From assembly GCA_030433255.1 (NCBI GenBank), contig JAUIMI010000002.1, positions 191,177 through 255,176 of the forward strand: a stretch of DNA of 64,000 bases, written 5' to 3'. Source of the DNA: a bacterium (lineage in GTDB: Bacteria > Patescibacteriota > Minisyncoccia > Phycocordibacterales > UBA1006). Below the pieces are notes generated by a model. It saw nothing but the letters and a program-made list of their open reading frames with translations, did no database searches and was not told the origin of the DNA. Below, piece by piece: positions 1-64,000 of the stretch (its first letter is position 1; each line of letters opens with the position of its first letter). Position numbers and translations under genes: made by a program.

Positions 1-222
1 GGGGTACCACACATGATAACAAAAGAAATGATTAAAGAAGGTGTAGTTCTCATTGATGCTGGGACGAGTGAATCAGGGAAAAAAGTTGTTGGAGATATTC
101 ACCCTGAGTGTTACCAAAAAGCATCTCTTGTTACTCCCGTACCTGGTGGTATTGGACCTATGACAATAGCAATTCTCTATCAAAATATTATTTCTACCTA
201 TCAAAATAAGCATGATAAATAA
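1..222 (+). CDS. folD: FolD C-terminal part (methylene-THF dehydrogenase/cyclohydrolase), 5' truncated by window
   Basis: The reading frame is open from the first base and ends in TAA at 222. It holds the end of the Rossmann domain (GVVLIDAGTS) and the family signature VTPVPGGIGPMT. FolD is a cytoplasmic enzyme that oxidises 5,10-methylene-THF and hydrolyses the methenyl form to 10-formyl-THF. That product is the formyl donor for the Fmt encoded later in this window. The stop overlaps the next gene by 11 bp, so the two are probably co-transcribed. The start lies outside the window. Confidence 0.93.
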   Translation, partial: GVPHMITKEMIKEGVVLIDAGTSESGKKVVGDIHPECYQKASLVTPVPGGIGPMTIAILYQNIISTYQNKHDK

Positions 223-781
223 TTTAATTGAACTTCATAATAACCTTTTTTTTAATTTACATAGTATTACAGATATTTCTCCAACTCTTAATCATTGGAT
301 ATATATCATTGCTGAAAAGGCTGATATGTATGTAATTGCTATCGCTGTGTTATTTATGTTAATACATACACATATACATTCAGAAAATAAACCTCGTTTA
401 ATTTCACGATCTGTACTAACAGAAGGAATGTATCTTATCGTTGGGATTCTTATTGCGTGGGGGATTTCTTACCTTATGAAGATTGGATTCGCAATTCCAA
501 GACCATTTTTGCAATTTCCTGACATCACACCATTATTTTTATATGGTGGGCATAATTCATTCCCATCTGGTCATGCAACATTATTTGCTGGTTTAGCTAC
601 CGCAATTACTTTGATACACAGAAACATAGGAATTTTTTTTATTGTTGCTGCCTTGAGTATCAGTATCACTCGCGTTATTGCCGGGATACATTTTCCGATT
701 GATATTCTCGTTGGGTGGATACTTGGTGCATCTGTTTCAATAATTGTATATAAGTATTTTATTATAAAAAATAAACACTAA
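212..781 (+). CDS. PAP2-superfamily membrane phosphatase
   Basis: This 189-residue protein has about five hydrophobic segments and the three PAP2 phosphatase motifs in order: K-x6-RP (KIGFAIPRP), PSGH (SFPSGHATLF) with its catalytic His, and R-x5-H-x3-D (TRVIAGIHFPID). The family removes phosphate from membrane lipid phosphates. In bacteria the usual substrate is undecaprenyl pyrophosphate in cell-wall lipid recycling, but the substrate here is inferred and phosphatidylglycerophosphate cannot be excluded. It overlaps folD by 11 bp, which suggests translational coupling, and an intrinsic terminator follows directly. Confidence 0.88.
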   Translation: MINNLIELHNNLFFNLHSITDISPTLNHWIYIIAEKADMYVIAIAVLFMLIHTHIHSENKPRLISRSVLTEGMYLIVGILIAWGISYLMKIGFAIPRPFLQFPDITPLFLYGGHNSFPSGHATLFAGLATAITLIHRNIGIFFIVAALSISITRVIAGIHFPIDILVGWILGASVSIIVYKYFIIKNKH

Positions 782-796
782 TGGTGTTTATTTTTT
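767..796 (+). terminator. Intrinsic terminator after the PAP2 gene
   Basis: A ten-base stem (AAATAAACAC paired with GTGTTTATTT) with a short loop, partly inside the stop region of the PAP2 gene. It runs into a T-rich tail and separates this pair from secD. Confidence 0.75.
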
Positions 797-834
797 ATTG
801 AAAAAAAGTATAAAAGGTATAAAGTGGTACGTAT

Positions 835-2247
835 ATGTGGAAAACAAGAATTATTACCCTTGTACTTATAGGGCTTGGTATTTTTCTTGGTAATTATGTA
901 TACCAATCAGAAATATCACAAACAAATCCATTTAAACTTGGGTTAGATTTATCAGGAGGAAGTTACCTTGTATACAAGGCGGATGTATCAGAAATTCCAG
1001 AAAACGAAATCAGTGATTCTATGGATGCTCTACGTGATGTTATTGAACGACGTATCAATGCATTTGGTGTTGCTGAACCAAGCGTTACTACAGAGTCTCA
1101 TACACTTGGTATCGATGGAAGCGAAGAGAGATTAGTTATTGAACTACCTAATGTTACTGACTTGACTGAAGCCAAAGAAATGATTGGTCAGACACCGTTA
1201 CTAGAGTTCAAGGTTGAGGCAAGCGAAGAAGAACAAGATCGAATTTCTCGTGAGTTAGAAGCATTAACCCAAGATTTAGAACCCAATGAAGATGGTTCTA
1301 TCTCTATAGATGGAAATGCATTGCTTGATTTACAAAATGCTCGGTATGTTAATACTGCCTTAACAGGGAAATATCTTGAAAAGGCACAATTACAATTTTC
1401 ACAAGCAGGTATTCAAAATGGCGGTGGGTTACAGTCACAACCTATTGTTTCTCTTTCTTTTAATAAAGAAGGTGCTGAAATTTTTGAAGAACTTACACGT
1501 GAAAATATTGGAAAAACAATTGCTATTTACCTTGATGGTACCGCAATTTCAACACCGGTTGTAAATGTTGCTATCTCAGGAGGGCAGGCAATCATAGAAG
1601 GTAATTTTACCTTAGAAGAAGCAAAAACAATGGTAGGAAGGTTAAATTCAGGAGCACTACCAATTCCAATTGAACTTATTTCAACAAACACTATTGGGCC
1701 AACACTAGGTCATGATGCAATTGATGCGGGTGTTACCGCAGGAGTTATCGGGTTTATTTTTGTTGGTATTGTATTAATACTTTGGTATCGATTACCTGGC
1801 CTTATTGCTGTTGTTGCTTTAGGTTTTTATACCGTTATCATGCTGTGGATGTTTAAATTTATTCCAGTAACGCTTACTTCTGCAGGAATTACTGGATTTA
1901 TTATATCTATTGGTATAGCGGTGGATGCAAATATTTTAATTTTTGAACGAATGAAAGAAGAGATTAATAATGGTAAGACTCTCTACGATGCAGTCACTCT
2001 AGGGTTTAAACGAGCATGGGCATCAATTCGTGATGCTAATATTTCTTCAATTATTTCAGCGGTATTCTTGTTTTGGTTTGGGACTGCTTTAATTAAAGGA
2101 TTTGCTCTTACTTTTGGATTAGGAATTCTTGTTTCAATGTTCACCGCAGTGACATTTACGCGTTTGCTACTTCTTTCTCTTGTAAAAAAAGATAAAAAAT
2201 CAAACGCCATTACTCGATTCTTATACCAAAATGGATTACAAAAATAG
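835..2247 (+). CDS. secD: Protein translocase subunit SecD
   Basis: SecD is a 470-residue membrane protein that with SecF uses the proton motive force to help exported proteins leave the SecYEG channel. An N-terminal membrane segment is followed by the LGLDLSGGSYLVY motif near residue 40, a large extracytoplasmic region with the P1-type fold, and five hydrophobic segments from about residue 295. It overlaps secF by 17 bp. The -10-like TATAAA lies about 11 bp upstream of the start and there is no Shine-Dalgarno sequence. The length is shorter than the E. coli protein but usual for small genomes. Confidence 0.95.
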   Translation: MWKTRIITLVLIGLGIFLGNYVYQSEISQTNPFKLGLDLSGGSYLVYKADVSEIPENEISDSMDALRDVIERRINAFGVAEPSVTTESHTLGIDGSEERLVIELPNVTDLTEAKEMIGQTPLLEFKVEASEEEQDRISRELEALTQDLEPNEDGSISIDGNALLDLQNARYVNTALTGKYLEKAQLQFSQAGIQNGGGLQSQPIVSLSFNKEGAEIFEELTRENIGKTIAIYLDGTAISTPVVNVAISGGQAIIEGNFTLEEAKTMVGRLNSGALPIPIELISTNTIGPTLGHDAIDAGVTAGVIGFIFVGIVLILWYRLPGLIAVVALGFYTVIMLWMFKFIPVTLTSAGITGFIISIGIAVDANILIFERMKEEINNGKTLYDAVTLGFKRAWASIRDANISSIISAVFLFWFGTALIKGFALTFGLGILVSMFTAVTFTRLLLLSLVKKDKKSNAITRFLYQNGLQK

Positions 2248-3136
2248 GCATATGTTTATTACACACTATCGAAAATTATTTATTGGCTTATCTGCATTAC
2301 TTGTTATTGCAGGTATTGCTATTGTTTCTGTAAAAGGGTTAGACTACGGAATTGAATTCACAGGAGGTTCTCTACTTGAAGTCTCGTATGATGAACGACC
2401 AACATTGGATGAGGTACATACCTCTTTAGATACCATTGGTTTTAGTGATGTTGTTGTGCAACCTTTTGGTGAACAATCATATATTCTCAAAACCCAACCA
2501 ATTACAGACACAGAGCAACAGCAGATTATTTCTGCAATGAATGTTGATGATCGGGAAATGAGTATCGAACGATTTAACTCAATTGGACCATCAGTTGGTA
2601 GAGAGTTACGTACAAAATCATTATATGCACTGATTGCTGTTTCTCTAGGAATTGTCTTGTTTGTTGCATATGCATTTCGTCATGTTTCAAAACCAGTTTC
2701 ATCGTGGAAATACGGGCTTGTGGCGGTTATTGCACTTTTACACGATATTATTATTCCAATTGGAATTTTAACTCTACTAGGAACAGAAATTGATACCTTG
2801 TATGTGGTTGGGTTGCTATCTATTCTAGGACTATCAGTTAACGATACTATTGTGGTATTTGATCGCATTCGAGAGAGTCTTGCTGGTAATCAAGAAAAAA
2901 ACATAAAAGAAGATTTTGTTACTACTGTGGGAAATTCTATTAATCAAACAATCACACGATCAATTTTTACTTCATTAACACTAGTTGTCGTGTTGCTAGC
3001 CCTCTATTTGAAGGGTCCAGCAGCAACTCAAACACTATCGTTGGTGTTGTTGTTGGGAACATTAGTTGGAACGTATTCATCAATTTTCTTGGCATCACCT
3101 TTGTTAACACTACTAGTTGGAAAAAAGAAAAAATAA
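2231..3136 (+). CDS. secF: Protein translocase subunit SecF
   Basis: SecF is a 301-residue partner of SecD. It has an N-terminal membrane segment, the DYGIEFTGGSLLEV signature near residue 38, a small external domain and five C-terminal membrane segments. The start overlaps the end of secD by 17 bp, and a later in-frame ATG at 2252 would give almost no overlap. The pair ends at a strong terminator. Confidence 0.95.
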   Translation: MDYKNRHMFITHYRKLFIGLSALLVIAGIAIVSVKGLDYGIEFTGGSLLEVSYDERPTLDEVHTSLDTIGFSDVVVQPFGEQSYILKTQPITDTEQQQIISAMNVDDREMSIERFNSIGPSVGRELRTKSLYALIAVSLGIVLFVAYAFRHVSKPVSSWKYGLVAVIALLHDIIIPIGILTLLGTEIDTLYVVGLLSILGLSVNDTIVVFDRIRESLAGNQEKNIKEDFVTTVGNSINQTITRSIFTSLTLVVVLLALYLKGPAATQTLSLVLLLGTLVGTYSSIFLASPLLTLLVGKKKK

Positions 3137-3137
3137 T

Positions 3138-3160
3138 AAAAAACACCGAGGGTGTTTTTT
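3138..3160 (+). terminator. Intrinsic terminator of secDF
   Basis: AAAAACACC and GGTGTTTTTT form a stem with a GAG loop, followed by T residues. It lies two bases after the secF stop. Confidence 0.85.
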
Positions 3161-3174
3161 TCTATGATAAATTA

Positions 3175-3203
3175 TTGACTTTATTTTTTGTAATTGCTTT
3201 AAT
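3175..3203 (+). promoter_or_regulatory. Promoter with -35 TTGACT and -10 TTTAAT
   Basis: TTGACT at 3175-3180 and TTTAAT at 3198-3203 are 17 bp apart. A 25-nt leader with almost no G follows before ATG 3229. The upstream TTG of the reading frame is therefore part of the -35 box and not a start codon. Confidence 0.6.
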
Positions 3204-3228
3204 TAAACAAAGAATAAAATTACATACA

Positions 3229-3789
3229 ATGAAAAAATATCTCTACTTAGTACTATTTCTTTCTACTTTTTTTAGCTATAGTCAAAATACTTCTCAAAAA
3301 GATACTCTGTTTAATGGAAAAATTTCTTTTAAAGATTGGGAAGATGCAAAATTTCTTTTATCTATTCATACTCTGGATGATAAAATCACAGCTCTTCAAA
3401 TTGAAGGTTTTGCAGGGAAGGATACTATTAATAAAATTTTTAAGGTAAAAGAATTTAGTAAAAAAAATGATACTCGCATATCACTCAGTGAAGACACTGA
3501 CGAATTAATAAAAGTGAAAATTAAAAAAGGATTTTCAAGTTCAGGAGGTTCTATTGTTCTTGATATTAAAATGAGAAATAGAAACCCAAAAGAAACAATA
3601 ATTGTGTCCCAAAAAAGTATAGGTAATTATGTTGCCTACTTAGATTCTGTTAGTAATGAAAATGAAATAAAAAATATTTTTATTCGATTAAAAGCAGGTT
3701 GGTGGTTGTTCTGGATTAGAACAGAATACTACATTATTACGTTCAATAGTGAGAGTAAAATATCAAAAAAAGTTATTGATAAAAAATAA
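3229..3789 (+). CDS. Secreted protein of unknown function, Bacteroidetes-like signal peptide
   Basis: I chose the ATG at 3229 because it begins a clean signal peptide (MKKYLYLVLFLSTFFSYSQN) and follows a well-formed promoter. The mature part of about 167 residues is Lys-rich and shows no domain I recognise. It has alternating beta-type stretches and a C-terminal WWLFWIRTEYYIITF segment. The signal end FSYSQN resembles Flavobacteria or Bacteroidetes export signals, as does that of the gene at 24441. That suggests transfer or mimicry, but this is inference. It stands alone between two terminators. Confidence 0.72.
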   Translation: MKKYLYLVLFLSTFFSYSQNTSQKDTLFNGKISFKDWEDAKFLLSIHTLDDKITALQIEGFAGKDTINKIFKVKEFSKKNDTRISLSEDTDELIKVKIKKGFSSSGGSIVLDIKMRNRNPKETIIVSQKSIGNYVAYLDSVSNENEIKNIFIRLKAGWWLFWIRTEYYIITFNSESKISKKVIDKK

Positions 3790-3812
3790 AGCGTTCTTTA
3801 CGAACGCTTTTT
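3788..3812 (+). terminator. Intrinsic terminator
   Basis: AAAGCGTTC and GAACGCTTT form a stem around TTTAC, followed by T residues, directly at the stop of the secreted-protein gene. Confidence 0.85.
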
Positions 3813-3876
3813 GCTTGCCTTTATAAAGTTCACAAGTATATAATAGAGTTATTATTATCTATAAACAATAAATTCT

Positions 3877-4455
3877 ATGTATATTATTCTTGGTATTATT
3901 GCTCTTTTGGTTATTTTTCTGATTGGGCTTTACAACAATCTTATAAAACTTCGAGTTCGAACAGATGAAGCGTGGGCTGATATTGATGTTCAACTAAAAC
4001 GTCGATATGATCTTATTCCAAATCTTGTTGAAACCGTAAAAGGATACGCAGGTCACGAAAAAGAAACATTATCTGCTGTTATCGAAGCACGTGCAGCGGC
4101 AACAAAAATGAATATTGACGTTGCTAATGTAACCCCTGATCAAATGGCTCAATTTTCACAAATGCAATCAGGATTATCGGGAGCTCTTGCTAAATTAATG
4201 GCAGTTGCTGAATCATATCCGGATTTAAAAGCGAATGAAAATTTCTTGGAACTACAACGTGAAATTACTGATACAGAAAATAAGATTCAAGCAGCTCGAA
4301 GATTTTACAATGGAAATGTTCGTGATATGAATATTGCAGTACAATCATTTCCTGCAAATATGTTTGTTCATATGTTTGGATTTAATACGCGTGAATTCTT
4401 TGAGCTTGATGAAAACTCAGAAGAACGTGAGCCAGTAAAAGTAGATTTTTCATAA
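3877..4455 (+). CDS. lemA: LemA family protein
   Basis: This 192-residue protein has one N-terminal membrane segment (residues 1-22) followed by the helical LemA domain, recognised by DEAWADIDVQLKRRYDLIPN and VETVKGYAGHEKETL. The biochemical role of the family is unknown. It is often encoded next to the HtpX protease, as here, which suggests membrane stress or protein quality control. A TATAAT box at about 3840 leaves a leader of roughly 30 nt. The gene is closed by its own terminator, so it is not simply co-transcribed with htpX. Confidence 0.93.
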   Translation: MYIILGIIALLVIFLIGLYNNLIKLRVRTDEAWADIDVQLKRRYDLIPNLVETVKGYAGHEKETLSAVIEARAAATKMNIDVANVTPDQMAQFSQMQSGLSGALAKLMAVAESYPDLKANENFLELQREITDTENKIQAARRFYNGNVRDMNIAVQSFPANMFVHMFGFNTREFFELDENSEEREPVKVDFS

Positions 4456-4457
4456 TT

Positions 4458-4482
4458 AAAAAGGCACATAGCCTTTTTTTTT
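4458..4482 (+). terminator. Intrinsic terminator after lemA
   Basis: AAAAAGGC and GCCTTTTT pair around ACATA and are followed by a run of T. Confidence 0.85.
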
Positions 4483-4510
4483 GTAAATATTTTGTTCTTA
4501 TAGGAAATGA

Positions 4511-4522
4511 TATACTACAGCC
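4511..4522 (+). promoter_or_regulatory. Extended -10 box of leaderless htpX
   Basis: TGATATACT with the hexamer at 4511-4516 ends 6 nt before the htpX ATG. Transcription should therefore begin at or next to the start codon. Confidence 0.6.
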
Positions 4523-5428
4523 ATGAAATCAAACACATTTTACACACACCAACATATTAACAAAAGAAAGACATGGATGCTCATGACACTCTTTTTTGGA
4601 ATCGTTGTTGGTCTTGGGTATGTTCTGAGCTACTTTTTAAACAGCCCGAGTATTCTTTACATTGCTATTATTGGATCTATTGGAATGAATATTTGGGCCT
4701 ATTGGTTTTCTGATAAAACAGTATTAAAAATGACAGGTGCTAAAGAGGTTTCATATACCGATGCACCAGAACTTCATCGTATTGTTGAGAACCTTGCTAT
4801 TACCGCAGGGTTACCAAAGCCTAAGGTGTTTATTATGAATGACCCAGCTCCTAATGCTTTTGCTACTGGGAGGAATAAACATCATGCTGTCGTAGCGGTA
4901 ACTACTGGATTATTAGAGATTCTAGATAAAAACGAACTTGAGGGGGTTATAGCTCATGAACTCGGTCATATTGGAAATAACGACATGCTTATCTCAACTG
5001 TTGCAGTGATTTTAGTAGGTATGGTTACCATGGCTTCTGATATGTTACTGCGAGGTACAATGTTTGGTGGGCGAGGTGATGGAGATAGAGGAAGTAATGC
5101 TATTGTCTTAATTATTGGTTTAGCATTAGCCCTGTTGATGCCGCTCATTGGTTCACTTATTCGTTTTGCAATCTCACGAAAGAGAGAACTTCTTGCTGAT
5201 GCTACCGGTGCCATGCTTACCAGGTATCCTGAAGGGCTTGCTTCTGCACTAGAGAAGATTCATAACTATGGAAACAAAATGAGAACTGCTAATCATGCAA
5301 CCGCTCACTTATTTATTGCTAATCCTTTTGGGGTAAAGCGTGTTACAACCTATGTTAATCGTTTATTCATGACTCACCCTCCTGCAGAAATGCGCGTAAA
5401 ACTATTACGTGAAATGGATGATAAGTAA
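4523..5428 (+). CDS. htpX: Membrane zinc protease HtpX
   Basis: HtpX is a 301-residue M48-family membrane metalloprotease that degrades damaged membrane proteins. It has two N-terminal membrane segments, the zinc motif HELGH at about residues 145-149, two further membrane segments, and the downstream glutamate in RKRELLADATGAM (near residue 222) that completes zinc binding. Length and motif order match the family. Its promoter predicts a leaderless mRNA. It sits next to lemA, which is the common arrangement. Confidence 0.95.
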   Translation: MKSNTFYTHQHINKRKTWMLMTLFFGIVVGLGYVLSYFLNSPSILYIAIIGSIGMNIWAYWFSDKTVLKMTGAKEVSYTDAPELHRIVENLAITAGLPKPKVFIMNDPAPNAFATGRNKHHAVVAVTTGLLEILDKNELEGVIAHELGHIGNNDMLISTVAVILVGMVTMASDMLLRGTMFGGRGDGDRGSNAIVLIIGLALALLMPLIGSLIRFAISRKRELLADATGAMLTRYPEGLASALEKIHNYGNKMRTANHATAHLFIANPFGVKRVTTYVNRLFMTHPPAEMRVKLLREMDDK

Positions 5429-5512
5429 AAAACCTTGCAAGAAGGTTAACAACAGATATATTCTTTGCTTGATTTCTTACAATCTGGTATTGATACTAAA
5501 AAAATAAGAAAT

Positions 5513-5644
5513 ATGGATGTAGTACTCTTGAAGGATGTGATCTGGAGTATATCTGCAGTAATACTTAAACACATGAAAGAAACAAAACAAACAACTTTTA
5601 CTCGTGAGCATTTTACTATTATTTGGAATGCTATTAATTATTAA
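5513..5644 (+). CDS. Possible small protein, 43 residues
   Basis: An in-frame ATG at 5513 opens a 43-residue frame ending MKETKQTTFTREHFTIIWNAINY, in the gap between htpX and the META gene. The frame remains open upstream to about 5450 without another ATG. No family is recognised and no promoter is obvious. It may be a real small gene, the remnant of a longer one or chance. Confidence 0.3.
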   Translation: MDVVLLKDVIWSISAVILKHMKETKQTTFTREHFTIIWNAINY

Positions 5645-5650
5645 TTTACT

Positions 5651-6291
5651 ATGAAAAATATATTTACAATTATCGCAATCATCGCTCTTTTAGGAATAGG
5701 GTACATGATTATCAGTAATAATACACAATCTACAAACATCATGAACGATGAAAATATTTTATTATTTACTATTGCTCCTGAAAAAGAAGAGTGTGTGGGT
5801 GTTGGACCTATGCAATGTCTTATTGTGAATGGCGAATACTTTTATGATTCTATTGATGGTTTTGATTTTGAAGAAGGATATCACTACACCATTAAGGTAC
5901 AAAGAGATGAGAGGGTAAATCCACCAGCTGATGCAAGTATGTACACGTACACTCTTGTTGAGGTTGTTGAAAAAAACCTGCAACAGAAAATCCTACATTC
6001 CGCTATAGTCCAGAAGGAACCTCGTGGATGTATAATGGAGGAACACTTTCATTTAAAGATGGTCGGTACACGGCAGACTTTGGGTGTAATACTATCAATG
6101 GTTCATTTACCAGTGAACGTTTTGATTTAACATTTGGAGCTCCTATGAGTACACGAAAAGCGTGTCCTCCCGAAGTAGCTCAAAAGGAACAGCAGTTTTC
6201 TGAATATATTACTCAAATGACAACATTTTCAGAAACTGAATCAGGAGCGATTCTCTCTGGAAATGGGATTGAACTAATACTTGAAAAATAA
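5651..6291 (+). pseudogene. DUF4377 + META (HslJ-like) envelope protein, -1 frameshift at A7
   Basis: Two overlapping frames make one protein. The first starts at 5651 with a membrane anchor or signal (residues 1-21) followed by a DUF4377-type domain (YTIKVQRDERVNPP). The second carries the META domain (GGTLSFKDGRYTADFGCNTINGS) to 6291. The break is at 5970-5976, where the first frame reads GAA AAA AAC. A -1 step gives AAA AAA CCT and joins both domains without loss. META proteins are small envelope proteins linked to stress resistance. The break may be real decay, an under-called base, transcript slippage or programmed frameshifting, because A AAA AAC is a classic slippery heptamer. Confidence 0.8.
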
Positions 6292-6295
6292 TTTT

Positions 6296-6324
6296 AAAAA
6301 AGAGTATCAATACTCTTTTTTTTT
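6296..6324 (+). terminator. Intrinsic terminator
   Basis: AAAAAGAGTA and TACTCTTTTT pair around TCAA, followed by a T run, just after the META frame. Confidence 0.87.
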
Positions 6325-6383
6325 GTTATAATAAATTCTAGATATTGCAATATACAATATTTATTACTTAACAAATTCATTTT

Positions 6384-8867
6384 ATGAAAAAAATCTTACA
6401 AATTCTTACTATAACATTACTCATATCCTCTGCTTCGTATGCTTTTGCGTTAGATTATAAATATACCCTACGTCCAGGTATGGAAAACAGCGATGTTACA
6501 GACTTACAGTCCGAGCTGGTAAATAATGGATTCCAATTAAAAGTTGATGGTAAATATGGACCAGCAACTCAGTCAGCAGTAGCACAGCTACAACGTCAAA
6601 ATGGGCTAATAGATGATGGTATTGCCGGTAAAAATACTTTTTCCGCTTTTCGGGATAGTAATCTTGTTGATGTATCATCAGAAATATCAATATCACTTTC
6701 TAATACACCTGAAGTTGAAACTCATATTGTTTCAGATGTTTCAGAAGAGGAAGCAACTCTTAATGGTGAATTAACTGATATAAATCATTATGATGATGTA
6801 AATTTGACATTCTTATTTAGACCTATTTCAGAAGGAATGTTGGAAAGTCAGATTGACCTTCTTATGTTTCAATTAGCTCAATTACAATATCAATCTAATG
6901 TGAATGATTATTTTAATGGAGCTGAAAAATTGATAGCAATAAGTAATGTGAATGATGAACAGGATTTTTCATATGTAGTAGAAGATTTAGATGAAAATAC
7001 TCTTTATATATATTCTGCATGTGCTGAGTATCAATTAGGAAATATTACGAAGGCAATTTGTGGGGATTCTTTGAATTTCACTACAGGTAATGATTACTCG
7101 GAAACAATTGATGTATCTACAAAACCAGTTACAAATATAGGAAATACTTATGCCACTCTCAGAGGAGAAGTAGAAGAGGGATTTAGTCTTACAGTTAAAT
7201 TCGCACTATCTGATACACCTACGGTGAATTGTTCGTATTCAGAGCTTATTAATGTTTCTGGAACGTATGATGCTGGTGATAATTTTGAAACAACACTTAA
7301 TAATCTAGGTTCTGGAGTTAACTTTTATTATAGATCTTGTGGGTATAAAAATGGAGAAATTGCACAAGGAGAAATTCGTACTTTTACAACTGGAACTATT
7401 GAAAATAACCCAGAAGTAGAAACTGATAGCCCAACTCATATTAATGAAGATTCTGCGCGTTTGCATGGTAGTGTTGATATGAATGATGCACCGTATCCTG
7501 GTATTGCATTCTTTGTATGGGGACAAGATGAAGATTTGATTGAGGATGTTGATTCTGAATTTTATTCCTATGCAGATATAGATGAAGAAGATGAGGATTT
7601 ACAAAAGCAATATGTAAACAGTTCTTTTGAGGGTTCAGATGAAATATCCCTTCTTGTCACTAATCTTGATGAACAAACTGATTACTATTATCGAGCGTGT
7701 GTATCATATGCAATTAGTGATTCACAGGTTGAATTGGTGTGTGGAGATGTTGAAGAATTTGAGACCAGTGATGAAGGGCAATGTACTATTTATGATGTTT
7801 ATCCAGAGCATTCAGAATATTATACTGGAGAAGTGATCGAAGTATCTTGGGAATTTAATGATGCTGATTGTACAACCGAACAACAAAATACTGAAGTATA
7901 TATGGCACTGCGTTCAACTATAAATAGTACTGGTCAAGGGTTTGATTCTGTTGGTACTCATGTAGCTGAAGATGAAGATGGAGAATGGGAAATACCTGAT
8001 TCATATTCCGAGGGTTATTATTATGTTCATGTTTATACAACTGAAAATAATATAGAAGAAGGGTGGTCAAATTATACAGTGTATGTTCATTCTTCTAATT
8101 CAAATTTTGAGATTCCAGACGTAGAAACTGATAGCGCCACCGATATTGATGATGATTCAGCAGAACTTCGTGGAGACGTCGATATGAATGACTACGACGG
8201 AGGGCGTGTATTCTTTGTTTGGGGACAAGACGAAGATGATGTTGAAGATGTCGAAGAAGAAGATTCATACAGCGACATTGATGAAAGTGGCGATGACTTA
8301 CAAAAAGAAAGTGTAGATAATGACTTTGATGGAAATGATTCTTTTGAATTAAACATTTATAACCTTGATGATAATACTGATTACTATTTCAGGATTTGCG
8401 TTGAGTACGAAGATAATGGAAATAATGACACACTAGAATGTGGAGATGTTGAGGATTTTGAAACACATTATCATAATAACTATTTCGCTCCTGAAGTATC
8501 AACAAAAAATGTATATGAAAATCAAGGTCAACTCGGTGCAAACTTTGCACTTATTCGAGGTGAATTTGAAGAAGATGCTTATGATAATATAGGTATTCAA
8601 CCTAGTTTTACTTACAATCAGAATTATAATGTAAGTAATAATATTCTCTCAGGATATGTTTATAACTTAACTTCCCAAAATTCTTTCCAAGAAAGTGATA
8701 ATTTCAATCATACATTGTATGGATTAACACCTCTTACAAAATATTATTATCAAGCATGTGCGATTGCTCTATCTACAGGTAATAAGAGATGTGGAGATGT
8801 TAAAGCGTTTAAGACTAAAAAAGGAAAAATCTCAATTTCTTTATCAGATCAATTTTCGATACAATAA
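6384..8867 (+). CDS. Large secreted surface protein: PG-binding domain plus fibronectin-III-like repeats
   Basis: This 827-residue protein has a signal peptide (cut near residue 22), then a PG_binding_1-type domain at about 28-88 (LRPGMENSDVTDLQSELV, DGKYGPATQSAVAQLQ). Several fibronectin-III-like repeats follow. Two of them, at about 342-450 and 578-690, are close copies sharing AFFVWGQDED/VFFVWGQDED and DLQK. Between them lies an Ig-like segment with SEGYYYVHVYT. Repeats end in a Y-x3-C ... CGDV-x2-F pattern that would form disulfides. The protein is strongly acidic. It probably binds the wall through its N-terminus and projects outwards. Start ATG follows a roughly 25-nt A-rich leader. Confidence 0.88.
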   Translation: MKKILQILTITLLISSASYAFALDYKYTLRPGMENSDVTDLQSELVNNGFQLKVDGKYGPATQSAVAQLQRQNGLIDDGIAGKNTFSAFRDSNLVDVSSEISISLSNTPEVETHIVSDVSEEEATLNGELTDINHYDDVNLTFLFRPISEGMLESQIDLLMFQLAQLQYQSNVNDYFNGAEKLIAISNVNDEQDFSYVVEDLDENTLYIYSACAEYQLGNITKAICGDSLNFTTGNDYSETIDVSTKPVTNIGNTYATLRGEVEEGFSLTVKFALSDTPTVNCSYSELINVSGTYDAGDNFETTLNNLGSGVNFYYRSCGYKNGEIAQGEIRTFTTGTIENNPEVETDSPTHINEDSARLHGSVDMNDAPYPGIAFFVWGQDEDLIEDVDSEFYSYADIDEEDEDLQKQYVNSSFEGSDEISLLVTNLDEQTDYYYRACVSYAISDSQVELVCGDVEEFETSDEGQCTIYDVYPEHSEYYTGEVIEVSWEFNDADCTTEQQNTEVYMALRSTINSTGQGFDSVGTHVAEDEDGEWEIPDSYSEGYYYVHVYTTENNIEEGWSNYTVYVHSSNSNFEIPDVETDSATDIDDDSAELRGDVDMNDYDGGRVFFVWGQDEDDVEDVEEEDSYSDIDESGDDLQKESVDNDFDGNDSFELNIYNLDDNTDYYFRICVEYEDNGNNDTLECGDVEDFETHYHNNYFAPEVSTKNVYENQGQLGANFALIRGEFEEDAYDNIGIQPSFTYNQNYNVSNNILSGYVYNLTSQNSFQESDNFNHTLYGLTPLTKYYYQACAIALSTGNKRCGDVKAFKTKKGKISISLSDQFSIQ

Positions 8868-8889
8868 AAACACCTTGATGGTGTTTTTT
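8866..8889 (+). terminator. Intrinsic terminator of the surface-protein gene
   Basis: AAAAACACC and GGTGTTTTTT pair around TTGAT. It overlaps the stop codon and ends just before the tRNA-Ser gene on the other strand. Confidence 0.85.
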
Positions 8890-8892
8890 AAT

Positions 8893-8982
8893 TGGCGGAG
8901 AAGACAGGATTTGAACCTGCGGTAGGTATTAACCTACACATCCTTTCCAAGGATGCACCTTAAACCACTCAGACACTTCTCC
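8893..8982 (-). tRNA. tRNA-Ser (GGA)
   Basis: Read on the minus strand, the acceptor stem is GGAGAAG/CTTCTCC with discriminator G and an encoded CCA (8893-8895). The anticodon loop is TTGGAAA, anticodon GGA. The long variable arm GTAGGTTAATACCTAC is typical of serine tRNA, and the T arm contains GGTTCAAATCC. Confidence 0.96.
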
Positions 8983-9063
8983 AACATAATGCATTCTATT
9001 AAAAAATAGAGGATTATCAAAGACAATACATTTGTATATAAAAATATAGTATTATGATGAAAT

Positions 9064-10149
9064 ATGAAAAATTCTCAAAACATATTAACAAAGAGAAATT
9101 TATTTTATTTTATTCAATTTTGTATTTTGTTCTTTGGTGTATCTTTTCCATTTTGGCAGGCAGCTGAAGTATTTCATGTATACCACCCATTATGGGTAAT
9201 TCTCCCTGGTACTCTTTTTGCGGTATTATTTGCTTTGGCTTTTGGAACATTTTTTAACCTTAATGAGAAAATACTTAAATATATAAAAACAATTATCAAT
9301 TACTGGCTTGCTGGTGGTTTTATTGTATTTTTTTCTTTACTTATACTACTTGGATTGAATTTTGTGTTTAATTTCCCGCAGGTATGGGTAATAGGGACAG
9401 GTCTTGCAATAGCAAGTTTACTCATTATGTATGCATACCATCATGCATCACGTATTTTTATTCATTCAATAGATATTGAATCTGATAAGATTGTACGCCC
9501 GTACTCCTTTATTCAACTGTCTGATATTCATATTGGTTCGAATGGAATTCATGAAGTTGAACGTATCCTAAATTCTATGAAATCTCTGAAATATGATTTT
9601 GTGGTTATTACAGGTGATTTAATTGATGAAGATTATGCTAGTTATCATGCACTTGAGCCGTTATCAAAAATCACCACCCCAATTTACTATATTACCGGGA
9701 ATCATGAATACTATTTACGACACAAATCTTTCAAAGATTTTATCAAAAAAACTGATATCTTTGATATAAATGATACCAAGACAAGCTTTAAAGAATTAGA
9801 TGTTTATGGTATTGATGAAAAATCTGATGCTGCTCAGGTTCTAGAGACTCTAAGTGTAGACAGAGAACGATATAGTATTGGTTTAATGCATGAACCACAC
9901 ACGCGGGAAATGCAAAAATCTGCAGAACAAGGAATTGATTTAATGCTCTCAGGGCACACTCATAATGGTCAAATTTTCCCCTTTACTCTTATGGTAAGAG
10001 GTAGATATAAATTTATAAAAGGATTATATCAAATCGCAAACATGTATATTCATGTGAGCCAAGGAACGAGCACATGGGGTCCGAAAATGCGTCTTGGTAC
10101 CAGTAACGAAATCACGCTTATCAATCTACAACCTAAAAACCAATCATAG
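9064..10149 (+). CDS. Membrane-anchored metallophosphoesterase (YkuE/YaeI-like), first of tandem pair
   Basis: This 361-residue protein has about four N-terminal membrane segments (residues 10-140) and then a calcineurin-like phosphoesterase domain. The metal-binding motifs are QLSDIHIGS, GDLIDE, ITGNHEYY, LMLSGHTHNGQIFP in order. Relatives such as B. subtilis YkuE and E. coli YaeI act at the membrane, YaeI on UDP-2,3-diacylglucosamine, but the substrate here is not known. A second, related gene follows at once. Confidence 0.9.
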   Translation: MKNSQNILTKRNLFYFIQFCILFFGVSFPFWQAAEVFHVYHPLWVILPGTLFAVLFALAFGTFFNLNEKILKYIKTIINYWLAGGFIVFFSLLILLGLNFVFNFPQVWVIGTGLAIASLLIMYAYHHASRIFIHSIDIESDKIVRPYSFIQLSDIHIGSNGIHEVERILNSMKSLKYDFVVITGDLIDEDYASYHALEPLSKITTPIYYITGNHEYYLRHKSFKDFIKKTDIFDINDTKTSFKELDVYGIDEKSDAAQVLETLSVDRERYSIGLMHEPHTREMQKSAEQGIDLMLSGHTHNGQIFPFTLMVRGRYKFIKGLYQIANMYIHVSQGTSTWGPKMRLGTSNEITLINLQPKNQS

Positions 10150-10189
10150 TATTGGTTTTTTTATATTTATGCTGGGGTATACTGATGTA

Positions 10190-11260
10190 ATGAATATTTT
10201 ACGAATTGTTATTATGGTTATTGCGACCGTTGTTTTCTTTGGATTACCAACATGGAATCTTGCACGGTTAAGAGGGAATAAACATATTCTCTGGGGGGTA
10301 GTTCCAATTATATTATTAATTTCTTCTTTTGCTTTTTCGCAAATTTTTGAATCATCACAAATGGTAGTTTTATACATGGTGGTTAAGCAATTAGCATACT
10401 ATATTCTCATTATTGGGATGATGTTATTTGCAGTGTCGGTCTTTTGGATGTTGTTTGGCCATGCTTTTAGGTTAAAAAATAAAACTATTTTTTGGCTTAT
10501 TGTTATTTCAACCCTAGTGTATATTTCAGTGGGTATGATAAACGGGCAAAGAATTGTTGTAAAAGACCTAACACTCCCTGCTGAGAATATCTCTCGTCAA
10601 TATGATTTTGTACATATTACTGATTTACATAGTGGTTCAACAGATCGAGCTCATGCACAACGTGTAGTCAATAAAATTAAACCATTGGGTGCAGAGTTTG
10701 TGGTTATTACTGGCGATTTTATAGATGAGTTTTATGTTTCAGAATATGATATTGAACCTTTTAATAGTTTAGATATTCCTATATTCCTAATTACTGGAAA
10801 CCATGAATATTATCTTGATGAAGGGAAAATTAATGAAGTTATTCAAAATACTGATATTCTCCTGATTGATGGAATGAAAATTGGTTTTGAAGAGTTGGAT
10901 ATTATCGGGGTAAGTGAACTTGCGACAGTTGACTATACCCTCGAAGGTGTTGGTGGTATCGATGAAAACCGTTATTCAATTATCTTGGATCATCAACCGA
11001 AAACCGATGAAGCTCATCGTGCGGCGGAAAATGGTGCTGAACTGATGCTCTCTGGTCATACTCATAAAGGTCAAGTATGGCCTATGAACTGGTTAGTTCG
11101 ATTACAGTTTATGTATATATCAGGTTTATATGAAATTGGTGATATGTTCCTTTATGTAAATCAAGGAACAGGAACATTAGGTCCAAAAATTCGAGTTAAT
11201 TCAGTCAATGAAATCACACACATACACCTTGAACCAAAACAACTTGATGTAAGGTTATAA
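10190..11260 (+). CDS. Membrane-anchored metallophosphoesterase, second of tandem pair
   Basis: I take ATG 10190 as the start because a TATACT box ends 6 nt before it, while earlier in-frame starts would overlap the previous gene. The 356-residue product has about four N-terminal membrane segments and a phosphoesterase domain with HITDLHSGS, GDFIDE, ITGNHEYY and LMLSGHTHKGQVWP. It is a clear paralogue of its neighbour, so the pair arose by tandem duplication. Having its own promoter means the copies can be expressed separately. Confidence 0.88.
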   Translation: MNILRIVIMVIATVVFFGLPTWNLARLRGNKHILWGVVPIILLISSFAFSQIFESSQMVVLYMVVKQLAYYILIIGMMLFAVSVFWMLFGHAFRLKNKTIFWLIVISTLVYISVGMINGQRIVVKDLTLPAENISRQYDFVHITDLHSGSTDRAHAQRVVNKIKPLGAEFVVITGDFIDEFYVSEYDIEPFNSLDIPIFLITGNHEYYLDEGKINEVIQNTDILLIDGMKIGFEELDIIGVSELATVDYTLEGVGGIDENRYSIILDHQPKTDEAHRAAENGAELMLSGHTHKGQVWPMNWLVRLQFMYISGLYEIGDMFLYVNQGTGTLGPKIRVNSVNEITHIHLEPKQLDVRL

Positions 11261-11264
11261 CGCT

Positions 11265-11519
11265 ATGAAAACCTTCACAGAAAAAGTTATTACTATTGTA
11301 AAAAAAATCCCAAAAGGAACAGTAATGACCTATAAACAGGTTGCAGAAAAAGCTGGCTCGCCTAGGGCGAGTCGTGCTGTAGGAAGTATTATGGCAAAAA
11401 ATAATGATGTTAATGTTCCATGTCATAGGGTCATTCATTCTGATGGAACAATTGGTCCATATAATGGTTTACGTGGAGAATCTAAAGAACAATTGTTAAA
11501 AAATGAAGGAGCTCTCTAA
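11265..11519 (+). CDS. One-domain MGMT-family DNA alkyltransferase-like protein
   Basis: This 84-residue protein is only the C-terminal DNA-binding and catalytic domain of O6-alkylguanine-DNA alkyltransferase (IPKGTVMTYKQVAEKAG, RASRAVGSIMAKN, VPCHRVIHSDG). The acceptor cysteine of PCHR is kept. It is therefore not a classic ATL protein, in which Trp or Ala replaces this Cys. It could remove alkyl groups itself or flag lesions for repair. It starts 4 bp after the phosphoesterase stop, so it is probably the last gene of that operon. Confidence 0.88.
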   Translation: MKTFTEKVITIVKKIPKGTVMTYKQVAEKAGSPRASRAVGSIMAKNNDVNVPCHRVIHSDGTIGPYNGLRGESKEQLLKNEGAL

Positions 11520-11547
11520 AAGCTTCTTTTTTGTTATACTTTAAAAT

Positions 11548-12603
11548 ATGAAAACAATAGTATTCACAATAATTTTCTCTCTTGTGTTTCCAATACTATC
11601 CTTTGCTCAATCTGCAAATATTGGAATCATTGATGGTATTTGGTTTTCTGATGATATATTTTTTGCTGGAGATCCGATTCGTATTTATACTGCAATACAA
11701 AATAATAGCGGTGAAGATATTCAAGGAAGGGTTGAGTTTTTTGATAATGATATTTCTATTGGATCTAAAGAGTTCACAACACTTAACAATCGTTTATCTG
11801 AAGTGTGGCTTGATGCAATTATTACCGAGGGAGCCCATGATTATTCAGTCGCTATTACTGAAGCAGCAATTAATAAACCAGGAGAAGCAACTAAACCAAT
11901 CACACCCAGAGTGATAACCTCTCAAAATACTTTAATTGCTGACGTTGATACTGATGGAGATAATATTGGAGATACAGATGACGATGATGATGATAACGAT
12001 GGGTTTTCTGATGTAGAAGAATTAGCAGCAGGTACTGATTCTCTCGATAGTACAAGTAAACCTAGAGAAGAAGAACCTGAATCTGATTTTGATTCCGAAG
12101 AAGAATCAATTCTTGATAAAGTTATTGCTATACTCTCTGGCTCAAATAGTGATAATAGAGATGCAGAAAATTCAAAAGAAGATTCTACTGAGCCGGAATC
12201 AGTAGAAGAAGTGGAACCAATAACAAACCCTCAATTCATCCAAAACATAGAAGCAACATATCCAATCGTTACCCGTGTTACAAAACCTATAAATAGTGTT
12301 CAAAACACCATTGTTCCTAGAATCGAACAAGAAAAAAAACGTGTATCGGTGCTACGAGATGATGCTAATGTTTTGAATACCAGTAATGAATCTACCGTTG
12401 AAGGGGAATTCCCTGAATATAAAGAAAAAAGAGAATTTGCATATTGGATGTACAGTTTTTATCAGTTTATTCTCTCGGTAATATCTTGGATATTTTCTTG
12501 TATTTTCTGTATGATTATATTGTTGTTTATTGCTCTTCATCTAGTCTTAAAAATACTATTTAAGTTGTTCAGAAATCGATTTGGACATATAGTTCATAAA
12601 TAA
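11548..12603 (+). CDS. Secreted surface protein with thrombospondin type 3-like Ca-binding segment
   Basis: This 351-residue protein has a signal peptide (MKTIVFTIIFSLVFPILSFAQ), an immunoglobulin-like domain (about 25-125), then an acidic thrombospondin-type-3 segment near 130-170 with DTDGDNIGDTDDDDDDNDGF and EELAAGTDSLD. A low-complexity acidic linker and a C-terminal membrane segment (about 300-335) with basic cytoplasmic tail follow. The layout suits a calcium-stabilised protein anchored in the membrane and exposed outside. A TATACT box ends 7 nt before the ATG. Confidence 0.85.
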   Translation: MKTIVFTIIFSLVFPILSFAQSANIGIIDGIWFSDDIFFAGDPIRIYTAIQNNSGEDIQGRVEFFDNDISIGSKEFTTLNNRLSEVWLDAIITEGAHDYSVAITEAAINKPGEATKPITPRVITSQNTLIADVDTDGDNIGDTDDDDDDNDGFSDVEELAAGTDSLDSTSKPREEEPESDFDSEEESILDKVIAILSGSNSDNRDAENSKEDSTEPESVEEVEPITNPQFIQNIEATYPIVTRVTKPINSVQNTIVPRIEQEKKRVSVLRDDANVLNTSNESTVEGEFPEYKEKREFAYWMYSFYQFILSVISWIFSCIFCMIILLFIALHLVLKILFKLFRNRFGHIVHK

Positions 12604-12629
12604 AACACTCGCGTTTGTGCGAGTGTTTT
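12602..12629. terminator. Bidirectional terminator between convergent genes
   Basis: AAAACACTCGC and GCGAGTGTTTT form an 11-bp stem around GTTTGT, with A residues on one side and T residues on the other. It can stop transcripts from both sides. Confidence 0.85.
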
Positions 12630-13875
12630 ATATATGCATTCCAGCAACATATCCCGTTGTCCAACATAGCTGGAGTGAATATCCACCAGAGGGTCTGTTT
12701 ACATGAAGCATGTCTCCAATGATATACAAGTTAGAGAATTTTTTTGATTGCATTGTTTTTGTATCAATTTCTTCAAGGGGGATACCACCATCGGCAATAA
12801 CAGCCCTATCTAATCCCATGAGCCCACTAATAGTTAATGGTAAGTGTTTCATGAGTTCAAGTAAACGTTTGCGTTCCTCTGCGGTAACTTCATTGACCTT
12901 TTTGTGAGGATTTTCCAATCGAGCTAAGTCATGAATAACCTCTGCAACACGTTTCGGCAGGAGAGCAGTGAGTGCATTATTAATATTTTTATTTTTGTGT
13001 GCTTCGAAAATTTTAAGAATGCGTTTATCTAATGACCCTTTATCTGTGTCAGGGAAGAGGTCAATTTCTGCTGTTACTACACCCTGATTTAATAAATCTG
13101 CTACTTGTTTTGAGCTATTTAAGATAAGAGGTGATGATAATCCAAAATGAGTAAACAATATTTTACCTGTTTTTGAAAATGATTTTTTACCATTACTAAA
13201 AAAACTAATTTTCATGAACGAAAGACTTGTTCCCGAAAGGTGTTTAATCCAAAAATCATCAGAACGTAGTGGAACAATATTCGGGGTAGGGGTATGAATA
13301 GTATGACCTATTTTCTTCATCCATTTGAATCCATCTCCAGTTGAACCTGTTTCAGGGTAGGCAACACCACCAACAGAAATAATTACTTTCTCAGCAGTAT
13401 AGCGATACTGCTGCGTATCAACAGCAGAGATTTTTCCTGATTTTATTTGAATATCCTTTACGGGTGATTGGTATTTAATTTCTACTCCATTTTTTTGAAT
13501 ATATTCTTTCATTACCTTATAGACATCGTAGGCCTTTTCTGATTTTGGAAAAACTCGATTACGAGCTTGAGTCACAAGTGGGAGTTTCTTTTTTTCAAAA
13601 AACGTAAAGGTATCCTTAACTGAAAATTGAGAAAATGGAGAATGGAGAAATCGTGCATTTTCTCCATAATGTTCAAGTAGTTTTCTGTTATCTAATTCAT
13701 AATTAGTAATATTACATCGGCCACCACCAGTAATCTTTAATTTTTCACCTAGATCATTATTTTTTTCAAGCAGAAGTACTTTTTTATTATTTTTAGCAGC
13801 TGTTCCTGCCGCCATCATTCCTGCAGGACCACCACCAATAACAATAACATCATAGTGTGTTGGGTGTATTTTCAT
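12628..13875 (-). CDS. HI0933-family flavoprotein (NAD(P)/FAD-dependent oxidoreductase)
   Basis: This 415-residue protein has an N-terminal FAD-binding GxGxxG motif (VIGGGPAGMMAAGTAAKN), then LKITGGGRCNITN, which is characteristic of the HI0933/YhiN family, and a C-terminal GDMLHVNRPSGGYSLQLCW block typical of the group. The exact substrate of the family is unsettled. On the minus strand TATACT ends 6 nt before the ATG, so the mRNA should be leaderless. Confidence 0.92.
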   Translation of the reverse strand: MKIHPTHYDVIVIGGGPAGMMAAGTAAKNNKKVLLLEKNNDLGEKLKITGGGRCNITNYELDNRKLLEHYGENARFLHSPFSQFSVKDTFTFFEKKKLPLVTQARNRVFPKSEKAYDVYKVMKEYIQKNGVEIKYQSPVKDIQIKSGKISAVDTQQYRYTAEKVIISVGGVAYPETGSTGDGFKWMKKIGHTIHTPTPNIVPLRSDDFWIKHLSGTSLSFMKISFFSNGKKSFSKTGKILFTHFGLSSPLILNSSKQVADLLNQGVVTAEIDLFPDTDKGSLDKRILKIFEAHKNKNINNALTALLPKRVAEVIHDLARLENPHKKVNEVTAEERKRLLELMKHLPLTISGLMGLDRAVIADGGIPLEEIDTKTMQSKKFSNLYIIGDMLHVNRPSGGYSLQLCWTTGYVAGMHI

Positions 13876-13932
13876 AATTAGAGTATACCTATAGTGTTTT
13901 TTTTTGGAAGTTTTTTACTATACTTAAAGTAT

Positions 13933-14070
13933 ATGAATAAGGGAAATATTTTAATAATTTCAATCGTTGTATTAATTGTATTAGCAGGAGTTTGGTATTT
14001 TGCTGAAAAAGAAATTACTCAAAATTCTTTTCAGCCAGTAGATAGTGGATATGATTTTGGGATTCAGTAG
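13933..14070 (+). CDS. Small single-pass membrane protein, 45 residues
   Basis: ATG 13933 opens 45 codons: one hydrophobic helix (ILIISIVVLIVLAGVWYF) and a short C-terminal tail ending in SGYDFGIQ. TATACT ends 8 nt before the ATG, matching the leaderless promoters of other genes here, which supports it as a real gene. No family is recognised. Confidence 0.65.
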   Translation: MNKGNILIISIVVLIVLAGVWYFAEKEITQNSFQPVDSGYDFGIQ

Positions 14071-14090
14071 AATTCACATAATTTTAAATA

Positions 14091-14119
14091 TTGATTTTTT
14101 TAAAAAATATTATTAAAAT
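14091..14119 (+). promoter_or_regulatory. Promoter with -35 TTGATT and -10 TAAAAT
   Basis: The two boxes at 14091-14096 and 14114-14119 are 17 bp apart. A G-free leader of 27 nt leads to ATG 14147. Confidence 0.5.
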
Positions 14120-14146
14120 AATAACAAAACAATAAAATATTTTATT

Positions 14147-14721
14147 ATGGTACTTAATAAAAATTCTCAATTAAAAGATTTGAAAGAGGTATTAGTTTCT
14201 TGTGGAATTGATTATAGTTGTTGGGGGAAAGGTTCAACTAAATCTCTCGAACAATTGTTTCAAGAAATTCAATCTGGTGATTGTATTTTGCATTACTCAA
14301 GCGATAAAATTATTCGTTCTGTTTCTGTAGTTACTGTTGATATTTTTTTTTTGAAAAGAATGGTTCTTTGTATGAGCTTTTCGAAGAAAAGCAAATATTT
14401 AGTAACGGATCAGAAAAAATACGAAAACTTAACAGTTCTCTTTCGGAAAAAATCAAATATTCTGAATCTGTGGAAGAAGCACTCGTTCGTATGGTACAAG
14501 AAGAAACAGGAATCACTATTGAATTATCTCGTTTTAAAATTGCTATTTTAAATAGAACCGATGCTAAAACTTCAAATAGTTATCCTGGTGTTTATTCACG
14601 TTATTCGTTTCGAGATTACTATGTGTTTCTTAATCAAGATGAATATATTGCATCTGGCTATGACGAAATACAAAAAGATAAAACTTCATATTTTAAATGG
14701 AGAGAAGTGAGTCACGCATAA
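14147..14721 (+). pseudogene. Nudix-like hydrolase, -1 frameshift at T10
   Basis: The first frame starts at ATG 14147. Around the T10 run (14343-14352) the downstream homology moves to the -1 frame, giving EKNGSLYELFEEKQIF, then SSLSEKIKYSE and EALVRMVQEETGI up to 14721. The last is a Nudix-box-like core with the EE-x-G signature, though the usual leading G-x5-E is weak. Nudix enzymes hydrolyse nucleoside diphosphates linked to another group. T TTT TTG is a possible slippery sequence. A homopolymer under-call, decay or slippage could all explain the break. Without repair only the first 67 or so residues are native. Confidence 0.65.
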
Positions 14722-14727
14722 TTACCT

Positions 14728-14757
14728 AACCTTACATATATATGTAAGGTTATTTTT
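14728..14757 (+). terminator. Intrinsic terminator
   Basis: AACCTTACATA and TATGTAAGGTT form an 11-bp stem with a 2-nt loop, followed by ATTTTT, just after the Nudix frame. Confidence 0.8.
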
Positions 14758-14789
14758 ATATCTTGTAATATATTGATATAATCATATAT

Positions 14790-15407
14790 ATGTTTGTACT
14801 ACCAGAATTAAAAAACCCATATTCAGCCTATGAACCGTATATTGATGCTAAAACGATGGAAATTCACCATCAAAAACATCACGCAGGGTATATTAAAAAA
14901 CTTAATCAAGCAATGGTTGATAATGATTTAAAAAATGAACGCATCGAGGACTTGTTTGAAACAATTTCAGATTTACCTGAGATTATTCGGAATAATGCTG
15001 GAGGGCACTATAATCATACGGTTTTTTGGTCATTGTTAAATAACACTATGACCACACCTTCATCTCAATTGTTAACCATGATTAATAATACTTTTGGGAA
15101 TCTAGAAGATTTTAAGGCAGAATTTACCAAAGCTGCTTTGTCTGTATTTGGATCAGGTTGGGTATGGCTTGTTATCAATAATCAACACGCTTTAGAAATT
15201 GTCACAACAAAAAATCAAGATAACCCGCTTATGAATGATATTAATTTAGGGTATCCACTGTTGTGTATGGATGTGTGGGAGCACGCATACTATCTGAAAT
15301 ATCAAAACAAACGAGTAGAATATATCACCGCACTTTGGGCACTTATTGATTGGGATCAGGTTTCTTTTCGATATTCTGAAAAACCAGAAATGAATGACCT
15401 TGCTTAA
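14790..15407 (+). CDS. sodA: Superoxide dismutase, Fe/Mn family (Mn-type residues)
   Basis: This 205-residue enzyme converts superoxide to oxygen and hydrogen peroxide in the cytoplasm. The metal ligands are visible in EIHHQKHHAGYI, HYNHTVFW and MDVWEHAYYLKY. The active-site pattern is Mn-type: Gly in NNAGGH and Gln in NQDNPL. It lacks an export signal. TATAAT at 14777-14782 ends 7 nt before the ATG. Its presence with MsrB and Bcp suggests exposure to oxygen. Confidence 0.95.
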   Translation: MFVLPELKNPYSAYEPYIDAKTMEIHHQKHHAGYIKKLNQAMVDNDLKNERIEDLFETISDLPEIIRNNAGGHYNHTVFWSLLNNTMTTPSSQLLTMINNTFGNLEDFKAEFTKAALSVFGSGWVWLVINNQHALEIVTTKNQDNPLMNDINLGYPLLCMDVWEHAYYLKYQNKRVEYITALWALIDWDQVSFRYSEKPEMNDLA

Positions 15408-15414
15408 TGAGACA

Positions 15415-15780
15415 ATGTTAACATTAGAACAACTAACTGATTTTTGTATGGATTTTCCTGGTACTAACCAGGATTTTCCTTTTGATACAAAAACCATGGT
15501 TTTTAAGATCTCTGGAAAAATGTTTGCCCTTATTAATGTTGAACAGTGGATGCAGGGAGTTGAACGTATTAATGTAAAGTGTACACCGACCTACGCACTA
15601 CAGTTACGTGAAGAATATGAATCCATTGTTCCTGGATACCATATGAATAAAAAACATTGGAATACCTTAGTACTCCATGAAGGAGAGCTTTCAAAAGAGC
15701 TTGTTTTCCAACTTATTGATAATTCGTATAATCTTGTTATTCAAGGTTTATCTAAAAAAGAAAGAGCTTTATTAGAATAA
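15415..15780 (+). CDS. MmcQ/YjbR family protein
   Basis: This 121-residue protein of the small MmcQ/YjbR fold has FCMDFPGTNQDFPFDTKT at its start, KMFALINVE, KCTPTYALQLREEYESIVPGYHMNKKHWNTL and a C-terminal helix. The fold resembles DNA-binding modules, but the function is unknown. I use ATG 15415, 8 bp after the sodA stop; an earlier in-frame ATG at 15394 would overlap sodA. The terminator stem overlaps its last codons. Confidence 0.85.
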   Translation: MLTLEQLTDFCMDFPGTNQDFPFDTKTMVFKISGKMFALINVEQWMQGVERINVKCTPTYALQLREEYESIVPGYHMNKKHWNTLVLHEGELSKELVFQLIDNSYNLVIQGLSKKERALLE

Positions 15781-15790
15781 GCTCTTTTTG
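15761..15790 (+). terminator. Intrinsic terminator overlapping the YjbR stop
   Basis: AAAGAGCTT (coding) pairs with AAGCTCTTT after the stop, followed by T residues. Confidence 0.8.
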
Positions 15791-15920
15791 TTTTTTCTTT
15801 TGATAAAAAATATTTTTCTTATTTTATAGGTGTTTCATGCGTAAAATTCTTGACGCTGATTTGGATAAATTATTTACTACGAGTTTTTTAGCTAAAAATT
15901 TGCACATGATTATAGGCTCT

Positions 15921-16041
15921 TGGTATAATGTCATTATATAATCAAATGCTACATGAATACACAAGATTTTTCGTCTTGTAGGAATTTATTCTGTATTTTT
16001 GAAGCATCTATTATTCGACGGTAACTATTTAAATTCAAAAT
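15921..16041 (+). promoter_or_regulatory. Promoter and long leader of nrdB
   Basis: A TATAAT box near 15923 within TTGGTATAATG gives a leader of about 110 nt, unusually long for this window. The leader contains a hairpin (ACAAGA/TCTTGT around TTTTTCG, about 15960-15980). No NrdR box or known riboswitch was recognised. A 34-codon frame at 15837-15941 overlaps the promoter and is probably not a gene. Confidence 0.4.
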
Positions 16042-17316
16042 ATGGAAATAACACAAGTACAAAAACGAAATGGTGATATACGAGACTTTGATGTTCAAAA
16101 AATTATCAAAGCTATCGGAAATGCAATGCGAGAAAGGGGAATAGGTGATCGTTCTGATGCAGAAAAGGTTGCAGAAATGGTTTACCAAGAGCTACTACAA
16201 CGTGCAGAAATGAATCCAAGTTATATTCCTAACATTGAAGAAATTCAGGATATTGTTGAGGAAGCTCTTATGCTCTCTGGGTACCGAGATGTTGCTCGGG
16301 CGTATATTTTATATCGTCAAGCACGTGCTGCTGAACGAAAAACAAATATTTTTGAAAGACGAGTTGCATTGAAACCTTACGAATACCCTCAATTGAATGA
16401 ATATGTTGATGCAATTCGTCATTCATATTGGATTCATACTGAGTTTAATTTTACTGCTGATATTCAAGATTTTAATGTAAATCTCAGTGATACTGAGCGA
16501 AATGCACTAAAGAATGCGATGTTAGCTATTTCACAAATTGAAGTTGCTGTTAAAACTTTTTGGGGGGATATCTACAAACGAATGCCAAAGGCAGAGATTG
16601 GAGCTGTTGGGGCAACTTTTGCTGAATCAGAGGTACGACATCATGATGCCTATTCACACTTATTAGAAATTCTGGGGCTTAATAACGAATTTAAGATTCT
16701 CAAAAAAAATCCAGTTATCATGAAACGCGTTCGTTATCTAGATGAATCTCTGCGCCATGCAAAAAGTTCTGATAACAAAGATTACTTTGAGGCTATTATG
16801 CTTTTCTCACTATTTATTGAGCATGTGTCACTTTTCTCTCAGTTTTTAATTATCATGTCCTTTAATAAGTTTAAAAACCAATTTAAGGGAATCTCTAATG
16901 TCGTAGAGGCAACTTCAAAAGAAGAGCAGATTCATGGGAATTTTGGAACTGAAGTTATTAATATTATTAAAGAAGAGAATCCACACTGGTTTACCGCTGA
17001 AACAAACGATATGGTTCGTAATATGTGTCTTGAGGCATATGAAGCAGAGGCTGAAGTTATCGATTGGATTTTTGAAGATGGAGAACTCGATTTCCTCCCA
17101 TCCTCAGTTGTAAAAGAATTTGTTAAAGATAGATTCAATAGAGCATTAAAAGGTATTGGTGTAACACCTGTATTTGAAACAGATGAAAGTCTTGTTTTAC
17201 AATCAGAATGGTTTGATGATGAAATTTTAGCAACAAAACACGGAGATTTCTTTGATAAACGTTCTATTAACTACAACAAACGAAGTAAATCTATCACGAG
17301 TGATGATTTATTCTAG
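16042..17316 (+). CDS. nrdB: Ribonucleotide reductase class I small subunit with N-terminal ATP-cone
   Basis: This 424-residue subunit generates the radical used by NrdA to make deoxyribonucleotides. Residues 5-95 are an ATP-cone (VQKRNGDIRDFDVQKI), which is usually on NrdA. The ferritin-like radical domain follows with E167, E197 and H200 (SEVRHHDAYSH), Y204 at the radical position, E260, and E295/H298 (EEQIH). ATP-cone-bearing NrdB proteins are known in a subclass, for example Leeuwenhoekiella blandensis, where dATP inhibits by oligomerising NrdB. The C-terminal tail ending SDDLF should dock to NrdA. Confidence 0.95.
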   Translation: MEITQVQKRNGDIRDFDVQKIIKAIGNAMRERGIGDRSDAEKVAEMVYQELLQRAEMNPSYIPNIEEIQDIVEEALMLSGYRDVARAYILYRQARAAERKTNIFERRVALKPYEYPQLNEYVDAIRHSYWIHTEFNFTADIQDFNVNLSDTERNALKNAMLAISQIEVAVKTFWGDIYKRMPKAEIGAVGATFAESEVRHHDAYSHLLEILGLNNEFKILKKNPVIMKRVRYLDESLRHAKSSDNKDYFEAIMLFSLFIEHVSLFSQFLIIMSFNKFKNQFKGISNVVEATSKEEQIHGNFGTEVINIIKEENPHWFTAETNDMVRNMCLEAYEAEAEVIDWIFEDGELDFLPSSVVKEFVKDRFNRALKGIGVTPVFETDESLVLQSEWFDDEILATKHGDFFDKRSINYNKRSKSITSDDLF

Positions 17317-17340
17317 TGAGAATTCACACGCACATTAATT

Positions 17341-17375
17341 ACATAAACAGACCTATAGATTAGGTCTGTTTATGT
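17341..17375. repeat. Perfect 15-bp inverted repeat between nrdB and nrdA
   Basis: ACATAAACAGACCTA and its exact complement flank TAGAT. There is no clear T run after it, so it may be an RNA-stabilising or attenuating hairpin rather than a terminator. Confidence 0.7.
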
Positions 17376-17416
17376 ATAACTTATATTTATTATTTTAAAA
17401 AAACTATTACTTACAT

Positions 17417-19093
17417 ATGAATTGGTTAAACGAAAACAGTCGAACATTTTTAGAGAGAGGATATTTACTTCCAGGGGTAACTGCCGAAGAGCGTATTCGC
17501 GAAATTGCAGATAATGCAGAAAGAATTTTGAACAAACCAGGGTTTGCAGATAAATTCTATGGATACATGGAGAAGGGCTACTACTCACTTTCTTCACCTG
17601 TGTGGGCAAATTTTGGGCACGAACGAGGGTTACCTATTTCTTGTTTTGGTTCATACCTTGCTGATGATATGGGTAACATCCTCTTTACTCAGGCTGAAGT
17701 CGGAATGATGTCTAAAATGGGAGGAGGTTCTTCTGCCTATTTTGGAGCTCTTCGTGAACGTGGTGCAGCAATTACTAACAACGGTCAATCATCAGGAGCA
17801 GTTCATTTTATGGAGTTATTTGAAACGCTTATCGGTGTTGTGTCTCAGGGTTCAGTTCGTCGTGGGCATCTTTCCCCATATCTTCCTATTGAACATCCAG
17901 ATGCAGAAGAGTTTCTTAAAATAGGAACAGAAGGTCATCCAATTCAAAAACTAACTCACGGAGTAACGGTTGGTGATGAGTGGATGCAGTCAATGATTGA
18001 TGGTGACCAAGAAAAGCGAGCACTATGGGCAAAAGTTATTCAAGCGCGTAATGAAATGGGGTACCCATACATTATGTTTACAGATAATGCCAACAAAGGA
18101 ACTGTTGATGTTTATAAGGATAAAAATCTTAAGATTTATGCCAGCAACATGTGTTCAGAAATTATGTTACCTTCAAAAGAAGATTGGTCATTTGTATGTT
18201 GTCTATCGTCAATTAATGTTCGTCATTATGAAGAGTGGAAAGATACTGATGCAGTAGAGACGCTTACTTTTTTCCTTGATGCGGTAATGCAAGAGTTTAT
18301 TGATAAACTTGAAGTGTATCGTGATTCAGACAAACGAAAGGATCAAGATAAGTTTAAATTTATGAAACGGGCATATGATTTTGCGGTTCAAAACAGAGCT
18401 CTTGGATTAGGGGTACTGGGATGGCATTCATTACTGCAATCAAAAATGCTCCCGTTTGAATCAATTGAGGCCGCTCAACTAAACACAGAAATTTTTAAAC
18501 TCATTCGTGATAAATCTCTTGCTGCATCAACTGAGATGGCAGAGTTATACGGAGAGCCGGAAATTTTGAAAGGGTATGGAAGACGTAATACTACAACCAT
18601 GGCGGTTGCGCCTACCACTTCATCGGCATTTATACTTGGACAAGTGTCTCAAGGTATTGAACCGATTTGGTCTAATTGTTACGTAAAAGATATTGCAAAA
18701 TTAAAGGTAACTATTAAAAATCCATTACTTGAAAACCTTCTTGATCAAAAAGGTCATAATACACGAGAAGTATGGAAATCAATTCGTGATAATGATGGTT
18801 CAGTACAACATCTTACTGACATTTTGGATGAAAAAGAACGTGATGTTTTCAAAACCTTTCCAGAAATTAATCAAATGAATATTATCCAACAAGCAGCAGC
18901 TCGTCAGCGATATATTGATCAGGGTCAATCATTAAACATTATGATTCACCCAGATACTCCAGTAAAAGATATTAATATGTTGTATGTTGAAGCTTGGAAA
19001 TTGGGAATCAAGGCTTTATATTACCAACACAGTATGAACGCAGCACAGCAATTTAATCGAAAGTTGTTAACCTGTGAATCGTGTGAAGCATAA
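17417..19093 (+). CDS. nrdA: Ribonucleotide reductase class I large subunit, compact, no ATP-cone
   Basis: This 558-residue catalytic subunit lacks the N-terminal ATP-cone. Active-site residues are present: C76 (LPISCFGS), N244-x-C246-x-E248 (NMCSE), C261/C262 (CCLSS), and the C-terminal shuttle pair C553/C556 (TCESCEA). It reduces ribonucleoside diphosphates to deoxy forms together with NrdB and thioredoxin or glutaredoxin. Short cone-less NrdA with cone-bearing NrdB is a coherent pair. It lies 100 bp after nrdB, with a strong hairpin between them. Confidence 0.95.
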   Translation: MNWLNENSRTFLERGYLLPGVTAEERIREIADNAERILNKPGFADKFYGYMEKGYYSLSSPVWANFGHERGLPISCFGSYLADDMGNILFTQAEVGMMSKMGGGSSAYFGALRERGAAITNNGQSSGAVHFMELFETLIGVVSQGSVRRGHLSPYLPIEHPDAEEFLKIGTEGHPIQKLTHGVTVGDEWMQSMIDGDQEKRALWAKVIQARNEMGYPYIMFTDNANKGTVDVYKDKNLKIYASNMCSEIMLPSKEDWSFVCCLSSINVRHYEEWKDTDAVETLTFFLDAVMQEFIDKLEVYRDSDKRKDQDKFKFMKRAYDFAVQNRALGLGVLGWHSLLQSKMLPFESIEAAQLNTEIFKLIRDKSLAASTEMAELYGEPEILKGYGRRNTTTMAVAPTTSSAFILGQVSQGIEPIWSNCYVKDIAKLKVTIKNPLLENLLDQKGHNTREVWKSIRDNDGSVQHLTDILDEKERDVFKTFPEINQMNIIQQAAARQRYIDQGQSLNIMIHPDTPVKDINMLYVEAWKLGIKALYYQHSMNAAQQFNRKLLTCESCEA

Positions 19094-19112
19094 AACCAGA
19101 AATGGTTTTTTT
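19092..19112 (+). terminator. Intrinsic terminator after nrdA
   Basis: AAAACC and GGTTTT pair around AGAAAT with a following T run. Confidence 0.75.
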
Positions 19113-19131
19113 CTTTGATATAATATAAAAT

Positions 19132-19794
19132 ATGGATAATGTACCTCAAAAAATAATCACATATTTATTAGAAAAATTTGTAGACGTAGAGGCTATTATT
19201 TTACACGGTTCGCGTGTTACTGGATTTGCTCGCAAGCATTCAGATTGGGATTTTATCGTGCTAACTAACACGAAACAAAAACAAGATATGTTTCGTCATG
19301 ATATTGATGAATATCATTTTGAATTTAAAATTGAAGCATTACCAATTACAATTGATGATATTTTTGAAAGATTTGATACAAAACTCCAGTTCTCAAAAGT
19401 TATATATGACGTTTCTGGGGAAGGTGCGAGAGTATTAGGATATGCTAAGAAGTTTTACAGCTTAGGTGTTCCTAAAAGATTTCTTGACCATGATGCAAAT
19501 TTAAAAAAACATAGGAAACAAAATAGAATTCATATCATAAAAAATCTTGAGGATAATATTGATAACCCAGCTATGTTTATGAAAAAAATGAACGGATTAT
19601 ATCCTCAAATTATTAATGAGTGGTATTGGTACCGACAAAAAGATTTTCCTAAAAATCTTTATATCTCAATTCCAGAAATAGAACAAAAGGATCCCTGGTT
19701 TTTAGATAAATTAAAGGTTCTTTATGAAGATGGTTATACCAAATTAGATAAAATTAGTGCCTTGTCAGATATGATTGAATATATTTATGAATAA
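19132..19794 (+). CDS. Nucleotidyltransferase-fold protein
   Basis: This 220-residue protein has the polymerase-beta-type nucleotidyltransferase signature (HGSRVTGFARKHSDWDFIVL, i.e. GS...D-x-D) near residue 24 and a possible third acidic residue in EFKIEALP. The C-terminal half is helical and rich in Tyr, Trp and Lys. The family includes aminoglycoside and minimal nucleotidyltransferases. The substrate cannot be read from the sequence. TATAAT ends 7 nt before the ATG. It overlaps the MsrB gene that follows. Confidence 0.78.
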   Translation: MDNVPQKIITYLLEKFVDVEAIILHGSRVTGFARKHSDWDFIVLTNTKQKQDMFRHDIDEYHFEFKIEALPITIDDIFERFDTKLQFSKVIYDVSGEGARVLGYAKKFYSLGVPKRFLDHDANLKKHRKQNRIHIIKNLEDNIDNPAMFMKKMNGLYPQIINEWYWYRQKDFPKNLYISIPEIEQKDPWFLDKLKVLYEDGYTKLDKISALSDMIEYIYE

Positions 19795-20173
19795 TAATAA
19801 GAAATTCAATGAATTAGAAAAACACGTTATGCATGATGGAGGAACAGAACGTGCTTTTTCTGGAGAGTATTGGAATAATACTGATACTGGAAAATATTCA
19901 TGCAAATCATGTGGTCAGATTCTTTTTAATTCAGAAACTAAATTAGATTCCAGTCATGGACCAATTGGTCTTCAAGGTTGGCCTGCATTTAGTAATGCTT
20001 TACCTGGAACTATTATCTATAAAGACGACACAAGTGCAGGTATGCAAAGAATCGAAGTACGATGTTCACAATGTGATGTTCACCTAGGTCATGTGTTTGA
20101 AAATATCGAAGGAGAAGATACTACTCATTACTGTATTAATTCTTGTTCTCTTGATTTTAAAAAAGAAGATTAA
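19787..20173 (+). CDS. msrB: Peptide methionine (R)-S-oxide reductase MsrB
   Basis: The enzyme repairs oxidised methionine in proteins. Two zinc CxxC pairs (CKSC, CSQC), the SSHGPIGLQGWPAF block, HLGHVFE and the catalytic Cys in HYCINSCSLDF are present. The start is either ATG 19775 or ATG 19787, both overlapping the previous gene. I prefer 19787 because the family core begins soon after it. Overlap suggests translational coupling. Confidence 0.94.
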   Translation: MNNNKKFNELEKHVMHDGGTERAFSGEYWNNTDTGKYSCKSCGQILFNSETKLDSSHGPIGLQGWPAFSNALPGTIIYKDDTSAGMQRIEVRCSQCDVHLGHVFENIEGEDTTHYCINSCSLDFKKED

Positions 20174-20183
20174 ATCTTCTTTT
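20161..20183 (+). terminator. Terminator overlapping the msrB stop
   Basis: AAAAGAAGA and TCTTCTTTT pair around the stop codon TTAAA, followed by more T residues. Confidence 0.7.
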
Positions 20184-20204
20184 TCTTTTGCTATACTGAA
20201 ACAA

Positions 20205-21026
20205 GTGAAATCAGAGTATAGGCAATTTTATAATACGATTATGGAATACTATGGTGAATATGGACGTCATGATTTACCATGGCGGAAAAAACAATCAGCA
20301 TATCGAGTGCTTGTTTCTGAAATAATGTTGCAACAAACACAAGTTGATAGAGTGATTCCATTTTTTAAAAAATGGATGAAACAGTTTCCGAATTGGCGTG
20401 CCTTGTCCGTTGCTCCTCAATCCGAAATTCTTACATTCTGGAAGGGTCTTGGATATAATTCTCGTGCACTTCGATTACAGAAATTAGCAAAAATCGTAAC
20501 CCAAGAATACAGAGGAAGATTACCACAGGATTATAAAACATTATTGGACCTTCCAGGGGTTGGTCCATATACCGCTGGAGCTGTTCGAGCCTTTGCGTTT
20601 AATTTGTATACACCAATTATTGAAACGAATATTAGAAGAATTTTTATCCATCATTTTTTTAGAGGAGAAGATGCTGTTTCAGATACAGAGATTTTTGAAA
20701 TCATGAATGATATGGGTGAGATAGATAATCCGCGCATATGGTATGCTGCACTGATGGATTATGGAGCAACTCTTCCTAAAATTATTAAGCATAATCCCAA
20801 TACACAAAGTAAACACTACGTAAAACAATCAAAATTTATTGGTTCAGATAGAGAAATTCGAGGAAAGATTTTAGATATACTATTACAACAAAGAAATCAT
20901 AGAATTTCTAAAGAAAAAATATTTCAGGAGCTTGGAAATGAACATGGGCGATATCAAAAAATTTTTGATCAATTAGAGAAAGAAGATTTTATTAAGCAAA
21001 CAAAAAAAACTCTTATCTTAAAATAG
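20205..21026 (+). CDS. mutY: A/G-specific adenine glycosylase (MutY family)
   Basis: MutY removes A mispaired with 8-oxoG. I place the start at GTG 20205, where TATACT (20192-20197) ends 7 nt earlier and the family N-terminus begins. The helix-hairpin-helix segment LLDLPGVGPYTAGAVRAFAF is followed by the catalytic Asp position, here replaced within ETNIRRIF, where family members have V[DE]xNxxR. The Glu in SEIMLQQTQVDRV is present. The expected four-cysteine iron-sulfur cluster is absent, and the C-terminal NUDIX-like domain is replaced by a short winged-helix-like tail. Overall about 273 residues, shorter than E. coli MutY. Confidence 0.85.
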   Translation: MKSEYRQFYNTIMEYYGEYGRHDLPWRKKQSAYRVLVSEIMLQQTQVDRVIPFFKKWMKQFPNWRALSVAPQSEILTFWKGLGYNSRALRLQKLAKIVTQEYRGRLPQDYKTLLDLPGVGPYTAGAVRAFAFNLYTPIIETNIRRIFIHHFFRGEDAVSDTEIFEIMNDMGEIDNPRIWYAALMDYGATLPKIIKHNPNTQSKHYVKQSKFIGSDREIRGKILDILLQQRNHRISKEKIFQELGNEHGRYQKIFDQLEKEDFIKQTKKTLILK

Positions 21027-21038
21027 ATAAGAGTTTTT
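21005..21038 (+). terminator. Terminator overlapping the mutY stop
   Basis: AAAAACTCTTATCT and AGATAAGAGTTTTT form a 14-bp stem around TAAAAT. The 5' arm encodes the last residues of MutY. Confidence 0.85.
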
Positions 21039-21056
21039 GATATAGAAGTTGTTGGG

Positions 21057-21248
21057 TTAATCATATTTTTCTTCGTAACTTAATGGATCTAAGATCTCCA
21101 TAGAAGCAACTATGTTATATCCATATGGCATTATTAAAATAAAAATTTTAATAAGGAGAGTTAACTCTGCATATGCATAATTAAACCCTTTCCATACAAC
21201 TAATGACCCTAGTATTAATAAAATCATTATGATTGTAAATTTTCTCAT
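21057..21248 (-). CDS. Small two-pass membrane protein, 63 residues
   Basis: Two hydrophobic helices (IIMILLILGSLVVW and LLIKIFILIMPYGYNIV) and an acidic tail (LDPLSYEEKYD). Upstream on the minus strand is TTGACA (complement of 21296-21301) and a long A/T leader with few G. No family is recognised. It is divergent from the helicase gene. Confidence 0.6.
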   Translation of the reverse strand: MRKFTIIMILLILGSLVVWKGFNYAYAELTLLIKIFILIMPYGYNIVASMEILDPLSYEEKYD

Positions 21249-21309
21249 TGTATTTGATTTTAATATTTATTTAATTTTATAAAATAGTGGTTATTTGTCA
21301 AATAGCACT

Positions 21310-21342
21310 AGAAGAGCGAAAAGCACAGCTTTTCGCTCTTCT
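21310..21342. repeat. Perfect 15-bp inverted repeat with 3-bp centre between divergent promoters
   Basis: AGAAGAGCGAAAAGC and its exact complement flank ACA. It ends 2 bp before the uvrD-like gene's TATAAT (21345-21350) and occupies its -35 zone. It also lies just upstream of the minus-strand promoter. There is no T run, so an operator is more likely than a terminator. Confidence 0.7.
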
Positions 21343-21344
21343 GA

Positions 21345-21356
21345 TATAATGTAATT
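21345..21356 (+). promoter_or_regulatory. Extended -10 of the helicase gene
   Basis: TGATATAAT with hexamer 21345-21350 ends 6 nt before ATG 21357. Confidence 0.6.
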
Positions 21357-24300
21357 ATGAATACTTCTCACTTTGATGAACTATACGGTCGATTGAATCC
21401 CGAGCAAAAACAAGCAGTTGATACCATTGATGGACCTGTTTTTGTTATGGCGGGACCAGGAACAGGAAAGACGCAAATCTTGACCCTGCGCATTGCAAAT
21501 ATTTTATTGCAAACTGATATTGATCCTGAAAACATTCTTGCACTGACGTTTACCAATGCTGCTGCTTATAATATGCGTGAGAGACTTTCGTCTATTGTTG
21601 GAGCTGAGTCCGCACACCGTGTATATATATCAACATTTCACTCTTTTGCTGAAGATATGATGAAACAGTATTCAGATGTTTTTGATACGGTATATGGAAC
21701 TCGTTTGATTTCTCCTGTTGAACAAATTGAATTATTGGAAAAAATTGTAGATAACAAAAAAACAGAATACTTTTCGGTATTTAAACGTCGTGATGGAACC
21801 TTGCGAAGCATCGCTTTCTCAATTGGAAAAATTAAAGGAGAAGGAATGAATGCAGAAGAATTTCGAGAACACATTCATGCACAATTTGAAATCGATAGTG
21901 AATCTGATGATATTCGTTATAAACGAAAATACCGTGAATTCAACGCTGGTGATATAAAACCATCAGAATTACGACGACTTACTCAAAATCGAGATAAAAA
22001 TCTTGAACTTGCAGATATTTATGAGTTATATGAAGAGTCTCTCAGGGAACAGGGAATCTACGATTTTTCTGATGTTATTATACGTATGATTCATGAACTA
22101 GAAATTCCAGATTCAATTTTTAAAACTGAATTACAAGAACAGTTTCAATATATTCTTGTAGATGAACACCAAGATACCAATGATGCACAAAATACCATTG
22201 TCCGTGCACTTATTGATAACCCTGTACTCGAAGGAAAGCCTAATATTTTTGTAGTAGGAGATTCAAAACAAGCAATTTTTCGATTTGCTGGAGCAAGTGA
22301 AGAATCGTATACACGATTATTAAACTCATTTACTGATCCTGTTACTATTTCACTTGAAAAAAATTATCGATCTCACCAAGGAGTTCTTGATAGTTCTCAT
22401 TCATTGATTACAAAATCAGGTACTCACGCTCATGAAACAACACTGCAAGCATTTTTTGATCATAATGGTGTTATTGAATATCGTGAGTTTAACGATTATA
22501 AAATGGAGATTGTATGGTTGGTTCAAGATATACAGAGACGTATCAAATCAGGAGAAAACCCAAATGAAATCGCAGTACTGTACCGAAATAATAGTGACGT
22601 AGAAGAGGTACGTCGATTACTAGATATTTTTGGAGTTCAGTATAAGGATTTTTCTAAAAAAAATATTTTAAAAGATGCCGACATTCAAAAACTATTTTAT
22701 CTATTGCGTACTATTCATAATCCGTCTGATAATGAAGCAATGGCAAAGGCGCTCTTTATTGATTTTATTGGATTTGATGTTTTTGATGTGCAACGTATTT
22801 TACAAAAATCTCGTAATGCAAAAGGAGAATATAATACGTCAATTATGACTATTATCGAGAGCGAGGAAAAATTACTTGAAGCAGGAATTCAGAAAGATAG
22901 ATTAAAAAAATATGTTGATTTTGTAGTGATGCTCAAAGAACAAAAGAGTCTTGCTGAGCAGTCGGATGCAGTAAGTTTCTTTTCTGATTTTGTGCGTGTT
23001 AGTGGTTTTTTGAAATATATCCTTGCTCAACAACAATCAGCATTAGCACTACAAAAATTAGAAAAATTATTTGATGAACTAAAAAAAGAATCAGCTACGC
23101 GAGATGAATTTAGCATTCATGATTTTATGCATTATCTTTCTACTATGAAAAAACACGGCATCACTATGAATGTTACAAATTCTGTATCTGATGGTGTTAC
23201 TCTTTCAACTTTTCATGGTTCAAAGGGGCTTGAATTTGATACTGTGTATATGATAAAGCTTCTCAAGAAGCGAAAAGTTGCGAGTGAAATTAATCTACCA
23301 TTTAAAGATTTTGATGATGGGAATATTGAAGATGAGCGACGTCTATTTTATGTTGCGGTTACACGTGCTCGTAAAAATTGCCTCATAAGTTCATTCGTTT
23401 TCAACGAAGAAGGTCGTGAGAAAACACGCTCACTGCATATTGATGAAATGGATGGGGTTACTATTATTCCTATGGACGAATGGGAGAAAAATCATACACA
23501 AGATGTACATGTATTCTTTGAAGAATCAAACGAACATATTGTATCTTTAATTGATCCAGAGTATATCAAAGAGCGATTTCTGAAAAATAAATTATCAGTC
23601 TCAGCATTAAATAATTATGTTGAATCACCGTTAAAATATTATTTCCGTAATTTGGTATATCTACCAGAGGCACGTTCTCCGTTTTTGGATTTTGGAAATA
23701 TGATTCATGAGTCCTTGGAAAAATATTTTAATACGTGTATACAACAACAGTCTATTCAAAATAAAGAGATTCTTGAACAATCATTTAGTAAAGTTATTGA
23801 AAATAATCATATGTATGGAGAGTATCGTGAACGTGCGTGGAGTGTACTTTCAAATTATTTTGACCATTACCATGAGACATTTGTATTACCAGTTGATAAT
23901 GAAAAACGAATATCAGCTATACCTTTTGAATTAGATAATGGTGAGACTATTATGTTGACTGGAGTTATGGATAAAATAACCACCAACGAAAAAGGTGAGA
24001 TAATTGTGTGGGATTATAAAACAGGACGTGCCTATTCGGATATGGATAAAGACCGAAAGGCAAAAACAAAACGTCAAGCAGCATTCTATAAACTATTATT
24101 ACAACATGCATTTAATGGTAAATTTAATTTTCATACAGCAATCTTTGATTTTGTTGAACCAAATTCAAAAGGTGAATATGAACGAGCAGAATTTATTATT
24201 GAACAGTCTGATGTCGATGAAATTCGAATACAGATTAATGAGCTCGCCAATAAAATTTTTAATGGAACATTGCTTAATGATAATTTTTATACTGATACAG

Positions 24301-24374
24301 GGAATAAAGAGTTGTTAGAGTTTTTGGAGGTCTTGCGAGGCCCTCGAACCTATGAACAATTAGAATTACTATAA
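21357..24374 (+). CDS. UvrD/PcrA-type superfamily 1 helicase fused to a PD-(D/E)XK nuclease
   Basis: This 1005-residue protein has the SF1A helicase motifs: I (AGPGTGKT, about 33-40), II (VDEHQDTND, about 267), III (GDSKQAIFRFAGA), V (TFHGSKGLEFDTVY) and VI (RRLFYVAVTRAR). The C-terminal third has LDFGNMIHESLEKYF and IIVWDYKTGR (near residue 882), the motifs of the RecB/AddB-type nuclease. Motif II has DEHQD rather than the common DE[FY]QD. This suggests a single-protein enzyme for end processing or repair in place of RecBCD or AddAB. The mRNA should be leaderless. Confidence 0.92.
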   Translation: MNTSHFDELYGRLNPEQKQAVDTIDGPVFVMAGPGTGKTQILTLRIANILLQTDIDPENILALTFTNAAAYNMRERLSSIVGAESAHRVYISTFHSFAEDMMKQYSDVFDTVYGTRLISPVEQIELLEKIVDNKKTEYFSVFKRRDGTLRSIAFSIGKIKGEGMNAEEFREHIHAQFEIDSESDDIRYKRKYREFNAGDIKPSELRRLTQNRDKNLELADIYELYEESLREQGIYDFSDVIIRMIHELEIPDSIFKTELQEQFQYILVDEHQDTNDAQNTIVRALIDNPVLEGKPNIFVVGDSKQAIFRFAGASEESYTRLLNSFTDPVTISLEKNYRSHQGVLDSSHSLITKSGTHAHETTLQAFFDHNGVIEYREFNDYKMEIVWLVQDIQRRIKSGENPNEIAVLYRNNSDVEEVRRLLDIFGVQYKDFSKKNILKDADIQKLFYLLRTIHNPSDNEAMAKALFIDFIGFDVFDVQRILQKSRNAKGEYNTSIMTIIESEEKLLEAGIQKDRLKKYVDFVVMLKEQKSLAEQSDAVSFFSDFVRVSGFLKYILAQQQSALALQKLEKLFDELKKESATRDEFSIHDFMHYLSTMKKHGITMNVTNSVSDGVTLSTFHGSKGLEFDTVYMIKLLKKRKVASEINLPFKDFDDGNIEDERRLFYVAVTRARKNCLISSFVFNEEGREKTRSLHIDEMDGVTIIPMDEWEKNHTQDVHVFFEESNEHIVSLIDPEYIKERFLKNKLSVSALNNYVESPLKYYFRNLVYLPEARSPFLDFGNMIHESLEKYFNTCIQQQSIQNKEILEQSFSKVIENNHMYGEYRERAWSVLSNYFDHYHETFVLPVDNEKRISAIPFELDNGETIMLTGVMDKITTNEKGEIIVWDYKTGRAYSDMDKDRKAKTKRQAAFYKLLLQHAFNGKFNFHTAIFDFVEPNSKGEYERAEFIIEQSDVDEIRIQINELANKIFNGTLLNDNFYTDTGNKELLEFLEVLRGPRTYEQLELL

Positions 24375-24399
24375 AACACCACGAGGTGTTTTATTTTTT
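24373..24399 (+). terminator. Intrinsic terminator after the helicase gene
   Basis: AAAACACC and GGTGTTTT pair around ACGA, followed by ATTTTTT, directly at the stop. Confidence 0.85.
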
Positions 24400-24440
24400 A
24401 TAAAAAAATATGGTTTAATAGAGAAAACAAAATAAATATT

Positions 24441-25073
24441 ATGAGAAAATATATTCTTATTATCATTTTGATATCAATAAGTGCTTTTTCTCAAGAAAAA
24501 TCATTTGAAAAAATTTCACAATTTGATATTCAGTTAAAATGGAATCGTGCACAAATACGTCTCGATCAAACTATTGGGAATATTAAATACCCATTTCGTT
24601 TTGAGGCGATTGCTCGGTTTAAAAGAGCTAATGTATCTGTTGGCATGTTGTTTCCATTATCGAATAAAACTTTTATTACATTGAATATTGGGCAAGAATA
24701 TCACTATGTAAACAAAGAGCGTAATTCAATACTCGGAGCTTCTTTTCGTTCGGAATTTAATTATGGACTTGTACGTATTGATTATGGGTCTCATTGGATT
24801 AGTAATCACGGAGTCTCGACAATAGTATTAGGGAATGTAGTTGGACCATTTATTCGCACAGGAATTGCAACTAATAATGAATACATAGGTCCACATACTG
24901 AATGGGAATTACGCCTTGGAAGTAGGAGAAAAAAACAGATACGTTTTCATGTAACCTATTTCCCTAAAGGTGACAACTGGGATTACGGATTACGTCTTCG
25001 TTTCCAAGATTGGTTTCCAAAATTAGATAAAAAAATGAAAGAGCATGGAGAAAAATTAAATCCATTTAATTAA
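24441..25073 (+). CDS. Secreted protein with beta-barrel-like pattern, unknown function
   Basis: This 210-residue protein has a signal peptide (MRKYILIIILISISAFSQ) with a Bacteroidetes-like AFSQ end. The mature part alternates polar and hydrophobic residues in some eight to ten stretches, for example FRFEAIARFKRANVSVGMLF, TFITLNIGQEYHYV and WELRLGS...RFHVTYF, as in small outer-membrane barrels. CPR cells are thought to lack an outer membrane, so the fold or origin is notable. TTTAAT (24414-24419) precedes a 21-nt leader of mostly A. I do not recognise a family. Confidence 0.72.
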   Translation: MRKYILIIILISISAFSQEKSFEKISQFDIQLKWNRAQIRLDQTIGNIKYPFRFEAIARFKRANVSVGMLFPLSNKTFITLNIGQEYHYVNKERNSILGASFRSEFNYGLVRIDYGSHWISNHGVSTIVLGNVVGPFIRTGIATNNEYIGPHTEWELRLGSRRKKQIRFHVTYFPKGDNWDYGLRLRFQDWFPKLDKKMKEHGEKLNPFN

Positions 25074-25099
25074 CCTACGTAGAGATATGTAGGTTTTTC
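25072..25099 (+). terminator. Intrinsic terminator
   Basis: AACCTAC and GTAGGTT pair around GTAGAGATAT, followed by T residues, overlapping the stop. Confidence 0.75.
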
Positions 25100-25118
25100 T
25101 TTTGTAGGTTCACTCTGG

Positions 25119-25132
25119 TATAATGTTTTCAT
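25119..25132 (+). promoter_or_regulatory. Extended -10 of leaderless gap
   Basis: TGGTATAAT with hexamer 25119-25124 ends 8 nt before the ATG. Confidence 0.6.
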
Positions 25133-26176
25133 ATGGAAGATAAAAAAATTAAAGTAGCAATCAATGGATTTGGTCGTATTGGACGAGCATTCACACGATT
25201 AGCATACGCACAATATCCAGAAATTGATATTGTAGCGATTAATGACCTGGGAGATATTAATAATCTTGGGTATTTACTAAAATATGATTCAGCTCAAGGA
25301 CCAAGCGGTCTTGAGGTTTCAGCATCTGATGACGGTTCTCATTTATTTGTGAACGGTAATGATATCAAGGTGTTTCAAGAAAAAAATCCAGCTGATTTAC
25401 CATGGGGAAGTTTAGATGTAGATGTGGTTATTGAATCAACGGGATTTTTTGTAGAGTATGAAAAGGCAAAATGGCACCTCGATGCAGGAGCAAAAAAAGT
25501 AGTTATCTCGGCTCCAGCAAAAGGAACACCAGTAGAAGGAATTAACTCAGCAACGGTTATTATGGGTGTAAACGCGGATATGTTAGATACCTGCCAAATT
25601 TCATCAAATGGTTCATGTACTACCAATGCTGGTTCTCCACTTGTTTCAATCTTAAAAGATACTATTGGGATTGAAAAAGCTCTTTTGAATACAACGCATG
25701 GATACACCTCAACACAATCAATTGTTGATGGTCCAGTGCGAGGAAGTGATTACCGAAAGGGTCGTGCTGCAGCACAAAACATTATTCCAACTTCAACAGG
25801 AGCAGCTATCGCGGTGACGCGTGCTATCCCAGAATTGGTTGGGAAATTTGATGGTATTGCGTGTCGCGTTCCTGTTGTTTCTGGTTCTATTGCTGATATT
25901 ACATTTTTAGCTTCACGAGATACCACTGTCGAAGAGGTAAATCAAATCCTCAAAGATGCAGCCAACGATCCAAAATGGAAAGGAATATTCACCGTTTCAG
26001 AAGAAGCAATTGTTTCATCTGATATTATCGGAAATACACATTCATCAATTGCGGATTTACCAATGACACGTGTTGTTGATGGTAATTTGGTAAAAGTAAT
26101 GGCATGGTACGATAACGAAATGGGGTATACAAATACACTCGTTCGACACGCAATCGAAACAGCAAAGAATCTTTAA
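25133..26176 (+). CDS. gap: Glyceraldehyde-3-phosphate dehydrogenase
   Basis: This 347-residue glycolytic enzyme oxidises glyceraldehyde 3-phosphate to 1,3-bisphosphoglycerate with NAD(P). The Rossmann motif is VAINGFGRIGRAF, catalytic C162 lies in SNGSCTTNAGSP, the catalytic His lies in LLNTTHGYTSTQ, and the C-terminal signature is WYDNEMGYTN. SCTTNAGSP differs from the usual SCTTNCLAP, losing the second Cys. It stands alone between terminators. Confidence 0.96.
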   Translation: MEDKKIKVAINGFGRIGRAFTRLAYAQYPEIDIVAINDLGDINNLGYLLKYDSAQGPSGLEVSASDDGSHLFVNGNDIKVFQEKNPADLPWGSLDVDVVIESTGFFVEYEKAKWHLDAGAKKVVISAPAKGTPVEGINSATVIMGVNADMLDTCQISSNGSCTTNAGSPLVSILKDTIGIEKALLNTTHGYTSTQSIVDGPVRGSDYRKGRAAAQNIIPTSTGAAIAVTRAIPELVGKFDGIACRVPVVSGSIADITFLASRDTTVEEVNQILKDAANDPKWKGIFTVSEEAIVSSDIIGNTHSSIADLPMTRVVDGNLVKVMAWYDNEMGYTNTLVRHAIETAKNL

Positions 26177-26181
26177 TTTTA

Positions 26182-26211
26182 AAAAAGCAGAATGAATACA
26201 TTCTGCTTTTT
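26182..26211 (+). terminator. Intrinsic terminator of gap
   Basis: AAAAAGCAGAATG and CATTCTGCTTTTT form a 13-bp stem with AATA loop. Confidence 0.9.
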
Positions 26212-26226
26212 AATATTTTAATTTAT

Positions 26227-26940
26227 TTATTTCCTATAAGAATATTTTTTTATTATATATTTATACCAGTCTTGTTCCGATTTTCTATTTATATATGCAG
26301 AATATTCATTATATAAAGGCTCATTTTGTTTTAAATTTAATACTGATAAGCATTCAATAACAGTAAGTGTCCAAGCTCTATGCTCTTCTTTGATAAATTC
26401 TTCAAATTCTATATTACTAATTCCTAATTTAATATTATCCTCATCAAAATGAATTAGTTCATGAAAAACACTCGCTATTAAAATTTTATCAAAATCTGTT
26501 TCTTTTAAAGAAATCCATTTTTTATATAATTTCCATGTATTAATTTTAAAAAAAGGTTTATTTTTGTGAATATTTGCAGAAAATAATCCTTTTTTTTCCA
26601 AGTCATCTACATCTTTTTTTGATTTAACTAAGAAAAAGCGTTTTTGTATCTGTGCACCAAATCTTTTTTCTATAGAAACCACTCGGGAGTTAATTTTTTT
26701 ATTGATTAAATTATATTCTGTCTGAGCATTAAAAATTCTAATAAGTTTTGGTTTTAAAATTTTTGTTTTAAAATTTTCAAGAACTTCTGGGTTTACCTGT
26801 TCTTTTATTTCTATGTTTGTAAGGGTTTGGTTAGAAATAATTTTACCATTAGTTTTATCACTATTTTTTTTATTTTTAGGAATAAAAATAGAAAATATAC
26901 ATAAAACAAAGAAACCCATAAATATATATTTAGTCTTCAT
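26227..26940 (-). CDS. Membrane-anchored HExxH protein, possible zinc peptidase
   Basis: This 237-residue protein has an N-terminal membrane segment (IFMGFFVLCIFSIFI), a Lys- and Asn-rich middle and a possible zinc motif HELIHFDEDN near residue 165. Conserved-looking acidic residues follow about 25 residues later (FIKEEHRAWTLTV), a spacing that fits a gluzincin-type third ligand. The family is not recognised, so peptidase activity is inference. Upstream on the minus strand TTGACA (26991-26996) and TAATAT (26969-26974) precede a 28-nt leader free of G. The base composition is more AT-rich than in neighbouring housekeeping genes. Confidence 0.68.
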   Translation of the reverse strand: MKTKYIFMGFFVLCIFSIFIPKNKKNSDKTNGKIISNQTLTNIEIKEQVNPEVLENFKTKILKPKLIRIFNAQTEYNLINKKINSRVVSIEKRFGAQIQKRFFLVKSKKDVDDLEKKGLFSANIHKNKPFFKINTWKLYKKWISLKETDFDKILIASVFHELIHFDEDNIKLGISNIEFEEFIKEEHRAWTLTVIECLSVLNLKQNEPLYNEYSAYINRKSEQDWYKYIIKKYSYRK

Positions 26941-27029
26941 TATTATTTTTTAAAGTTATTTTAAATATATATTAAAATATTTTTTAATATTGTCAATATT
27001 AAAACTCCACGATATACTGGAATTAGTTT

Positions 27030-28022
27030 ATGTTCACATATTTACAAAAATACGGTTTTGATTCGGAACGTGAAAATGAATTTCAAAATCTTACTATTGA
27101 AAAACCAGATTTAATTCCAGGTCGGGTTATTTCGGTTCATCGAACAAATTATGATGTTATAACAGAAGATGGTGAAATAGTATGTGAAATTACTGGTAAT
27201 CGACGTAAAGACAAAGACATCTATAGTAAACCTATTGTGGGAGATTGGGTTCTCCTTCGTTTAGGGAAAGGTGATAATGCAAATATTATTGAAGAGATTT
27301 TAGAGAGAAAGACTACCCTCGAGAGACGGCGTGCACACAGTGATTCTGAAGTACAAATTATTGCTACAAATGTTGATACAGCAGTTATCGTACAATCTTT
27401 GAATCAAGATTTTAGTGTTAATCGTATTGAACGCGTGCTAACGCAACTAGCATACACCGGTATTAACCCTGTTATTGTTTTAAATAAATTAGATTTAGTT
27501 GATGATATCCACGATATTAAAAAGGAAATGAGATCTATTGCATCAAAAAACATTCCTATTATTTACTCATCATTTACCACTGGTGAAGGATTGCCTGATA
27601 TTCAAGAACACCTTAATCCAAATCAAACAGTTGTATTTATGGGTTCTTCTGGTGTTGGTAAATCATCAATTATTAATACGATGCTTGATAGCTCCAACCA
27701 GCAGTTAACAGGAGAAGTTTCAGAGTGGAGTGGTAAGGGAAAACATACCACTACAGCTCGTAAGTTATTTCTTCTCAAAAATGATGTTATTGTTATTGAT
27801 ACACCTGGAACACGTGAATTTGGGTTAACGGTTGATGATGAATCTCTGCAGTATAATTTTTCGGTTATTGAAGGGTTATCATCACAATGTAAATTCCGTA
27901 ATTGTGGTCATTCTGTCGAACCTCAGTGTGCAGTTCAAGAAGCACTACAATCAGGAGAGATAACACAGCAGTTATTTGATAATTTTGTAAAGCTCTCAAA
28001 AGAGGTTAGAAAACATGAGTAA
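27030..28022 (+). CDS. rsgA: Ribosome small-subunit-dependent GTPase RsgA
   Basis: RsgA is a 330-residue GTPase that checks late assembly of the 30S subunit. It has an N-terminal OB-fold, a circularly permuted GTPase domain with G4 (LNKLDLVDD) before G1 (GSSGVGKSSI) and G3 (DTPGTREFG), and a C-terminal zinc site (CKFRNCGHSVEPQC). It overlaps the next gene by 8 bp. TATACT ends about 11 nt before the ATG. Confidence 0.95.
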   Translation: MFTYLQKYGFDSERENEFQNLTIEKPDLIPGRVISVHRTNYDVITEDGEIVCEITGNRRKDKDIYSKPIVGDWVLLRLGKGDNANIIEEILERKTTLERRRAHSDSEVQIIATNVDTAVIVQSLNQDFSVNRIERVLTQLAYTGINPVIVLNKLDLVDDIHDIKKEMRSIASKNIPIIYSSFTTGEGLPDIQEHLNPNQTVVFMGSSGVGKSSIINTMLDSSNQQLTGEVSEWSGKGKHTTTARKLFLLKNDVIVIDTPGTREFGLTVDDESLQYNFSVIEGLSSQCKFRNCGHSVEPQCAVQEALQSGEITQQLFDNFVKLSKEVRKHE

Positions 28023-28440
28023 AAAGATTAATGCGTTTGATTTCAATGATGGAAATAAACCTACCATACGTTTTTCTAATTTTGAAAAAATAATTACTGA
28101 TAGGCGTTCTGTGTATTCTGTTTCTTTGGGGTATGTAGAAAGCAGGGAAAATATTAAAAAATTTCTCAAAAAAACTAAAAAACTAAAAAATCACCACAAG
28201 GCAACTCATCATACGTGGGCAGTTCGTATTGCTCGTGATGGTGCTATATATGAATCAAAAAATGATGGGGGTGAGACAGGGGCAGGACAAGTAATTCTTA
28301 GAATTTTACAAAAGAAAAATATGGTGAATACCATTGTTTGTGTGACTCGTTGGTATGGTGGCATTAAGCTCGAAGCTGATCGGTTTAAACATGTTCAAGA
28401 TGCCACACTGTATATTATTAATACCCTTAACGAGATTTAA
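28015..28440 (+). CDS. YigZ/IMPACT N-terminal domain protein
   Basis: This 141-residue protein has the UPF0029/IMPACT core with THHTWAVRIA, DGGETGAGQVILRIL and VTRWYGGIKLEADRF. The C-terminal ferredoxin-like domain of full-length YigZ is missing. Function of the family in bacteria is unclear. The start overlaps rsgA by 8 bp and has one of the few Shine-Dalgarno-like stretches in the window (GAGGT, 8 nt before ATG), fitting coupled translation. Confidence 0.88.
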   Translation: MSKKINAFDFNDGNKPTIRFSNFEKIITDRRSVYSVSLGYVESRENIKKFLKKTKKLKNHHKATHHTWAVRIARDGAIYESKNDGGETGAGQVILRILQKKNMVNTIVCVTRWYGGIKLEADRFKHVQDATLYIINTLNEI

Positions 28441-28459
28441 AAGACTTTGCTTTCTTTGA

Positions 28460-28471
28460 TATACTTTAAGT
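28460..28471 (+). promoter_or_regulatory. Extended -10 of leaderless rpiB
   Basis: TGATATACT with hexamer 28460-28465 ends 6 nt before ATG 28472. Confidence 0.6.
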
Positions 28472-28939
28472 ATGGAATATACAATTCACCTCGCAACTGA
28501 TCATGCTGGTTTTGAAATGAAGGAGTTTTTAAAATCAGCATTAGAAGAGTTAGGATATACTGTTGTTGATCATGGTTCTTTTGAATATGAAGAAGATGAC
28601 GATTATCCAGATTTTATTAGCTTAGCAGCGCATGCTGTTTCACAAAACCCAGATGATAAGGGGGTTATCTTTGGTGGTTCAGGTCAAGGAGAAGCTATGG
28701 TCGCAAATAGGTATCCTCATGTACGTGCGACAACATACTATCATTTTGATCCTGAAATAATTAAACTTTCTCGAGAGCATAATAACGCTAACGTTCTTTC
28801 TATTGGGTCTCGTTTTTTATCAAACGAAGAAATGTTAGAGTCGGTGTTATTTTGGTTAGAAATACCATTTCAATTTGAAGAACGACATGCAAGACGTATA
28901 GAAAAAATAGAATTTTCTGGTTTTGATGAAGAAGAATAA
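28472..28939 (+). CDS. rpiB: RpiB/LacAB family sugar-phosphate isomerase
   Basis: This 155-residue protein interconverts ribose 5-phosphate and ribulose 5-phosphate if it acts as RpiB. ATDHAGFEMKEFL and SREHNNANVLSIGSRF match the family. In the active-site segment GVIFGGSGQGEAMVANR the usual catalytic Cys of ICGTGIG is replaced by Gly/Ser, so mechanism or substrate may differ. With Rpe and transketolase nearby, a role in the pentose phosphate pathway is likely. A small membrane protein gene follows 5 bp later. Confidence 0.9.
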   Translation: MEYTIHLATDHAGFEMKEFLKSALEELGYTVVDHGSFEYEEDDDYPDFISLAAHAVSQNPDDKGVIFGGSGQGEAMVANRYPHVRATTYYHFDPEIIKLSREHNNANVLSIGSRFLSNEEMLESVLFWLEIPFQFEERHARRIEKIEFSGFDEEE

Positions 28940-28944
28940 TTATT

Positions 28945-29445
28945 ATGAGTTACGAACGCTTATATAAAAGTTTTAAAAAATTTATAGATCAAGATGAACA
29001 CTTTACTGAAGCAGAGCAACAACAGATTCTTACAAGTTTTGAAAATAAATACAATAGAAATATTTTTCGATTAAGTATTATTCTTTTAATTTGGAGTATT
29101 TTTGGGATAACTATCGATTCTTTTATTATTGGAGGTAGCCTTATTGCAACCATTATGCAAGGGCTTTCTTGGAAATATCTTTGGCCTACCGTTATTTTTT
29201 CTATTGTTAATTTTATTATTAAATCACTCTTTGTTCGTTGGTATTTTAATAATGAAATACCCCTCAAAGAGATTGCATTGGCTGGTATTCCGTATTTAGG
29301 TTCAGCAACACTTATTGCTTATCTTGTTAAAAACGACCAGCTCTATGGAGCTGGGCTACAACATTATCTAAAATATTTACGCAGACGTGGTGTACAGTTT
29401 ATCTATACATTATTTACACAGCAAACAAAAAACAGGTCTCTCTAA
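28945..29445 (+). CDS. Membrane protein of unknown function
   Basis: This 166-residue protein has a soluble N-terminal stretch (DEHFTEAEQQQILTSF) and about three to four hydrophobic helices (IILLIWSIFGITIDSFI, LWPTVIFSIVNFII, IALAGIPYLGSATLIAYLV), ending in a basic tail. It follows rpiB by 5 bp and overlaps the 3' end of the convergent bcp gene by 4 bp. I do not recognise the family. Confidence 0.75.
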   Translation: MSYERLYKSFKKFIDQDEHFTEAEQQQILTSFENKYNRNIFRLSIILLIWSIFGITIDSFIIGGSLIATIMQGLSWKYLWPTVIFSIVNFIIKSLFVRWYFNNEIPLKEIALAGIPYLGSATLIAYLVKNDQLYGAGLQHYLKYLRRRGVQFIYTLFTQQTKNRSL

Positions 29446-29900
29446 GAACTGTTTTTTATATAGTCTAAAACCTCTTTAGGGTGTTCTACTGGTTTTACTT
29501 TTGACCAATGCTGGATAATCACACCTTCTTCATTTATAAGAAATGATTCGCGAGAGATTCCCATATATTTTTTACCAAACATGGTTTTTTCTTTCCACAC
29601 TTTGTATTGTTGAATCATTTTAGTTTCCTCGTCTGATAATAAGATAATATCTAAATTATGTTTTGAGCAAAATTTTTGGTGACTCTCTATGGTATCTTTC
29701 GAAACACCGATAATTACGGTATTGTATTTTTCAAATTCATTTTTTAATTCTTGAAATCCAATGGTTTCGGTGGTACATCCTGGCGTCATGTCTTTTGGGT
29801 AAAAATAAATGAGTATTTTTTTACCAGAAAATTCTGTTAAGGTTCTTGTTGTTCCTGTTTGATCAGGAAGTGAAAAAAAGGGTGCTGATATATTATTCAT
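29442..29900 (-). CDS. bcp: Thiol peroxidase of the Bcp/PrxQ family
   Basis: This 152-residue peroxiredoxin reduces peroxides. The active site is YFYPKDMTPGCTTETIGF with the peroxidatic Cys, and the resolving Cys of many PrxQ proteins (five residues later) is absent. A further Cys lies in HQKFCSKH. I use ATG 29900 because TATACT (29909-29914, minus) ends 8 nt before it. It is divergent from rpe. A stem made by its last codons and the convergent gene (AAAAAACAG/CTGTTTTTT) can stop both transcripts. Confidence 0.93.
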   Translation of the reverse strand: MNNISAPFFSLPDQTGTTRTLTEFSGKKILIYFYPKDMTPGCTTETIGFQELKNEFEKYNTVIIGVSKDTIESHQKFCSKHNLDIILLSDEETKMIQQYKVWKEKTMFGKKYMGISRESFLINEEGVIIQHWSKVKPVEHPKEVLDYIKNSS

Positions 29901-29908
29901 ATGTTTAT

Positions 29909-29932
29909 AGTATAGCATCTCTCGTGTATACT
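29909..29932. promoter_or_regulatory. Divergent leaderless promoters of bcp and rpe
   Basis: The bcp -10 (TATACT, minus, 29909-29914) and rpe -10 (TATACT, plus, 29927-29932) share a 38-bp gap. They end 8 and 6 nt before their ATGs. Confidence 0.6.
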
Positions 29933-29938
29933 ATTGGT

Positions 29939-30628
29939 ATGAATTCACCTATTATTCCTGCAATTATGCCCGAACGGTTTGATGATATTGAAGCGTACGT
30001 TTCCATGGTTCGAAATCACGTACCTATAGTTCAATTAGATTTAATGGATGGTAACTACGTTCCAGAAAAAACATGGCCATTTTACTATGGGACTGATTAT
30101 GATTTACAAGACTTAAAAAAAGAAGACTCTTCATTTCCTTTTTGGGAAGATGTTGATTATGAACTAGATTTAATGATTTCACGCCCAGAAGAGGATTTAG
30201 ATACTTGGTTAACCATTGGAGCAGCACGAGTCGTTTTTCACTATGCTTCTGTTCATGATTGGCAAAAAATTAAAGACATAGAAACTGGTTTTCGTACTTT
30301 TGTTAAGATTGGAGTTGCCGTTACTATTCATGACACACTTGAAGATATTTTTGAATTAATTGATAATAATGTTGTTGATTATGTTCAAGTTATGGGTATT
30401 GCTCATATTGGATACCAGGGAGAACCTTTTGAAGAGAAGGCATTAGGTATTATTTCAAGACTTCGTAAAAGATATCCAGATTTAATGATTACTATTGATG
30501 GAGGTGTATCTATTGATACCATCGCCCCCTTATCTCAAGCTGGCACTACTAATTTTATATCTGGTTCTGGGGTGTATGGTGGCGGAATTGCAGAAGAGAA
30601 TATAAAACAACTAGAATCATTAATATAG
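29939..30628 (+). CDS. rpe: Ribulose-phosphate 3-epimerase family protein
   Basis: This 229-residue TIM-barrel protein interconverts ribulose and xylulose 5-phosphate if it acts as Rpe. The beta-strand motifs PAIMPERFDD, VPIVQLDLMDGNYVP, ISRPEED, VVDYVQVMGIAHIGYQGEPF and TIDGGVSIDTI are in order. VMGIAHIGYQG departs from the usual VNPGFGGQ, so specificity is a little uncertain. ATG 29939 follows TATACT by 6 nt. Confidence 0.88.
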   Translation: MNSPIIPAIMPERFDDIEAYVSMVRNHVPIVQLDLMDGNYVPEKTWPFYYGTDYDLQDLKKEDSSFPFWEDVDYELDLMISRPEEDLDTWLTIGAARVVFHYASVHDWQKIKDIETGFRTFVKIGVAVTIHDTLEDIFELIDNNVVDYVQVMGIAHIGYQGEPFEEKALGIISRLRKRYPDLMITIDGGVSIDTIAPLSQAGTTNFISGSGVYGGGIAEENIKQLESLI

Positions 30629-30694
30629 ATACTTGCGATTTATATGTAATCCTATATATTCTACTTTGAATTAACTAAAAAAATAAAATATATA

Positions 30695-30832
30695 ATGGAA
30701 TTATCTAAAAAAGAACAGAGAAAAAAAGAATTAAAAACAACCTTAGGTATGATTTTTGGACTCCTGTTATCCGGAGCACTTATTATTGGTATTTTATACG
30801 TACTTCGCTCTTTAGGTGTTGAAATTCAATAA
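30695..30832 (+). CDS. Small single-pass membrane protein, 45 residues
   Basis: ATG 30695 opens 45 codons with a charged N-terminus (MELSKKEQRKKELK) and one hydrophobic helix (GMIFGLLLSGALIIGILYVL). A terminator follows directly, and an A/T-only leader precedes it, so it is likely expressed. No family is recognised. Confidence 0.65.
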   Translation: MELSKKEQRKKELKTTLGMIFGLLLSGALIIGILYVLRSLGVEIQ

Positions 30833-30839
30833 AGTACAG

Positions 30840-30865
30840 CTCTTGCGAATTAGCAAGAGTTTTTT
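30840..30865 (+). terminator. Intrinsic terminator
   Basis: CTCTTGC and GCAAGAG pair around GAATTA, followed by T6. Confidence 0.85.
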
Positions 30866-30911
30866 CTTTATAAAATTGTTACGATGGTAAAGAATTTAAG
30901 TCAGGTTCTTT

Positions 30912-31295
30912 ATGAAAAAATACATTAAGTTTGAACTTCTTTTAGATAATCCTCAACATGTCATAAAGAGAATTTTTCAAAGAATTCTTATTGTAAATAG
31001 AAACACCTCACAAAGAAAAAAAGGGATAGTAAATATGATATTATTTTTATCTATTAATATGATAATAGGCGGGACTCAGATTTTACTTGCATATCTATCT
31101 ATAGAAGGGAATCATCTAGCAGCCCAGATACTTTTATTTTTATTACTTTCTGAATTTGTTATCAAAATTTTATTTATATTGATTCATTCAGGAAGTCTTA
31201 TCTATGCTCTTTTTATTTCTATGCCAATTATTTCTTTAATTATTCCCGTGAGTAATATTATCTACAACATAAGAAAAAAAATGAAATACACATAA
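30912..31295 (+). CDS. Membrane protein of unknown function, 127 residues
   Basis: A basic N-terminal part (residues 1-40) precedes about three hydrophobic helices (MILFLSINMIIGGTQILLAY, AAQILLFLLLSEFVIKILFI, SLIYALFISMPIISLIIPVS). It ends in a basic tail at a bidirectional terminator. No family is recognised and no strong promoter is seen. Confidence 0.65.
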   Translation: MKKYIKFELLLDNPQHVIKRIFQRILIVNRNTSQRKKGIVNMILFLSINMIIGGTQILLAYLSIEGNHLAAQILLFLLLSEFVIKILFILIHSGSLIYALFISMPIISLIIPVSNIIYNIRKKMKYT

Positions 31296-31323
31296 AAACA
31301 TCTTCTATGCGAAGATGTTTTTT
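31294..31323. terminator. Bidirectional terminator between convergent genes
   Basis: AAAAACATCTTC and GAAGATGTTTTTT pair around TATGC. The 3' arm lies inside the end of trhO. Confidence 0.88.
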
Positions 31324-32402
31324 AATAATTCCCAAGGAGATTTCTTGGCGCGAATTTTTTTAGGGCGAAGCGATTTCGAGAATTTCTTTTGAGAACTTTT
31401 ACCATGTTTTTTATAATATTGTTTTTGTTTTTCAGGAGACCACGAAGCAATTTTTTTACATTTTTTACTACATGCTTTGGTATTTTTTTCTTCACAATCT
31501 TCACATTGTAGAAAGAGTAGATTACATGATTTATTTGCACAATTTACATGTCTATCTGATTTTGTACCACATTGGTGGCAGTGAGAAATAATCTGATCTC
31601 CGATACGTTCTTTATCACGACCGTCAAAGACATAATTTGCCCCAAGGAACTTATTTTCTAATCCTTGCTTTTCTACTTGGTGTTTGTAGGCAATCACTCC
31701 GCCGTGGAGTTGGTTTACATCAGTAAACCCTTTATGTTTAAAATACGCTGATGCTTTTTCACAACGAATTCCACCAGTACAATACAAGAGGAGTTTTTTG
31801 TCCTTTTTATCACTGATATCATCAGCAACCATAGGAAGTTGATCACGAAAAGTATCAACGTCATGACACATTGCACCGTCAAAATGACCAATTTCTGATT
31901 CATATTGATTTCGCATATCAACAACAACAGTATCTGGGTCTTCCATAGCTGCATTAAACTCTTCTGCCGTAAGGTGTTTTCCAACATTTTCAATATCGTA
32001 TTCACCAAAATGTAAACCATCTGCAACGATATTGTTTTTAACGGTTATAGCTAATTTCCAAAATGACTTTGAGTCTTGGATAATTCCAATTTTGAATGGA
32101 ATATTAGTAAATTCTGGAATTTCATAGAGTTCTTTTTTGAATGTTTCCCAATTATGCTCAGGTACTGACATTTGTGCATTAATCCCTTCACGTGCAACAT
32201 AAATTCTTCCAAGACATCCTAATTCATTCCAACGTCGCCATAAATTGTCTCGCATTTCTTGTGGTTTTTTAATTTCCACATACTTATAGAAAGATACCGT
32301 TATGCGATTGAACTCTTCTGCTTCGAGGTTTTTCATACAATCTTCTTTTGAAAGAAGGTTCCACAATCGTTCTTCTTTTTGTTGTACTTTTTTTGTTTTC
32401 AT
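31305..32402 (-). CDS. trhO: tRNA uridine 5-oxyacetic-type hydroxylase TrhO (rhodanese domain)
   Basis: TrhO (YceA) hydroxylates U34 of some tRNAs using oxygen. The UPF0176 N-terminal domain (FYKYVEIKKPQEMRDNLW, GRIYVAREGINAQMS) precedes a rhodanese domain with catalytic CTGGIRCEKA and a C-terminal Cys-rich zinc-like region (CHQCG, CEDC, CSKKC). I use ATG 32402: upstream in-frame residues are hydrophobic and unlike the family, and a -10-like TATAGA lies just upstream. The C-terminal basic tail is longer than usual. Confidence 0.93.
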   Translation of the reverse strand: MKTKKVQQKEERLWNLLSKEDCMKNLEAEEFNRITVSFYKYVEIKKPQEMRDNLWRRWNELGCLGRIYVAREGINAQMSVPEHNWETFKKELYEIPEFTNIPFKIGIIQDSKSFWKLAITVKNNIVADGLHFGEYDIENVGKHLTAEEFNAAMEDPDTVVVDMRNQYESEIGHFDGAMCHDVDTFRDQLPMVADDISDKKDKKLLLYCTGGIRCEKASAYFKHKGFTDVNQLHGGVIAYKHQVEKQGLENKFLGANYVFDGRDKERIGDQIISHCHQCGTKSDRHVNCANKSCNLLFLQCEDCEEKNTKACSKKCKKIASWSPEKQKQYYKKHGKSSQKKFSKSLRPKKIRAKKSPWELLKNIFA

Positions 32403-32642
32403 TACTCTATATCCTATCCCAAGAATAGAATTTTTCAATAATAGATACAAAAAAAGTGCACATATCATGTATGTGCACTTAATAAATATCTGCAGAATTG
32501 TTAACTTATTAATTAATTAAAAATCCCTTTTTTATCTAATATTAAGTTAAAGAACAGCGATATTTATCATTAATTGATTAATAGCTTTTCTAATGTAATT
32601 CATTTTCAAAAATAGTCAAATAATTTTGATTTTTAAATCTGA
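32403..32642. other. Intergenic region, about 240 bp
   Basis: This AT-rich gap between trhO and the transketolase gene has no convincing frame longer than 40 codons. It holds direct TTAAT repeats and a GTTAAC site, but no recognisable RNA gene or -35 box. Confidence 0.4.
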
Positions 32643-32654
32643 TATAATGGGTAC
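32643..32654 (+). promoter_or_regulatory. Extended -10 of leaderless transketolase operon
   Basis: TGATATAAT with hexamer 32643-32648 ends 6 nt before ATG 32655. Confidence 0.6.
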
Positions 32655-33509
32655 ATGACAGATGAACGAATTAAGGAATTAGAACTTAAAGCAAATGATA
32701 TTCGTATTTCAATTATTGATATGTTGGAGGACGCAGGTTCTGGGCATACAGCAGGACCATTAGGAATGACTGATATGTTTACCGCTTTATATTTTGAGGT
32801 TATGCAACATAATCCCAAAGACCCAGAGTGGAAAGATCGTGACAGATTGATTTTATCAAATGGACATACCGTTCCAGTTCGCTATGCAACTATGGCTCAT
32901 GCTGGATATTTCCCATTAGAAGAATTATCAACCCTACGTAAATTTAAATCACGATTGCAAGGTCATCCAGAACGACATGCATTGCCTGGTATTGAACACA
33001 CATCAGGTCCACTAGGGACAGGTTTAGGGCAGGCAGCAGGTATGGCGTTTGGAATGCGTTTGGATAACAATAAACAGCATGTGTACTGTATTACTGGTGA
33101 CGGTGAATTAGATTGTGGAAATATTTGGGAGTCAGCAATGTTTGCGGCGCACCACAATCTTTCAAACCTTACTGCTATTGTTGATAGAAACAATATTCAA
33201 ATAAATGGTGCTACTGAAAATGTAATGAAACTTGAAGACCTACGGGGTAAATGGGAATCATTTGGTTGGCATGTTATTGAAATTGACGGACACAACATCC
33301 AAGAGTTTGTTAATGCAGTTAATCAAGCAAAAGCCATTCAAAATAAACCAACATGTCTCATTGCTCATACTATTCCAGGAAAAGGAATTAAAGAAATTGA
33401 AAACGAGTTCGAATGGCATGGTAAACCACCAAGCAGTGAAGAAGAAAAACGTTTCTTAAGGGAATTACGAACATTACGAGGTAAAATTGAGGCAACTCAC
33501 TCACAGTAA
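32655..33509 (+). CDS. tktN: Transketolase N-terminal (thiamine diphosphate-binding) subunit
   Basis: This 284-residue subunit holds the thiamine diphosphate pyrophosphate-binding domain: SGHTAGPLGMTDMFTALYF, GHPERH, then GDGELDCGNIWESAMFAAHH with the metal-binding Asp and Asn. Transketolase moves two-carbon units between sugar phosphates in the cytoplasm. The gene is split, with the other half 1 bp downstream, as in many archaea and CPR genomes. Confidence 0.95.
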   Translation: MTDERIKELELKANDIRISIIDMLEDAGSGHTAGPLGMTDMFTALYFEVMQHNPKDPEWKDRDRLILSNGHTVPVRYATMAHAGYFPLEELSTLRKFKSRLQGHPERHALPGIEHTSGPLGTGLGQAAGMAFGMRLDNNKQHVYCITGDGELDCGNIWESAMFAAHHNLSNLTAIVDRNNIQINGATENVMKLEDLRGKWESFGWHVIEIDGHNIQEFVNAVNQAKAIQNKPTCLIAHTIPGKGIKEIENEFEWHGKPPSSEEEKRFLRELRTLRGKIEATHSQ

Positions 33510-33510
33510 T

Positions 33511-34497
33511 ATGATTAATACAGAACTAAAATTACATGATAATGTATTCAATCCTGATGCTCTAGATAAGGCGGCTACACGTGATGGATTTGGAAAGGGA
33601 TTAGTAGAAGCAGGAGAAAAAGATTCTCGAGTAATGGCACTATGTGCTGACCTTGCAGAATCAACCCGTGCTCACTGGTTCAAGGAAAAATTTCCAGAAC
33701 GGTATATTGAATTAGGTGTTGCTGAGCAGAATCTTGCTGCTGTTGCTTCTGGTTTAGCAAATTACGGTAAGGTTCCATTTATGATGTCGTATGCTGCTTT
33801 TTCACCTGGTCGTAACTGGGAGCAAATCCGATCAACTATTTGTTTAAATGATGTTCCAGCAAAAATTGTTGGAGCTCATGCTGGCGTCTCTGTCGGTCCT
33901 GATGGGGCTACCCATCAAGCCTTGGAAGATATCGCAACCATGAGAGTTCTTCCTAACATGGTAGTTGTGGTTCCTGCAGATAGTGAAGAGGCACGTAAGG
34001 CAACACATGCTATTGCTGAAAATGACAAACCTTCATATATTCGCCTTGCTCGAGCTAAAACACCTGTTTTTACCACCCCTGAAACATCTTTTGAGATTGG
34101 ATTACCACAAGTTGTCTATACTTCAGAAAACCCAAAAGTTGGAATTATTGCCTGTGGCTCTTTGGTTTACCAATCGATCTTGGCTGCAGAGGAACTCAAA
34201 AAAGAAGGGATTGAGGTTTCAGTTATGAATCTTTCAACAATAAAGCCGCTTAATGAAAAAGTTGTTGTAGAATTTGCACAATCGGTTGATCATATTGTTA
34301 CAGCAGAAGAACATCAAATTCATGGGGGGATGGGGTCTCTTGTCGCTGAAACTCTTTCAAAATATCATCCCACAAAAATGTCATTTATTGGAATGCATGA
34401 TCGTTTTGGGGGATCAGGTAGCCCAGATGAATTATTAGAATACTTTGGTTTTACCAAAGGTGGAATAATAAAACACATTAAAGAACAGCTTTCATAG
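33511..34497 (+). CDS. tktC: Transketolase C-terminal subunit
   Basis: This 328-residue subunit has the pyrimidine-binding domain (MALCADLAEST, RYIELGVAEQNLAAVASGLA, with the catalytic Glu) and the C-terminal domain (VTAEEHQIHGGMGSLVAE). It completes the active site of the N-terminal subunit. I use ATG 33511, one base after the previous stop (TAATATG), instead of an in-frame start at 33487 that would overlap. Confidence 0.95.
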   Translation: MINTELKLHDNVFNPDALDKAATRDGFGKGLVEAGEKDSRVMALCADLAESTRAHWFKEKFPERYIELGVAEQNLAAVASGLANYGKVPFMMSYAAFSPGRNWEQIRSTICLNDVPAKIVGAHAGVSVGPDGATHQALEDIATMRVLPNMVVVVPADSEEARKATHAIAENDKPSYIRLARAKTPVFTTPETSFEIGLPQVVYTSENPKVGIIACGSLVYQSILAAEELKKEGIEVSVMNLSTIKPLNEKVVVEFAQSVDHIVTAEEHQIHGGMGSLVAETLSKYHPTKMSFIGMHDRFGGSGSPDELLEYFGFTKGGIIKHIKEQLS

Positions 34498-34498
34498 T

Positions 34499-34699
34499 AT
34501 GTTGAAAAAGATTTCGTATGTAATATTTCTTTCTATTATTGTTGGTATTCTTGTGTATGCATTCTTTCAAAATAGAAAACTTAATAATACAGCACACTAT
34601 TCAACATTAGAGATAAATAACTCTGAGGAACGTCTTACCGAACGAGAGAGGGTTCATATAATTTTTAATAATGAATTTAAAAAACAAGAACGTGAATAA
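34499..34699 (+). CDS. Small membrane-anchored protein, 66 residues
   Basis: An N-terminal hydrophobic helix (ISYVIFLSIIVGILVYAFF) is followed by a charged tail ending EFKKQERE. It starts 1 bp after the transketolase stop, so it belongs to that operon. The family is unknown. Its last codons form half of a long palindrome with the convergent gene. Confidence 0.7.
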   Translation: MLKKISYVIFLSIIVGILVYAFFQNRKLNNTAHYSTLEINNSEERLTERERVHIIFNNEFKKQERE

Positions 34700-34718
34700 T
34701 TTATTCACGTTCTTGTTT
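34680..34718. terminator. Bidirectional terminator encoded in two convergent 3' ends
   Basis: Near-perfect palindrome: AAAACAAGAACGTGAATAA and its complement. Both flanking genes end inside it, so both proteins finish with KQERE. Confidence 0.85.
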
Positions 34719-34937
34719 TAAATGTTCTCTTTGTTTTTCAAGCTTTTTAATTTCTTCAATAAGGTTTATTCTTTTGAATTTATATACGGGTACATCAGGT
34801 AGTTCCTGTAATGATGTTTCTAGTTCTGATATTGTCTGCTCTAAATTTTTGTCTAAACGTGCATGGATTTGTTGTCTTGATTCAGGAACGCTTTCTTTTG
34901 TATTGTTTCCTTGTAGTGGTAATTGAAATTTTTCCAT
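34701..34937 (-). CDS. Small charged helical protein, 78 residues
   Basis: A short polar N-terminus is followed by heptad-like helices (KNLEQTISELETSLQEL, LIEEIKKLEKQREHLKQERE) that look like a coiled coil. No family is recognised. It starts 1 bp after the stop of the upstream gene, with which it forms a two-gene operon. Confidence 0.7.
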   Translation of the reverse strand: MEKFQLPLQGNNTKESVPESRQQIHARLDKNLEQTISELETSLQELPDVPVYKFKRINLIEEIKKLEKQREHLKQERE

Positions 34938-34938
34938 A

Positions 34939-35289
34939 TTAGTTTTGTGAAAAATAATCAGGATTTTCCAAGTTATCTTGTAGTGCTGTTTTTTTATCTA
35001 TTTCTTGTTGTAGCACATCGGTTTCTTGTGAAGAGAAATCATCACGTGTATGTTCCTGATTAAGTGCAGTATCGATTGCTTGCTTGTTTAAGTCTCTAAT
35101 TTCTTCATCAAGGTTTTTATCTATTTTCTCGACAATTTTTTCAAGATTATCATCACCATGCCATTCAATCATATTTTCTTGTAGTTCAACTTGTTCTTGA
35201 GGTTGGTCTTTGTACAACTCTTTGCATGATTCTTCTACTTCTTTTAGGTTATTAATACCTGCTTTTTTTAACCAGTCTAGTGTTTCCAT
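34939..35289 (-). CDS. Acidic helical protein, 116 residues
   Basis: The N-terminus MDWLKKAGINNLKEVEESCK-like segment (residues 3-22) is followed by long acidic helices rich in Glu, Gln and Asp and a Phe tail (NPDYFSQN). No family is recognised. On the minus strand TGATATAAT ends 8 nt before the ATG, the leaderless pattern. Confidence 0.7.
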   Translation of the reverse strand: METLDWLKKAGINNLKEVEESCKELYKDQPQEQVELQENMIEWHGDDNLEKIVEKIDKNLDEEIRDLNKQAIDTALNQEHTRDDFSSQETDVLQQEIDKKTALQDNLENPDYFSQN

Positions 35290-35335
35290 ATACCTTTATT
35301 ATATCAAAAAACACCCCTTTCGGAATGTTAATAAC

Positions 35336-36340
35336 TTATATTTTTTCTGGTTTGTAGTGTTCTGGTGCTTGGGCTAGGAACTCTTCAAGTTTTTCCTGAG
35401 ACAGAAGTCCTTCTTGGGCTCCAATAAATTGAACAACATTCATTGAATTTATTGGGCCCCATGAAAGCGCTTCAGAAACTGTTTTTCCGTGTCCAAGTGC
35501 AATCGTAAATGTTGATGAAAATGAATCACCAGCACCTGTTCGTTCTACTGGTGGTTTTGGATCTGGATAGATAGGATGGAACCAATATTCATCATTATAC
35601 GAGTCATATGCATAGGCACCATCAGGTCCATCAGTAATACAGACTATTTTTGGACCAAGTTCATGCATTGCTTTGAGCATTTTTTTTACATCACGAGATT
35701 CCTCATCAAGAATTTGCTGTGCCTCTTCTACGTTACAGAAGAATACCTCTGTAGCTTGATAGATATCTTTCAATTTTTCTGCACCAAGTGATATTTGGAA
35801 TGTTCCTGGTTGAAAGGCCATTTTTATATCGTTTTCTTTTACCCACTGTGCAATATCTGCATGGTAATCCATTGATTTTTCTCCAACCGATGAAAAGTAT
35901 ACCCATTTTGGAATTACTCCTTCGGTTTGACGTTCTAGGTTGTAATCATATTCCTCGTGCTTAATAAGAATTGTTCGTTCTGCCTGAAACGAAAGTACAT
36001 AGTGATAATTTGTTGTTTTACCATCTTCAACGGTTACGTAATCAGTGATAACATTATTTTCTTTTAATGCATCTAAACATTCTTTACCAAAATCATCATT
36101 TCCAACATGAGTCATGACTGCTGAATTAAGACCGAGTCGTGCTGCTGATACTGATGCGTTTGGGGCATTTCCAACAGCTTTAACTACCTTTACACTATCG
36201 TAAGGTAATTTTTCTCCAAAGCGCATTTCAAGCATTTTGGTACCATGTTCATATTCTACTTCTGCTTCTTTTAATTTGATAAAAGCATCAATGACAATAT
36301 CTCCAATTGCCATGAAATCTATATTTTTTTCTTTTTCCAT
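35336..36340 (-). CDS. PfkB-family carbohydrate kinase
   Basis: This 334-residue ribokinase-fold kinase has the N-terminal GNAPNASVSAARLG motif and the C-terminal anion hole GAGDSFSSTFTIALGHG with the catalytic Asp. The substrate is not readable from the sequence. The divergent fructose-bisphosphate aldolase gene makes fructose 6-phosphate or a related sugar phosphate a reasonable guess. TGATATAAT (minus 36347-36352) ends 6 nt before the ATG. Confidence 0.88.
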   Translation of the reverse strand: MEKEKNIDFMAIGDIVIDAFIKLKEAEVEYEHGTKMLEMRFGEKLPYDSVKVVKAVGNAPNASVSAARLGLNSAVMTHVGNDDFGKECLDALKENNVITDYVTVEDGKTTNYHYVLSFQAERTILIKHEEYDYNLERQTEGVIPKWVYFSSVGEKSMDYHADIAQWVKENDIKMAFQPGTFQISLGAEKLKDIYQATEVFFCNVEEAQQILDEESRDVKKMLKAMHELGPKIVCITDGPDGAYAYDSYNDEYWFHPIYPDPKPPVERTGAGDSFSSTFTIALGHGKTVSEALSWGPINSMNVVQFIGAQEGLLSQEKLEEFLAQAPEHYKPEKI

Positions 36341-36346
36341 GTCGTT

Positions 36347-36377
36347 ATTATATCACAATGCAATTGCATGATATAAT
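36347..36377. promoter_or_regulatory. Divergent leaderless promoters around a 12-bp palindrome
   Basis: The kinase -10 (minus, 36347-36352) and aldolase -10 (TATAAT, 36372-36377) flank the perfect palindrome ATGCAATTGCAT (36358-36369). The palindrome covers the spacer of both promoters and is a candidate shared operator. Confidence 0.55.
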
Positions 36378-36386
36378 TACGGACAT

Positions 36387-37268
36387 ATGAAAACATTGAA
36401 AGAATATTTATTAGAAGCGAAAGAAAATAACAAAGCTATTGCACATTTTAATGTAGCAAATTCAGATATGCTTATGGCTATTTTTAATCGTGTTCAAAAA
36501 ATCTCACAAGATGTAGGAGAAAAAATACCTGTAGTGATTGGTGTTTCTGAAGGTGAACGTGATGCATTTGGGGTAACTCAAATTGTTGATTATATTAATA
36601 GCCTTAGAAATGAATATGATTACCCTATTTTTTTAAATGCTGATCATACCTATTCAGTAGAACGAACCTGTGAGGCAATTGATGCTGGTTTTGATATGGT
36701 GATTTATGATGGTGCAAAAATTTCACATGATGAAAATCTTGCAAACACTAAAGCTGTAGTTGAATATCGAAATAAGGTTAATCCAGATTGTCTTGTTGAG
36801 GCGGAATTTGGTTTTATTGGAGGTGGTTCAAATATTAAAGATGAAATACCTGAAGGTGTTTCAGAAGAAACGATGACCAAACCAGAAGAAGCAAAAGAAT
36901 TTATTCTGAAATCACAAATTGATGTTCTTGCTCCATCTGTTGGTAATGTTCATGGTATGGTGAAATCAGGAAACCCAGCTCTTAACCCAGAACGCGTTAC
37001 AGCTATTTGGGAAGCTACACAAACACCACTCGTACTTCATGGTGGATCTGGATCTACGGATGAAGACTTTGTTTCAGTAATTAAGGCAGGAATTTCATTA
37101 ATTCATATTAGTACTGAGTTACGAGTTGCATACAGAAAGGGAATTGAAGAAGCCTTTAGCGAAGATGAGCACCAACTTGCTCCATATCGTTACATGGCAA
37201 AAGCACTTAATGCAGTTGCTGATATTGCAGAGCAGCGCATTCGTCTTTTCTGGGGATTATTGGAATAA
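36387..37268 (+). CDS. fba: Class II fructose-bisphosphate aldolase
   Basis: This 293-residue zinc aldolase has IFLNADHTYSVERTCEAID with a zinc His, VEAEFGFIGGG with a Glu ligand, APSVGNVHGMVKSG and VLHGGSGSTDEDF with the other His ligands. It splits fructose 1,6-bisphosphate in glycolysis, or the related tagatose compound in some members. It forms a divergent pair with a PfkB kinase. The mRNA should be leaderless, the -10 ending 9 nt before the ATG. Confidence 0.93.
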   Translation: MKTLKEYLLEAKENNKAIAHFNVANSDMLMAIFNRVQKISQDVGEKIPVVIGVSEGERDAFGVTQIVDYINSLRNEYDYPIFLNADHTYSVERTCEAIDAGFDMVIYDGAKISHDENLANTKAVVEYRNKVNPDCLVEAEFGFIGGGSNIKDEIPEGVSEETMTKPEEAKEFILKSQIDVLAPSVGNVHGMVKSGNPALNPERVTAIWEATQTPLVLHGGSGSTDEDFVSVIKAGISLIHISTELRVAYRKGIEEAFSEDEHQLAPYRYMAKALNAVADIAEQRIRLFWGLLE

Positions 37269-37297
37269 TTTGACAAAATAAACTTACATTACATAAC

Positions 37298-37306
37298 TGT
37301 GGATAA
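37298..37306 (-). promoter_or_regulatory. Single DnaA-box match
   Basis: TGTGGATAA is the exact complement of TTATCCACA. One box alone does not indicate an origin; it may be chance or regulatory. Confidence 0.35.
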
Positions 37307-37310
37307 CTTA

Positions 37311-37368
37311 TTGACCTTTATTCATATCCCTAGTATCGTACTTGAAGTTCTCGTTTAGAGAGCTTTTT
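37311..37368 (+). promoter_or_regulatory. Promoter and attenuator-like hairpin before the lytic enzyme gene
   Basis: TTGACC (37311) and TATCGT are 17 bp apart. About 20 nt further, AGTTCTC and GAGAGCT pair around GTTTA, followed by T6. The hairpin is either the fba terminator or an attenuator in the leader of the next gene. Confidence 0.45.
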
Positions 37369-37404
37369 TAGTTACGGAGTTTCGCGAAGCACATATCGCA
37401 TTTT

Positions 37405-38025
37405 ATGACGCAATTTATTTTATCTAAAAAAGTTACAACCAATACATTTTTACAAAATGTATATAAAACATTTATTATTATTTATTCGTTCTATATTTCA
37501 TTTTCACTTCCTGCATTCGCTTTGGATGCAGAAGCTCCCTTGGGCGCACAATCATTTGCAGAAATTGTATTTGATGACACTGCAGCTCTTGAACGAAAAA
37601 AACAGCAATTAGAAGACCAGGTTCGAGCTGAGCGTATAGCAAAGATTGAAAGTTATTACGCACGGTATGATTTACCACTACAACATGAGGCCGAGCATTT
37701 TGTTGATGCAGCTGAAAAGTATGGTATTGATTGGCGACTTGTCGCTGCGATTGGATTTATTGAATCAACTGGTGGAAAACATGCGTGTGAAACAGCAACA
37801 TATTCTGCTTTTGGTTGGGGTTCATGTACTATTGATTTTGATTCATATGCTGAGTCGATTGATGTTATCTCTATGAATCTTGGTGGACATAATCCTAAAA
37901 CAGCACAATTTTATGCTGGTAAAGATATTCGTGGAATCTTATGGTCATATAATCCAGACACTATTAGAAAAGGGTATGGAGATATGGTAATAAAACAAAT
38001 GAACACAATTTCACCAAATGTTTAA
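37405..38025 (+). CDS. Secreted lysozyme-like/transglycosylase-fold protein
   Basis: This 206-residue protein has a signal peptide (ending FSLPAFALDA), a short coiled coil (DDTAALERKKQQLEDQVRAE) and a lysozyme-like domain with LVAAIGFIESTGGKHAC, whose Glu is the expected catalytic residue, then SAFGWGSC and a helical end. It probably cuts peptidoglycan outside the cell. Two Cys could form a disulfide. The coiled coil resembles those regulating wall hydrolases. Confidence 0.8.
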   Translation: MTQFILSKKVTTNTFLQNVYKTFIIIYSFYISFSLPAFALDAEAPLGAQSFAEIVFDDTAALERKKQQLEDQVRAERIAKIESYYARYDLPLQHEAEHFVDAAEKYGIDWRLVAAIGFIESTGGKHACETATYSAFGWGSCTIDFDSYAESIDVISMNLGGHNPKTAQFYAGKDIRGILWSYNPDTIRKGYGDMVIKQMNTISPNV

Positions 38026-38029
38026 ATTT

Positions 38030-38059
38030 AAAAAACCGAAACTTCTGTTTCGGTTTTTT
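38030..38059. terminator. Bidirectional terminator between convergent genes
   Basis: AAAAAACCGAAAC and GTTTCGGTTTTTT form a 13-bp stem around TTCT. Confidence 0.9.
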
Positions 38060-38060
38060 A

Positions 38061-38381
38061 TTAATTTGGAACATAGATATTTTCCCAACCACCAGCTCTG
38101 TTAACACTTTTTTCCATTCTTTTAAGAACCTCTTGCCTCTTAACTTTCCCTTTGTTTTCCGTTAAGAAATCTTCATTTTTTAATAATGAAATATCTTTTT
38201 CTTCAGTTATGTAGGGTTTAAGTTTTTGGTAGAAATTATGTTTTTTATAATAGTTAGGTAATTTTTTTAAAGCCTCATTAAAAGCTTGTTTGTACATATT
38301 TCGTTGTCCACGAAAGAATACTATCGCTTTTTTTGAATCTTCAATAATCTGTTTTGCTGTAGATAATTTTAAGGTAGACAT
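38061..38381 (-). CDS. Basic protein of unknown function, 106 residues
   Basis: A Lys-rich helical protein (KQIIEDSKKAIVFFRGQRNM, KLPNYYKKHNFYQKLKPYI) ending VNRAGGWENIYVPN. There is no membrane segment and no known family. On the minus strand TTGACT (38429-38434) and TATAAT (38405-38410), 18 bp apart, precede a G-free 23-nt leader, the best example of the second promoter class in this window. Confidence 0.68.
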   Translation of the reverse strand: MSTLKLSTAKQIIEDSKKAIVFFRGQRNMYKQAFNEALKKLPNYYKKHNFYQKLKPYITEEKDISLLKNEDFLTENKGKVKRQEVLKRMEKSVNRAGGWENIYVPN

Positions 38382-38461
38382 ATTTTTTATTTTAAATTTA
38401 TTTTATTATAAAATAAATAAATATATTTAGTCAAATAATAAGCTTGTGATAATCTAGTGAT

Positions 38462-39205
38462 ATGAACTCTAAAATTTCATCAAAACATTATATTGAACCA
38501 GATGTGTTATTGGTTCATAAGCCAGTAGGAATTACCTCATTTGATGTTGTGCGAAAATTACGAAACATATTATCTATTAAAAAAATTGGACATGCTGGAA
38601 CCCTTGATCCACTTGCTCATGGTCTCATGATTGTTGGTATTGGTAGCGGAACAAAAAAAATGACGCAGTACCTTAAGCTACCAAAAACCTACATTGCAGA
38701 AATCCTTGTAGGAAAATCAACAACCACAGGAGACCTAGAGGGAGATGTTGTGGATGAAAAATATGTTGAAAAATCTGATATGAAATCATCCGAGTTGGAA
38801 GCAAAGGTATTAGAAATGAAAGGGTCTCATGTTTTGCAGGTTCCTCTCTATTCAGCAATCAAGGTTCAAGGAAAGGCCTTGTATGCTTATGCGCGTGAGG
38901 GTAAAAAACCACCCTATATTCCAGAAAAAGAAATGAATATACATTCAGTTCAATATTTAGATGATTATCGGTCAGGGACTCATCACGTTGTAAGGGTACG
39001 TTTGGAAGTAAGTTCTGGTTCATATATCCGTACACTTGGTGAAGAATTTGGTAAACGTATAGGGTATCCAGCGACATTAAAGAGTTTATATCGTGTTGCT
39101 ATCGATACCTATCTTGATAAAAATGCATATCATTTAATAACCAAGAAAAAAACAAATGCTTCAATAGTTCATGCTATAATAGAGTTATTATTCGGTAAGA
39201 AATAA
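38462..39205 (+). CDS. truB: tRNA pseudouridine-55 synthase TruB
   Basis: This 247-residue enzyme makes pseudouridine 55 in the tRNA T loop. The catalytic Asp lies in GHAGTLDPLAHGLMIVGIG near residue 45. VPLYSAIKVQGKALYAYAREG and SGSYIRTLGEEFG are family blocks. The C-terminal PUA domain is absent or very short. A GATAAT box ends 8 nt before the ATG. The hibernation-factor gene follows 1 bp later. Confidence 0.95.
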   Translation: MNSKISSKHYIEPDVLLVHKPVGITSFDVVRKLRNILSIKKIGHAGTLDPLAHGLMIVGIGSGTKKMTQYLKLPKTYIAEILVGKSTTTGDLEGDVVDEKYVEKSDMKSSELEAKVLEMKGSHVLQVPLYSAIKVQGKALYAYAREGKKPPYIPEKEMNIHSVQYLDDYRSGTHHVVRVRLEVSSGSYIRTLGEEFGKRIGYPATLKSLYRVAIDTYLDKNAYHLITKKKTNASIVHAIIELLFGKK

Positions 39206-39206
39206 C

Positions 39207-39566
39207 ATGATTATGAATATTTATTTTCAATCTAAAAACATTGATCTTTACCAAGATACAAAAAATATGATGGCAAATAGAATGTACGGACTTAATAAGT
39301 TTTTTAGCCATGACACGAATGCGTACATTGATGTAGAGCGAACACGTGCAAGTCACAATGGTGATGACTTATACCATGTTTCTATTAAAATTGACGATGC
39401 TCATAATCAATATTTTGCAGAAGAATATAAGGAAAATATTAGAAAGGCGTTTGATCATGCGTATGGCGATATGTTTCGAATGGTTCGTTCTCATCGCAGT
39501 AAATCAAGAAATCTTGCGCGACGTGCAGGAGCACGCATTAAGAGAATTTTTAGACGACAAAAATAA
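39207..39566 (+). CDS. hpf: Short ribosome hibernation-promoting factor (HPF/RaiA family)
   Basis: This 119-residue protein follows the S30AE fold, with MNIYFQSKNIDLYQDTKNMM, AYIDVERTRASHNGDDLYHVSIKI and a basic helix (RKAFDHAYGDMFRMVRSHRS). The C-terminal basic tail RRAGARIKRIFRRQK should contact rRNA. It lacks the C-terminal dimerisation domain of long HPF. The start may be 39207 or ATG 39213. It lies between truB and a cyclophilin in a tight operon. Confidence 0.8.
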   Translation: MIMNIYFQSKNIDLYQDTKNMMANRMYGLNKFFSHDTNAYIDVERTRASHNGDDLYHVSIKIDDAHNQYFAEEYKENIRKAFDHAYGDMFRMVRSHRSKSRNLARRAGARIKRIFRRQK

Positions 39567-39569
39567 TTT

Positions 39570-40265
39570 ATGAAAAAAGTAACTGGAATGTTTGCAATAC
39601 TAGCCATTGGATTACTTGCATTGCTTGCATATATTATTATTCTAGAAAAAGCTGATGTCTCACAAGATACTTCAGTCGCTATTATTAATACCCAACAAAA
39701 CATCAATCAAACCTCCAAAGACAACACAGTTGTTAATTCAGAAGGAGATGTAGATGAAACAGAAACACAAAAACAAACTATGAAAGCAGTATTTACAACA
39801 AATAAAGGAAATTTTGAAATTGAACTATTTGACGAAATCGCACCTAAAACAGTAGAAAATTTTGTACAACTTGCAGAATCAAATTTTTATAATGGTGTAA
39901 AATTTCATCGGGTAATAGAAAATTTCATGATTCAAGCAGGAGACCCACAGTCAAAAGATGATGAGTTAGAACACTTGTGGGGAACAGGTGGACCAGGATA
40001 CACCTTTGAAGATGAAATCCATGCAGAAAATTTTAACCTACGTGGTACCATTTCAATGGCGAATGCTGGACCAAATACCAATGGTTCTCAGTTCTTTATT
40101 AATACAAATCCTGATGATAATAATTTTTTGGATACAAAACATACTGTTTTTGGGAAAGTAATCTCTGGAATGGATGTTGTAGACATGATAAATACGGTGG
40201 AAACATTTCCAAATGATAGACCTATTGAACCAGTAGTTATTGAGTCAATAACTGTAGTCAAATAA
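39570..40265 (+). CDS. Membrane-anchored cyclophilin-type peptidyl-prolyl isomerase
   Basis: This 231-residue protein has an N-terminal membrane segment ([19 protein letters not shown]), a polar linker, and a cyclophilin domain from about residue 72 with [34 protein letters not shown] and [14 protein letters not shown]. It should assist folding of exported proteins outside the membrane. It starts 3 bp after hpf. No Shine-Dalgarno is seen. Confidence 0.93.
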
Positions 40266-40292
40266 AAAACTCCTTTAAAGAAGTGTTTTTTT
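40262..40292 (+). terminator. Probable imperfect terminator
   Basis: AAAAAACTCCTT and AAGTGTTTTTTT pair imperfectly around TAAAG, after the cyclophilin stop. Confidence 0.5.
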
Positions 40293-40318
40293 GTTTGGAA
40301 TTGTTATAATTACCATGT

Positions 40319-40920
40319 ATGAAAAATAACAAATATAAAGGTTTTACATTGATTGAACTACTTGTATCATCGGAATTTTAGCAACCGTTGTTCTTGCGTC
40401 TCTAGGACAAGCACGAACACGAGCTAAAGATGCTGCGGTGTTATCTGGGATGTCATCGTATCGAACTCAGGTTGAATTAGATTACCCAACGGGTGATTAT
40501 ACTGGATTATGTCTAAGTAGTGGTACTAGTGAAATAAAACTTTATGTCCAATCACAAGGTGGTGATATCGAAGAATACGAGGATGGTTCAAATGACTATC
40601 GTATTATAGCTTCGTTACCAAGTTCGTTTGCACAAACTATCCCATCAACAGCATATGCTGTAGGTGAAGATGGTTTCTGTATTAATTCATTGGGTACAGC
40701 CGAAAAAGTATTTCTTGAAGAAATGGAAGAAATAACCGCTCCTGCATGTAATAGTGAGGAGGAAGTGGGCGGAGCTCTTTTTTCTCAGTACTGTACAGCG
40801 TGTACTTATGATTGTTTTGAGCGTAATACAACAACAGGTGCCCAAGTATCATATGTTGGCTGGGATCATCCTCTTTGTGATGGAGCTCCTAGTTGTGGTT
40901 ATGGTAATGCTTGTCTTTAA
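40319..40920 (+). pseudogene. Type IV pilin/pseudopilin-like protein, frameshifted in the N-terminal helix
   Basis: ATG 40319 begins the prepilin signature KGFTLIELLVS, and this frame stops at 40380. The expected continuation GILATVVLASLGQARTRAKDAA is in the -1 frame from 40369 and stays open to 40920. About 7-10 bp appear lost (or 1 bp) in the hydrophobic helix, at a short ATCATC repeat. The C-terminal domain has eight Cys (for example QYCTACTYDCFE, LCDGAPSCGYGNACL), suggesting disulfides. TATAAT ends 8 nt before the ATG. It may be decayed, or the consensus may be wrong here. Confidence 0.8.
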
Positions 40921-40922
40921 AT

Positions 40923-40949
40923 AAAAAAACACCTTAAAAGTGTTTTTTT
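40923..40949. terminator. Bidirectional terminator
   Basis: AAAAAAACAC and GTGTTTTTTT pair around CTTAAAA, between convergent genes. Confidence 0.85.
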
Positions 40950-40950
40950 A

Positions 40951-41421
40951 TTACCCTTTCTTTTTTACATATTCTGTTTTGATTGCAATTGTTGATTTTC
41001 CTATGCGTACATCAATATAATCTGGGTCTCCAGTGAGCTTTATTTTTTCCAATACAGCACCTTGTTTTAAATTCAATGATGAACCCTTAACATTTAAATT
41101 CCGTGTTAATAAAACAGTATCTCCATTTTGTAGCTCCTTACCATTACTACAATACGTTATATCATCGTTGTTTTGAAGAGTATCTAATATAATATGTAAT
41201 TCCGAGGGTTTAGGGTTTGTATATACTTCATCATTGATGATAAAGGTAGGAATAATACGCTTTCCATTATTTATTGAAATAACTTCTTTTGAATATTCAC
41301 TACCTTTTTCTGGGTCAGTGATATCTAAAAATCTATACTCAATATTCTTTTCTTTTAATATATTTTTACTTTGGATACAATCTTTACACCAATCTGCTCC
41401 ATACATAATAATTGTGTTCAT
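40951..41421 (-). CDS. Glutaredoxin domain fused to PhnA C-terminal domain
   Basis: The first 75 or so residues form a glutaredoxin fold with active site YGADWCKDCIQSK (CxxC) and IPTFIINDEVYTNPKPSE. The rest matches the C-terminal domain of PhnA/YjdM proteins (LQNGDTVLLTRNLNVKGSSL, LTGDPDYIDVRIG, IKTEYVKK). The zinc ribbon usual in PhnA is reduced to one Cys (ITYCSNG). PhnA function is not established despite its name. The fusion hints at a redox-controlled partner of that domain. Confidence is good for both domains, low for the role. Confidence 0.82.
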   Translation of the reverse strand: MNTIIMYGADWCKDCIQSKNILKEKNIEYRFLDITDPEKGSEYSKEVISINNGKRIIPTFIINDEVYTNPKPSELHIILDTLQNNDDITYCSNGKELQNGDTVLLTRNLNVKGSSLNLKQGAVLEKIKLTGDPDYIDVRIGKSTIAIKTEYVKKKG

Positions 41422-41435
41422 TGTTTTACTATAAC

Positions 41436-41460
41436 AAAAACCTCACTAAGTGCGAGGTTT
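41436..41460 (-). terminator. Terminator of the MFS gene
   Basis: On the minus strand AAACCTC and GAGGTTT pair around GCACTTAGT, followed by T residues, at the stop of the shifted MFS frame. This supports the extended gene end. Confidence 0.75.
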
Positions 41461-42603
41461 ATTTATTAATATATTTATAACCAATATTCAAACATGCCGC
41501 TAAGATAATAGAAATAGTAAAAGGATATATATTTAACCAAAATATTCCTATGAGAATTGGATATAGTGCGATTCTTGATATGTGGAAAATGGATTCTTTT
41601 ATAAGTATAAATTCAAGGTAATCTTTTTTTAAGGTTATTGTGTATATTTCTGCTGACCAAGGAATATGGAGTATTTTTTTTGCGCAATTCCTTTAAATGA
41701 ATCTATTAAGATTATTGAACCAATTGTCGTTGCCAATAATCTGAGTATCCAAGCTATCGCATGCATATAGGTACCAAAAGATAACATTTTTTTATGATTA
41801 AATGAATCTGCTATTCTTCCTATAAAATAATAAGAAACAAGAGAAAGTATCGTTGTAATTGATATAATCAGTCCTGTTTTTGTTAAGGTTCCAACCGTTA
41901 TGATAATAAAAATTGGCCAAATAATGAGGTTAATCATATGCTCTGTCCCGTATGCACTAAAACTTATAAAATTACCTTTATTTGATTTAGCAAAAATATC
42001 CCTATATAGTTTTTTATTTGTAAAATGTATTTTTTCGAAGGTATCGTGCGTAAAAAAAAGAGGAATACTACTCACAAAAATAAATAAGGAGCTTACTATA
42101 AATAATAAGTTAAAATTAGCTTCAGCAAGTAGTCCTCCGATATAAGGAGAAATGATACCAGCTAGAGTAACAAGTATTCCCATAGTGGCTATTTCTCTAC
42201 CACGTTGTTGTTCGTGTGAATTACGGGTAAAGATTAAATGGTAACTTGTGTTAAACAGCATGGTATATATACCTAATAATATTGGTGCAATAACAAAGAA
42301 TATTGGAAATTTTGGTATTAAAATTAATGAAACATAATAACTAATCTCAAGGGGGGCAGAAAAAAGCATCGCATGTTTTTCTCCACATCGTGCAATAATA
42401 TGTGCTCCTGTGGAATTCCATAATAGATAAACTAGAGAACTTATTAAAAAGAATATAAGTATATAAATAATTGAGTAATCATTTTGGTAAAGATAAATAG
42501 GAACAAAAATACTTATCAATGAAGCTCCTATTTTCCTAATGAATACTGATGTATAGAGAATTTTTAGTTCTTCTCTATAGAGTTTATGAAAAAAATCTAT
42601 CAT
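41459..42603 (-). pseudogene. MFS-type transporter, -1 frameshift at A8
   Basis: The first frame (ATG 42603) encodes about ten membrane helices of a major-facilitator-type carrier, including an MFS-like middle loop (FTRNSHEQQRGREIATMGIL). It changes at an A8 run (T8 on plus, 41674-41681). In the -1 frame the homologous end continues through IPWSAEIYTITLKKDYLEF and two more helices (LYPILIGIFWLNIYPF, ISIILAACLNIGY) to a stop at 41459-41461, next to a terminator. The full protein would have about 381 residues. Substrate unknown. Loss of two or so helices would probably inactivate it unless slippage restores the frame. Confidence 0.78.
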
Positions 42604-43442
42604 TATCTTTTGTTTTTTAAATAGAGCGAATAATCCATTTCTTTTTTACCTGCTGGAATGATTCGCTCAATGATAAAATTACCATTTTCAAATCGAGCTT
42701 TAGTTATTTTTAGCCGTATATCTTCATCCATAATAAATACTCCTGGCCAACCATAATAGGCGCGATATTTTCGATCGCGTGTTATATCGTCATCGTGGGT
42801 TATATCTCCATCTGCTTTTTTAATTTTACCGCAATAGCTTGCCTCATCGTGATTTTGTTCTATTGGCGTACACATTCCGTTCACATATTCAGGAAGAATG
42901 CCTGCAAGTAACTTACCTCCATCACGAGCTAACATATGGAATAACTCAGGTTTGGTAATGTCTGGTTCGAGAGGGAAACGTGACTGAGTGATAATTGGAC
43001 CTTCATCCATACCTAATGTCATTTTCATAATAGTTGAACCAGTTTCCGTATCACCATTTAAAATCGCTGATTCAATAGGAGATGCGCCACGATATTTGGG
43101 TAATAGAGAGGTGTGTACGTTCAATACACCATATTTTGGGATATCTAATAATTTTTGAGAAACAATATATCCATATGATGCAACAATATATAATTCATCA
43201 TTACGTTGTTCTAATGTATCAATAATATCTCGTGGGTGTTCTGGTTGCCAACATTCAATGGTATGCTCATTAGCCCAGACTTTGACTGGCGGTGGAGTCA
43301 TTATGTGTTTTCGTCCAACAGGTTTATCAGGTGCGGTAATAATAAGAGAAGGGGTATATCCAGCACTTTTTAATTCATCTAATACAATAGTCGAAAATTC
43401 TGGTGTTCCAAAATATACAAAATTTATATCTTTTTTATTCAT
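42603..43442 (-). CDS. fmt: Methionyl-tRNA formyltransferase
   Basis: This 279-residue enzyme formylates initiator Met-tRNA using 10-formyl-THF. NVHTSLLPKYRGASPIESAI with catalytic Asn/His, GSTIMKMTLGMDEGPII with catalytic Asp, and the C-terminal domain are present, the latter shortened. Its ATG overlaps the A residue of the downstream MFS start region by 1 bp. TATACT ends 7 nt before the ATG on the minus strand. It lies between def and the MFS gene, so Fmt and Def genes are clustered as in many bacteria. Confidence 0.93.
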   Translation of the reverse strand: MNKKDINFVYFGTPEFSTIVLDELKSAGYTPSLIITAPDKPVGRKHIMTPPPVKVWANEHTIECWQPEHPRDIIDTLEQRNDELYIVASYGYIVSQKLLDIPKYGVLNVHTSLLPKYRGASPIESAILNGDTETGSTIMKMTLGMDEGPIITQSRFPLEPDITKPELFHMLARDGGKLLAGILPEYVNGMCTPIEQNHDEASYCGKIKKADGDITHDDDITRDRKYRAYYGWPGVFIMDEDIRLKITKARFENGNFIIERIIPAGKKEMDYSLYLKNKR

Positions 43443-43486
43443 AGTGTTTAGTATAGTAAAAAAAATAAAAATAACATCAAATAATG

Positions 43487-44008
43487 TTATTTTTCATTAA
43501 GAACTTCATTAATTTCTTCTTGGGTCATGTCACGTAGGTTTTCCGCCTTATCGATAAACAGAATACCATGTAAGTGATCAATTTCATGTTGAAAGATATG
43601 AGCCAATAAACCATCAGCAGATTGAGTAAATTCATTTCCATATTCATCATATGCCCGAACGGTGACTTCGAGGTTTCTCTCTACATCTCCAACTTTCCAA
43701 CGGCATGATAGACAGCCTTCATGTTTAAGTTTTGATTTTTTTGAAACGTTTATAATCTCTGGGTTTATATAGACTAGGTGTTCATGCTTTGGGTTTTCAA
43801 AAATAAATGGTGCGACGGTAAAAATTTGATATGATTCACCAATTTGTGGAGCGGCAATAGCGACACCATCGTTTTGTGTTGCAAGTGATTGATGCATGTC
43901 TGAAATGATATTTTGTATTTTTTCAGAAGTTATTTCTGATGGTTCAATACGTTGTGCTTCAGCTCGCAAAACAGGGTTATCCATTTGTACAATAGGTTTT
44001 GTATTCAT
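43487..44008 (-). CDS. def: Peptide deformylase
   Basis: This 173-residue metal hydrolase removes the formyl group from new proteins. The three motifs are GVAIAAPQIG, EGCLSC with the metal Cys, and HEIDHLHG (HExxH). I use ATG 44008, where the family N-terminus begins and TACACT ends 6 nt upstream; an earlier in-frame ATG would be 18 bp upstream of that promoter. The mRNA should be leaderless. Confidence 0.95.
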   Translation of the reverse strand: MNTKPIVQMDNPVLRAEAQRIEPSEITSEKIQNIISDMHQSLATQNDGVAIAAPQIGESYQIFTVAPFIFENPKHEHLVYINPEIINVSKKSKLKHEGCLSCRWKVGDVERNLEVTVRAYDEYGNEFTQSADGLLAHIFQHEIDHLHGILFIDKAENLRDMTQEEINEVLNEK

Positions 44009-44024
44009 GGTTTTAGTGTAAAAC

Positions 44025-44052
44025 AAAAAACCATTTTTACCAATGGTTTTTT
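44025..44052 (-). terminator. Terminator of hisS
   Basis: AAAAAACCATT and AATGGTTTTTT form an 11-bp stem around TTTACC, overlapping the hisS stop on the minus strand. Confidence 0.85.
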
Positions 44053-45340
44053 ATTTAAGAGTTTTTATATAATCAGCTAACTCTTCAATAGGAATTGTTT
44101 TTTGTTTACGTGTTTTCATGTTACGTACAATCACTGTACTATCGATAGCTTCTTTTTTGCCAAAAATAAGTGCATAGGGGATACCAAGTGATTCTGCAAT
44201 TCCAAGTTGTTTCCCAAGGTTGTTTTTTGAAAGTGAGTGTTTAATTGGATATTTCTTTTTTCGCAATATCTCAATAATATTGAATGCTTTCCCCTTTGCT
44301 TCATATCCAATTTGAATAAAGAAAAATTTAGGTTTTTTTCTAATTTTGGGATTGAAAGAACCTTCTTTTGCAATATCCATAATTCTATCAACACCTAATC
44401 CAAGTCCAACTGCTGGAACATCTTTTGTATGACCCATTACTTTTGCCAATCCGTCATAGCGACCGCCACCACCAAGGGCAAGTGAGCTATTCCCATCTTT
44501 GTCATACGTTACGTATTCAAATACCGTATGAGCGTAGTAGTCTAAACCACGCACAAGCGTATTATCTATTTCGTAAGGAATATGAGCAGCATCCAGGTAT
44601 TCTAATACTGATTTGAAATGTTTTTTACTTATATCATTCAGTGTTGAGATAAGGGTTGGGGCATTTTCATTTACTAATATAGTATCTGGTTCTTTTGAGT
44701 CTAATACTCGCATTGGATTTGTTGATAAACGTTCCAAATCTTTTTTAGCAATACGTTTACTATTTTTTCGATAGAATGCCTTTAATTTTTTTAGGTATTC
44801 TTTTCGTACCTCTGAATCTCCAAGGGTATTAATTTTAATTGTGATATCTTGACCTGTTTCTTTTAAAATTTGATAACCTGTTTGGATAGTTATTGCATCA
44901 AGAACAGCTTTCTCAGAACCAATAATTTCCAAACCAAATTGATATAATTGACGGTACCGTCCTTTTTGCGGTCGTTCGTGTCTAAAGAAGGGCCCACCAT
45001 AGTATAAAAATACAGGCTGTGGTAGTGAGCCCATTCCATGTTCAATATATGAACGCATGATAGCAGCAGTTCCTTCTGGTCGCATTACTAATTTATCTCC
45101 ACCTTTGGTTTTAAGACTGTACATTTCTTTTTCAACAATATCAGTATTATCACCAACACCTTTGATAAAAATATCTTCATGCTCAAGAATTGGAAGTTCT
45201 ATACCAGAAAAACCATAATATTCAGCTATTTCTTGTGCTTTTTCGTAGAATCCTTGTTTCGTATAAAAATTATCACCAATAAAATCACGCATCCCTTTCG
45301 GTGCTTGCAGAGTATCTTTTGTTTTTTTTGCTGCTGACAT
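44051..45340 (-). CDS. hisS: Histidine-tRNA ligase
   Basis: This 429-residue class II synthetase has motif 2 (FFRHERPQKGRYRQLYQFG), RPEGTAAIMRSY, the His-specific LVRGLDYYAHTVFEYV and GGRYDGLAKVM, and motif 3 (AVGLGLGVDRI). A C-terminal anticodon-binding domain follows. It is 2 bp after the lepB stop on the same strand, so the two are an operon. Confidence 0.96.
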   Translation of the reverse strand: MSAAKKTKDTLQAPKGMRDFIGDNFYTKQGFYEKAQEIAEYYGFSGIELPILEHEDIFIKGVGDNTDIVEKEMYSLKTKGGDKLVMRPEGTAAIMRSYIEHGMGSLPQPVFLYYGGPFFRHERPQKGRYRQLYQFGLEIIGSEKAVLDAITIQTGYQILKETGQDITIKINTLGDSEVRKEYLKKLKAFYRKNSKRIAKKDLERLSTNPMRVLDSKEPDTILVNENAPTLISTLNDISKKHFKSVLEYLDAAHIPYEIDNTLVRGLDYYAHTVFEYVTYDKDGNSSLALGGGGRYDGLAKVMGHTKDVPAVGLGLGVDRIMDIAKEGSFNPKIRKKPKFFFIQIGYEAKGKAFNIIEILRKKKYPIKHSLSKNNLGKQLGIAESLGIPYALIFGKKEAIDSTVIVRNMKTRKQKTIPIEELADYIKTLK

Positions 45341-45342
45341 AA

Positions 45343-45930
45343 TTATTTGAGAATGATTTCTATTTCTTCTGATGCTATTTTTCCAGGTGAAACATTAATG
45401 TGATTAAGTGGGAATAATCGTAAAAAAGTTCTCCCTACAATAAGATCTTCATCAAGTGCTCCCCATGTTCGAGAGTCAGAGCTATTCTGTCTATTGTCTC
45501 CCATAACAAAATATTCATCTTCTGATAGGACCCATGATCCATAGGTTGAAAAATTTCCATTAAGGTACTCTTCTTTTAATTGAAGGGTGCTTCCATCTTG
45601 TTGTTTAATAGTAACTTTGCTTCCTTCAAGAGTTATTGTTTCTCCTGGTAATCCAATAATTCGTTTAATAAGAAAACGCTTATGATTTGTTGGATATCGA
45701 AATACAATAACTTCACCTCGTTGCGGCTCTATTTTTTTATATGAAATTTCGTCAATAATAAGATAATCACCATTTTCAAGAGTAGGAAGCATTGATTCTC
45801 CATTCACAATAAATGGTTGAGCAATAAAAACCCGAATAGGGATAATAATTGCAAGAACAACAAGGGTAAATCTGACAAGTTCAAAAAACTCTTGTTTGAG
45901 TGTTTTTTTAGGAGTGTTTGTTTGATTCAT
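45343..45930 (-). CDS. lepB: Signal peptidase I
   Basis: This 195-residue membrane peptidase removes signal peptides of exported proteins, several of which are encoded in this window. One N-terminal membrane helix (FTLVVLAIIIPIRVFIAQPF) is followed by the catalytic Ser in GESMLPTLENGDYLI, the catalytic Lys in RFLIKRIIGLPGE, and the GDNRQNSSDSRTWG box. TAGAAT (minus, 45937-45942) ends 6 nt before the ATG. Confidence 0.95.
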   Translation of the reverse strand: MNQTNTPKKTLKQEFFELVRFTLVVLAIIIPIRVFIAQPFIVNGESMLPTLENGDYLIIDEISYKKIEPQRGEVIVFRYPTNHKRFLIKRIIGLPGETITLEGSKVTIKQQDGSTLQLKEEYLNGNFSTYGSWVLSEDEYFVMGDNRQNSSDSRTWGALDEDLIVGRTFLRLFPLNHINVSPGKIASEEIEIILK

Positions 45931-45946
45931 GATACAATTCTAGCAT
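45931..45946. promoter_or_regulatory. Overlapping -10 boxes of divergent leaderless genes
   Basis: The 16-bp gap holds TACAAT (plus, 45933-45938) and TAGAAT (minus, 45942-45937), which share two base pairs. Each ends 6-8 nt before its ATG. Confidence 0.6.
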
Positions 45947-46435
45947 ATGAGTATGTTTCTCAAAAGGTATACAACTTATCATAGAATTGTAAAACCTCTA
46001 ATGTTTTTTTGTGTGATGGGTCTTTTTTTTATTTTTTTTACTTCAAATAATACGACAAAAAATCCCCACCACACTACAGAGACCACTATCCATGTAAATA
46101 AGAGAGTTCAATTAAAAACTCAAATAGCAGATGAGCCAAAAGAGCGATCGATTGGGTTATCTCACCATACCTTTCTCAACCCAGACGAAGCTATGCTTTT
46201 TATATTTGAAAAAACTGGATTGTATGGTTTTCATATGCCTGATATGGATTTTTCGATTGATATTTTTTGGCTCGATGAAAATAAAAAAGTTGTATTCATG
46301 AAAGAGTATGCTCGACCGGAAGATTTTCCTGAGGTGTATACACCAACGGTACCAGCTTTGTATGTCGTTGAAACCGTTGCTGGTTTTGCATCAGATCACT
46401 CAATCAGTATTGGATATCAATTTAATTGGGAATGA
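45947..46435 (+). CDS. DUF192 family exported protein
   Basis: This 162-residue protein has an N-terminal membrane segment (LMFFCVMGLFFIFF) and a DUF192 domain with ERSIGLSHHTFLNPDEAMLF, GFHMPDMDFSIDIFWLDE and VVETVAGFASDHSI. The family is of unknown function and is common in CPR genomes as membrane-bound domains. It is divergent from lepB with overlapping promoters. Confidence 0.9.
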   Translation: MSMFLKRYTTYHRIVKPLMFFCVMGLFFIFFTSNNTTKNPHHTTETTIHVNKRVQLKTQIADEPKERSIGLSHHTFLNPDEAMLFIFEKTGLYGFHMPDMDFSIDIFWLDENKKVVFMKEYARPEDFPEVYTPTVPALYVVETVAGFASDHSISIGYQFNWE

Positions 46436-46439
46436 ATAG

Positions 46440-46468
46440 AAAAAGAACGCTGCTCGCGTTCTTTTTCT
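46440..46468. terminator. Bidirectional terminator of the DUF192 gene and rnpB
   Basis: AAAAAGAACGC and GCGTTCTTTTT form an 11-bp stem around TGCTC with A and T tracts. Confidence 0.9.
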
Positions 46469-46472
46469 ATGT

Positions 46473-46795
46473 GTTTATGTCGATAAGCCGGATTCTGTCA
46501 AAGGGTAATCATTTATCTTGAATATATGTCACCATATATTTCTTTGCGGCACGAATGCTCAAAGGCAAACTCGACTTTGCATGTAGGTAAGGATTTAGCC
46601 GTTTCACTAGATATGTCACCATATCAATTCATCCGCATGGGATGTCTGTTTCTTTCGATAAAGACGTCACTGCTCGCACCTCGCGTGTTACCACGGACAG
46701 GGGTTACCTGCTACCATTTTTGACCCGAAAAAGGGAAAACATGTCCGGACTTTCCTCACTCTGGTAAACCAGTCGCGCGATTACCTGACATAAAC
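46473..46795 (-). ncRNA. rnpB: RNase P RNA
   Basis: On the minus strand the conserved core GAGGAAAGTCCGG lies near the 5' end and GACAGAATCCGGCTTATCG near the 3' end. P1 is GTTTATGTC/GACATAAAC (46787-46795 with 46473-46481). Two hairpins with the same ATATG-GTGA-CATAT form GTGA (GNRA-type) tetraloops and fit P14 and P18, which dock on P8 in type A RNAs. The size of about 323 nt is somewhat short for type A. RNase P removes tRNA leaders. Confidence 0.95.
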
Positions 46796-46861
46796 ATAAT
46801 TAGTGTACGAAATTATGCAAAATTAACAATAGTAATACTTGATACATTATCTATATATAAG

Positions 46862-46873
46862 TACACTCAAGGT
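46862..46873 (+). promoter_or_regulatory. -10 box of leaderless trmD
   Basis: TACACT at 46862-46867 ends 6 nt before ATG 46874. Confidence 0.55.
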
Positions 46874-47539
46874 ATGAATTTCCATATTATAACTATTTTT
46901 CCAAATGTGTTTGATTCGTATTTAGGTGATTCAATTATGAAGCGGGCAATTAGTGAAGAAAAAATTTCAGTACAATTTTACAACCCTCGTACTGTGACAA
47001 AAAATAAGCATAACAAGGTTGATGATATTCCCTATGGAGGAGGTCCGGGCATGGTTATGATGGCAGAACCTATTATTGAACTATGGGAAACGATTACCAA
47101 AAAAACACTCTTAGAAAAAGTTCCTTTCACAAAAAAAAGAAGGTTTAAAACCATCGTCTTGTCTCCTGGAGGAGTAGGTTTTGATACTCAGTATGCAAAG
47201 ACAATAGTACAAAAATACACAGATATTATTATTATCTGTGGTCGCTATGAAGGAATAGATTCACGTGTTATTCAAATAACTCAAGCAGAATTAGTTTCGA
47301 TAGGTAATTATGTTCTTACAGGAGGAGAGTTAGCAGCGATGGTTATAATAGACTCAATGTCTCGTCAAATAGATGGAGTTTTAGGTAATAGTAATTCACG
47401 TGAAGAAGATCGCATCTCATCACATGAAATGTATACACGACCTGCTGAACTTATTCACAAAGGAAAAAAATATCACGTTCCAAAAGTCCTTATGGAAGGA
47501 AACCATAAACTTATAGACGAGTGGAGAAAAAATCACTAA
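46874..47539 (+). CDS. trmD: tRNA (guanine37-N1)-methyltransferase TrmD
   Basis: This 221-residue SPOUT-fold enzyme methylates G37 next to the anticodon. The trefoil knot motifs are PYGGGPGMVMMAEP, LSPGGVGFDTQYAK, ICGRYEGIDSRVI and SIGNYVLTGGELAAMVIIDS. The C-terminal part is shorter than in E. coli but has EDRISSHEMYTRPAELIHKG. It is alone in its transcript, closed by a terminator at 47527-47553. Confidence 0.96.
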   Translation: MNFHIITIFPNVFDSYLGDSIMKRAISEEKISVQFYNPRTVTKNKHNKVDDIPYGGGPGMVMMAEPIIELWETITKKTLLEKVPFTKKRRFKTIVLSPGGVGFDTQYAKTIVQKYTDIIIICGRYEGIDSRVIQITQAELVSIGNYVLTGGELAAMVIIDSMSRQIDGVLGNSNSREEDRISSHEMYTRPAELIHKGKKYHVPKVLMEGNHKLIDEWRKNH

Positions 47540-47553
47540 TTTGGTGATTTTTT
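47527..47553 (+). terminator. Terminator of trmD
   Basis: AAAAAATCAC and GTGATTTTTT pair around the stop region TAATTTG. Confidence 0.8.
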
Positions 47554-47597
47554 ATTTTATGGTATAATAATTTTGAATTAACTTTAAAATATTTATT

Positions 47598-48101
47598 TTG
47601 AAAAAAGAAAGAATATTAAAAATTGTTTTTTTAGGGAAAAAACCATTTTATTTCGATGAGTTTCTTATCAGTCTGAATGAAAAAATTAAAGAAGGTAATT
47701 TTTTTAATAATAGATTTGAAGATATAGATTCAATACGTCATGTTTTTCTACCTAAGAGTAAAGACTTTGATTTTATTGCATTAGATAAAATTTTTTCTGA
47801 TCATAGAAAAAGTGTTCAGATTAAGAAGGAACAACTACAACAGGACATGGAAAACGAACTTATTCCTTATGAAAAATTGGTTGATATCGAAGAAAAAATG
47901 ATTGTCGTTCATTTTGGTAAGGTTCCAAATGAATTACTTTCCATGATACACACAGAACAATCTATAGAGTTAAATTTCTATAGCATAAGTTCTAATCGTA
48001 TTAAGGGGAGAAAATCTCACCAAAAGAGTGGGCGGAGAGTTTTTTACTTTAAAGATAAAAAATGTAAAAGAATTTTTATTCAAAATAGTGAATTAGTTTA
48101 A
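47598..48101 (+). CDS. Basic protein of unknown function, 167 residues (TTG start)
   Basis: The only plausible start is TTG 47598, 29 nt after TATAAT (47563-47568), with an A/T-rich leader. The protein is charged and has no membrane segment. It has KIVFLGKKPFYFDEFLISL, a central helix (IKKEQLQQDMENELIPYEKL) and a basic end (RIKGRKSHQKSGRRVFYF) that might bind nucleic acid. No family is recognised. Confidence 0.68.
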   Translation: MKKERILKIVFLGKKPFYFDEFLISLNEKIKEGNFFNNRFEDIDSIRHVFLPKSKDFDFIALDKIFSDHRKSVQIKKEQLQQDMENELIPYEKLVDIEEKMIVVHFGKVPNELLSMIHTEQSIELNFYSISSNRIKGRKSHQKSGRRVFYFKDKKCKRIFIQNSELV

Positions 48102-48114
48102 TTTAATTTTAATC

Positions 48115-48148
48115 AAAACCTAAGGTTAATTATTTTGCCTTAGGTTTT
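48115..48148 (+). terminator. Intrinsic terminator
   Basis: AAAACCTAAGG and CCTTAGGTTTT form an 11-bp stem with a 12-nt loop, after the 167-residue gene. Confidence 0.8.
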
Positions 48149-48156
48149 AAATTTGG

Positions 48157-48162
48157 TATAAT
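48157..48162 (+). promoter_or_regulatory. TATAAT -10 box of a non-coding transcript
   Basis: TTGGTATAAT (hexamer 48157-48162) follows a terminator and is not followed by a gene start within 300 bp. Confidence 0.6.
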
Positions 48163-48168
48163 ATATGT

Positions 48169-48420
48169 GAACACAATTTTAAATAATCCTAAAAACCTAG
48201 AAATCTTCACTACTTAAAAATGTAAACAACGGAAAAGCCGCACTGCGCCGCTTATCATGCCGGGTAAGCGAGTAATCATTTTCTAAATTTTATTACCATG
48301 AAAGATAGAGTAATAGAAGGGGGGTTGTGGGTACCATGACCCTATCAGACTAGAACAGACGGAATAAAACAAATTTAAGTATAACCCAAACAAAGAGCAG
48401 CTCGTGTACCTGCTCTTTAA
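48169..48420 (+). ncRNA. Candidate structured non-coding RNA, class unknown
   Basis: The stretch has its own TATAAT, no plausible long frame, and ends in a hairpin (AAAGAGCAG/CTGCTCTTT, 48392-48418) followed by an A/T-rich tail. Two strong internal hairpins are visible: CGCTTATC/GGTAAGCG (48249-48270) and GGGTTGTGG/CCATGACCC with a GTA loop (48322-48342). These parts are much richer in G and C than the surroundings. SRP RNA, RNase P RNA and tmRNA signatures were not found. 6S RNA remains possible since its sequence is poorly conserved. Confidence 0.55.
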
Positions 48421-48472
48421 AATTTTTATATAAATGTTATAATTAATTAAATTTTTAAAATATTTTTATATT

Positions 48473-48709
48473 ATGGATGTTATAGATTTGAGTCAGTATA
48501 AAAAAATACCAGGGAGAAAGTCTTATAGTGTACGTAGTGATGGTACTGAGTTTGAGACGTACTATCATAAAGAGACGCAAGAAGAAGTTTTTGTACAAAG
48601 AGGTACTAATAAAATAATACCCTGGGTTATTGTAGAAAAGAGAGATTTCAATCGTGAAATTCCCGTAATTTCTATGTTACCTGTTGGGATTAGAGATTCT
48701 AAAAAATAA
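48473..48709 (+). CDS. Small basic protein, 78 residues
   Basis: It begins MDVIDLSQYKKIPGRKSYSV and has VRSDGTEFETYYHKETQEEVF, suggesting a compact beta fold. It has no membrane segment and no recognised family. TATAAT (48438-48443) precedes a 29-nt leader of A and T with no G. It lies between the non-coding RNA and rpoB. Confidence 0.65.
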   Translation: MDVIDLSQYKKIPGRKSYSVRSDGTEFETYYHKETQEEVFVQRGTNKIIPWVIVEKRDFNREIPVISMLPVGIRDSKK

Positions 48710-48915
48710 TTGTTTAACTTGGAGCGAATGCTCCTTTTAATTTTGACAAAAAGAGATAAATCAGTAATGTAGGATACTACCTAATAGCGATTGAGTTCTG
48801 ATAGATACATTGGGTTTTACGTACACATTTAACTTATGTTAACTTTATTCGCTTCTACTAACATTTTATTTTTTAAATAAAAACACCAAAGGTAACTTTG
48901 GTGAATTTCTACTTT
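48710..48915 (+). promoter_or_regulatory. rpoB promoter region and leader hairpin
   Basis: A small hairpin GGAGC/GCTCC (48720-48735) with T-rich tail closes the previous gene. TTGACA follows near 48743 and a GATACT box later, though spacing is longer than 17 bp. Just before rpoB is a perfect hairpin CACCAAAG-GTAA-CTTTGGTG (48884-48903), 12 nt from ATG 48916. It could control translation of rpoB. Confidence 0.5.
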
Positions 48916-51900
48916 ATGACAACACGTGAAATGAAATATTTTTCAAAATATAAAGATCCTTTGATTGACGTACCAAATTTGGTTGAAAATCAGATCGATT
49001 CATTTGAAAAATTTATTAATGGAGGACTTCAAGAATCAATTATGGAGTTCTCGCCAATTTTAGATTACTCTGAAAAGAAATTTGAACTTAAATTTCTTGA
49101 TTTTATTATTGAACATCCTGAATTTGATGAATATCACGCTCGGGAAAACAAGGAAACGTATGAAGCTCGTTTAAAAGCTCGAGTTTCTCTTTATAATAAA
49201 ACACTTGATTCAACCAAAGAAGAGGAAATTTTCTTAACAGAGATTCCTTACATGACACCTCATGGAACCTTTATTATTAATGGTATCGAACGTGTCATCG
49301 TTCCTCAATTAGCTCGTTCATATGGTGTATTTTTTACCATGGACGACCATGTAAAAGGTCCATTTTTTGGTGCAAAAATTATTCCTGCACGAGGTGCATG
49401 GATTGAATTTGAATCGAACAAAGATGGTGCTATCTATGTTCGTATTGATAAAAAACGTAAATTTGCTGCAACAGCGCTGTTACGTATTTTTGGTTTGGAA
49501 TCAAATGACGATATTATGGCTGCTTTTGAAGGAGATGAAGTCGCCTTAAAACAAATTAAAGACACACTTGCAAAAGACTCATCAACTGACAAACAAAAAG
49601 CATATGCTGATGTTTATAAACGAATTCGAGATGGTGAAGTTGCTTCTCCAGATGCTCTTGTTGAATATTTTGAAGCTATTTTCGGAGAAACTCTCTATGA
49701 TTTATCAGAGGTGGGGCGATTCCACTTTAATAAACGATTTGAAAAAGAGCTTCCTAAAAAAGGTGTGTACGAACAAACTCTTAATGTTGAAGATCTTGTA
49801 ACTATTATTAAACACATTGCTGCTCTTAATGTAGACCCGAAAGGAAAGGCAGATGATATTGATCATCTTGGTTCACGTCGTGTGCGTTTTGTTGGTGAGC
49901 TCTTAGAACAAAAAGTACGCCAAGCACTGTCTCAGATGAAACGAAACATTAAAGACAGAATGTCTACTGTTGAGAATGATACAACGCAATCAATGACTTT
50001 GATTAACCAACGTCCGTTCCAGGCACGTATGAAAGAGTTTTTTGCTACATCTCAATTATCGCAATATATGGATCAAGAAAATGCACTTTCTGAAATCTCT
50101 CACTTACGTACACTTTCTGCATTAGGTCCAGGTGGTCTTACTCGTGAACGTGCTGGTTTTGAAGTACGTGACGTGCACCCATCTCATTATGGACGTGTTT
50201 GTCCAATTCATACTCCAGAAGGGCAAAACATTGGGCTTATCCTACGTATGTCAGTGTATGCACGTATTAATAATTTCGGAATGATTGAGTCACCATATGC
50301 AAAAGTAGTAAAAGGTAAGGTGACAAACGAAATTGTATATCTTAATGCTATGGATGAAGAGTTATATAATATCGCTCACGCATCTAATCCATATGATAAA
50401 AATGGGAAATTTACTAACGAAGTTGTAGAAGCTCGTATTAAAACTAAACCAGGTATTTGTTCACGTGATGAAGTTGATTTTATTGATGTCGCAACAAATG
50501 CAGCTTTCTCTGTCGCAACGTCACTTATTCCTTTCTTGGAAGCAGATGATGCAAACCGATCACTTATGGGATCAAACATGATGAAACAAGCTGTTCCTTT
50601 GGTGGTACCACAAGCCCCTCTTGTTGGAACAGGGATGGAAGGAAAAGCAGCACTTGATACGGGTCGAGTGGTAATTTCACGTGGATCAGGAACTGTTATT
50701 GAATCAGATGGGAAACATATTGTTGTTAAGGATTCGAAAGGAAATAAAGAAGAGTACAAACTTATTAACTTCATTCGAACAAACTCAAACTCATTTTTCC
50801 ACCAACGTTCTATTGTAACTGTTGGAGATAAGGTTAAAAAAGGACAAGTTCTTGCTGATACTTCAACGACAGAAGGTGGACAGTTGGCAATCGGTCAAAA
50901 CGTACTGGTTGCATTTATGTGTTGGAATGGTCAAAACTTTGAGGATGCGATTATTCTTTCTGAAAAGTTAGTTAAGAATTCAATTTTTACTTCTATTAGA
51001 ATTGATGAGTATGAATGTGTTATTCGAGACACTAAACTAGGGGAAGAACAGACAACAACAGATATTCCAAACGTAGGGGAGTCAAAACTAGGAAATCTTG
51101 ATGAAGATGGAATTGTTCGTGTTGGAGCATATGTTGGAGAAAATGATATTCTTGTGGGTAAAATTACTCCAAAGGGGGAAACAGAATTAACACCAGAAGA
51201 AAAACTACTTCGTTCAATTTTTGGAGAAAAATCACGAGACGTAAAAGATACATCACTTCGATTAGGTTATGGAAAGAAAGGGCGTGTTATTGGGGTTAAG
51301 GTGTTTTCTCGAGAAGCAGGTCATAAATTAGAATCTGGAGTACTAAAGAAGGTGTATATTGAAATTGCTCAATTACGTAATATTAAAGTAGGAGATAAGC
51401 TTGCCGGGCGACATGGTAACAAGGGAGTTATCTCTATTATTCTTCCAGAAGAAGACATGCCATACATGGAAGATGGAACACCAGTTGATGTTATCTTAAC
51501 ACCACTTGGAATTCCTTCTCGTATGAACTTAGGTCAAATTCTTGAAATGCACCTCGGTTTAGCCGCAAATACCCTTGGGTATCAAGCAATTGTTCCTTCA
51601 TTTGCAGGAGCGTCTGCTGATGAAATTGCAGAGGAATTAGAAAAAGCAGGATTTTCAGGTTCTGGAAAGGTAACACTCTATGATGGACGAACTGGTCAAA
51701 AATTTGATCAAGATGTTGCTGTTGGATATATGTATATTTTGAAATTACATCACATGATTGATGACAAGATGCACGCACGTTCAATTGGTCCATACTCACT
51801 TATTACACAACAGCCACTTGGAGGTAAGGCTCAGTCAGGAGGTCAACGGTTTGGAGAAATGGAGGTTTGGGCTCTTGAAGGATATGGTGCTGCTCATACA

Positions 51901-52161
51901 TTACGAGAAATGCTTACTATTAAATCAGATGACGTAACAGGGCGTTCTGCCGCTTTTGACTCAATTATTAAAGGTCAAAAAATCCAAGAGCAAAATACTC
52001 CAGCTTCGTTTAATGTACTTACTAATTACTTACGAGGACTCTCTCTTGATGTAAATCTAGAAATTATTAAAGAAGAAAACCTTGTTTCTTTTGCGGATGA
52101 TGCTCTTGAGGCAGAGGTAGTAGATTCTTCAGAGGAAGAATTAGTTGAAAATAACGAATAA
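48916..52161 (+). CDS. rpoB: RNA polymerase subunit beta
   Basis: The 1081-residue beta subunit starts at ATG 48916 (MTTREMKYFSKYKDP); the in-frame TTG at 48898 lies inside the leader hairpin and is unlikely. The rifampicin-site region is at about 376-405 (ATSQLSQYMDQENALSEISH). At the position equivalent to E. coli R529 there is Thr (residue 399), and K527 is Leu, while H526, S531 and D516 are kept. Conserved GPGGLTRERAGFEVRDVHP and the C-terminal GGQRFGEMEVWALEGYGAA are present. It is shorter than in E. coli, with lineage inserts missing. First gene of the rpoB-rpoC-dnaG-rpoD operon. Confidence 0.98.
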   Translation: MTTREMKYFSKYKDPLIDVPNLVENQIDSFEKFINGGLQESIMEFSPILDYSEKKFELKFLDFIIEHPEFDEYHARENKETYEARLKARVSLYNKTLDSTKEEEIFLTEIPYMTPHGTFIINGIERVIVPQLARSYGVFFTMDDHVKGPFFGAKIIPARGAWIEFESNKDGAIYVRIDKKRKFAATALLRIFGLESNDDIMAAFEGDEVALKQIKDTLAKDSSTDKQKAYADVYKRIRDGEVASPDALVEYFEAIFGETLYDLSEVGRFHFNKRFEKELPKKGVYEQTLNVEDLVTIIKHIAALNVDPKGKADDIDHLGSRRVRFVGELLEQKVRQALSQMKRNIKDRMSTVENDTTQSMTLINQRPFQARMKEFFATSQLSQYMDQENALSEISHLRTLSALGPGGLTRERAGFEVRDVHPSHYGRVCPIHTPEGQNIGLILRMSVYARINNFGMIESPYAKVVKGKVTNEIVYLNAMDEELYNIAHASNPYDKNGKFTNEVVEARIKTKPGICSRDEVDFIDVATNAAFSVATSLIPFLEADDANRSLMGSNMMKQAVPLVVPQAPLVGTGMEGKAALDTGRVVISRGSGTVIESDGKHIVVKDSKGNKEEYKLINFIRTNSNSFFHQRSIVTVGDKVKKGQVLADTSTTEGGQLAIGQNVLVAFMCWNGQNFEDAIILSEKLVKNSIFTSIRIDEYECVIRDTKLGEEQTTTDIPNVGESKLGNLDEDGIVRVGAYVGENDILVGKITPKGETELTPEEKLLRSIFGEKSRDVKDTSLRLGYGKKGRVIGVKVFSREAGHKLESGVLKKVYIEIAQLRNIKVGDKLAGRHGNKGVISIILPEEDMPYMEDGTPVDVILTPLGIPSRMNLGQILEMHLGLAANTLGYQAIVPSFAGASADEIAEELEKAGFSGSGKVTLYDGRTGQKFDQDVAVGYMYILKLHHMIDDKMHARSIGPYSLITQQPLGGKAQSGGQRFGEMEVWALEGYGAAHTLREMLTIKSDDVTGRSAAFDSIIKGQKIQEQNTPASFNVLTNYLRGLSLDVNLEIIKEENLVSFADDALEAEVVDSSEEELVENNE

Positions 52162-52166
52162 TTATT

Positions 52167-55100
52167 ATGTCTACAAACTTACAACAACAAAAACAGGTAT
52201 CAATTCGTTTGGCATCTCCAGAAAAAATTCGTTCATGGTCTCATGGTGAAGTAATTAAACCAGAAACTATTAACTATCGAACCGGTCGCTCAGAGCGAAA
52301 TGGTCTTTTTGATGAGCGTATTTTTGGTCCTGAAAAAGATTACGAATGTTACTGTGGTAAATATAAAGGGATTCGATATCGAGATATTGTGTGTGAAAAA
52401 TGTGGTGTTGAGGTGACACGTGCAATCGTGCGTCGGTCTCGGATGGGACACATCGAACTAGCTTCACCTGTTGCGCATATCTGGTTTCTTCGAGGTATTC
52501 CTTCTCGAATGGGATTAGTTCTTGATACACCTGTTTCAAAACTAGAAAAAGTTATTTACTTTGCAAGTTATATTATTACTGAAGTTCATGAAGAAGCGAA
52601 AGAAAATGTTTTGAAAGAGTTACAACGTGAATATAAGGTAAAATTAAAGTCTTTTGATAATGAAGAAGATAAAGAAAAGTTAAAAGAGCTTTTTGATAAA
52701 ACAAAAAAGGATGTACAGGATATTGTTCCGTATCGAATTATTACCGAAGATGAATATAATATTTTCTCACTAAAATTTGGTTCAATTTTTGAAGCAGGTA
52801 TTGGAGCAGAGGCAATTTATGACATCTTCAAAAAACTTGATTTAGCCGTACTTGAGAGTGAACTTGAAGAAGCTACACATCAGACAAAATCAGTAGCAGT
52901 TCGTACAAAAATTGAAAAACGATTATCACTTCTTCGTTCTTTGAGCCGAGAAAACATTAAACCTGAATGGATGTTTCTTGAAACGATTCCTGTTATTCCG
53001 CCAGCACTAAGACCGATGGTGGCTCTTGAAGGAGGTCGATATGCAACATCAGATGTTAATGATTTGTATCGTCGAGTTATTAACCGAAATAATCGTCTGA
53101 AAAAATTGATGACCATTGGTGCTCCTGATGTGATTTTACGTAACGAAAAACGTATCTTACAAGAAGCAGTTGATTCTCTTATCGATAATACTATTCGAAA
53201 ACATTCAGGAACTGTTGCAAAATCTTCTTCACAAAAAAGAAATCTAAAATCACTTTCAGATAATTTGAAAGGTAAACAAGGTCTTTTCCGACAAAATCTT
53301 CTTGGTAAACGTGTAGATTACTCTGGACGTTCTGTTATTGTAGTTGGTCCAAAGCTAGGGATGGATCAATGTGGTTTGCCAAAAAATATGGCGCTTGAAC
53401 TCTTTAGACCATTTGTTATTTCAAAAATTATTGAACGTGAAATGGCATTTAATGTTAGAGGAGCAGGGAAGCTACTTGAGCAACCAACTGATGAAATTTG
53501 GGGTATCTTAGAGGAGGTTATTGAAGGGAAATGGGTTCTTTTGAACCGTGCTCCTACACTTCACCGTCTATCAATTCGGGCATTTAAACCAATTCTTATT
53601 GAAGGAAAAGCTATTCAATTACATCCATTATCATGTAATGGGTTTAACGCTGACTTTGATGGTGACCAAATGGCTGTTCATGTTCCACTTTCTGAAGAAT
53701 CTCAATTTGAAGCAAAAGAGCTTATGGCTGCTGGAAAAAATCTTTTGCGACCAGCTTCAGGTGACCCAACCGTTTCTCCATCACAAGATATGGTGCTTGG
53801 GGTATATTGGATGACAAAAGCTATCGATGGAGCAAAAGGGGAAGGTAAAATTTTCTCATCTCCAAATGAAGCTATTACTGCATATGATTTTGAAAAAGTT
53901 GATTTCCGAGCAAAAATTCAAGTCCTTGGAACAGAATCAGAGCGCTATGCTGAATTCGAAGGGAAACCTTTTGAAACAACTGTTGGGCGATTACTTTTTA
54001 ACAGTATTATGCCGAAAGATTTTGGATATTTAAATCAGGATATTAAGAAAAAAGATATCTCTCGGATTATTTCAAAGCTTATCGAGAAATATGGTATTGA
54101 TAACACAGCGCCAGTGTTAGATAAAATTAAAAACTTTGGATTCAAGTATGTAACATTTTCAGGTTCAACATTTGGATATTCAGATGCTGTAGTTCCAAAA
54201 GAAAAAAATGACGTTATTGAAAACGGACGTAATGAGGCTCTCACTATTCAAAATCAATATGATGAAGGTCTTATTTCAGAAACAGAACGATATCGTAAAA
54301 CAATTGAGTTATGGGAAGGAATTAAGGTTGATGTTGAAAAAATTATTGGGGATAGGTTAGATTCATCAGAATCAATTTATGACATGGTTACTTCTGGTGC
54401 TCGTGGTTCAACTTCAAACATGCTGCAAATGGCAGGTATGAAAGGGGTTATTGTTAATGCTTCTGGTCGTGCTATTGATTTTCCAATTCTTAGTTCATAT
54501 AAAGAAGGATTAACACCTATTGAATACTTCATTACTACTCACGGTTCTCGTAAGGGTCTTACTGATACAGCTCTAAAAACAGCATCAGCTGGATACTTAA
54601 CAAGACGACTTCATGATGTAGCTCAGGATGTTGTTATTACAAGTGTTGATTGTGAAACTAAAAATCACATTATCGCTAAAGAGGAAAACTTTGATGGAAT
54701 TATTAAACCTCTTGAAGATAATCTTTTTGGTCGAGTTCTCGCTCAAAAAATTGTAGATGCTGAAGGGAAAACACTATATAAAAAAGGAGATCTTATTGAA
54801 AAAGATGATGCTCAAAAAATTGCTGCAACAGGTATTAAGGAAGTAGCAGTACGTGCACCGATTAAGTGTGAAAATCTCCATGGGGTATGTCAGCAATGTT
54901 ATGGATTTGATCTTGGAAGAAATGAAATGGTTAAGGTTGGAGAAGCGGTAGGTACTATTGCATCACAATCTATCGGTGAACCAGGAACACAGTTAACACT
55001 GCGTACCTTCCACGCTGGAGGAGTTACTGGTCTAGATATTACAACTGGTCTTCCTCGTATCGAAGAGCTTTTTGAAAAAAGATCAAATATTAAATCACCA

Positions 55101-55850
55101 GCAACTATTTCAAAAACAGCAGGTATTGTTGCAGATATTAGAACCAAAGATGGTGTAAAAATTATTGAAGTTCTTTCTGATACTGAAGTGAAAGTAGGGG
55201 CTAAAAAGACACGTTCTCTCGAATACGAATTAGATAAACGACGAACTCCTATTGTAAAGAAAAACGATAGGGTTGAAGTTGGAGATCTTATAACAGATGG
55301 TTCAGCAAATATAGATGAACTCTTTGATATTGCAGGTGCTGAGCGTACACAAGATTACATTGTTTCTGAGGTTGCCAAGGTATACGAGTTAAACTCTGCT
55401 CCGGTTGCAAAAAAACATATTGAAATTATTACCCGTCGAATGTTCTCACGTCGTCGTATTACTCACCCTGGAGATACAAAATTCTCAACAGGAGATATTC
55501 TTGAAAACATAGAGGTTGTTCAAGAAAATGAAAAAGTTGAAGCTGCAGGTAAATTACCGGCAAAATATACAATTGTAGTAAATGGTATTTCAAATGTTGC
55601 TCTTTCTACTAAATCTTGGTTATCTTCTTCTTCTTTCCAGCACACAACACGTATTTTAGTGTCAGCTGCGGCTGCAGGAGAAGTTGATGATCTTCGTGGT
55701 CTTAAAGAAAATGTTATTGTTGGAAACCTTATTCCAGCAGGTACAGGTTTTGATCATAACTTTATTCCTTTTACAGATATGCCATCTATTCAAAATGAAG
55801 AAACACTGGTTGCTGTAGAAGGAGAACTTGAAGATACAATTAATGAATAA
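52167..55850 (+). CDS. rpoC: RNA polymerase subunit beta'
   Basis: The 1227-residue beta' subunit has the N-terminal zinc site (CYCGKYKGIRYRD ... CEKCG), the catalytic magnesium motif NADFDGDQMAVH at about residue 494, the bridge helix region, and the second zinc site (CENLHGVCQQC). It starts 5 bp after rpoB. No split is present, unlike in cyanobacteria. Ends 5 bp before dnaG. Confidence 0.98.
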   Translation: MSTNLQQQKQVSIRLASPEKIRSWSHGEVIKPETINYRTGRSERNGLFDERIFGPEKDYECYCGKYKGIRYRDIVCEKCGVEVTRAIVRRSRMGHIELASPVAHIWFLRGIPSRMGLVLDTPVSKLEKVIYFASYIITEVHEEAKENVLKELQREYKVKLKSFDNEEDKEKLKELFDKTKKDVQDIVPYRIITEDEYNIFSLKFGSIFEAGIGAEAIYDIFKKLDLAVLESELEEATHQTKSVAVRTKIEKRLSLLRSLSRENIKPEWMFLETIPVIPPALRPMVALEGGRYATSDVNDLYRRVINRNNRLKKLMTIGAPDVILRNEKRILQEAVDSLIDNTIRKHSGTVAKSSSQKRNLKSLSDNLKGKQGLFRQNLLGKRVDYSGRSVIVVGPKLGMDQCGLPKNMALELFRPFVISKIIEREMAFNVRGAGKLLEQPTDEIWGILEEVIEGKWVLLNRAPTLHRLSIRAFKPILIEGKAIQLHPLSCNGFNADFDGDQMAVHVPLSEESQFEAKELMAAGKNLLRPASGDPTVSPSQDMVLGVYWMTKAIDGAKGEGKIFSSPNEAITAYDFEKVDFRAKIQVLGTESERYAEFEGKPFETTVGRLLFNSIMPKDFGYLNQDIKKKDISRIISKLIEKYGIDNTAPVLDKIKNFGFKYVTFSGSTFGYSDAVVPKEKNDVIENGRNEALTIQNQYDEGLISETERYRKTIELWEGIKVDVEKIIGDRLDSSESIYDMVTSGARGSTSNMLQMAGMKGVIVNASGRAIDFPILSSYKEGLTPIEYFITTHGSRKGLTDTALKTASAGYLTRRLHDVAQDVVITSVDCETKNHIIAKEENFDGIIKPLEDNLFGRVLAQKIVDAEGKTLYKKGDLIEKDDAQKIAATGIKEVAVRAPIKCENLHGVCQQCYGFDLGRNEMVKVGEAVGTIASQSIGEPGTQLTLRTFHAGGVTGLDITTGLPRIEELFEKRSNIKSPATISKTAGIVADIRTKDGVKIIEVLSDTEVKVGAKKTRSLEYELDKRRTPIVKKNDRVEVGDLITDGSANIDELFDIAGAERTQDYIVSEVAKVYELNSAPVAKKHIEIITRRMFSRRRITHPGDTKFSTGDILENIEVVQENEKVEAAGKLPAKYTIVVNGISNVALSTKSWLSSSSFQHTTRILVSAAAAGEVDDLRGLKENVIVGNLIPAGTGFDHNFIPFTDMPSIQNEETLVAVEGELEDTINE

Positions 55851-55855
55851 CTAAT

Positions 55856-57583
55856 ATGAATAACACCGACATCATTAAAGATAAACTAAATATTCTAGAT
55901 GTGGTGAGTTCATATGTAAAGCTCGAAAGAGCAGGAAAAACCTATAAAGGAAGATCACCATTTACTAATGAAAAGACACCATCATTCTTTGTTTCTCCAG
56001 AGAAAGGTTTTTTCTATTGTTTTTCAAGTGGTAAGGGTGGAGATATTTTTACCTTTATTCAAGAAATAGAACGAGTTGATTTCAAAGAATCTTTGAAGAT
56101 ACTTGCTGATAAAGCAGGAATTAGTTTGGATACACATACATTGGAAGACAATTCACAAAAAGATATCCAGTATAAAATCCTTGATGATATCACAAAAAGA
56201 TATGAGATTCATTTACGTAAAAATTCTGCTGTTGTTGATTATCTTTTAAAAAGAGGATTAACAAAAGAAACATTGATTACATTTCGAATCGGTTTTGCTC
56301 GTGACGATTGGTCTGATGCACTTGATTATTTAAAATCTCGAAAGTATACACAATCTGATATTGAATCGGTTGGTTTGATTATTCATAAAGAAGGAACATC
56401 TCGTTATTATGATAGGTTTCGTTCGCGTGTTATGTTTCCTTTATTTGATGGGCGAGGGAGAATTGTTGGTTTTTCTGGAAGAATTTTTTCAGATAACCTT
56501 GAGAGTAAAGGTGCTAAATATATAAATAGCCCTGAAGGACCACTCTTTGATAAATCTAAGGTTTTGTATGGATACCATACTGCAAAATCAGAAATGAGTA
56601 AGGCTGATGCATGTATTCTTGTAGAAGGACAATTTGATGTGCTCATGGCTCAGCAATCAGGATACGTTAATACCGTTGCTGTTTCGGGTACCGGTCTTAC
56701 TGATGCTCATGTTAGTATGATTAAGCGTTTTACTGATACACTTATTCTTGCGTTTGATTCTGATAACGCAGGTATAAAAGCTACAAGACGTAGTGCACTC
56801 GTTGGATATAAACATGGTATGAACATTCGTATCGTATCACTTCCCGACGGAATGGATCCTGCGGATGTGATTCATCATAGTAAAGAACAATGGGACGTGG
56901 CTGTTCGTGATGCTCAAGATTACATAGAGTATCGACTAGGTTTCCTTACTACTAAAAATCTTTCTTTTGAAGAAAAAAAGAAAATTATTAATGAAGATAT
57001 TTTCACTTTTGTATACCTTATGAAGAGTTCAATAACTCAAGATAAGATGTTACAAAAAATAGCACTCTTTTTAGGGGTAAGTGTAGAATCGGTAAGAGAT
57101 GAATTCAAATCTTTTTCTCCTCATGAAGAAATACCATCCCAGGTAATAAAAGAGCATACCTTAAAGAAAAAAACAGAAGAAGTATCCATTCAAAAAGAAA
57201 TATTACTATTTTACAATTACGTTATAGACAAAAATATTCCTCTTGAGTCTGATTTATTGGATACCATAAAGAGCTTATATCAAGATGTCTATTCTTCAGA
57301 ACTTTCAGAAGATGCACAATCAATTGATGATACTGAAAAAAATATGCAACTCTTTGTTTTTGAAAATAAATACAAAGATACCGCAGAACATTTTTTCTTG
57401 AATGCAATACATACCATGATTGCTGAAGAAAAAATAAGAATACTTAGTCAACAAGCAAATACATTATTAGAAAAAATTAGGCAGGCAGAAGGAAAAGGTG
57501 ATGCTCATACGGTAATACAATTACAAAAAGAACATCAACAATTACTTACTGAAAAAAATAACCTTACTCATACCATTCAATAA
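55856..57583 (+). CDS. dnaG: DNA primase DnaG with degenerate zinc site
   Basis: This 575-residue protein makes RNA primers for replication. In the N-terminal zinc-ribbon domain the usual CPFH...CFGC is [15 protein letters not shown]...FYCFSSG, so three of four ligands (two Cys and the His) are lost while the fold motif remains. The TOPRIM core has [12 protein letters not shown] and [12 protein letters not shown] with the acidic metal residues. A helical C-terminal domain for helicase contact follows. It lies between rpoC and rpoD in one operon, coupling replication and transcription genes. Confidence 0.95.
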
Positions 57584-57585
57584 CT

Positions 57586-58755
57586 ATGGCAAAAGCAAAA
57601 AAAACAACTAAAAAAACAAAAGCTGATCCAGTAAAAACTCATATTGCACAACAACGGGAAATAGAAATCCGTGATAAGAAAGCAAAAGAGTTGATAGCAA
57701 AAGGAAAAAAAAGGCGCTTTTTGACCTATGCAGAAATCCTCAAGGTATTTCCTGATATTGAAGATGATGTTTTGTTTCTTGATGAACTCTATACACAACT
57801 CGGCGATGCTGAAATTGAAGTTGTTGAAGGAGGAAATCAAGCCGGTGGTGGAGGTTTGTTAGATATCAACATGACCGATGATGATTTGTTAGCAAAAGAT
57901 TTTGCGACAAAACGTCAACCAGAAACAAAAGATTCTATTCAAATGTATCTACGTGAGATTGGTAAGTATCCATTGATTAAGGCTGCTGAAGAAGTCTCAT
58001 TAGCAAAACGAATTGAATCAGGAGACGAAGAAGCAAAAAACTTACTTGCAAAAGCAAACCTACGTTTAGTCGTGTCATTAGCTAAAAAATATGTAGGACG
58101 AAGCCCTGATTTAACCTTGCTTGATCTTATCCAAGAAGGGAACATTGGACTTTTCAAGGCGGTTGAAAAATTCGATTGGACAAAGGGATATAAATTCTCG
58201 ACCTATGCAACATGGTGGATTCGTCAATCAATCACTCGTGCCTTGGCTGACCAATCACGAACGATTCGTATTCCAGTACATATGGTTGAGACGATTTCAA
58301 AATACAAACAAGTATTCAAGCGAATGAGTCAAGATTTAGGTCGCGAACCGCTTCCAGAAGAAATTGCCTTGGAAATGGAGCTCGATGTTGAAAAAATTCA
58401 TATGATTGGGAAAATCAATCAAACAACGATGTCTCTAGAAGAGCCAATTGGTTCAGATGGGGAAGAAAAATCAACACGTGGTGAGTTCATTGCAGATGAA
58501 ACGATTGAATCTCCAGATAGTGAGTCTTCAAAGACTATTTTAAAGGACCAGCTACAAGAAATTCTTGATGAACTTACAGAGAAAGAGCGAACTATTATTG
58601 AGCTTCGGTATGGATTAAAAGATGGAATTTCACATACCTTGGAAGAAGTAGGACGTAAATTTGATGTAACCCGTGAACGTATTCGTCAAATTGAAGCAAA
58701 GGTTCATGAAAAAATCCGAGTAAATGAAAAAATTAAAAAGCTTCAAGATTACTAA
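57586..58755 (+). CDS. rpoD: Primary sigma factor (sigma-70/RpoD)
   Basis: This 389-residue sigma factor has a basic N-terminus and a short region 1.1-like part ([17 protein letters not shown]), region 2 with [29 protein letters not shown], region 3 and region 4 with [22 protein letters not shown]. The non-conserved insert of E. coli RpoD is absent. It presumably recognises the extended -10 boxes of this window. It begins 2 bp after dnaG and ends at the operon terminator. Confidence 0.96.
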
Positions 58756-58781
58756 AAAAATACCTGAAAGGGTATTTTTTG
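58755..58781 (+). terminator. Terminator of the rpoB-rpoC-dnaG-rpoD operon
   Basis: AAAAAATACC and GGTATTTTTT form a 10-bp stem around TGAAAG. The next gene's TATAAT starts a few bases later. Confidence 0.87.
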
Positions 58782-58796
58782 GTATAATGTACGTAT

Positions 58797-59243
58797 ATGT
58801 ATTGGAATGAATTAAAGAAAAAAACCTGGATTGATTGGATTAAAATTCTCGTAGCAGTTGATATTGCAAGTTCAGGTATTGGGCTTATTTTAAATGTTGA
58901 TATGCATGTTTTTGCATACATACTACGTATTATTGGGCTTGGATTTTTGAGTCGTATTTTCTTTGGGATACTGTATGTATTTGTTGCGGTTCTTATATTT
59001 AAAAGAATTTTCCCACAGAAATTAGCTGAAGATGAAAATATTGAAGCAAAAAAAATGGATGAAGAAATTGTTGATACTACCGATCAAGTTAAGGCAGGCG
59101 TAAAAAAACTTGCTAAAAAGGCAGCCGAATTAACAGATAAGGCTCATGATAAACTCGATACACTTTTAGATAAAGGTGAGGATTTAATTAAGAAGGGGCA
59201 CAAGGATGCTAAAGATGAAATTGATAAACTAATGAAGGACTAA
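58797..59243 (+). CDS. Membrane protein with amphipathic C-terminal helix, 148 residues
   Basis: Two or three hydrophobic helices (LVAVDIASSGIGLILNVDMH region, FLSRIFFGILYVFVAVLIF) precede a Lys/Asp-rich helical repeat (KKLAKKAAELTDKAHDKLDTLLDK) resembling apolipoprotein-like membrane-binding helices. No specific family is recognised. TATAAT ends 8 nt before the ATG. It is followed by a glycosyltransferase gene. Confidence 0.75.
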   Translation: MYWNELKKKTWIDWIKILVAVDIASSGIGLILNVDMHVFAYILRIIGLGFLSRIFFGILYVFVAVLIFKRIFPQKLAEDENIEAKKMDEEIVDTTDQVKAGVKKLAKKAAELTDKAHDKLDTLLDKGEDLIKKGHKDAKDEIDKLMKD

Positions 59244-59298
59244 ACTTCATTTTTTTTATTTGAAAAAAACTCATACTCAGGTAGGATGTTGGGTATCT

Positions 59299-60525
59299 AT
59301 GGAATATGTTTTATACGTATTTTTGTTCATTACTTTGTATTTTCAAATTTTTCTTCTTGTTAGTTTTTTTGAAAAAAATGAATCTCAGCTAGAACAAAAA
59401 AAAGAACAAACAATTACATACTTATCTGCGACCGTTATTGTGCCATGTTTTAATGAAGAGGCGACTGTTGGTAGAACGATTGAATCATTATTACAACTTG
59501 AATACCCTGATGATAAATTAACTATTATGGTTATTGATGATGGTTCAACTGATAACACATGGAATGTTCTTCAGCAATATGTGCAGGAGCCAAGAATTAC
59601 ATTATTTCAAAAAGAAAATGAAGGTTCAAAATTTGCGGCATTGAATTTTGCTCTTAAAAAAATTAACACGGAATTGGTTGGTGTACTTGATGCAGATTCA
59701 TGGGTATCTATTGATGCCTTAAAAAACTATATGGAATTTTTTGCTGATCCAGAGGTTATGGCAACAATTCCTTCAATGGTAATTGCAGAGCCAGATTCAT
59801 TTTTACGACGGGCACAAAAAGCAGAATATGATATTGGCCTTTTTGCACGGAAATCTTTTGCTCAAATTAATGCTATTTATATTACTCCAGGACCCTTTTC
59901 TTTTTTCAGGAAAGAGGTATTTGATACACTTGGCCCCTATAAAGAAGCTCACCATACTGAAGATGCAGAAATTGCACTCCGTATGCAGAAAAATCATTAT
60001 AAAATAGCATACAGTGAAAAATCAGTGGTATACACTGTTGGTCCTAAAAAATTACGACCACTCATTAAACAACGAGTTCGTTGGATTTATGGATTTTTAC
60101 GAAACATGTTTGATTATAAAGACATGCTCTTTAAAAAAGAGTATAAATCGCTGGGTATGATTATTTTACCCCTTGGAATTTTCCGAGTATTTATTACTGT
60201 TATTCTTTTTCCCTTATCTATGTGGCTCCTTGTGTTGCCACTATGGAGATGGTTTGAAAAATTATCAGTGGTTGGTCTATCAACAAGGTGGTCATGGGGA
60301 ATCGATTGGTTTTTCGTGAATGTAACGCAGCTTCAAATATTCACAATTATTGGAATCATTCTTTCTGTTATGACCCTATGGCTTGGAAGAGAGCTTGTGG
60401 GTGATAAAAGAAAATTTACTATTGATGTGGTGTATATGTTTTTTATGTATACGTTTATCGCTCCACTATGGTTAATTAAATCAAGCTATAATGCTATTCT
60501 TTCTAAAAAAGAATCATGGCGTTAG
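59299..60525 (+). CDS. Processive family 2 glycosyltransferase, membrane bound
   Basis: I use ATG 59299 since the protein then starts with a membrane helix (MEYVLYVFLFITLYFQIFLL). The GT2 domain has VPCFNEEATVGRTIESLL, VIDDGSTDNTW, LDADSW, HTEDAEIAL and QRVRW (the QxxRW motif of processive enzymes), followed by three or four C-terminal membrane helices. Relatives make beta-linked polysaccharides such as poly-N-acetylglucosamine, but the product here is not known. It probably makes surface polysaccharide. Confidence 0.9.
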   Translation: MEYVLYVFLFITLYFQIFLLVSFFEKNESQLEQKKEQTITYLSATVIVPCFNEEATVGRTIESLLQLEYPDDKLTIMVIDDGSTDNTWNVLQQYVQEPRITLFQKENEGSKFAALNFALKKINTELVGVLDADSWVSIDALKNYMEFFADPEVMATIPSMVIAEPDSFLRRAQKAEYDIGLFARKSFAQINAIYITPGPFSFFRKEVFDTLGPYKEAHHTEDAEIALRMQKNHYKIAYSEKSVVYTVGPKKLRPLIKQRVRWIYGFLRNMFDYKDMLFKKEYKSLGMIILPLGIFRVFITVILFPLSMWLLVLPLWRWFEKLSVVGLSTRWSWGIDWFFVNVTQLQIFTIIGIILSVMTLWLGRELVGDKRKFTIDVVYMFFMYTFIAPLWLIKSSYNAILSKKESWR

Positions 60526-60526
60526 T

Positions 60527-60557
60527 AAAAACAATCCCTTAAAGGATTGTTTTTTTA
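60527..60557 (+). terminator. Intrinsic terminator after the glycosyltransferase gene
   Basis: AAAAACAATCC and GGATTGTTTTTTT form an 11-bp stem around CTTAAA. Confidence 0.88.
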
Positions 60558-60572
60558 TGTAAGCTAGATAGA

Positions 60573-61415
60573 ATGAATCTCATGAATAATGATAGAAAAA
60601 AATATATAATCGTTTTTTTGATTACCTTGGGGATTTTTATTGTTGTGTTTGGTTTAGTATCTGTATTAAATCAGCAGAAAATACGACATATTGATGAACT
60701 ACAAAGAGACATTACGGCTGATCTAATTGCCACTGAAACTCAATTTGATTTACTAAAAACCGCACCTTGTGGATCTTTAGAAAATTCACTTCTTTCTGAA
60801 GAACTGCATGAGTTTGGACAAAAGCTTTCTTTTGCTCAGGAGAATCAGGGGTCTAATAATGATGATGTTTTGCAGCTTAAGAAATATTATTCATTATTAC
60901 AGGTAAAAGATTACCTTCTTATGCAAGAATTTTCTAATAAGTGTAACTTAGACATTGATTCATTACTCTACTTCTATAGTACAGAGTGTGATGATTGTAG
61001 AAAGCAAGGGTATGTATTAACTGAATTCAAAGAGCAGTATCCAGATGTACGAATTTATTCTTTTGATACTGATTTAGATTTTCCTGTAATTAATACTTTT
61101 GCTTCATTGTATGAATTTGATACGTATCCAACACTTATTATTAATGATGATGTGTACCAAGAGTATATTAACCTAGAACAAATACAGGAATTGTTTCCTG
61201 AGCTTGTTCAGCGAAAGGTGACAGAGGAAAACATTGAAAAAGGTATTAACTATATTACTTCTCTTAACGAGTATTCAGAAATAGAACAAGAAAATATTAT
61301 TTTTCACGAAGTAATTAATGACGTTTATTATTATAACGTAGTTACCGATGATGGATTACTATTAGATGATATAGTGCTTAGCTTAAATGATGATTCATTT
61401 GAAATAAAAAAATAA
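60573..61415 (+). CDS. Membrane-anchored thioredoxin-fold protein
   Basis: This 280-residue protein has an N-terminal membrane helix (YIIVFLITLGIFIVVFGLVSVL), a helical region with two Cys (CGSLENS, SNKCNLDID), then a thioredoxin-like domain from about residue 128 with LYFYSTECDDCRKQG (CxxC) and FDTYPTLIINDDVY including the cis-Pro. It probably acts outside the membrane on disulfides of secreted proteins. No closer family is recognised. Confidence 0.78.
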   Translation: MNLMNNDRKKYIIVFLITLGIFIVVFGLVSVLNQQKIRHIDELQRDITADLIATETQFDLLKTAPCGSLENSLLSEELHEFGQKLSFAQENQGSNNDDVLQLKKYYSLLQVKDYLLMQEFSNKCNLDIDSLLYFYSTECDDCRKQGYVLTEFKEQYPDVRIYSFDTDLDFPVINTFASLYEFDTYPTLIINDDVYQEYINLEQIQELFPELVQRKVTEENIEKGINYITSLNEYSEIEQENIIFHEVINDVYYYNVVTDDGLLLDDIVLSLNDDSFEIKK

Positions 61416-61437
61416 AAACCGTTATATAACGGTTTTT
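61414..61437 (+). terminator. Intrinsic terminator
   Basis: AAAAACC-GTTA and TAAC-GGTTTTT pair around a minimal loop, a nearly perfect palindrome directly at the stop and before the tRNA-Thr gene. Confidence 0.8.
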
Positions 61438-61441
61438 ATTT

Positions 61442-61517
61442 TGGAGCCATCTGTCGGGCTCGAACCGACGACCTATGGTTTACAAAACCATTGCTCTACC
61501 AACTGAGCTAAGATGGC
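61442..61517 (-). tRNA. tRNA-Thr (TGT)
   Basis: On the minus strand the acceptor stem is GCCATCT/AGATGGC with an encoded CCA (61442-61444). D arm TAGCTCAGTTGGTAGAGC, anticodon loop TTTGTAA (anticodon TGT), and T arm GTTCGAGCC are typical. Confidence 0.96.
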
Positions 61518-61529
61518 GTAATAAACAAA

Positions 61530-61865
61530 TTATTTTTCTTTCATTTTGTTTATAAATTCAGAAGAATATTGTTTATCTTGCTGTGGATGTAGTGTTTTTC
61601 TTACAAAAGACTTAATTTTACTTCCACATAAATATACGTAATTAACTATTTTCATTACTTTTTTCTTTATAAAAATAAAGAAGTCATGAGTCGTTTTTAC
61701 AATATATTTTTTTGTATTTTCGAGTTTCTCCTCGAAAAGAACACTATCGATATTACACCAGTTTTTTACTATCTGCAACAAGGTTTTTTTTGTTTTATAT
61801 TGTTCAATAAAAAGTAAAACAAGGATCCCTACAGATGCAATAATAAGAATATATATAAATATCAT
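61530..61865 (-). CDS. Membrane protein of unknown function, 111 residues
   Basis: An N-terminal membrane helix (MIFIYILIIASVGILVLLFI) is followed by a basic tail with possible further weak hydrophobic stretch (FFIFIKKKVMKIVNYVYLCG). It lies 9 bp after tsf on the same strand, so may be co-transcribed. No family is recognised. Confidence 0.6.
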   Translation of the reverse strand: MIFIYILIIASVGILVLLFIEQYKTKKTLLQIVKNWCNIDSVLFEEKLENTKKYIVKTTHDFFIFIKKKVMKIVNYVYLCGSKIKSFVRKTLHPQQDKQYSSEFINKMKEK

Positions 61866-61874
61866 TAGTCTCTA

Positions 61875-62330
61875 TTATGAAATAGATAATCGTTTGAATT
61901 CAGCAACTTCAATACGTTCACCGATTTTCAATGTTGCTTCTTCGATGAGTTTTGCAATAGTAATGTCTGGGTTTTTAACAAAAGGTTGTTCTAGCAACTC
62001 TTCGATTGTTTCAGTACCCATAGCTGCAATATGCATAGCAATATCTGTTCCCAGAGTCATGAAATCTTCATTACGAGCAACATAATCAGTCTCACATGCT
62101 AATTGAATTAATACTCCAACAGTTTTATTTGAATGAATGTATGATTCAATAATTCCTGCTGCAAGATCTCGATCTGCTTTTTTTGCTGCAGCTTTTGCTG
62201 AAATATCTCGCAAAAGTTCTCGTGCCTTATCCATATCTCCTCCCGCTTCGGTTAATGCTTGTTTACACTTTCCAATAGAAACCCCTGTTTCTTCTCGTAG
62301 TGTTTTAATTTGTTCGATTGAAATTTCCAT
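61875..62330 (-). CDS. tsf: Elongation factor Ts, short form
   Basis: This 151-residue factor exchanges GDP on EF-Tu. The N-terminal UBA-type domain (IKTLREETGVSIGKCKQALTEAGGD) and the core TDYVARNEDF motif are present. The protein has one core repeat, far shorter than the roughly 280 residues of E. coli EF-Ts, like short forms in Thermus and CPR. It follows rpsB by 8 bp, the standard rpsB-tsf order. Confidence 0.96.
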   Translation of the reverse strand: MEISIEQIKTLREETGVSIGKCKQALTEAGGDMDKARELLRDISAKAAAKKADRDLAAGIIESYIHSNKTVGVLIQLACETDYVARNEDFMTLGTDIAMHIAAMGTETIEELLEQPFVKNPDITIAKLIEEATLKIGERIEVAEFKRLSIS

Positions 62331-62338
62331 ATAACTAA

Positions 62339-63016
62339 TTATTTAAGTACATCAGTAATTTTCTTTGTAAAAAGAGAAATTGATGAGACGTTAGTATCGT
62401 TTGCAACGATAGGGTGAGTAATAATTGAAATATCACAATCTGTGTTTGCAAGAGCAATAACAGGAATATTCATTTGTCGCGCTTCTGTTACTGCAATTTC
62501 TTCTTTTTTAGGGTCAACTACAAAGAGTGCTGCTGGAGTATTTTTTAATGTTTTGATACCTCCAAATTTCTTTTCTAATCGTTCAATTTCACGTCCAAGC
62601 ATTAATCGCTCTTTTTTGTTTGCGGCTACAAGTTCTCCTTTTTCAGATTGGTCTTGTAGTTTTATTAACCGAGCTACTCGTTGTTTAATTTCCCCAGCAT
62701 TAGTAAGTGTTCCTCCAAGCCATCGTTCAGTCACAAAAGGCATATCAATAAGCTCTGCTGCTGCACGAATAATTTGTCGCGCTTCTGGTTTTGTTCCTAC
62801 AAAGAGTACTTGTTTATCTGTTTTTTGTAATTCTTTAAGAAAAGTAAGAGCAGCTTCAAGTTGAGTACCTGTGTGCTCAAGGTTAATGATATCTTTTTTT
62901 TGCCGTGATTCGAAGATGAATTCTCGGGTTGATGGGTGACGTCGTGTTTTTGAGTATCCAACGTGAGCACCAGCATCAAACATTTCATTAATTAATGTTT
63001 CGTTTACTTTTGACAT
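62339..63016 (-). CDS. rpsB: 30S ribosomal protein uS2
   Basis: This 225-residue protein binds the small-subunit head. I use ATG 63016 (MSKVNETLINEMFDAGAHVG); an earlier in-frame start would lie in the leader RNA. Family blocks GAHVGYSKTRRHPST, FVGTKPEARQIIRAAA, ERWLGGTLTNAGEI and VIALANTDCDISIITHPIVAND are clear. The leader is about 140 nt long. Confidence 0.97.
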   Translation of the reverse strand: MSKVNETLINEMFDAGAHVGYSKTRRHPSTREFIFESRQKKDIINLEHTGTQLEAALTFLKELQKTDKQVLFVGTKPEARQIIRAAAELIDMPFVTERWLGGTLTNAGEIKQRVARLIKLQDQSEKGELVAANKKERLMLGREIERLEKKFGGIKTLKNTPAALFVVDPKKEEIAVTEARQMNIPVIALANTDCDISIITHPIVANDTNVSSISLFTKKITDVLK

Positions 63017-63181
63017 TATAGTTATTATTAGAAAAAGCTTGCACAATGGTTATAGCTAATAATAAAGAACCATCGTTTAATCTCGCATTCGACTGCGAGG
63101 GAAGGGAGTGGTCGACATCATCTGAGAGACTCAATTCCACAAGTTTTTACAAGAAATATATTACTGATAATAAGTATTTTG
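63017..63181 (-). promoter_or_regulatory. rpsB promoter and structured leader
   Basis: On the minus strand TTTACA and TAATAT lie 16 bp apart (about 63150-63181). The leader has a hairpin CTCGCA/TGCGAG (loop GTCGAA) and a second ATGGTT/AACCAT near 63030-63080. Long leaders are rare in this window, so autoregulation by uS2 is plausible but not proven. Confidence 0.5.
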
Positions 63182-63187
63182 TAAATA

Positions 63188-63213
63188 AAAAACCATGAAT
63201 CTAATCATGGTTT
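63188..63213 (-). terminator. Terminator between two minus-strand genes
   Basis: AAAACCATGA and TCATGGTTTT pair around TTAGAT, followed by T residues on the minus strand. Confidence 0.85.
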
Positions 63214-63231
63214 TAGTATTTAAATAATGGT

Positions 63232-63513
63232 TTAGAAAAGTTCACTTTTTCTATAATAATAAGCCTCTGTTCCAATAATTTTTTTCTGTGAATTATTATC
63301 TAATTCTACTATAGAAAAAGAAGATATTCGTTTTTTATTTTTTGAATTAGCTTTAGCTAAATCAGGTATATGATTCACTTTAGCAATTTCATTTGCTACT
63401 TGATGTCTCTTTTTGAAACCTTGGACTACTACTGAATTATTTGTTTCTTTACATGCAACAAGAAAAGCATTAGTTTTTGTGTTCTCGTTGTTTTTTGAAA
63501 TATCTAAAATCAT
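63232..63513 (-). CDS. Small charged protein of unknown function, 93 residues
   Basis: It begins MILDISKNNENTKTNAFLVA and has a Lys-rich middle (GFKKRHQVANEIAKVNHIPD), ending GTEAYYYRKSELF. No membrane segment or family is recognised. TTGACT (minus, 63558-63563) and TATTTT (63536-63541), 16 bp apart, precede a G-free 22-nt leader, matching the second promoter class. Confidence 0.65.
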   Translation of the reverse strand: MILDISKNNENTKTNAFLVACKETNNSVVVQGFKKRHQVANEIAKVNHIPDLAKANSKNKKRISSFSIVELDNNSQKKIIGTEAYYYRKSELF

Positions 63514-63611
63514 TTAAATGTTTTTATTTTTATGTAAAATACTTGTTTTTTATAAAAAGTCAAATATTAAATATATTTGAAATATATAAACTTTCACGTA
63601 CTATAGAATGT

Positions 63612-64000
63612 ATGAAACAATCTCAATTATTCACGAAAACTCGTAAAGAAGCACCAACTGATGAAGCATCAAAAAATGCACAACTACTCATTCGTGCTGG
63701 ATATATACATAAGGTATTTGCAGGTGGGTATACTTTTTTACCGCTTGCAGTAAGGGTCTTGGATAATATTGCAGCTATTATTCGCGATGAAATGAATGCT
63801 ATTGGAGGACAAGAGATGCAATCAACAGCATTGCAGTCAAAAGAACCATGGATTCTCACCAATCGTTGGGATGATGATGTTGTTGATAATTGGTTTAAAA
63901 CACAACTAAAAAACGACACCGAGCTAGGTCTTGCATTTACCCATGAAGAGCCAATGGCATTAATGATGAAAAATTTCATTTCTTCATATAAGGATTTACC
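63612..64000 (+). CDS. proS: Proline-tRNA ligase, N-terminal part, 3' truncated by window
   Basis: ATG 63612 begins MKQSQLFTKTRKEAPTDE and continues in frame to the window end (129 codons). KNAQLLIRAGYIHKVFAGGYTF, PLAVRVLDNIAAIIRDEMN and LAFTHEEPMALMMK match bacterial ProS. A TATAGA box lies 4 nt before the ATG. The C-terminal domains lie outside. Confidence 0.93.
   Translation, partial: MKQSQLFTKTRKEAPTDEASKNAQLLIRAGYIHKVFAGGYTFLPLAVRVLDNIAAIIRDEMNAIGGQEMQSTALQSKEPWILTNRWDDDVVDNWFKTQLKNDTELGLAFTHEEPMALMMKNFISSYKDL

Follow-up and report, generated by a model that had tools for sequence, protein, structure and literature searches.

A candidate small non-coding RNA gene preceding rpoB in two congeneric Pacebacteria species

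The locus upstream of rpoB and known RNA families

Bacterial trans-acting small RNAs are structured transcripts of 100-300 nt that are made from their own promoters, end in a terminator-like 3' hairpin and have a narrow phylogenetic range, and they usually act by masking a ribosome-binding site. 6S RNA is likewise a stand-alone transcript in a similar length range, and is broadly spread. To our knowledge, descriptions of non-coding RNAs from Patescibacteria seem to be few, and none turned up in the literature searched. We examined a locus upstream of rpoB in a 64,000-nt stretch of a Patescibacteriota genome (hereafter the window, from genome G000), which a first-pass annotation had described as a structured RNA, possibly a divergent 6S RNA or a new class. 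We give about an even chance to the explanation that we consider best, namely that the locus is a stand-alone gene for a small non-coding RNA whose family is undescribed and has so far been seen in two species of a single Pacebacteria genus. Such an RNA would resemble the trans-acting small RNAs in promoter, length, structure, 3' hairpin and narrow range, and would differ from them in matching no known family and in having a host without Shine-Dalgarno sites to block. With two members and ordinary in kind, the family would be a modest find taken alone.

The gene order in the window is trmD, a small ORF (47598-48101), the RNA, ORF78 (48473-48709, 78 aa) and rpoB, and there is no ORF of at least 50 aa between 48102 and 48472. 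The RNA gene is placed at 48169-48418 on the plus strand, with the unit extending to ~48420 (~250 nt); its start is approximate, taken from the -10 box, and its end is the 3' hairpin. The TATAAT box seen by the first-pass annotation is present at 48157-48162, with an extended -10 (TGG), 16 nt downstream of a -35-like TTGCCT at 48135 (promoter 48135-48162, plus strand, TGGTATAAT). At the equivalent position, the other species of the genus (G008) has TTGAGA-16-TATAAT, again with an extended -10 (TGT). The number of promoters in the RNA region was not above the shuffled count, and the promoter gains weight because it recurs in G008 (and at a locus in a further genome, G010), which is its sole added support. 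The region is also locally GC-rich, as had been noted (0.41 at 48200-48349 compared to 0.334 window-wide). The small ORFs of the trmD-rpoB interval differ between species, with lengths of 112-167 aa (window 47598-48101; L002 1905-2312; L101 577-1435; L102 527-865), and several carry a basic tail at the C terminus, with AA or YA as the last residues (KRRAA, SHARYA, SAKAA). A Pfam search of the neighbouring small ORFs gave no match above the cut-off.

A covariance search of the window RNA against Rfam, as had been proposed, found no match at the gathering score, which places the RNA outside known families, and nothing credible appeared at E <= 10 at the window, G008 and G010 loci. The best weak match was a local similarity to the drum RNA (RF02958; 20.7 bits, E 0.11, at 48293-48377), which is far under the cut-off of 43 bits and is not repeated in the G008 homologue. 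The earlier statement that the RNA is not SRP RNA, RNase P RNA or tmRNA held in each case. The SRP RNA models (RF00169, RF01854) had no match in the genome, and a motif scan of the window RNA found no hairpin with the GGAA loop and AGCAGC side of the SRP S domain. The RNase P RNA gene (RF00010) lies at 46468-46796 on the minus strand of the window, and so is not the RNA at 48169. ARAGORN detected no tmRNA (RF00023) in the window, and the tmRNA of the genome is at G000:C3:198564-198946 (116 bits). We also considered a tmRNA fragment, as the core resembles the tag ORF NNGKAAL, and rejected it because the tmRNA lies at another site and G008 shows substitutions without codon spacing. Beyond this locus, the small SRP RNA RF00169 was found in none of 31 genomes of the order, while the same model was positive in 13 of 14 control genomes. 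A motif search for the G1/DTAGR motifs of the SRP GTPases (Ffh/FtsY), which covered most of the G003 genome and a large part of G010, found none. The SRP particle or pathway may have been lost in this lineage.

Homology, fold and possible mode of action

The homologue in G008 (L002, about 1512-1845, minus strand) is syntenic, lying in the order trmD, small ORF, RNA, rpoB. The two RNAs can be aligned end to end with 61% identity over 246 aligned columns, their conserved blocks are 87-100% identical (one of them 31 nt long at 87%), and their local alignment score is 55, compared to a shuffle maximum of 34. At four-fold degenerate sites, rpoB and trmD are only 43-44% identical between the two species; similarity in unconstrained DNA has thus been lost, and the RNA is under selection. 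We regard this homology as the decisive evidence that the locus exceeds chance. Within the core, substitutions are not spaced in threes, and no ORF is common to both species. The conserved blocks include CTTCAC(T/A)AC near the 5' end (48205-48213, plus strand) and TATC(A/T)GACTA(R)A..AGACGGAATA towards the 3' end (48343-48366, plus strand).

When folded as a single sequence, the RNA departs only weakly from its shuffles (z = -1.85), 6 of 200 of which did as well. The two-sequence consensus fold gave z = -3.4 with the terminator included (1 of 500 column shuffles as good), z -3.7 in a 100-column window around the core (0 of 200) and, on the plus strand with the terminator left out, z -2.3 (24 of 1000). 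The consensus fold contains a core hairpin of 33 nt, YGG-AA-AAGY-C-GC-AYUGC-GC-C-RCUU-AUCWUG-CCR (48230-48262, plus strand), whose pairing is kept through two compensatory double changes (C-G to U-A) between the two species. Overlapping it is a competing helix, CGCUUAUC / GGUAAGCG (48249-48270, plus strand), with the G008 counterpart CAC-UU-AUC / GAU-UU-GUG. In both species the two are mutually exclusive, as the 3' arm of the core, RCUUAUC, pairs either upstream, in the core, or downstream; by calculation the competing helix is the more stable, and it shows one double change between the species. Alignment column 48 pairs with column 36 in the core or with column 67 in the competing helix, and the three columns changed in concert, from C-G-C to U-A-U. 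This covariation is drawn from two sequences only (G000 and G008) with few changes, and the kept competing helix is a hint, not proof, of a two-state fold. There is only a small chance that the RNA is a new kind of two-state switch, in which the choice between upstream and downstream pairing of RCUUAUC would fall to a partner, be it a ligand, a protein or another RNA; such a switch would operate in an organism that gave up Shine-Dalgarno control.

The first-pass annotation had described two strong hairpins, one with U-G pairs, and a terminator. Both hairpins are present. The purine-rich one with G-U pairs, GGGGUUGUGG-GUA-CCAUGACCCU (48321-48343, plus strand), which looks like a Shine-Dalgarno site followed by a tiny ORF, lacks base-for-base conservation in G008, however. 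The 3' terminator-like hairpin, AAAGAGCAG-CUCGUGUAC-CUGCUCUUU (48392-48418, plus strand), has 9 bp and a 9-nt loop and is conserved, with an invariant GUGUACCUGCUCUUU. It is followed by AAAATTTTT, in which the U-run is interrupted and poor, and a terminator scan, whose limit on loop size is below 9 nt, did not flag it, so the claim of a terminator stands for the conserved hairpin and not for a clean U-run. In summary, the promoter, the ORF-free stretch, the GC content and the hairpins were recovered, and a conserved fold with compensatory changes was found in one relative, G008, where conservation in relatives had been suggested as a check.

The 16S rRNA gene (G000:C3:106654-108155; L137 1501-3002) has the 3' end GGATCAATTCAAAG, in which the anti-Shine-Dalgarno CCUCC is missing; the 16S rRNA of the window genome reads ...GGAUCAAUUCAAAG at the site where others have GGAUCACCUCC. 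Shine-Dalgarno-like runs of at least 6 precede none of the 56 long ORFs in the window, and a -10-like box ends 0-9 nt before the ATG in 30 of the 56, compared to about 7 per bin elsewhere. A -10 box close to the ATG is a mark of leaderless genes, and the translation system appears to be free of Shine-Dalgarno sites and leaderless. While over half of the genes in the window have such a box close to their ATG, a transcript from the RNA promoter would instead carry a long ORF-free stretch, which counts as support for an RNA gene. The lack of a working Shine-Dalgarno system would also close the route of masking ribosome-binding sites, so that any trans-acting RNA in this organism would have to work differently.

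In the mechanism that we propose, the RNA would be transcribed from an extended -10 promoter of its own, which follows the terminator of the preceding small ORF, and its 3' hairpin would probably end or shield the transcript. It may then act in trans as a regulator, with the core and the invariant single-stranded blocks serving for base pairing or as the binding site of a protein. The core could switch between its two exclusive helices, and the partner may select the state.

Alternative readings

The exclusive helices could also serve in cis, as a leader or attenuator in which they decide between termination at the 3' hairpin and read-through to ORF78 and rpoBC. The helices are kept in both species, the end of the RNA is terminator-like and the RNA is codirectional with rpoB in both genomes, all of which fits this reading, whereas the consensus fold of the alignment shows no antiterminator pairing. 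Cis attenuation of rpoB is made less likely by the strong promoter and the conserved leader that rpoB has of its own, and by several relatives (G003, G006 and G009) in which rpoB has no such RNA upstream. As ORF78 is also missing in G008, where the RNA is retained, the RNA is not an obligatory leader of ORF78 or rpoB, and we consider attenuation unlikely. The transcript might instead come from the opposite strand, for example from about 48430 to a hairpin at 48116-48150. With the terminator left out, the consensus fold is better on the minus strand (z -3.1 vs -2.3), and the G008 counterpart of the 48392-48418 hairpin has the better U-run on that strand. Set against this, the extended -10 recurs on the plus strand at the equivalent place in both species (and at G010), with none comparable on the minus strand, and the competing helix of the window contains a U-G pair that would become A-C on the minus strand. 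We give a minus-strand transcript little credence; the plus strand is favoured, not proven, by the promoter and just one U-G pair.

In all three syntenic units (G000, G008 and G010), a tiny ORF follows a purine run with a potential match of 10-12 bases to 16S rRNA, which raises the reading of a small mRNA that carries a micro-ORF led by a Shine-Dalgarno site, possibly a leader peptide (MTLSD in the window, MKRLITVISD in G008, MKISYPCY at the G010 locus). The runs GAAGGGGGGT, GAAAGGAGGT and GAAAGGGGGT, respectively, lie 7-10 nt upstream of the ATG, and the window and G008 ORFs show a 15-nt in-frame difference and a common -S-D-stop end. However, the 16S rRNA ends in GGATCAATTC, without CCUCC, so that a Shine-Dalgarno site cannot work as usual, and the similarity of the G010 unit is not significant. 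The 16S 3' end led us to reject a Shine-Dalgarno or leader peptide reading for the window genome, and we see a slim chance at most for the micro-ORF. Given this 16S end, the count of 0 of 56 and the leaderless genes, the purine run is not a working Shine-Dalgarno site in the window genome and is better read as the strand of a stem.

The divergent 6S RNA of the first-pass annotation, which would bind RNA polymerase, was not borne out. Its length range is right, it adjoins rpoB, and the role could be vacant, as RF00013 had no match in the genome at E <= 1. Nevertheless, no 6S row appeared up to E 10 in 48080-48480, and a long closing stem with a central bubble, as in 6S RNA, is not common to the two homologues, the 11-bp closing helix of the window having no counterpart in G008. 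In addition, the RNA is found in only two genomes of the family, in contrast to the breadth of 6S RNA. A 6S-like RNA is thus a very faint prospect. Taken as a whole, the earlier interpretation is supported as to an independent structured RNA outside known families, and not as to 6S RNA. The reading as a stand-alone small RNA gene is the one that we retain.

Distribution of the RNA and the leader of rpoB

Two covariance models were used, R1 with the competing helix and R2 with the core, which is the helix preferred by the consensus fold. Among the 20 family genomes searched, R1 scored 196 bits in G000, 198 bits in G008 and at most 21 bits in the 18 others; it found no credible further member in 297 genomes of the order. 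Neither model found a member in G003, most of which was searched, or in the large part of G010 that was covered (for R2, about 1.2 Mb, mainly from these). Two weak matches that we inspected sit in or across coding regions. The exact core pattern, searched in the genomes of 84,980 species, occurred in G008 (L068) and in 13 further records, mostly of unrelated taxa; these 13 were presumed to be chance, at about the expected rate. There were four matches to the pattern in viral contigs. A match in the thyA coding sequence of G005 (28 nt, 89%) was also judged to be chance (about 0.02 expected over 41 genomes).

The syntenic unit in G010 (L103; G010:C22 about 24150-24350, minus strand) is stand-alone, with a terminator hairpin followed by an extended -10 TATAAT, about 185 nt and a terminator. 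In sequence it is not significantly similar to the window RNA (64 of 500 shuffles as good), and it may be either a relative that has diverged or an RNA of independent origin. So far the family appears very narrow, with two known members, one in each of two species of a single Pacebacteria genus, and the suggested new class holds up only as a new, narrowly distributed small RNA family.

The leader of rpoB itself (window ~48743-48910) starts with an element conserved across the order, GATTGAGTT, shortly downstream of a -10 box. This element is a candidate for a new cis-regulatory RNA of rpoBC in the order, and may merit more attention than the window RNA. It matches no Rfam family at the gathering score. 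Among 37 stretches upstream of rpoB from the order (L028-L057, L217-L223), 31 contain GATTGAGTT with at most one mismatch, and some of the rest are truncated. In many species, the bases just 5' of it pair with a downstream segment in a covarying stem (GCAAGAU/AUCUUGC, AGACGA/UCGUCU, AGCGA/UUCGCU), and the pairing score of the leaders with their own partners was higher than in all 2000 permutations.
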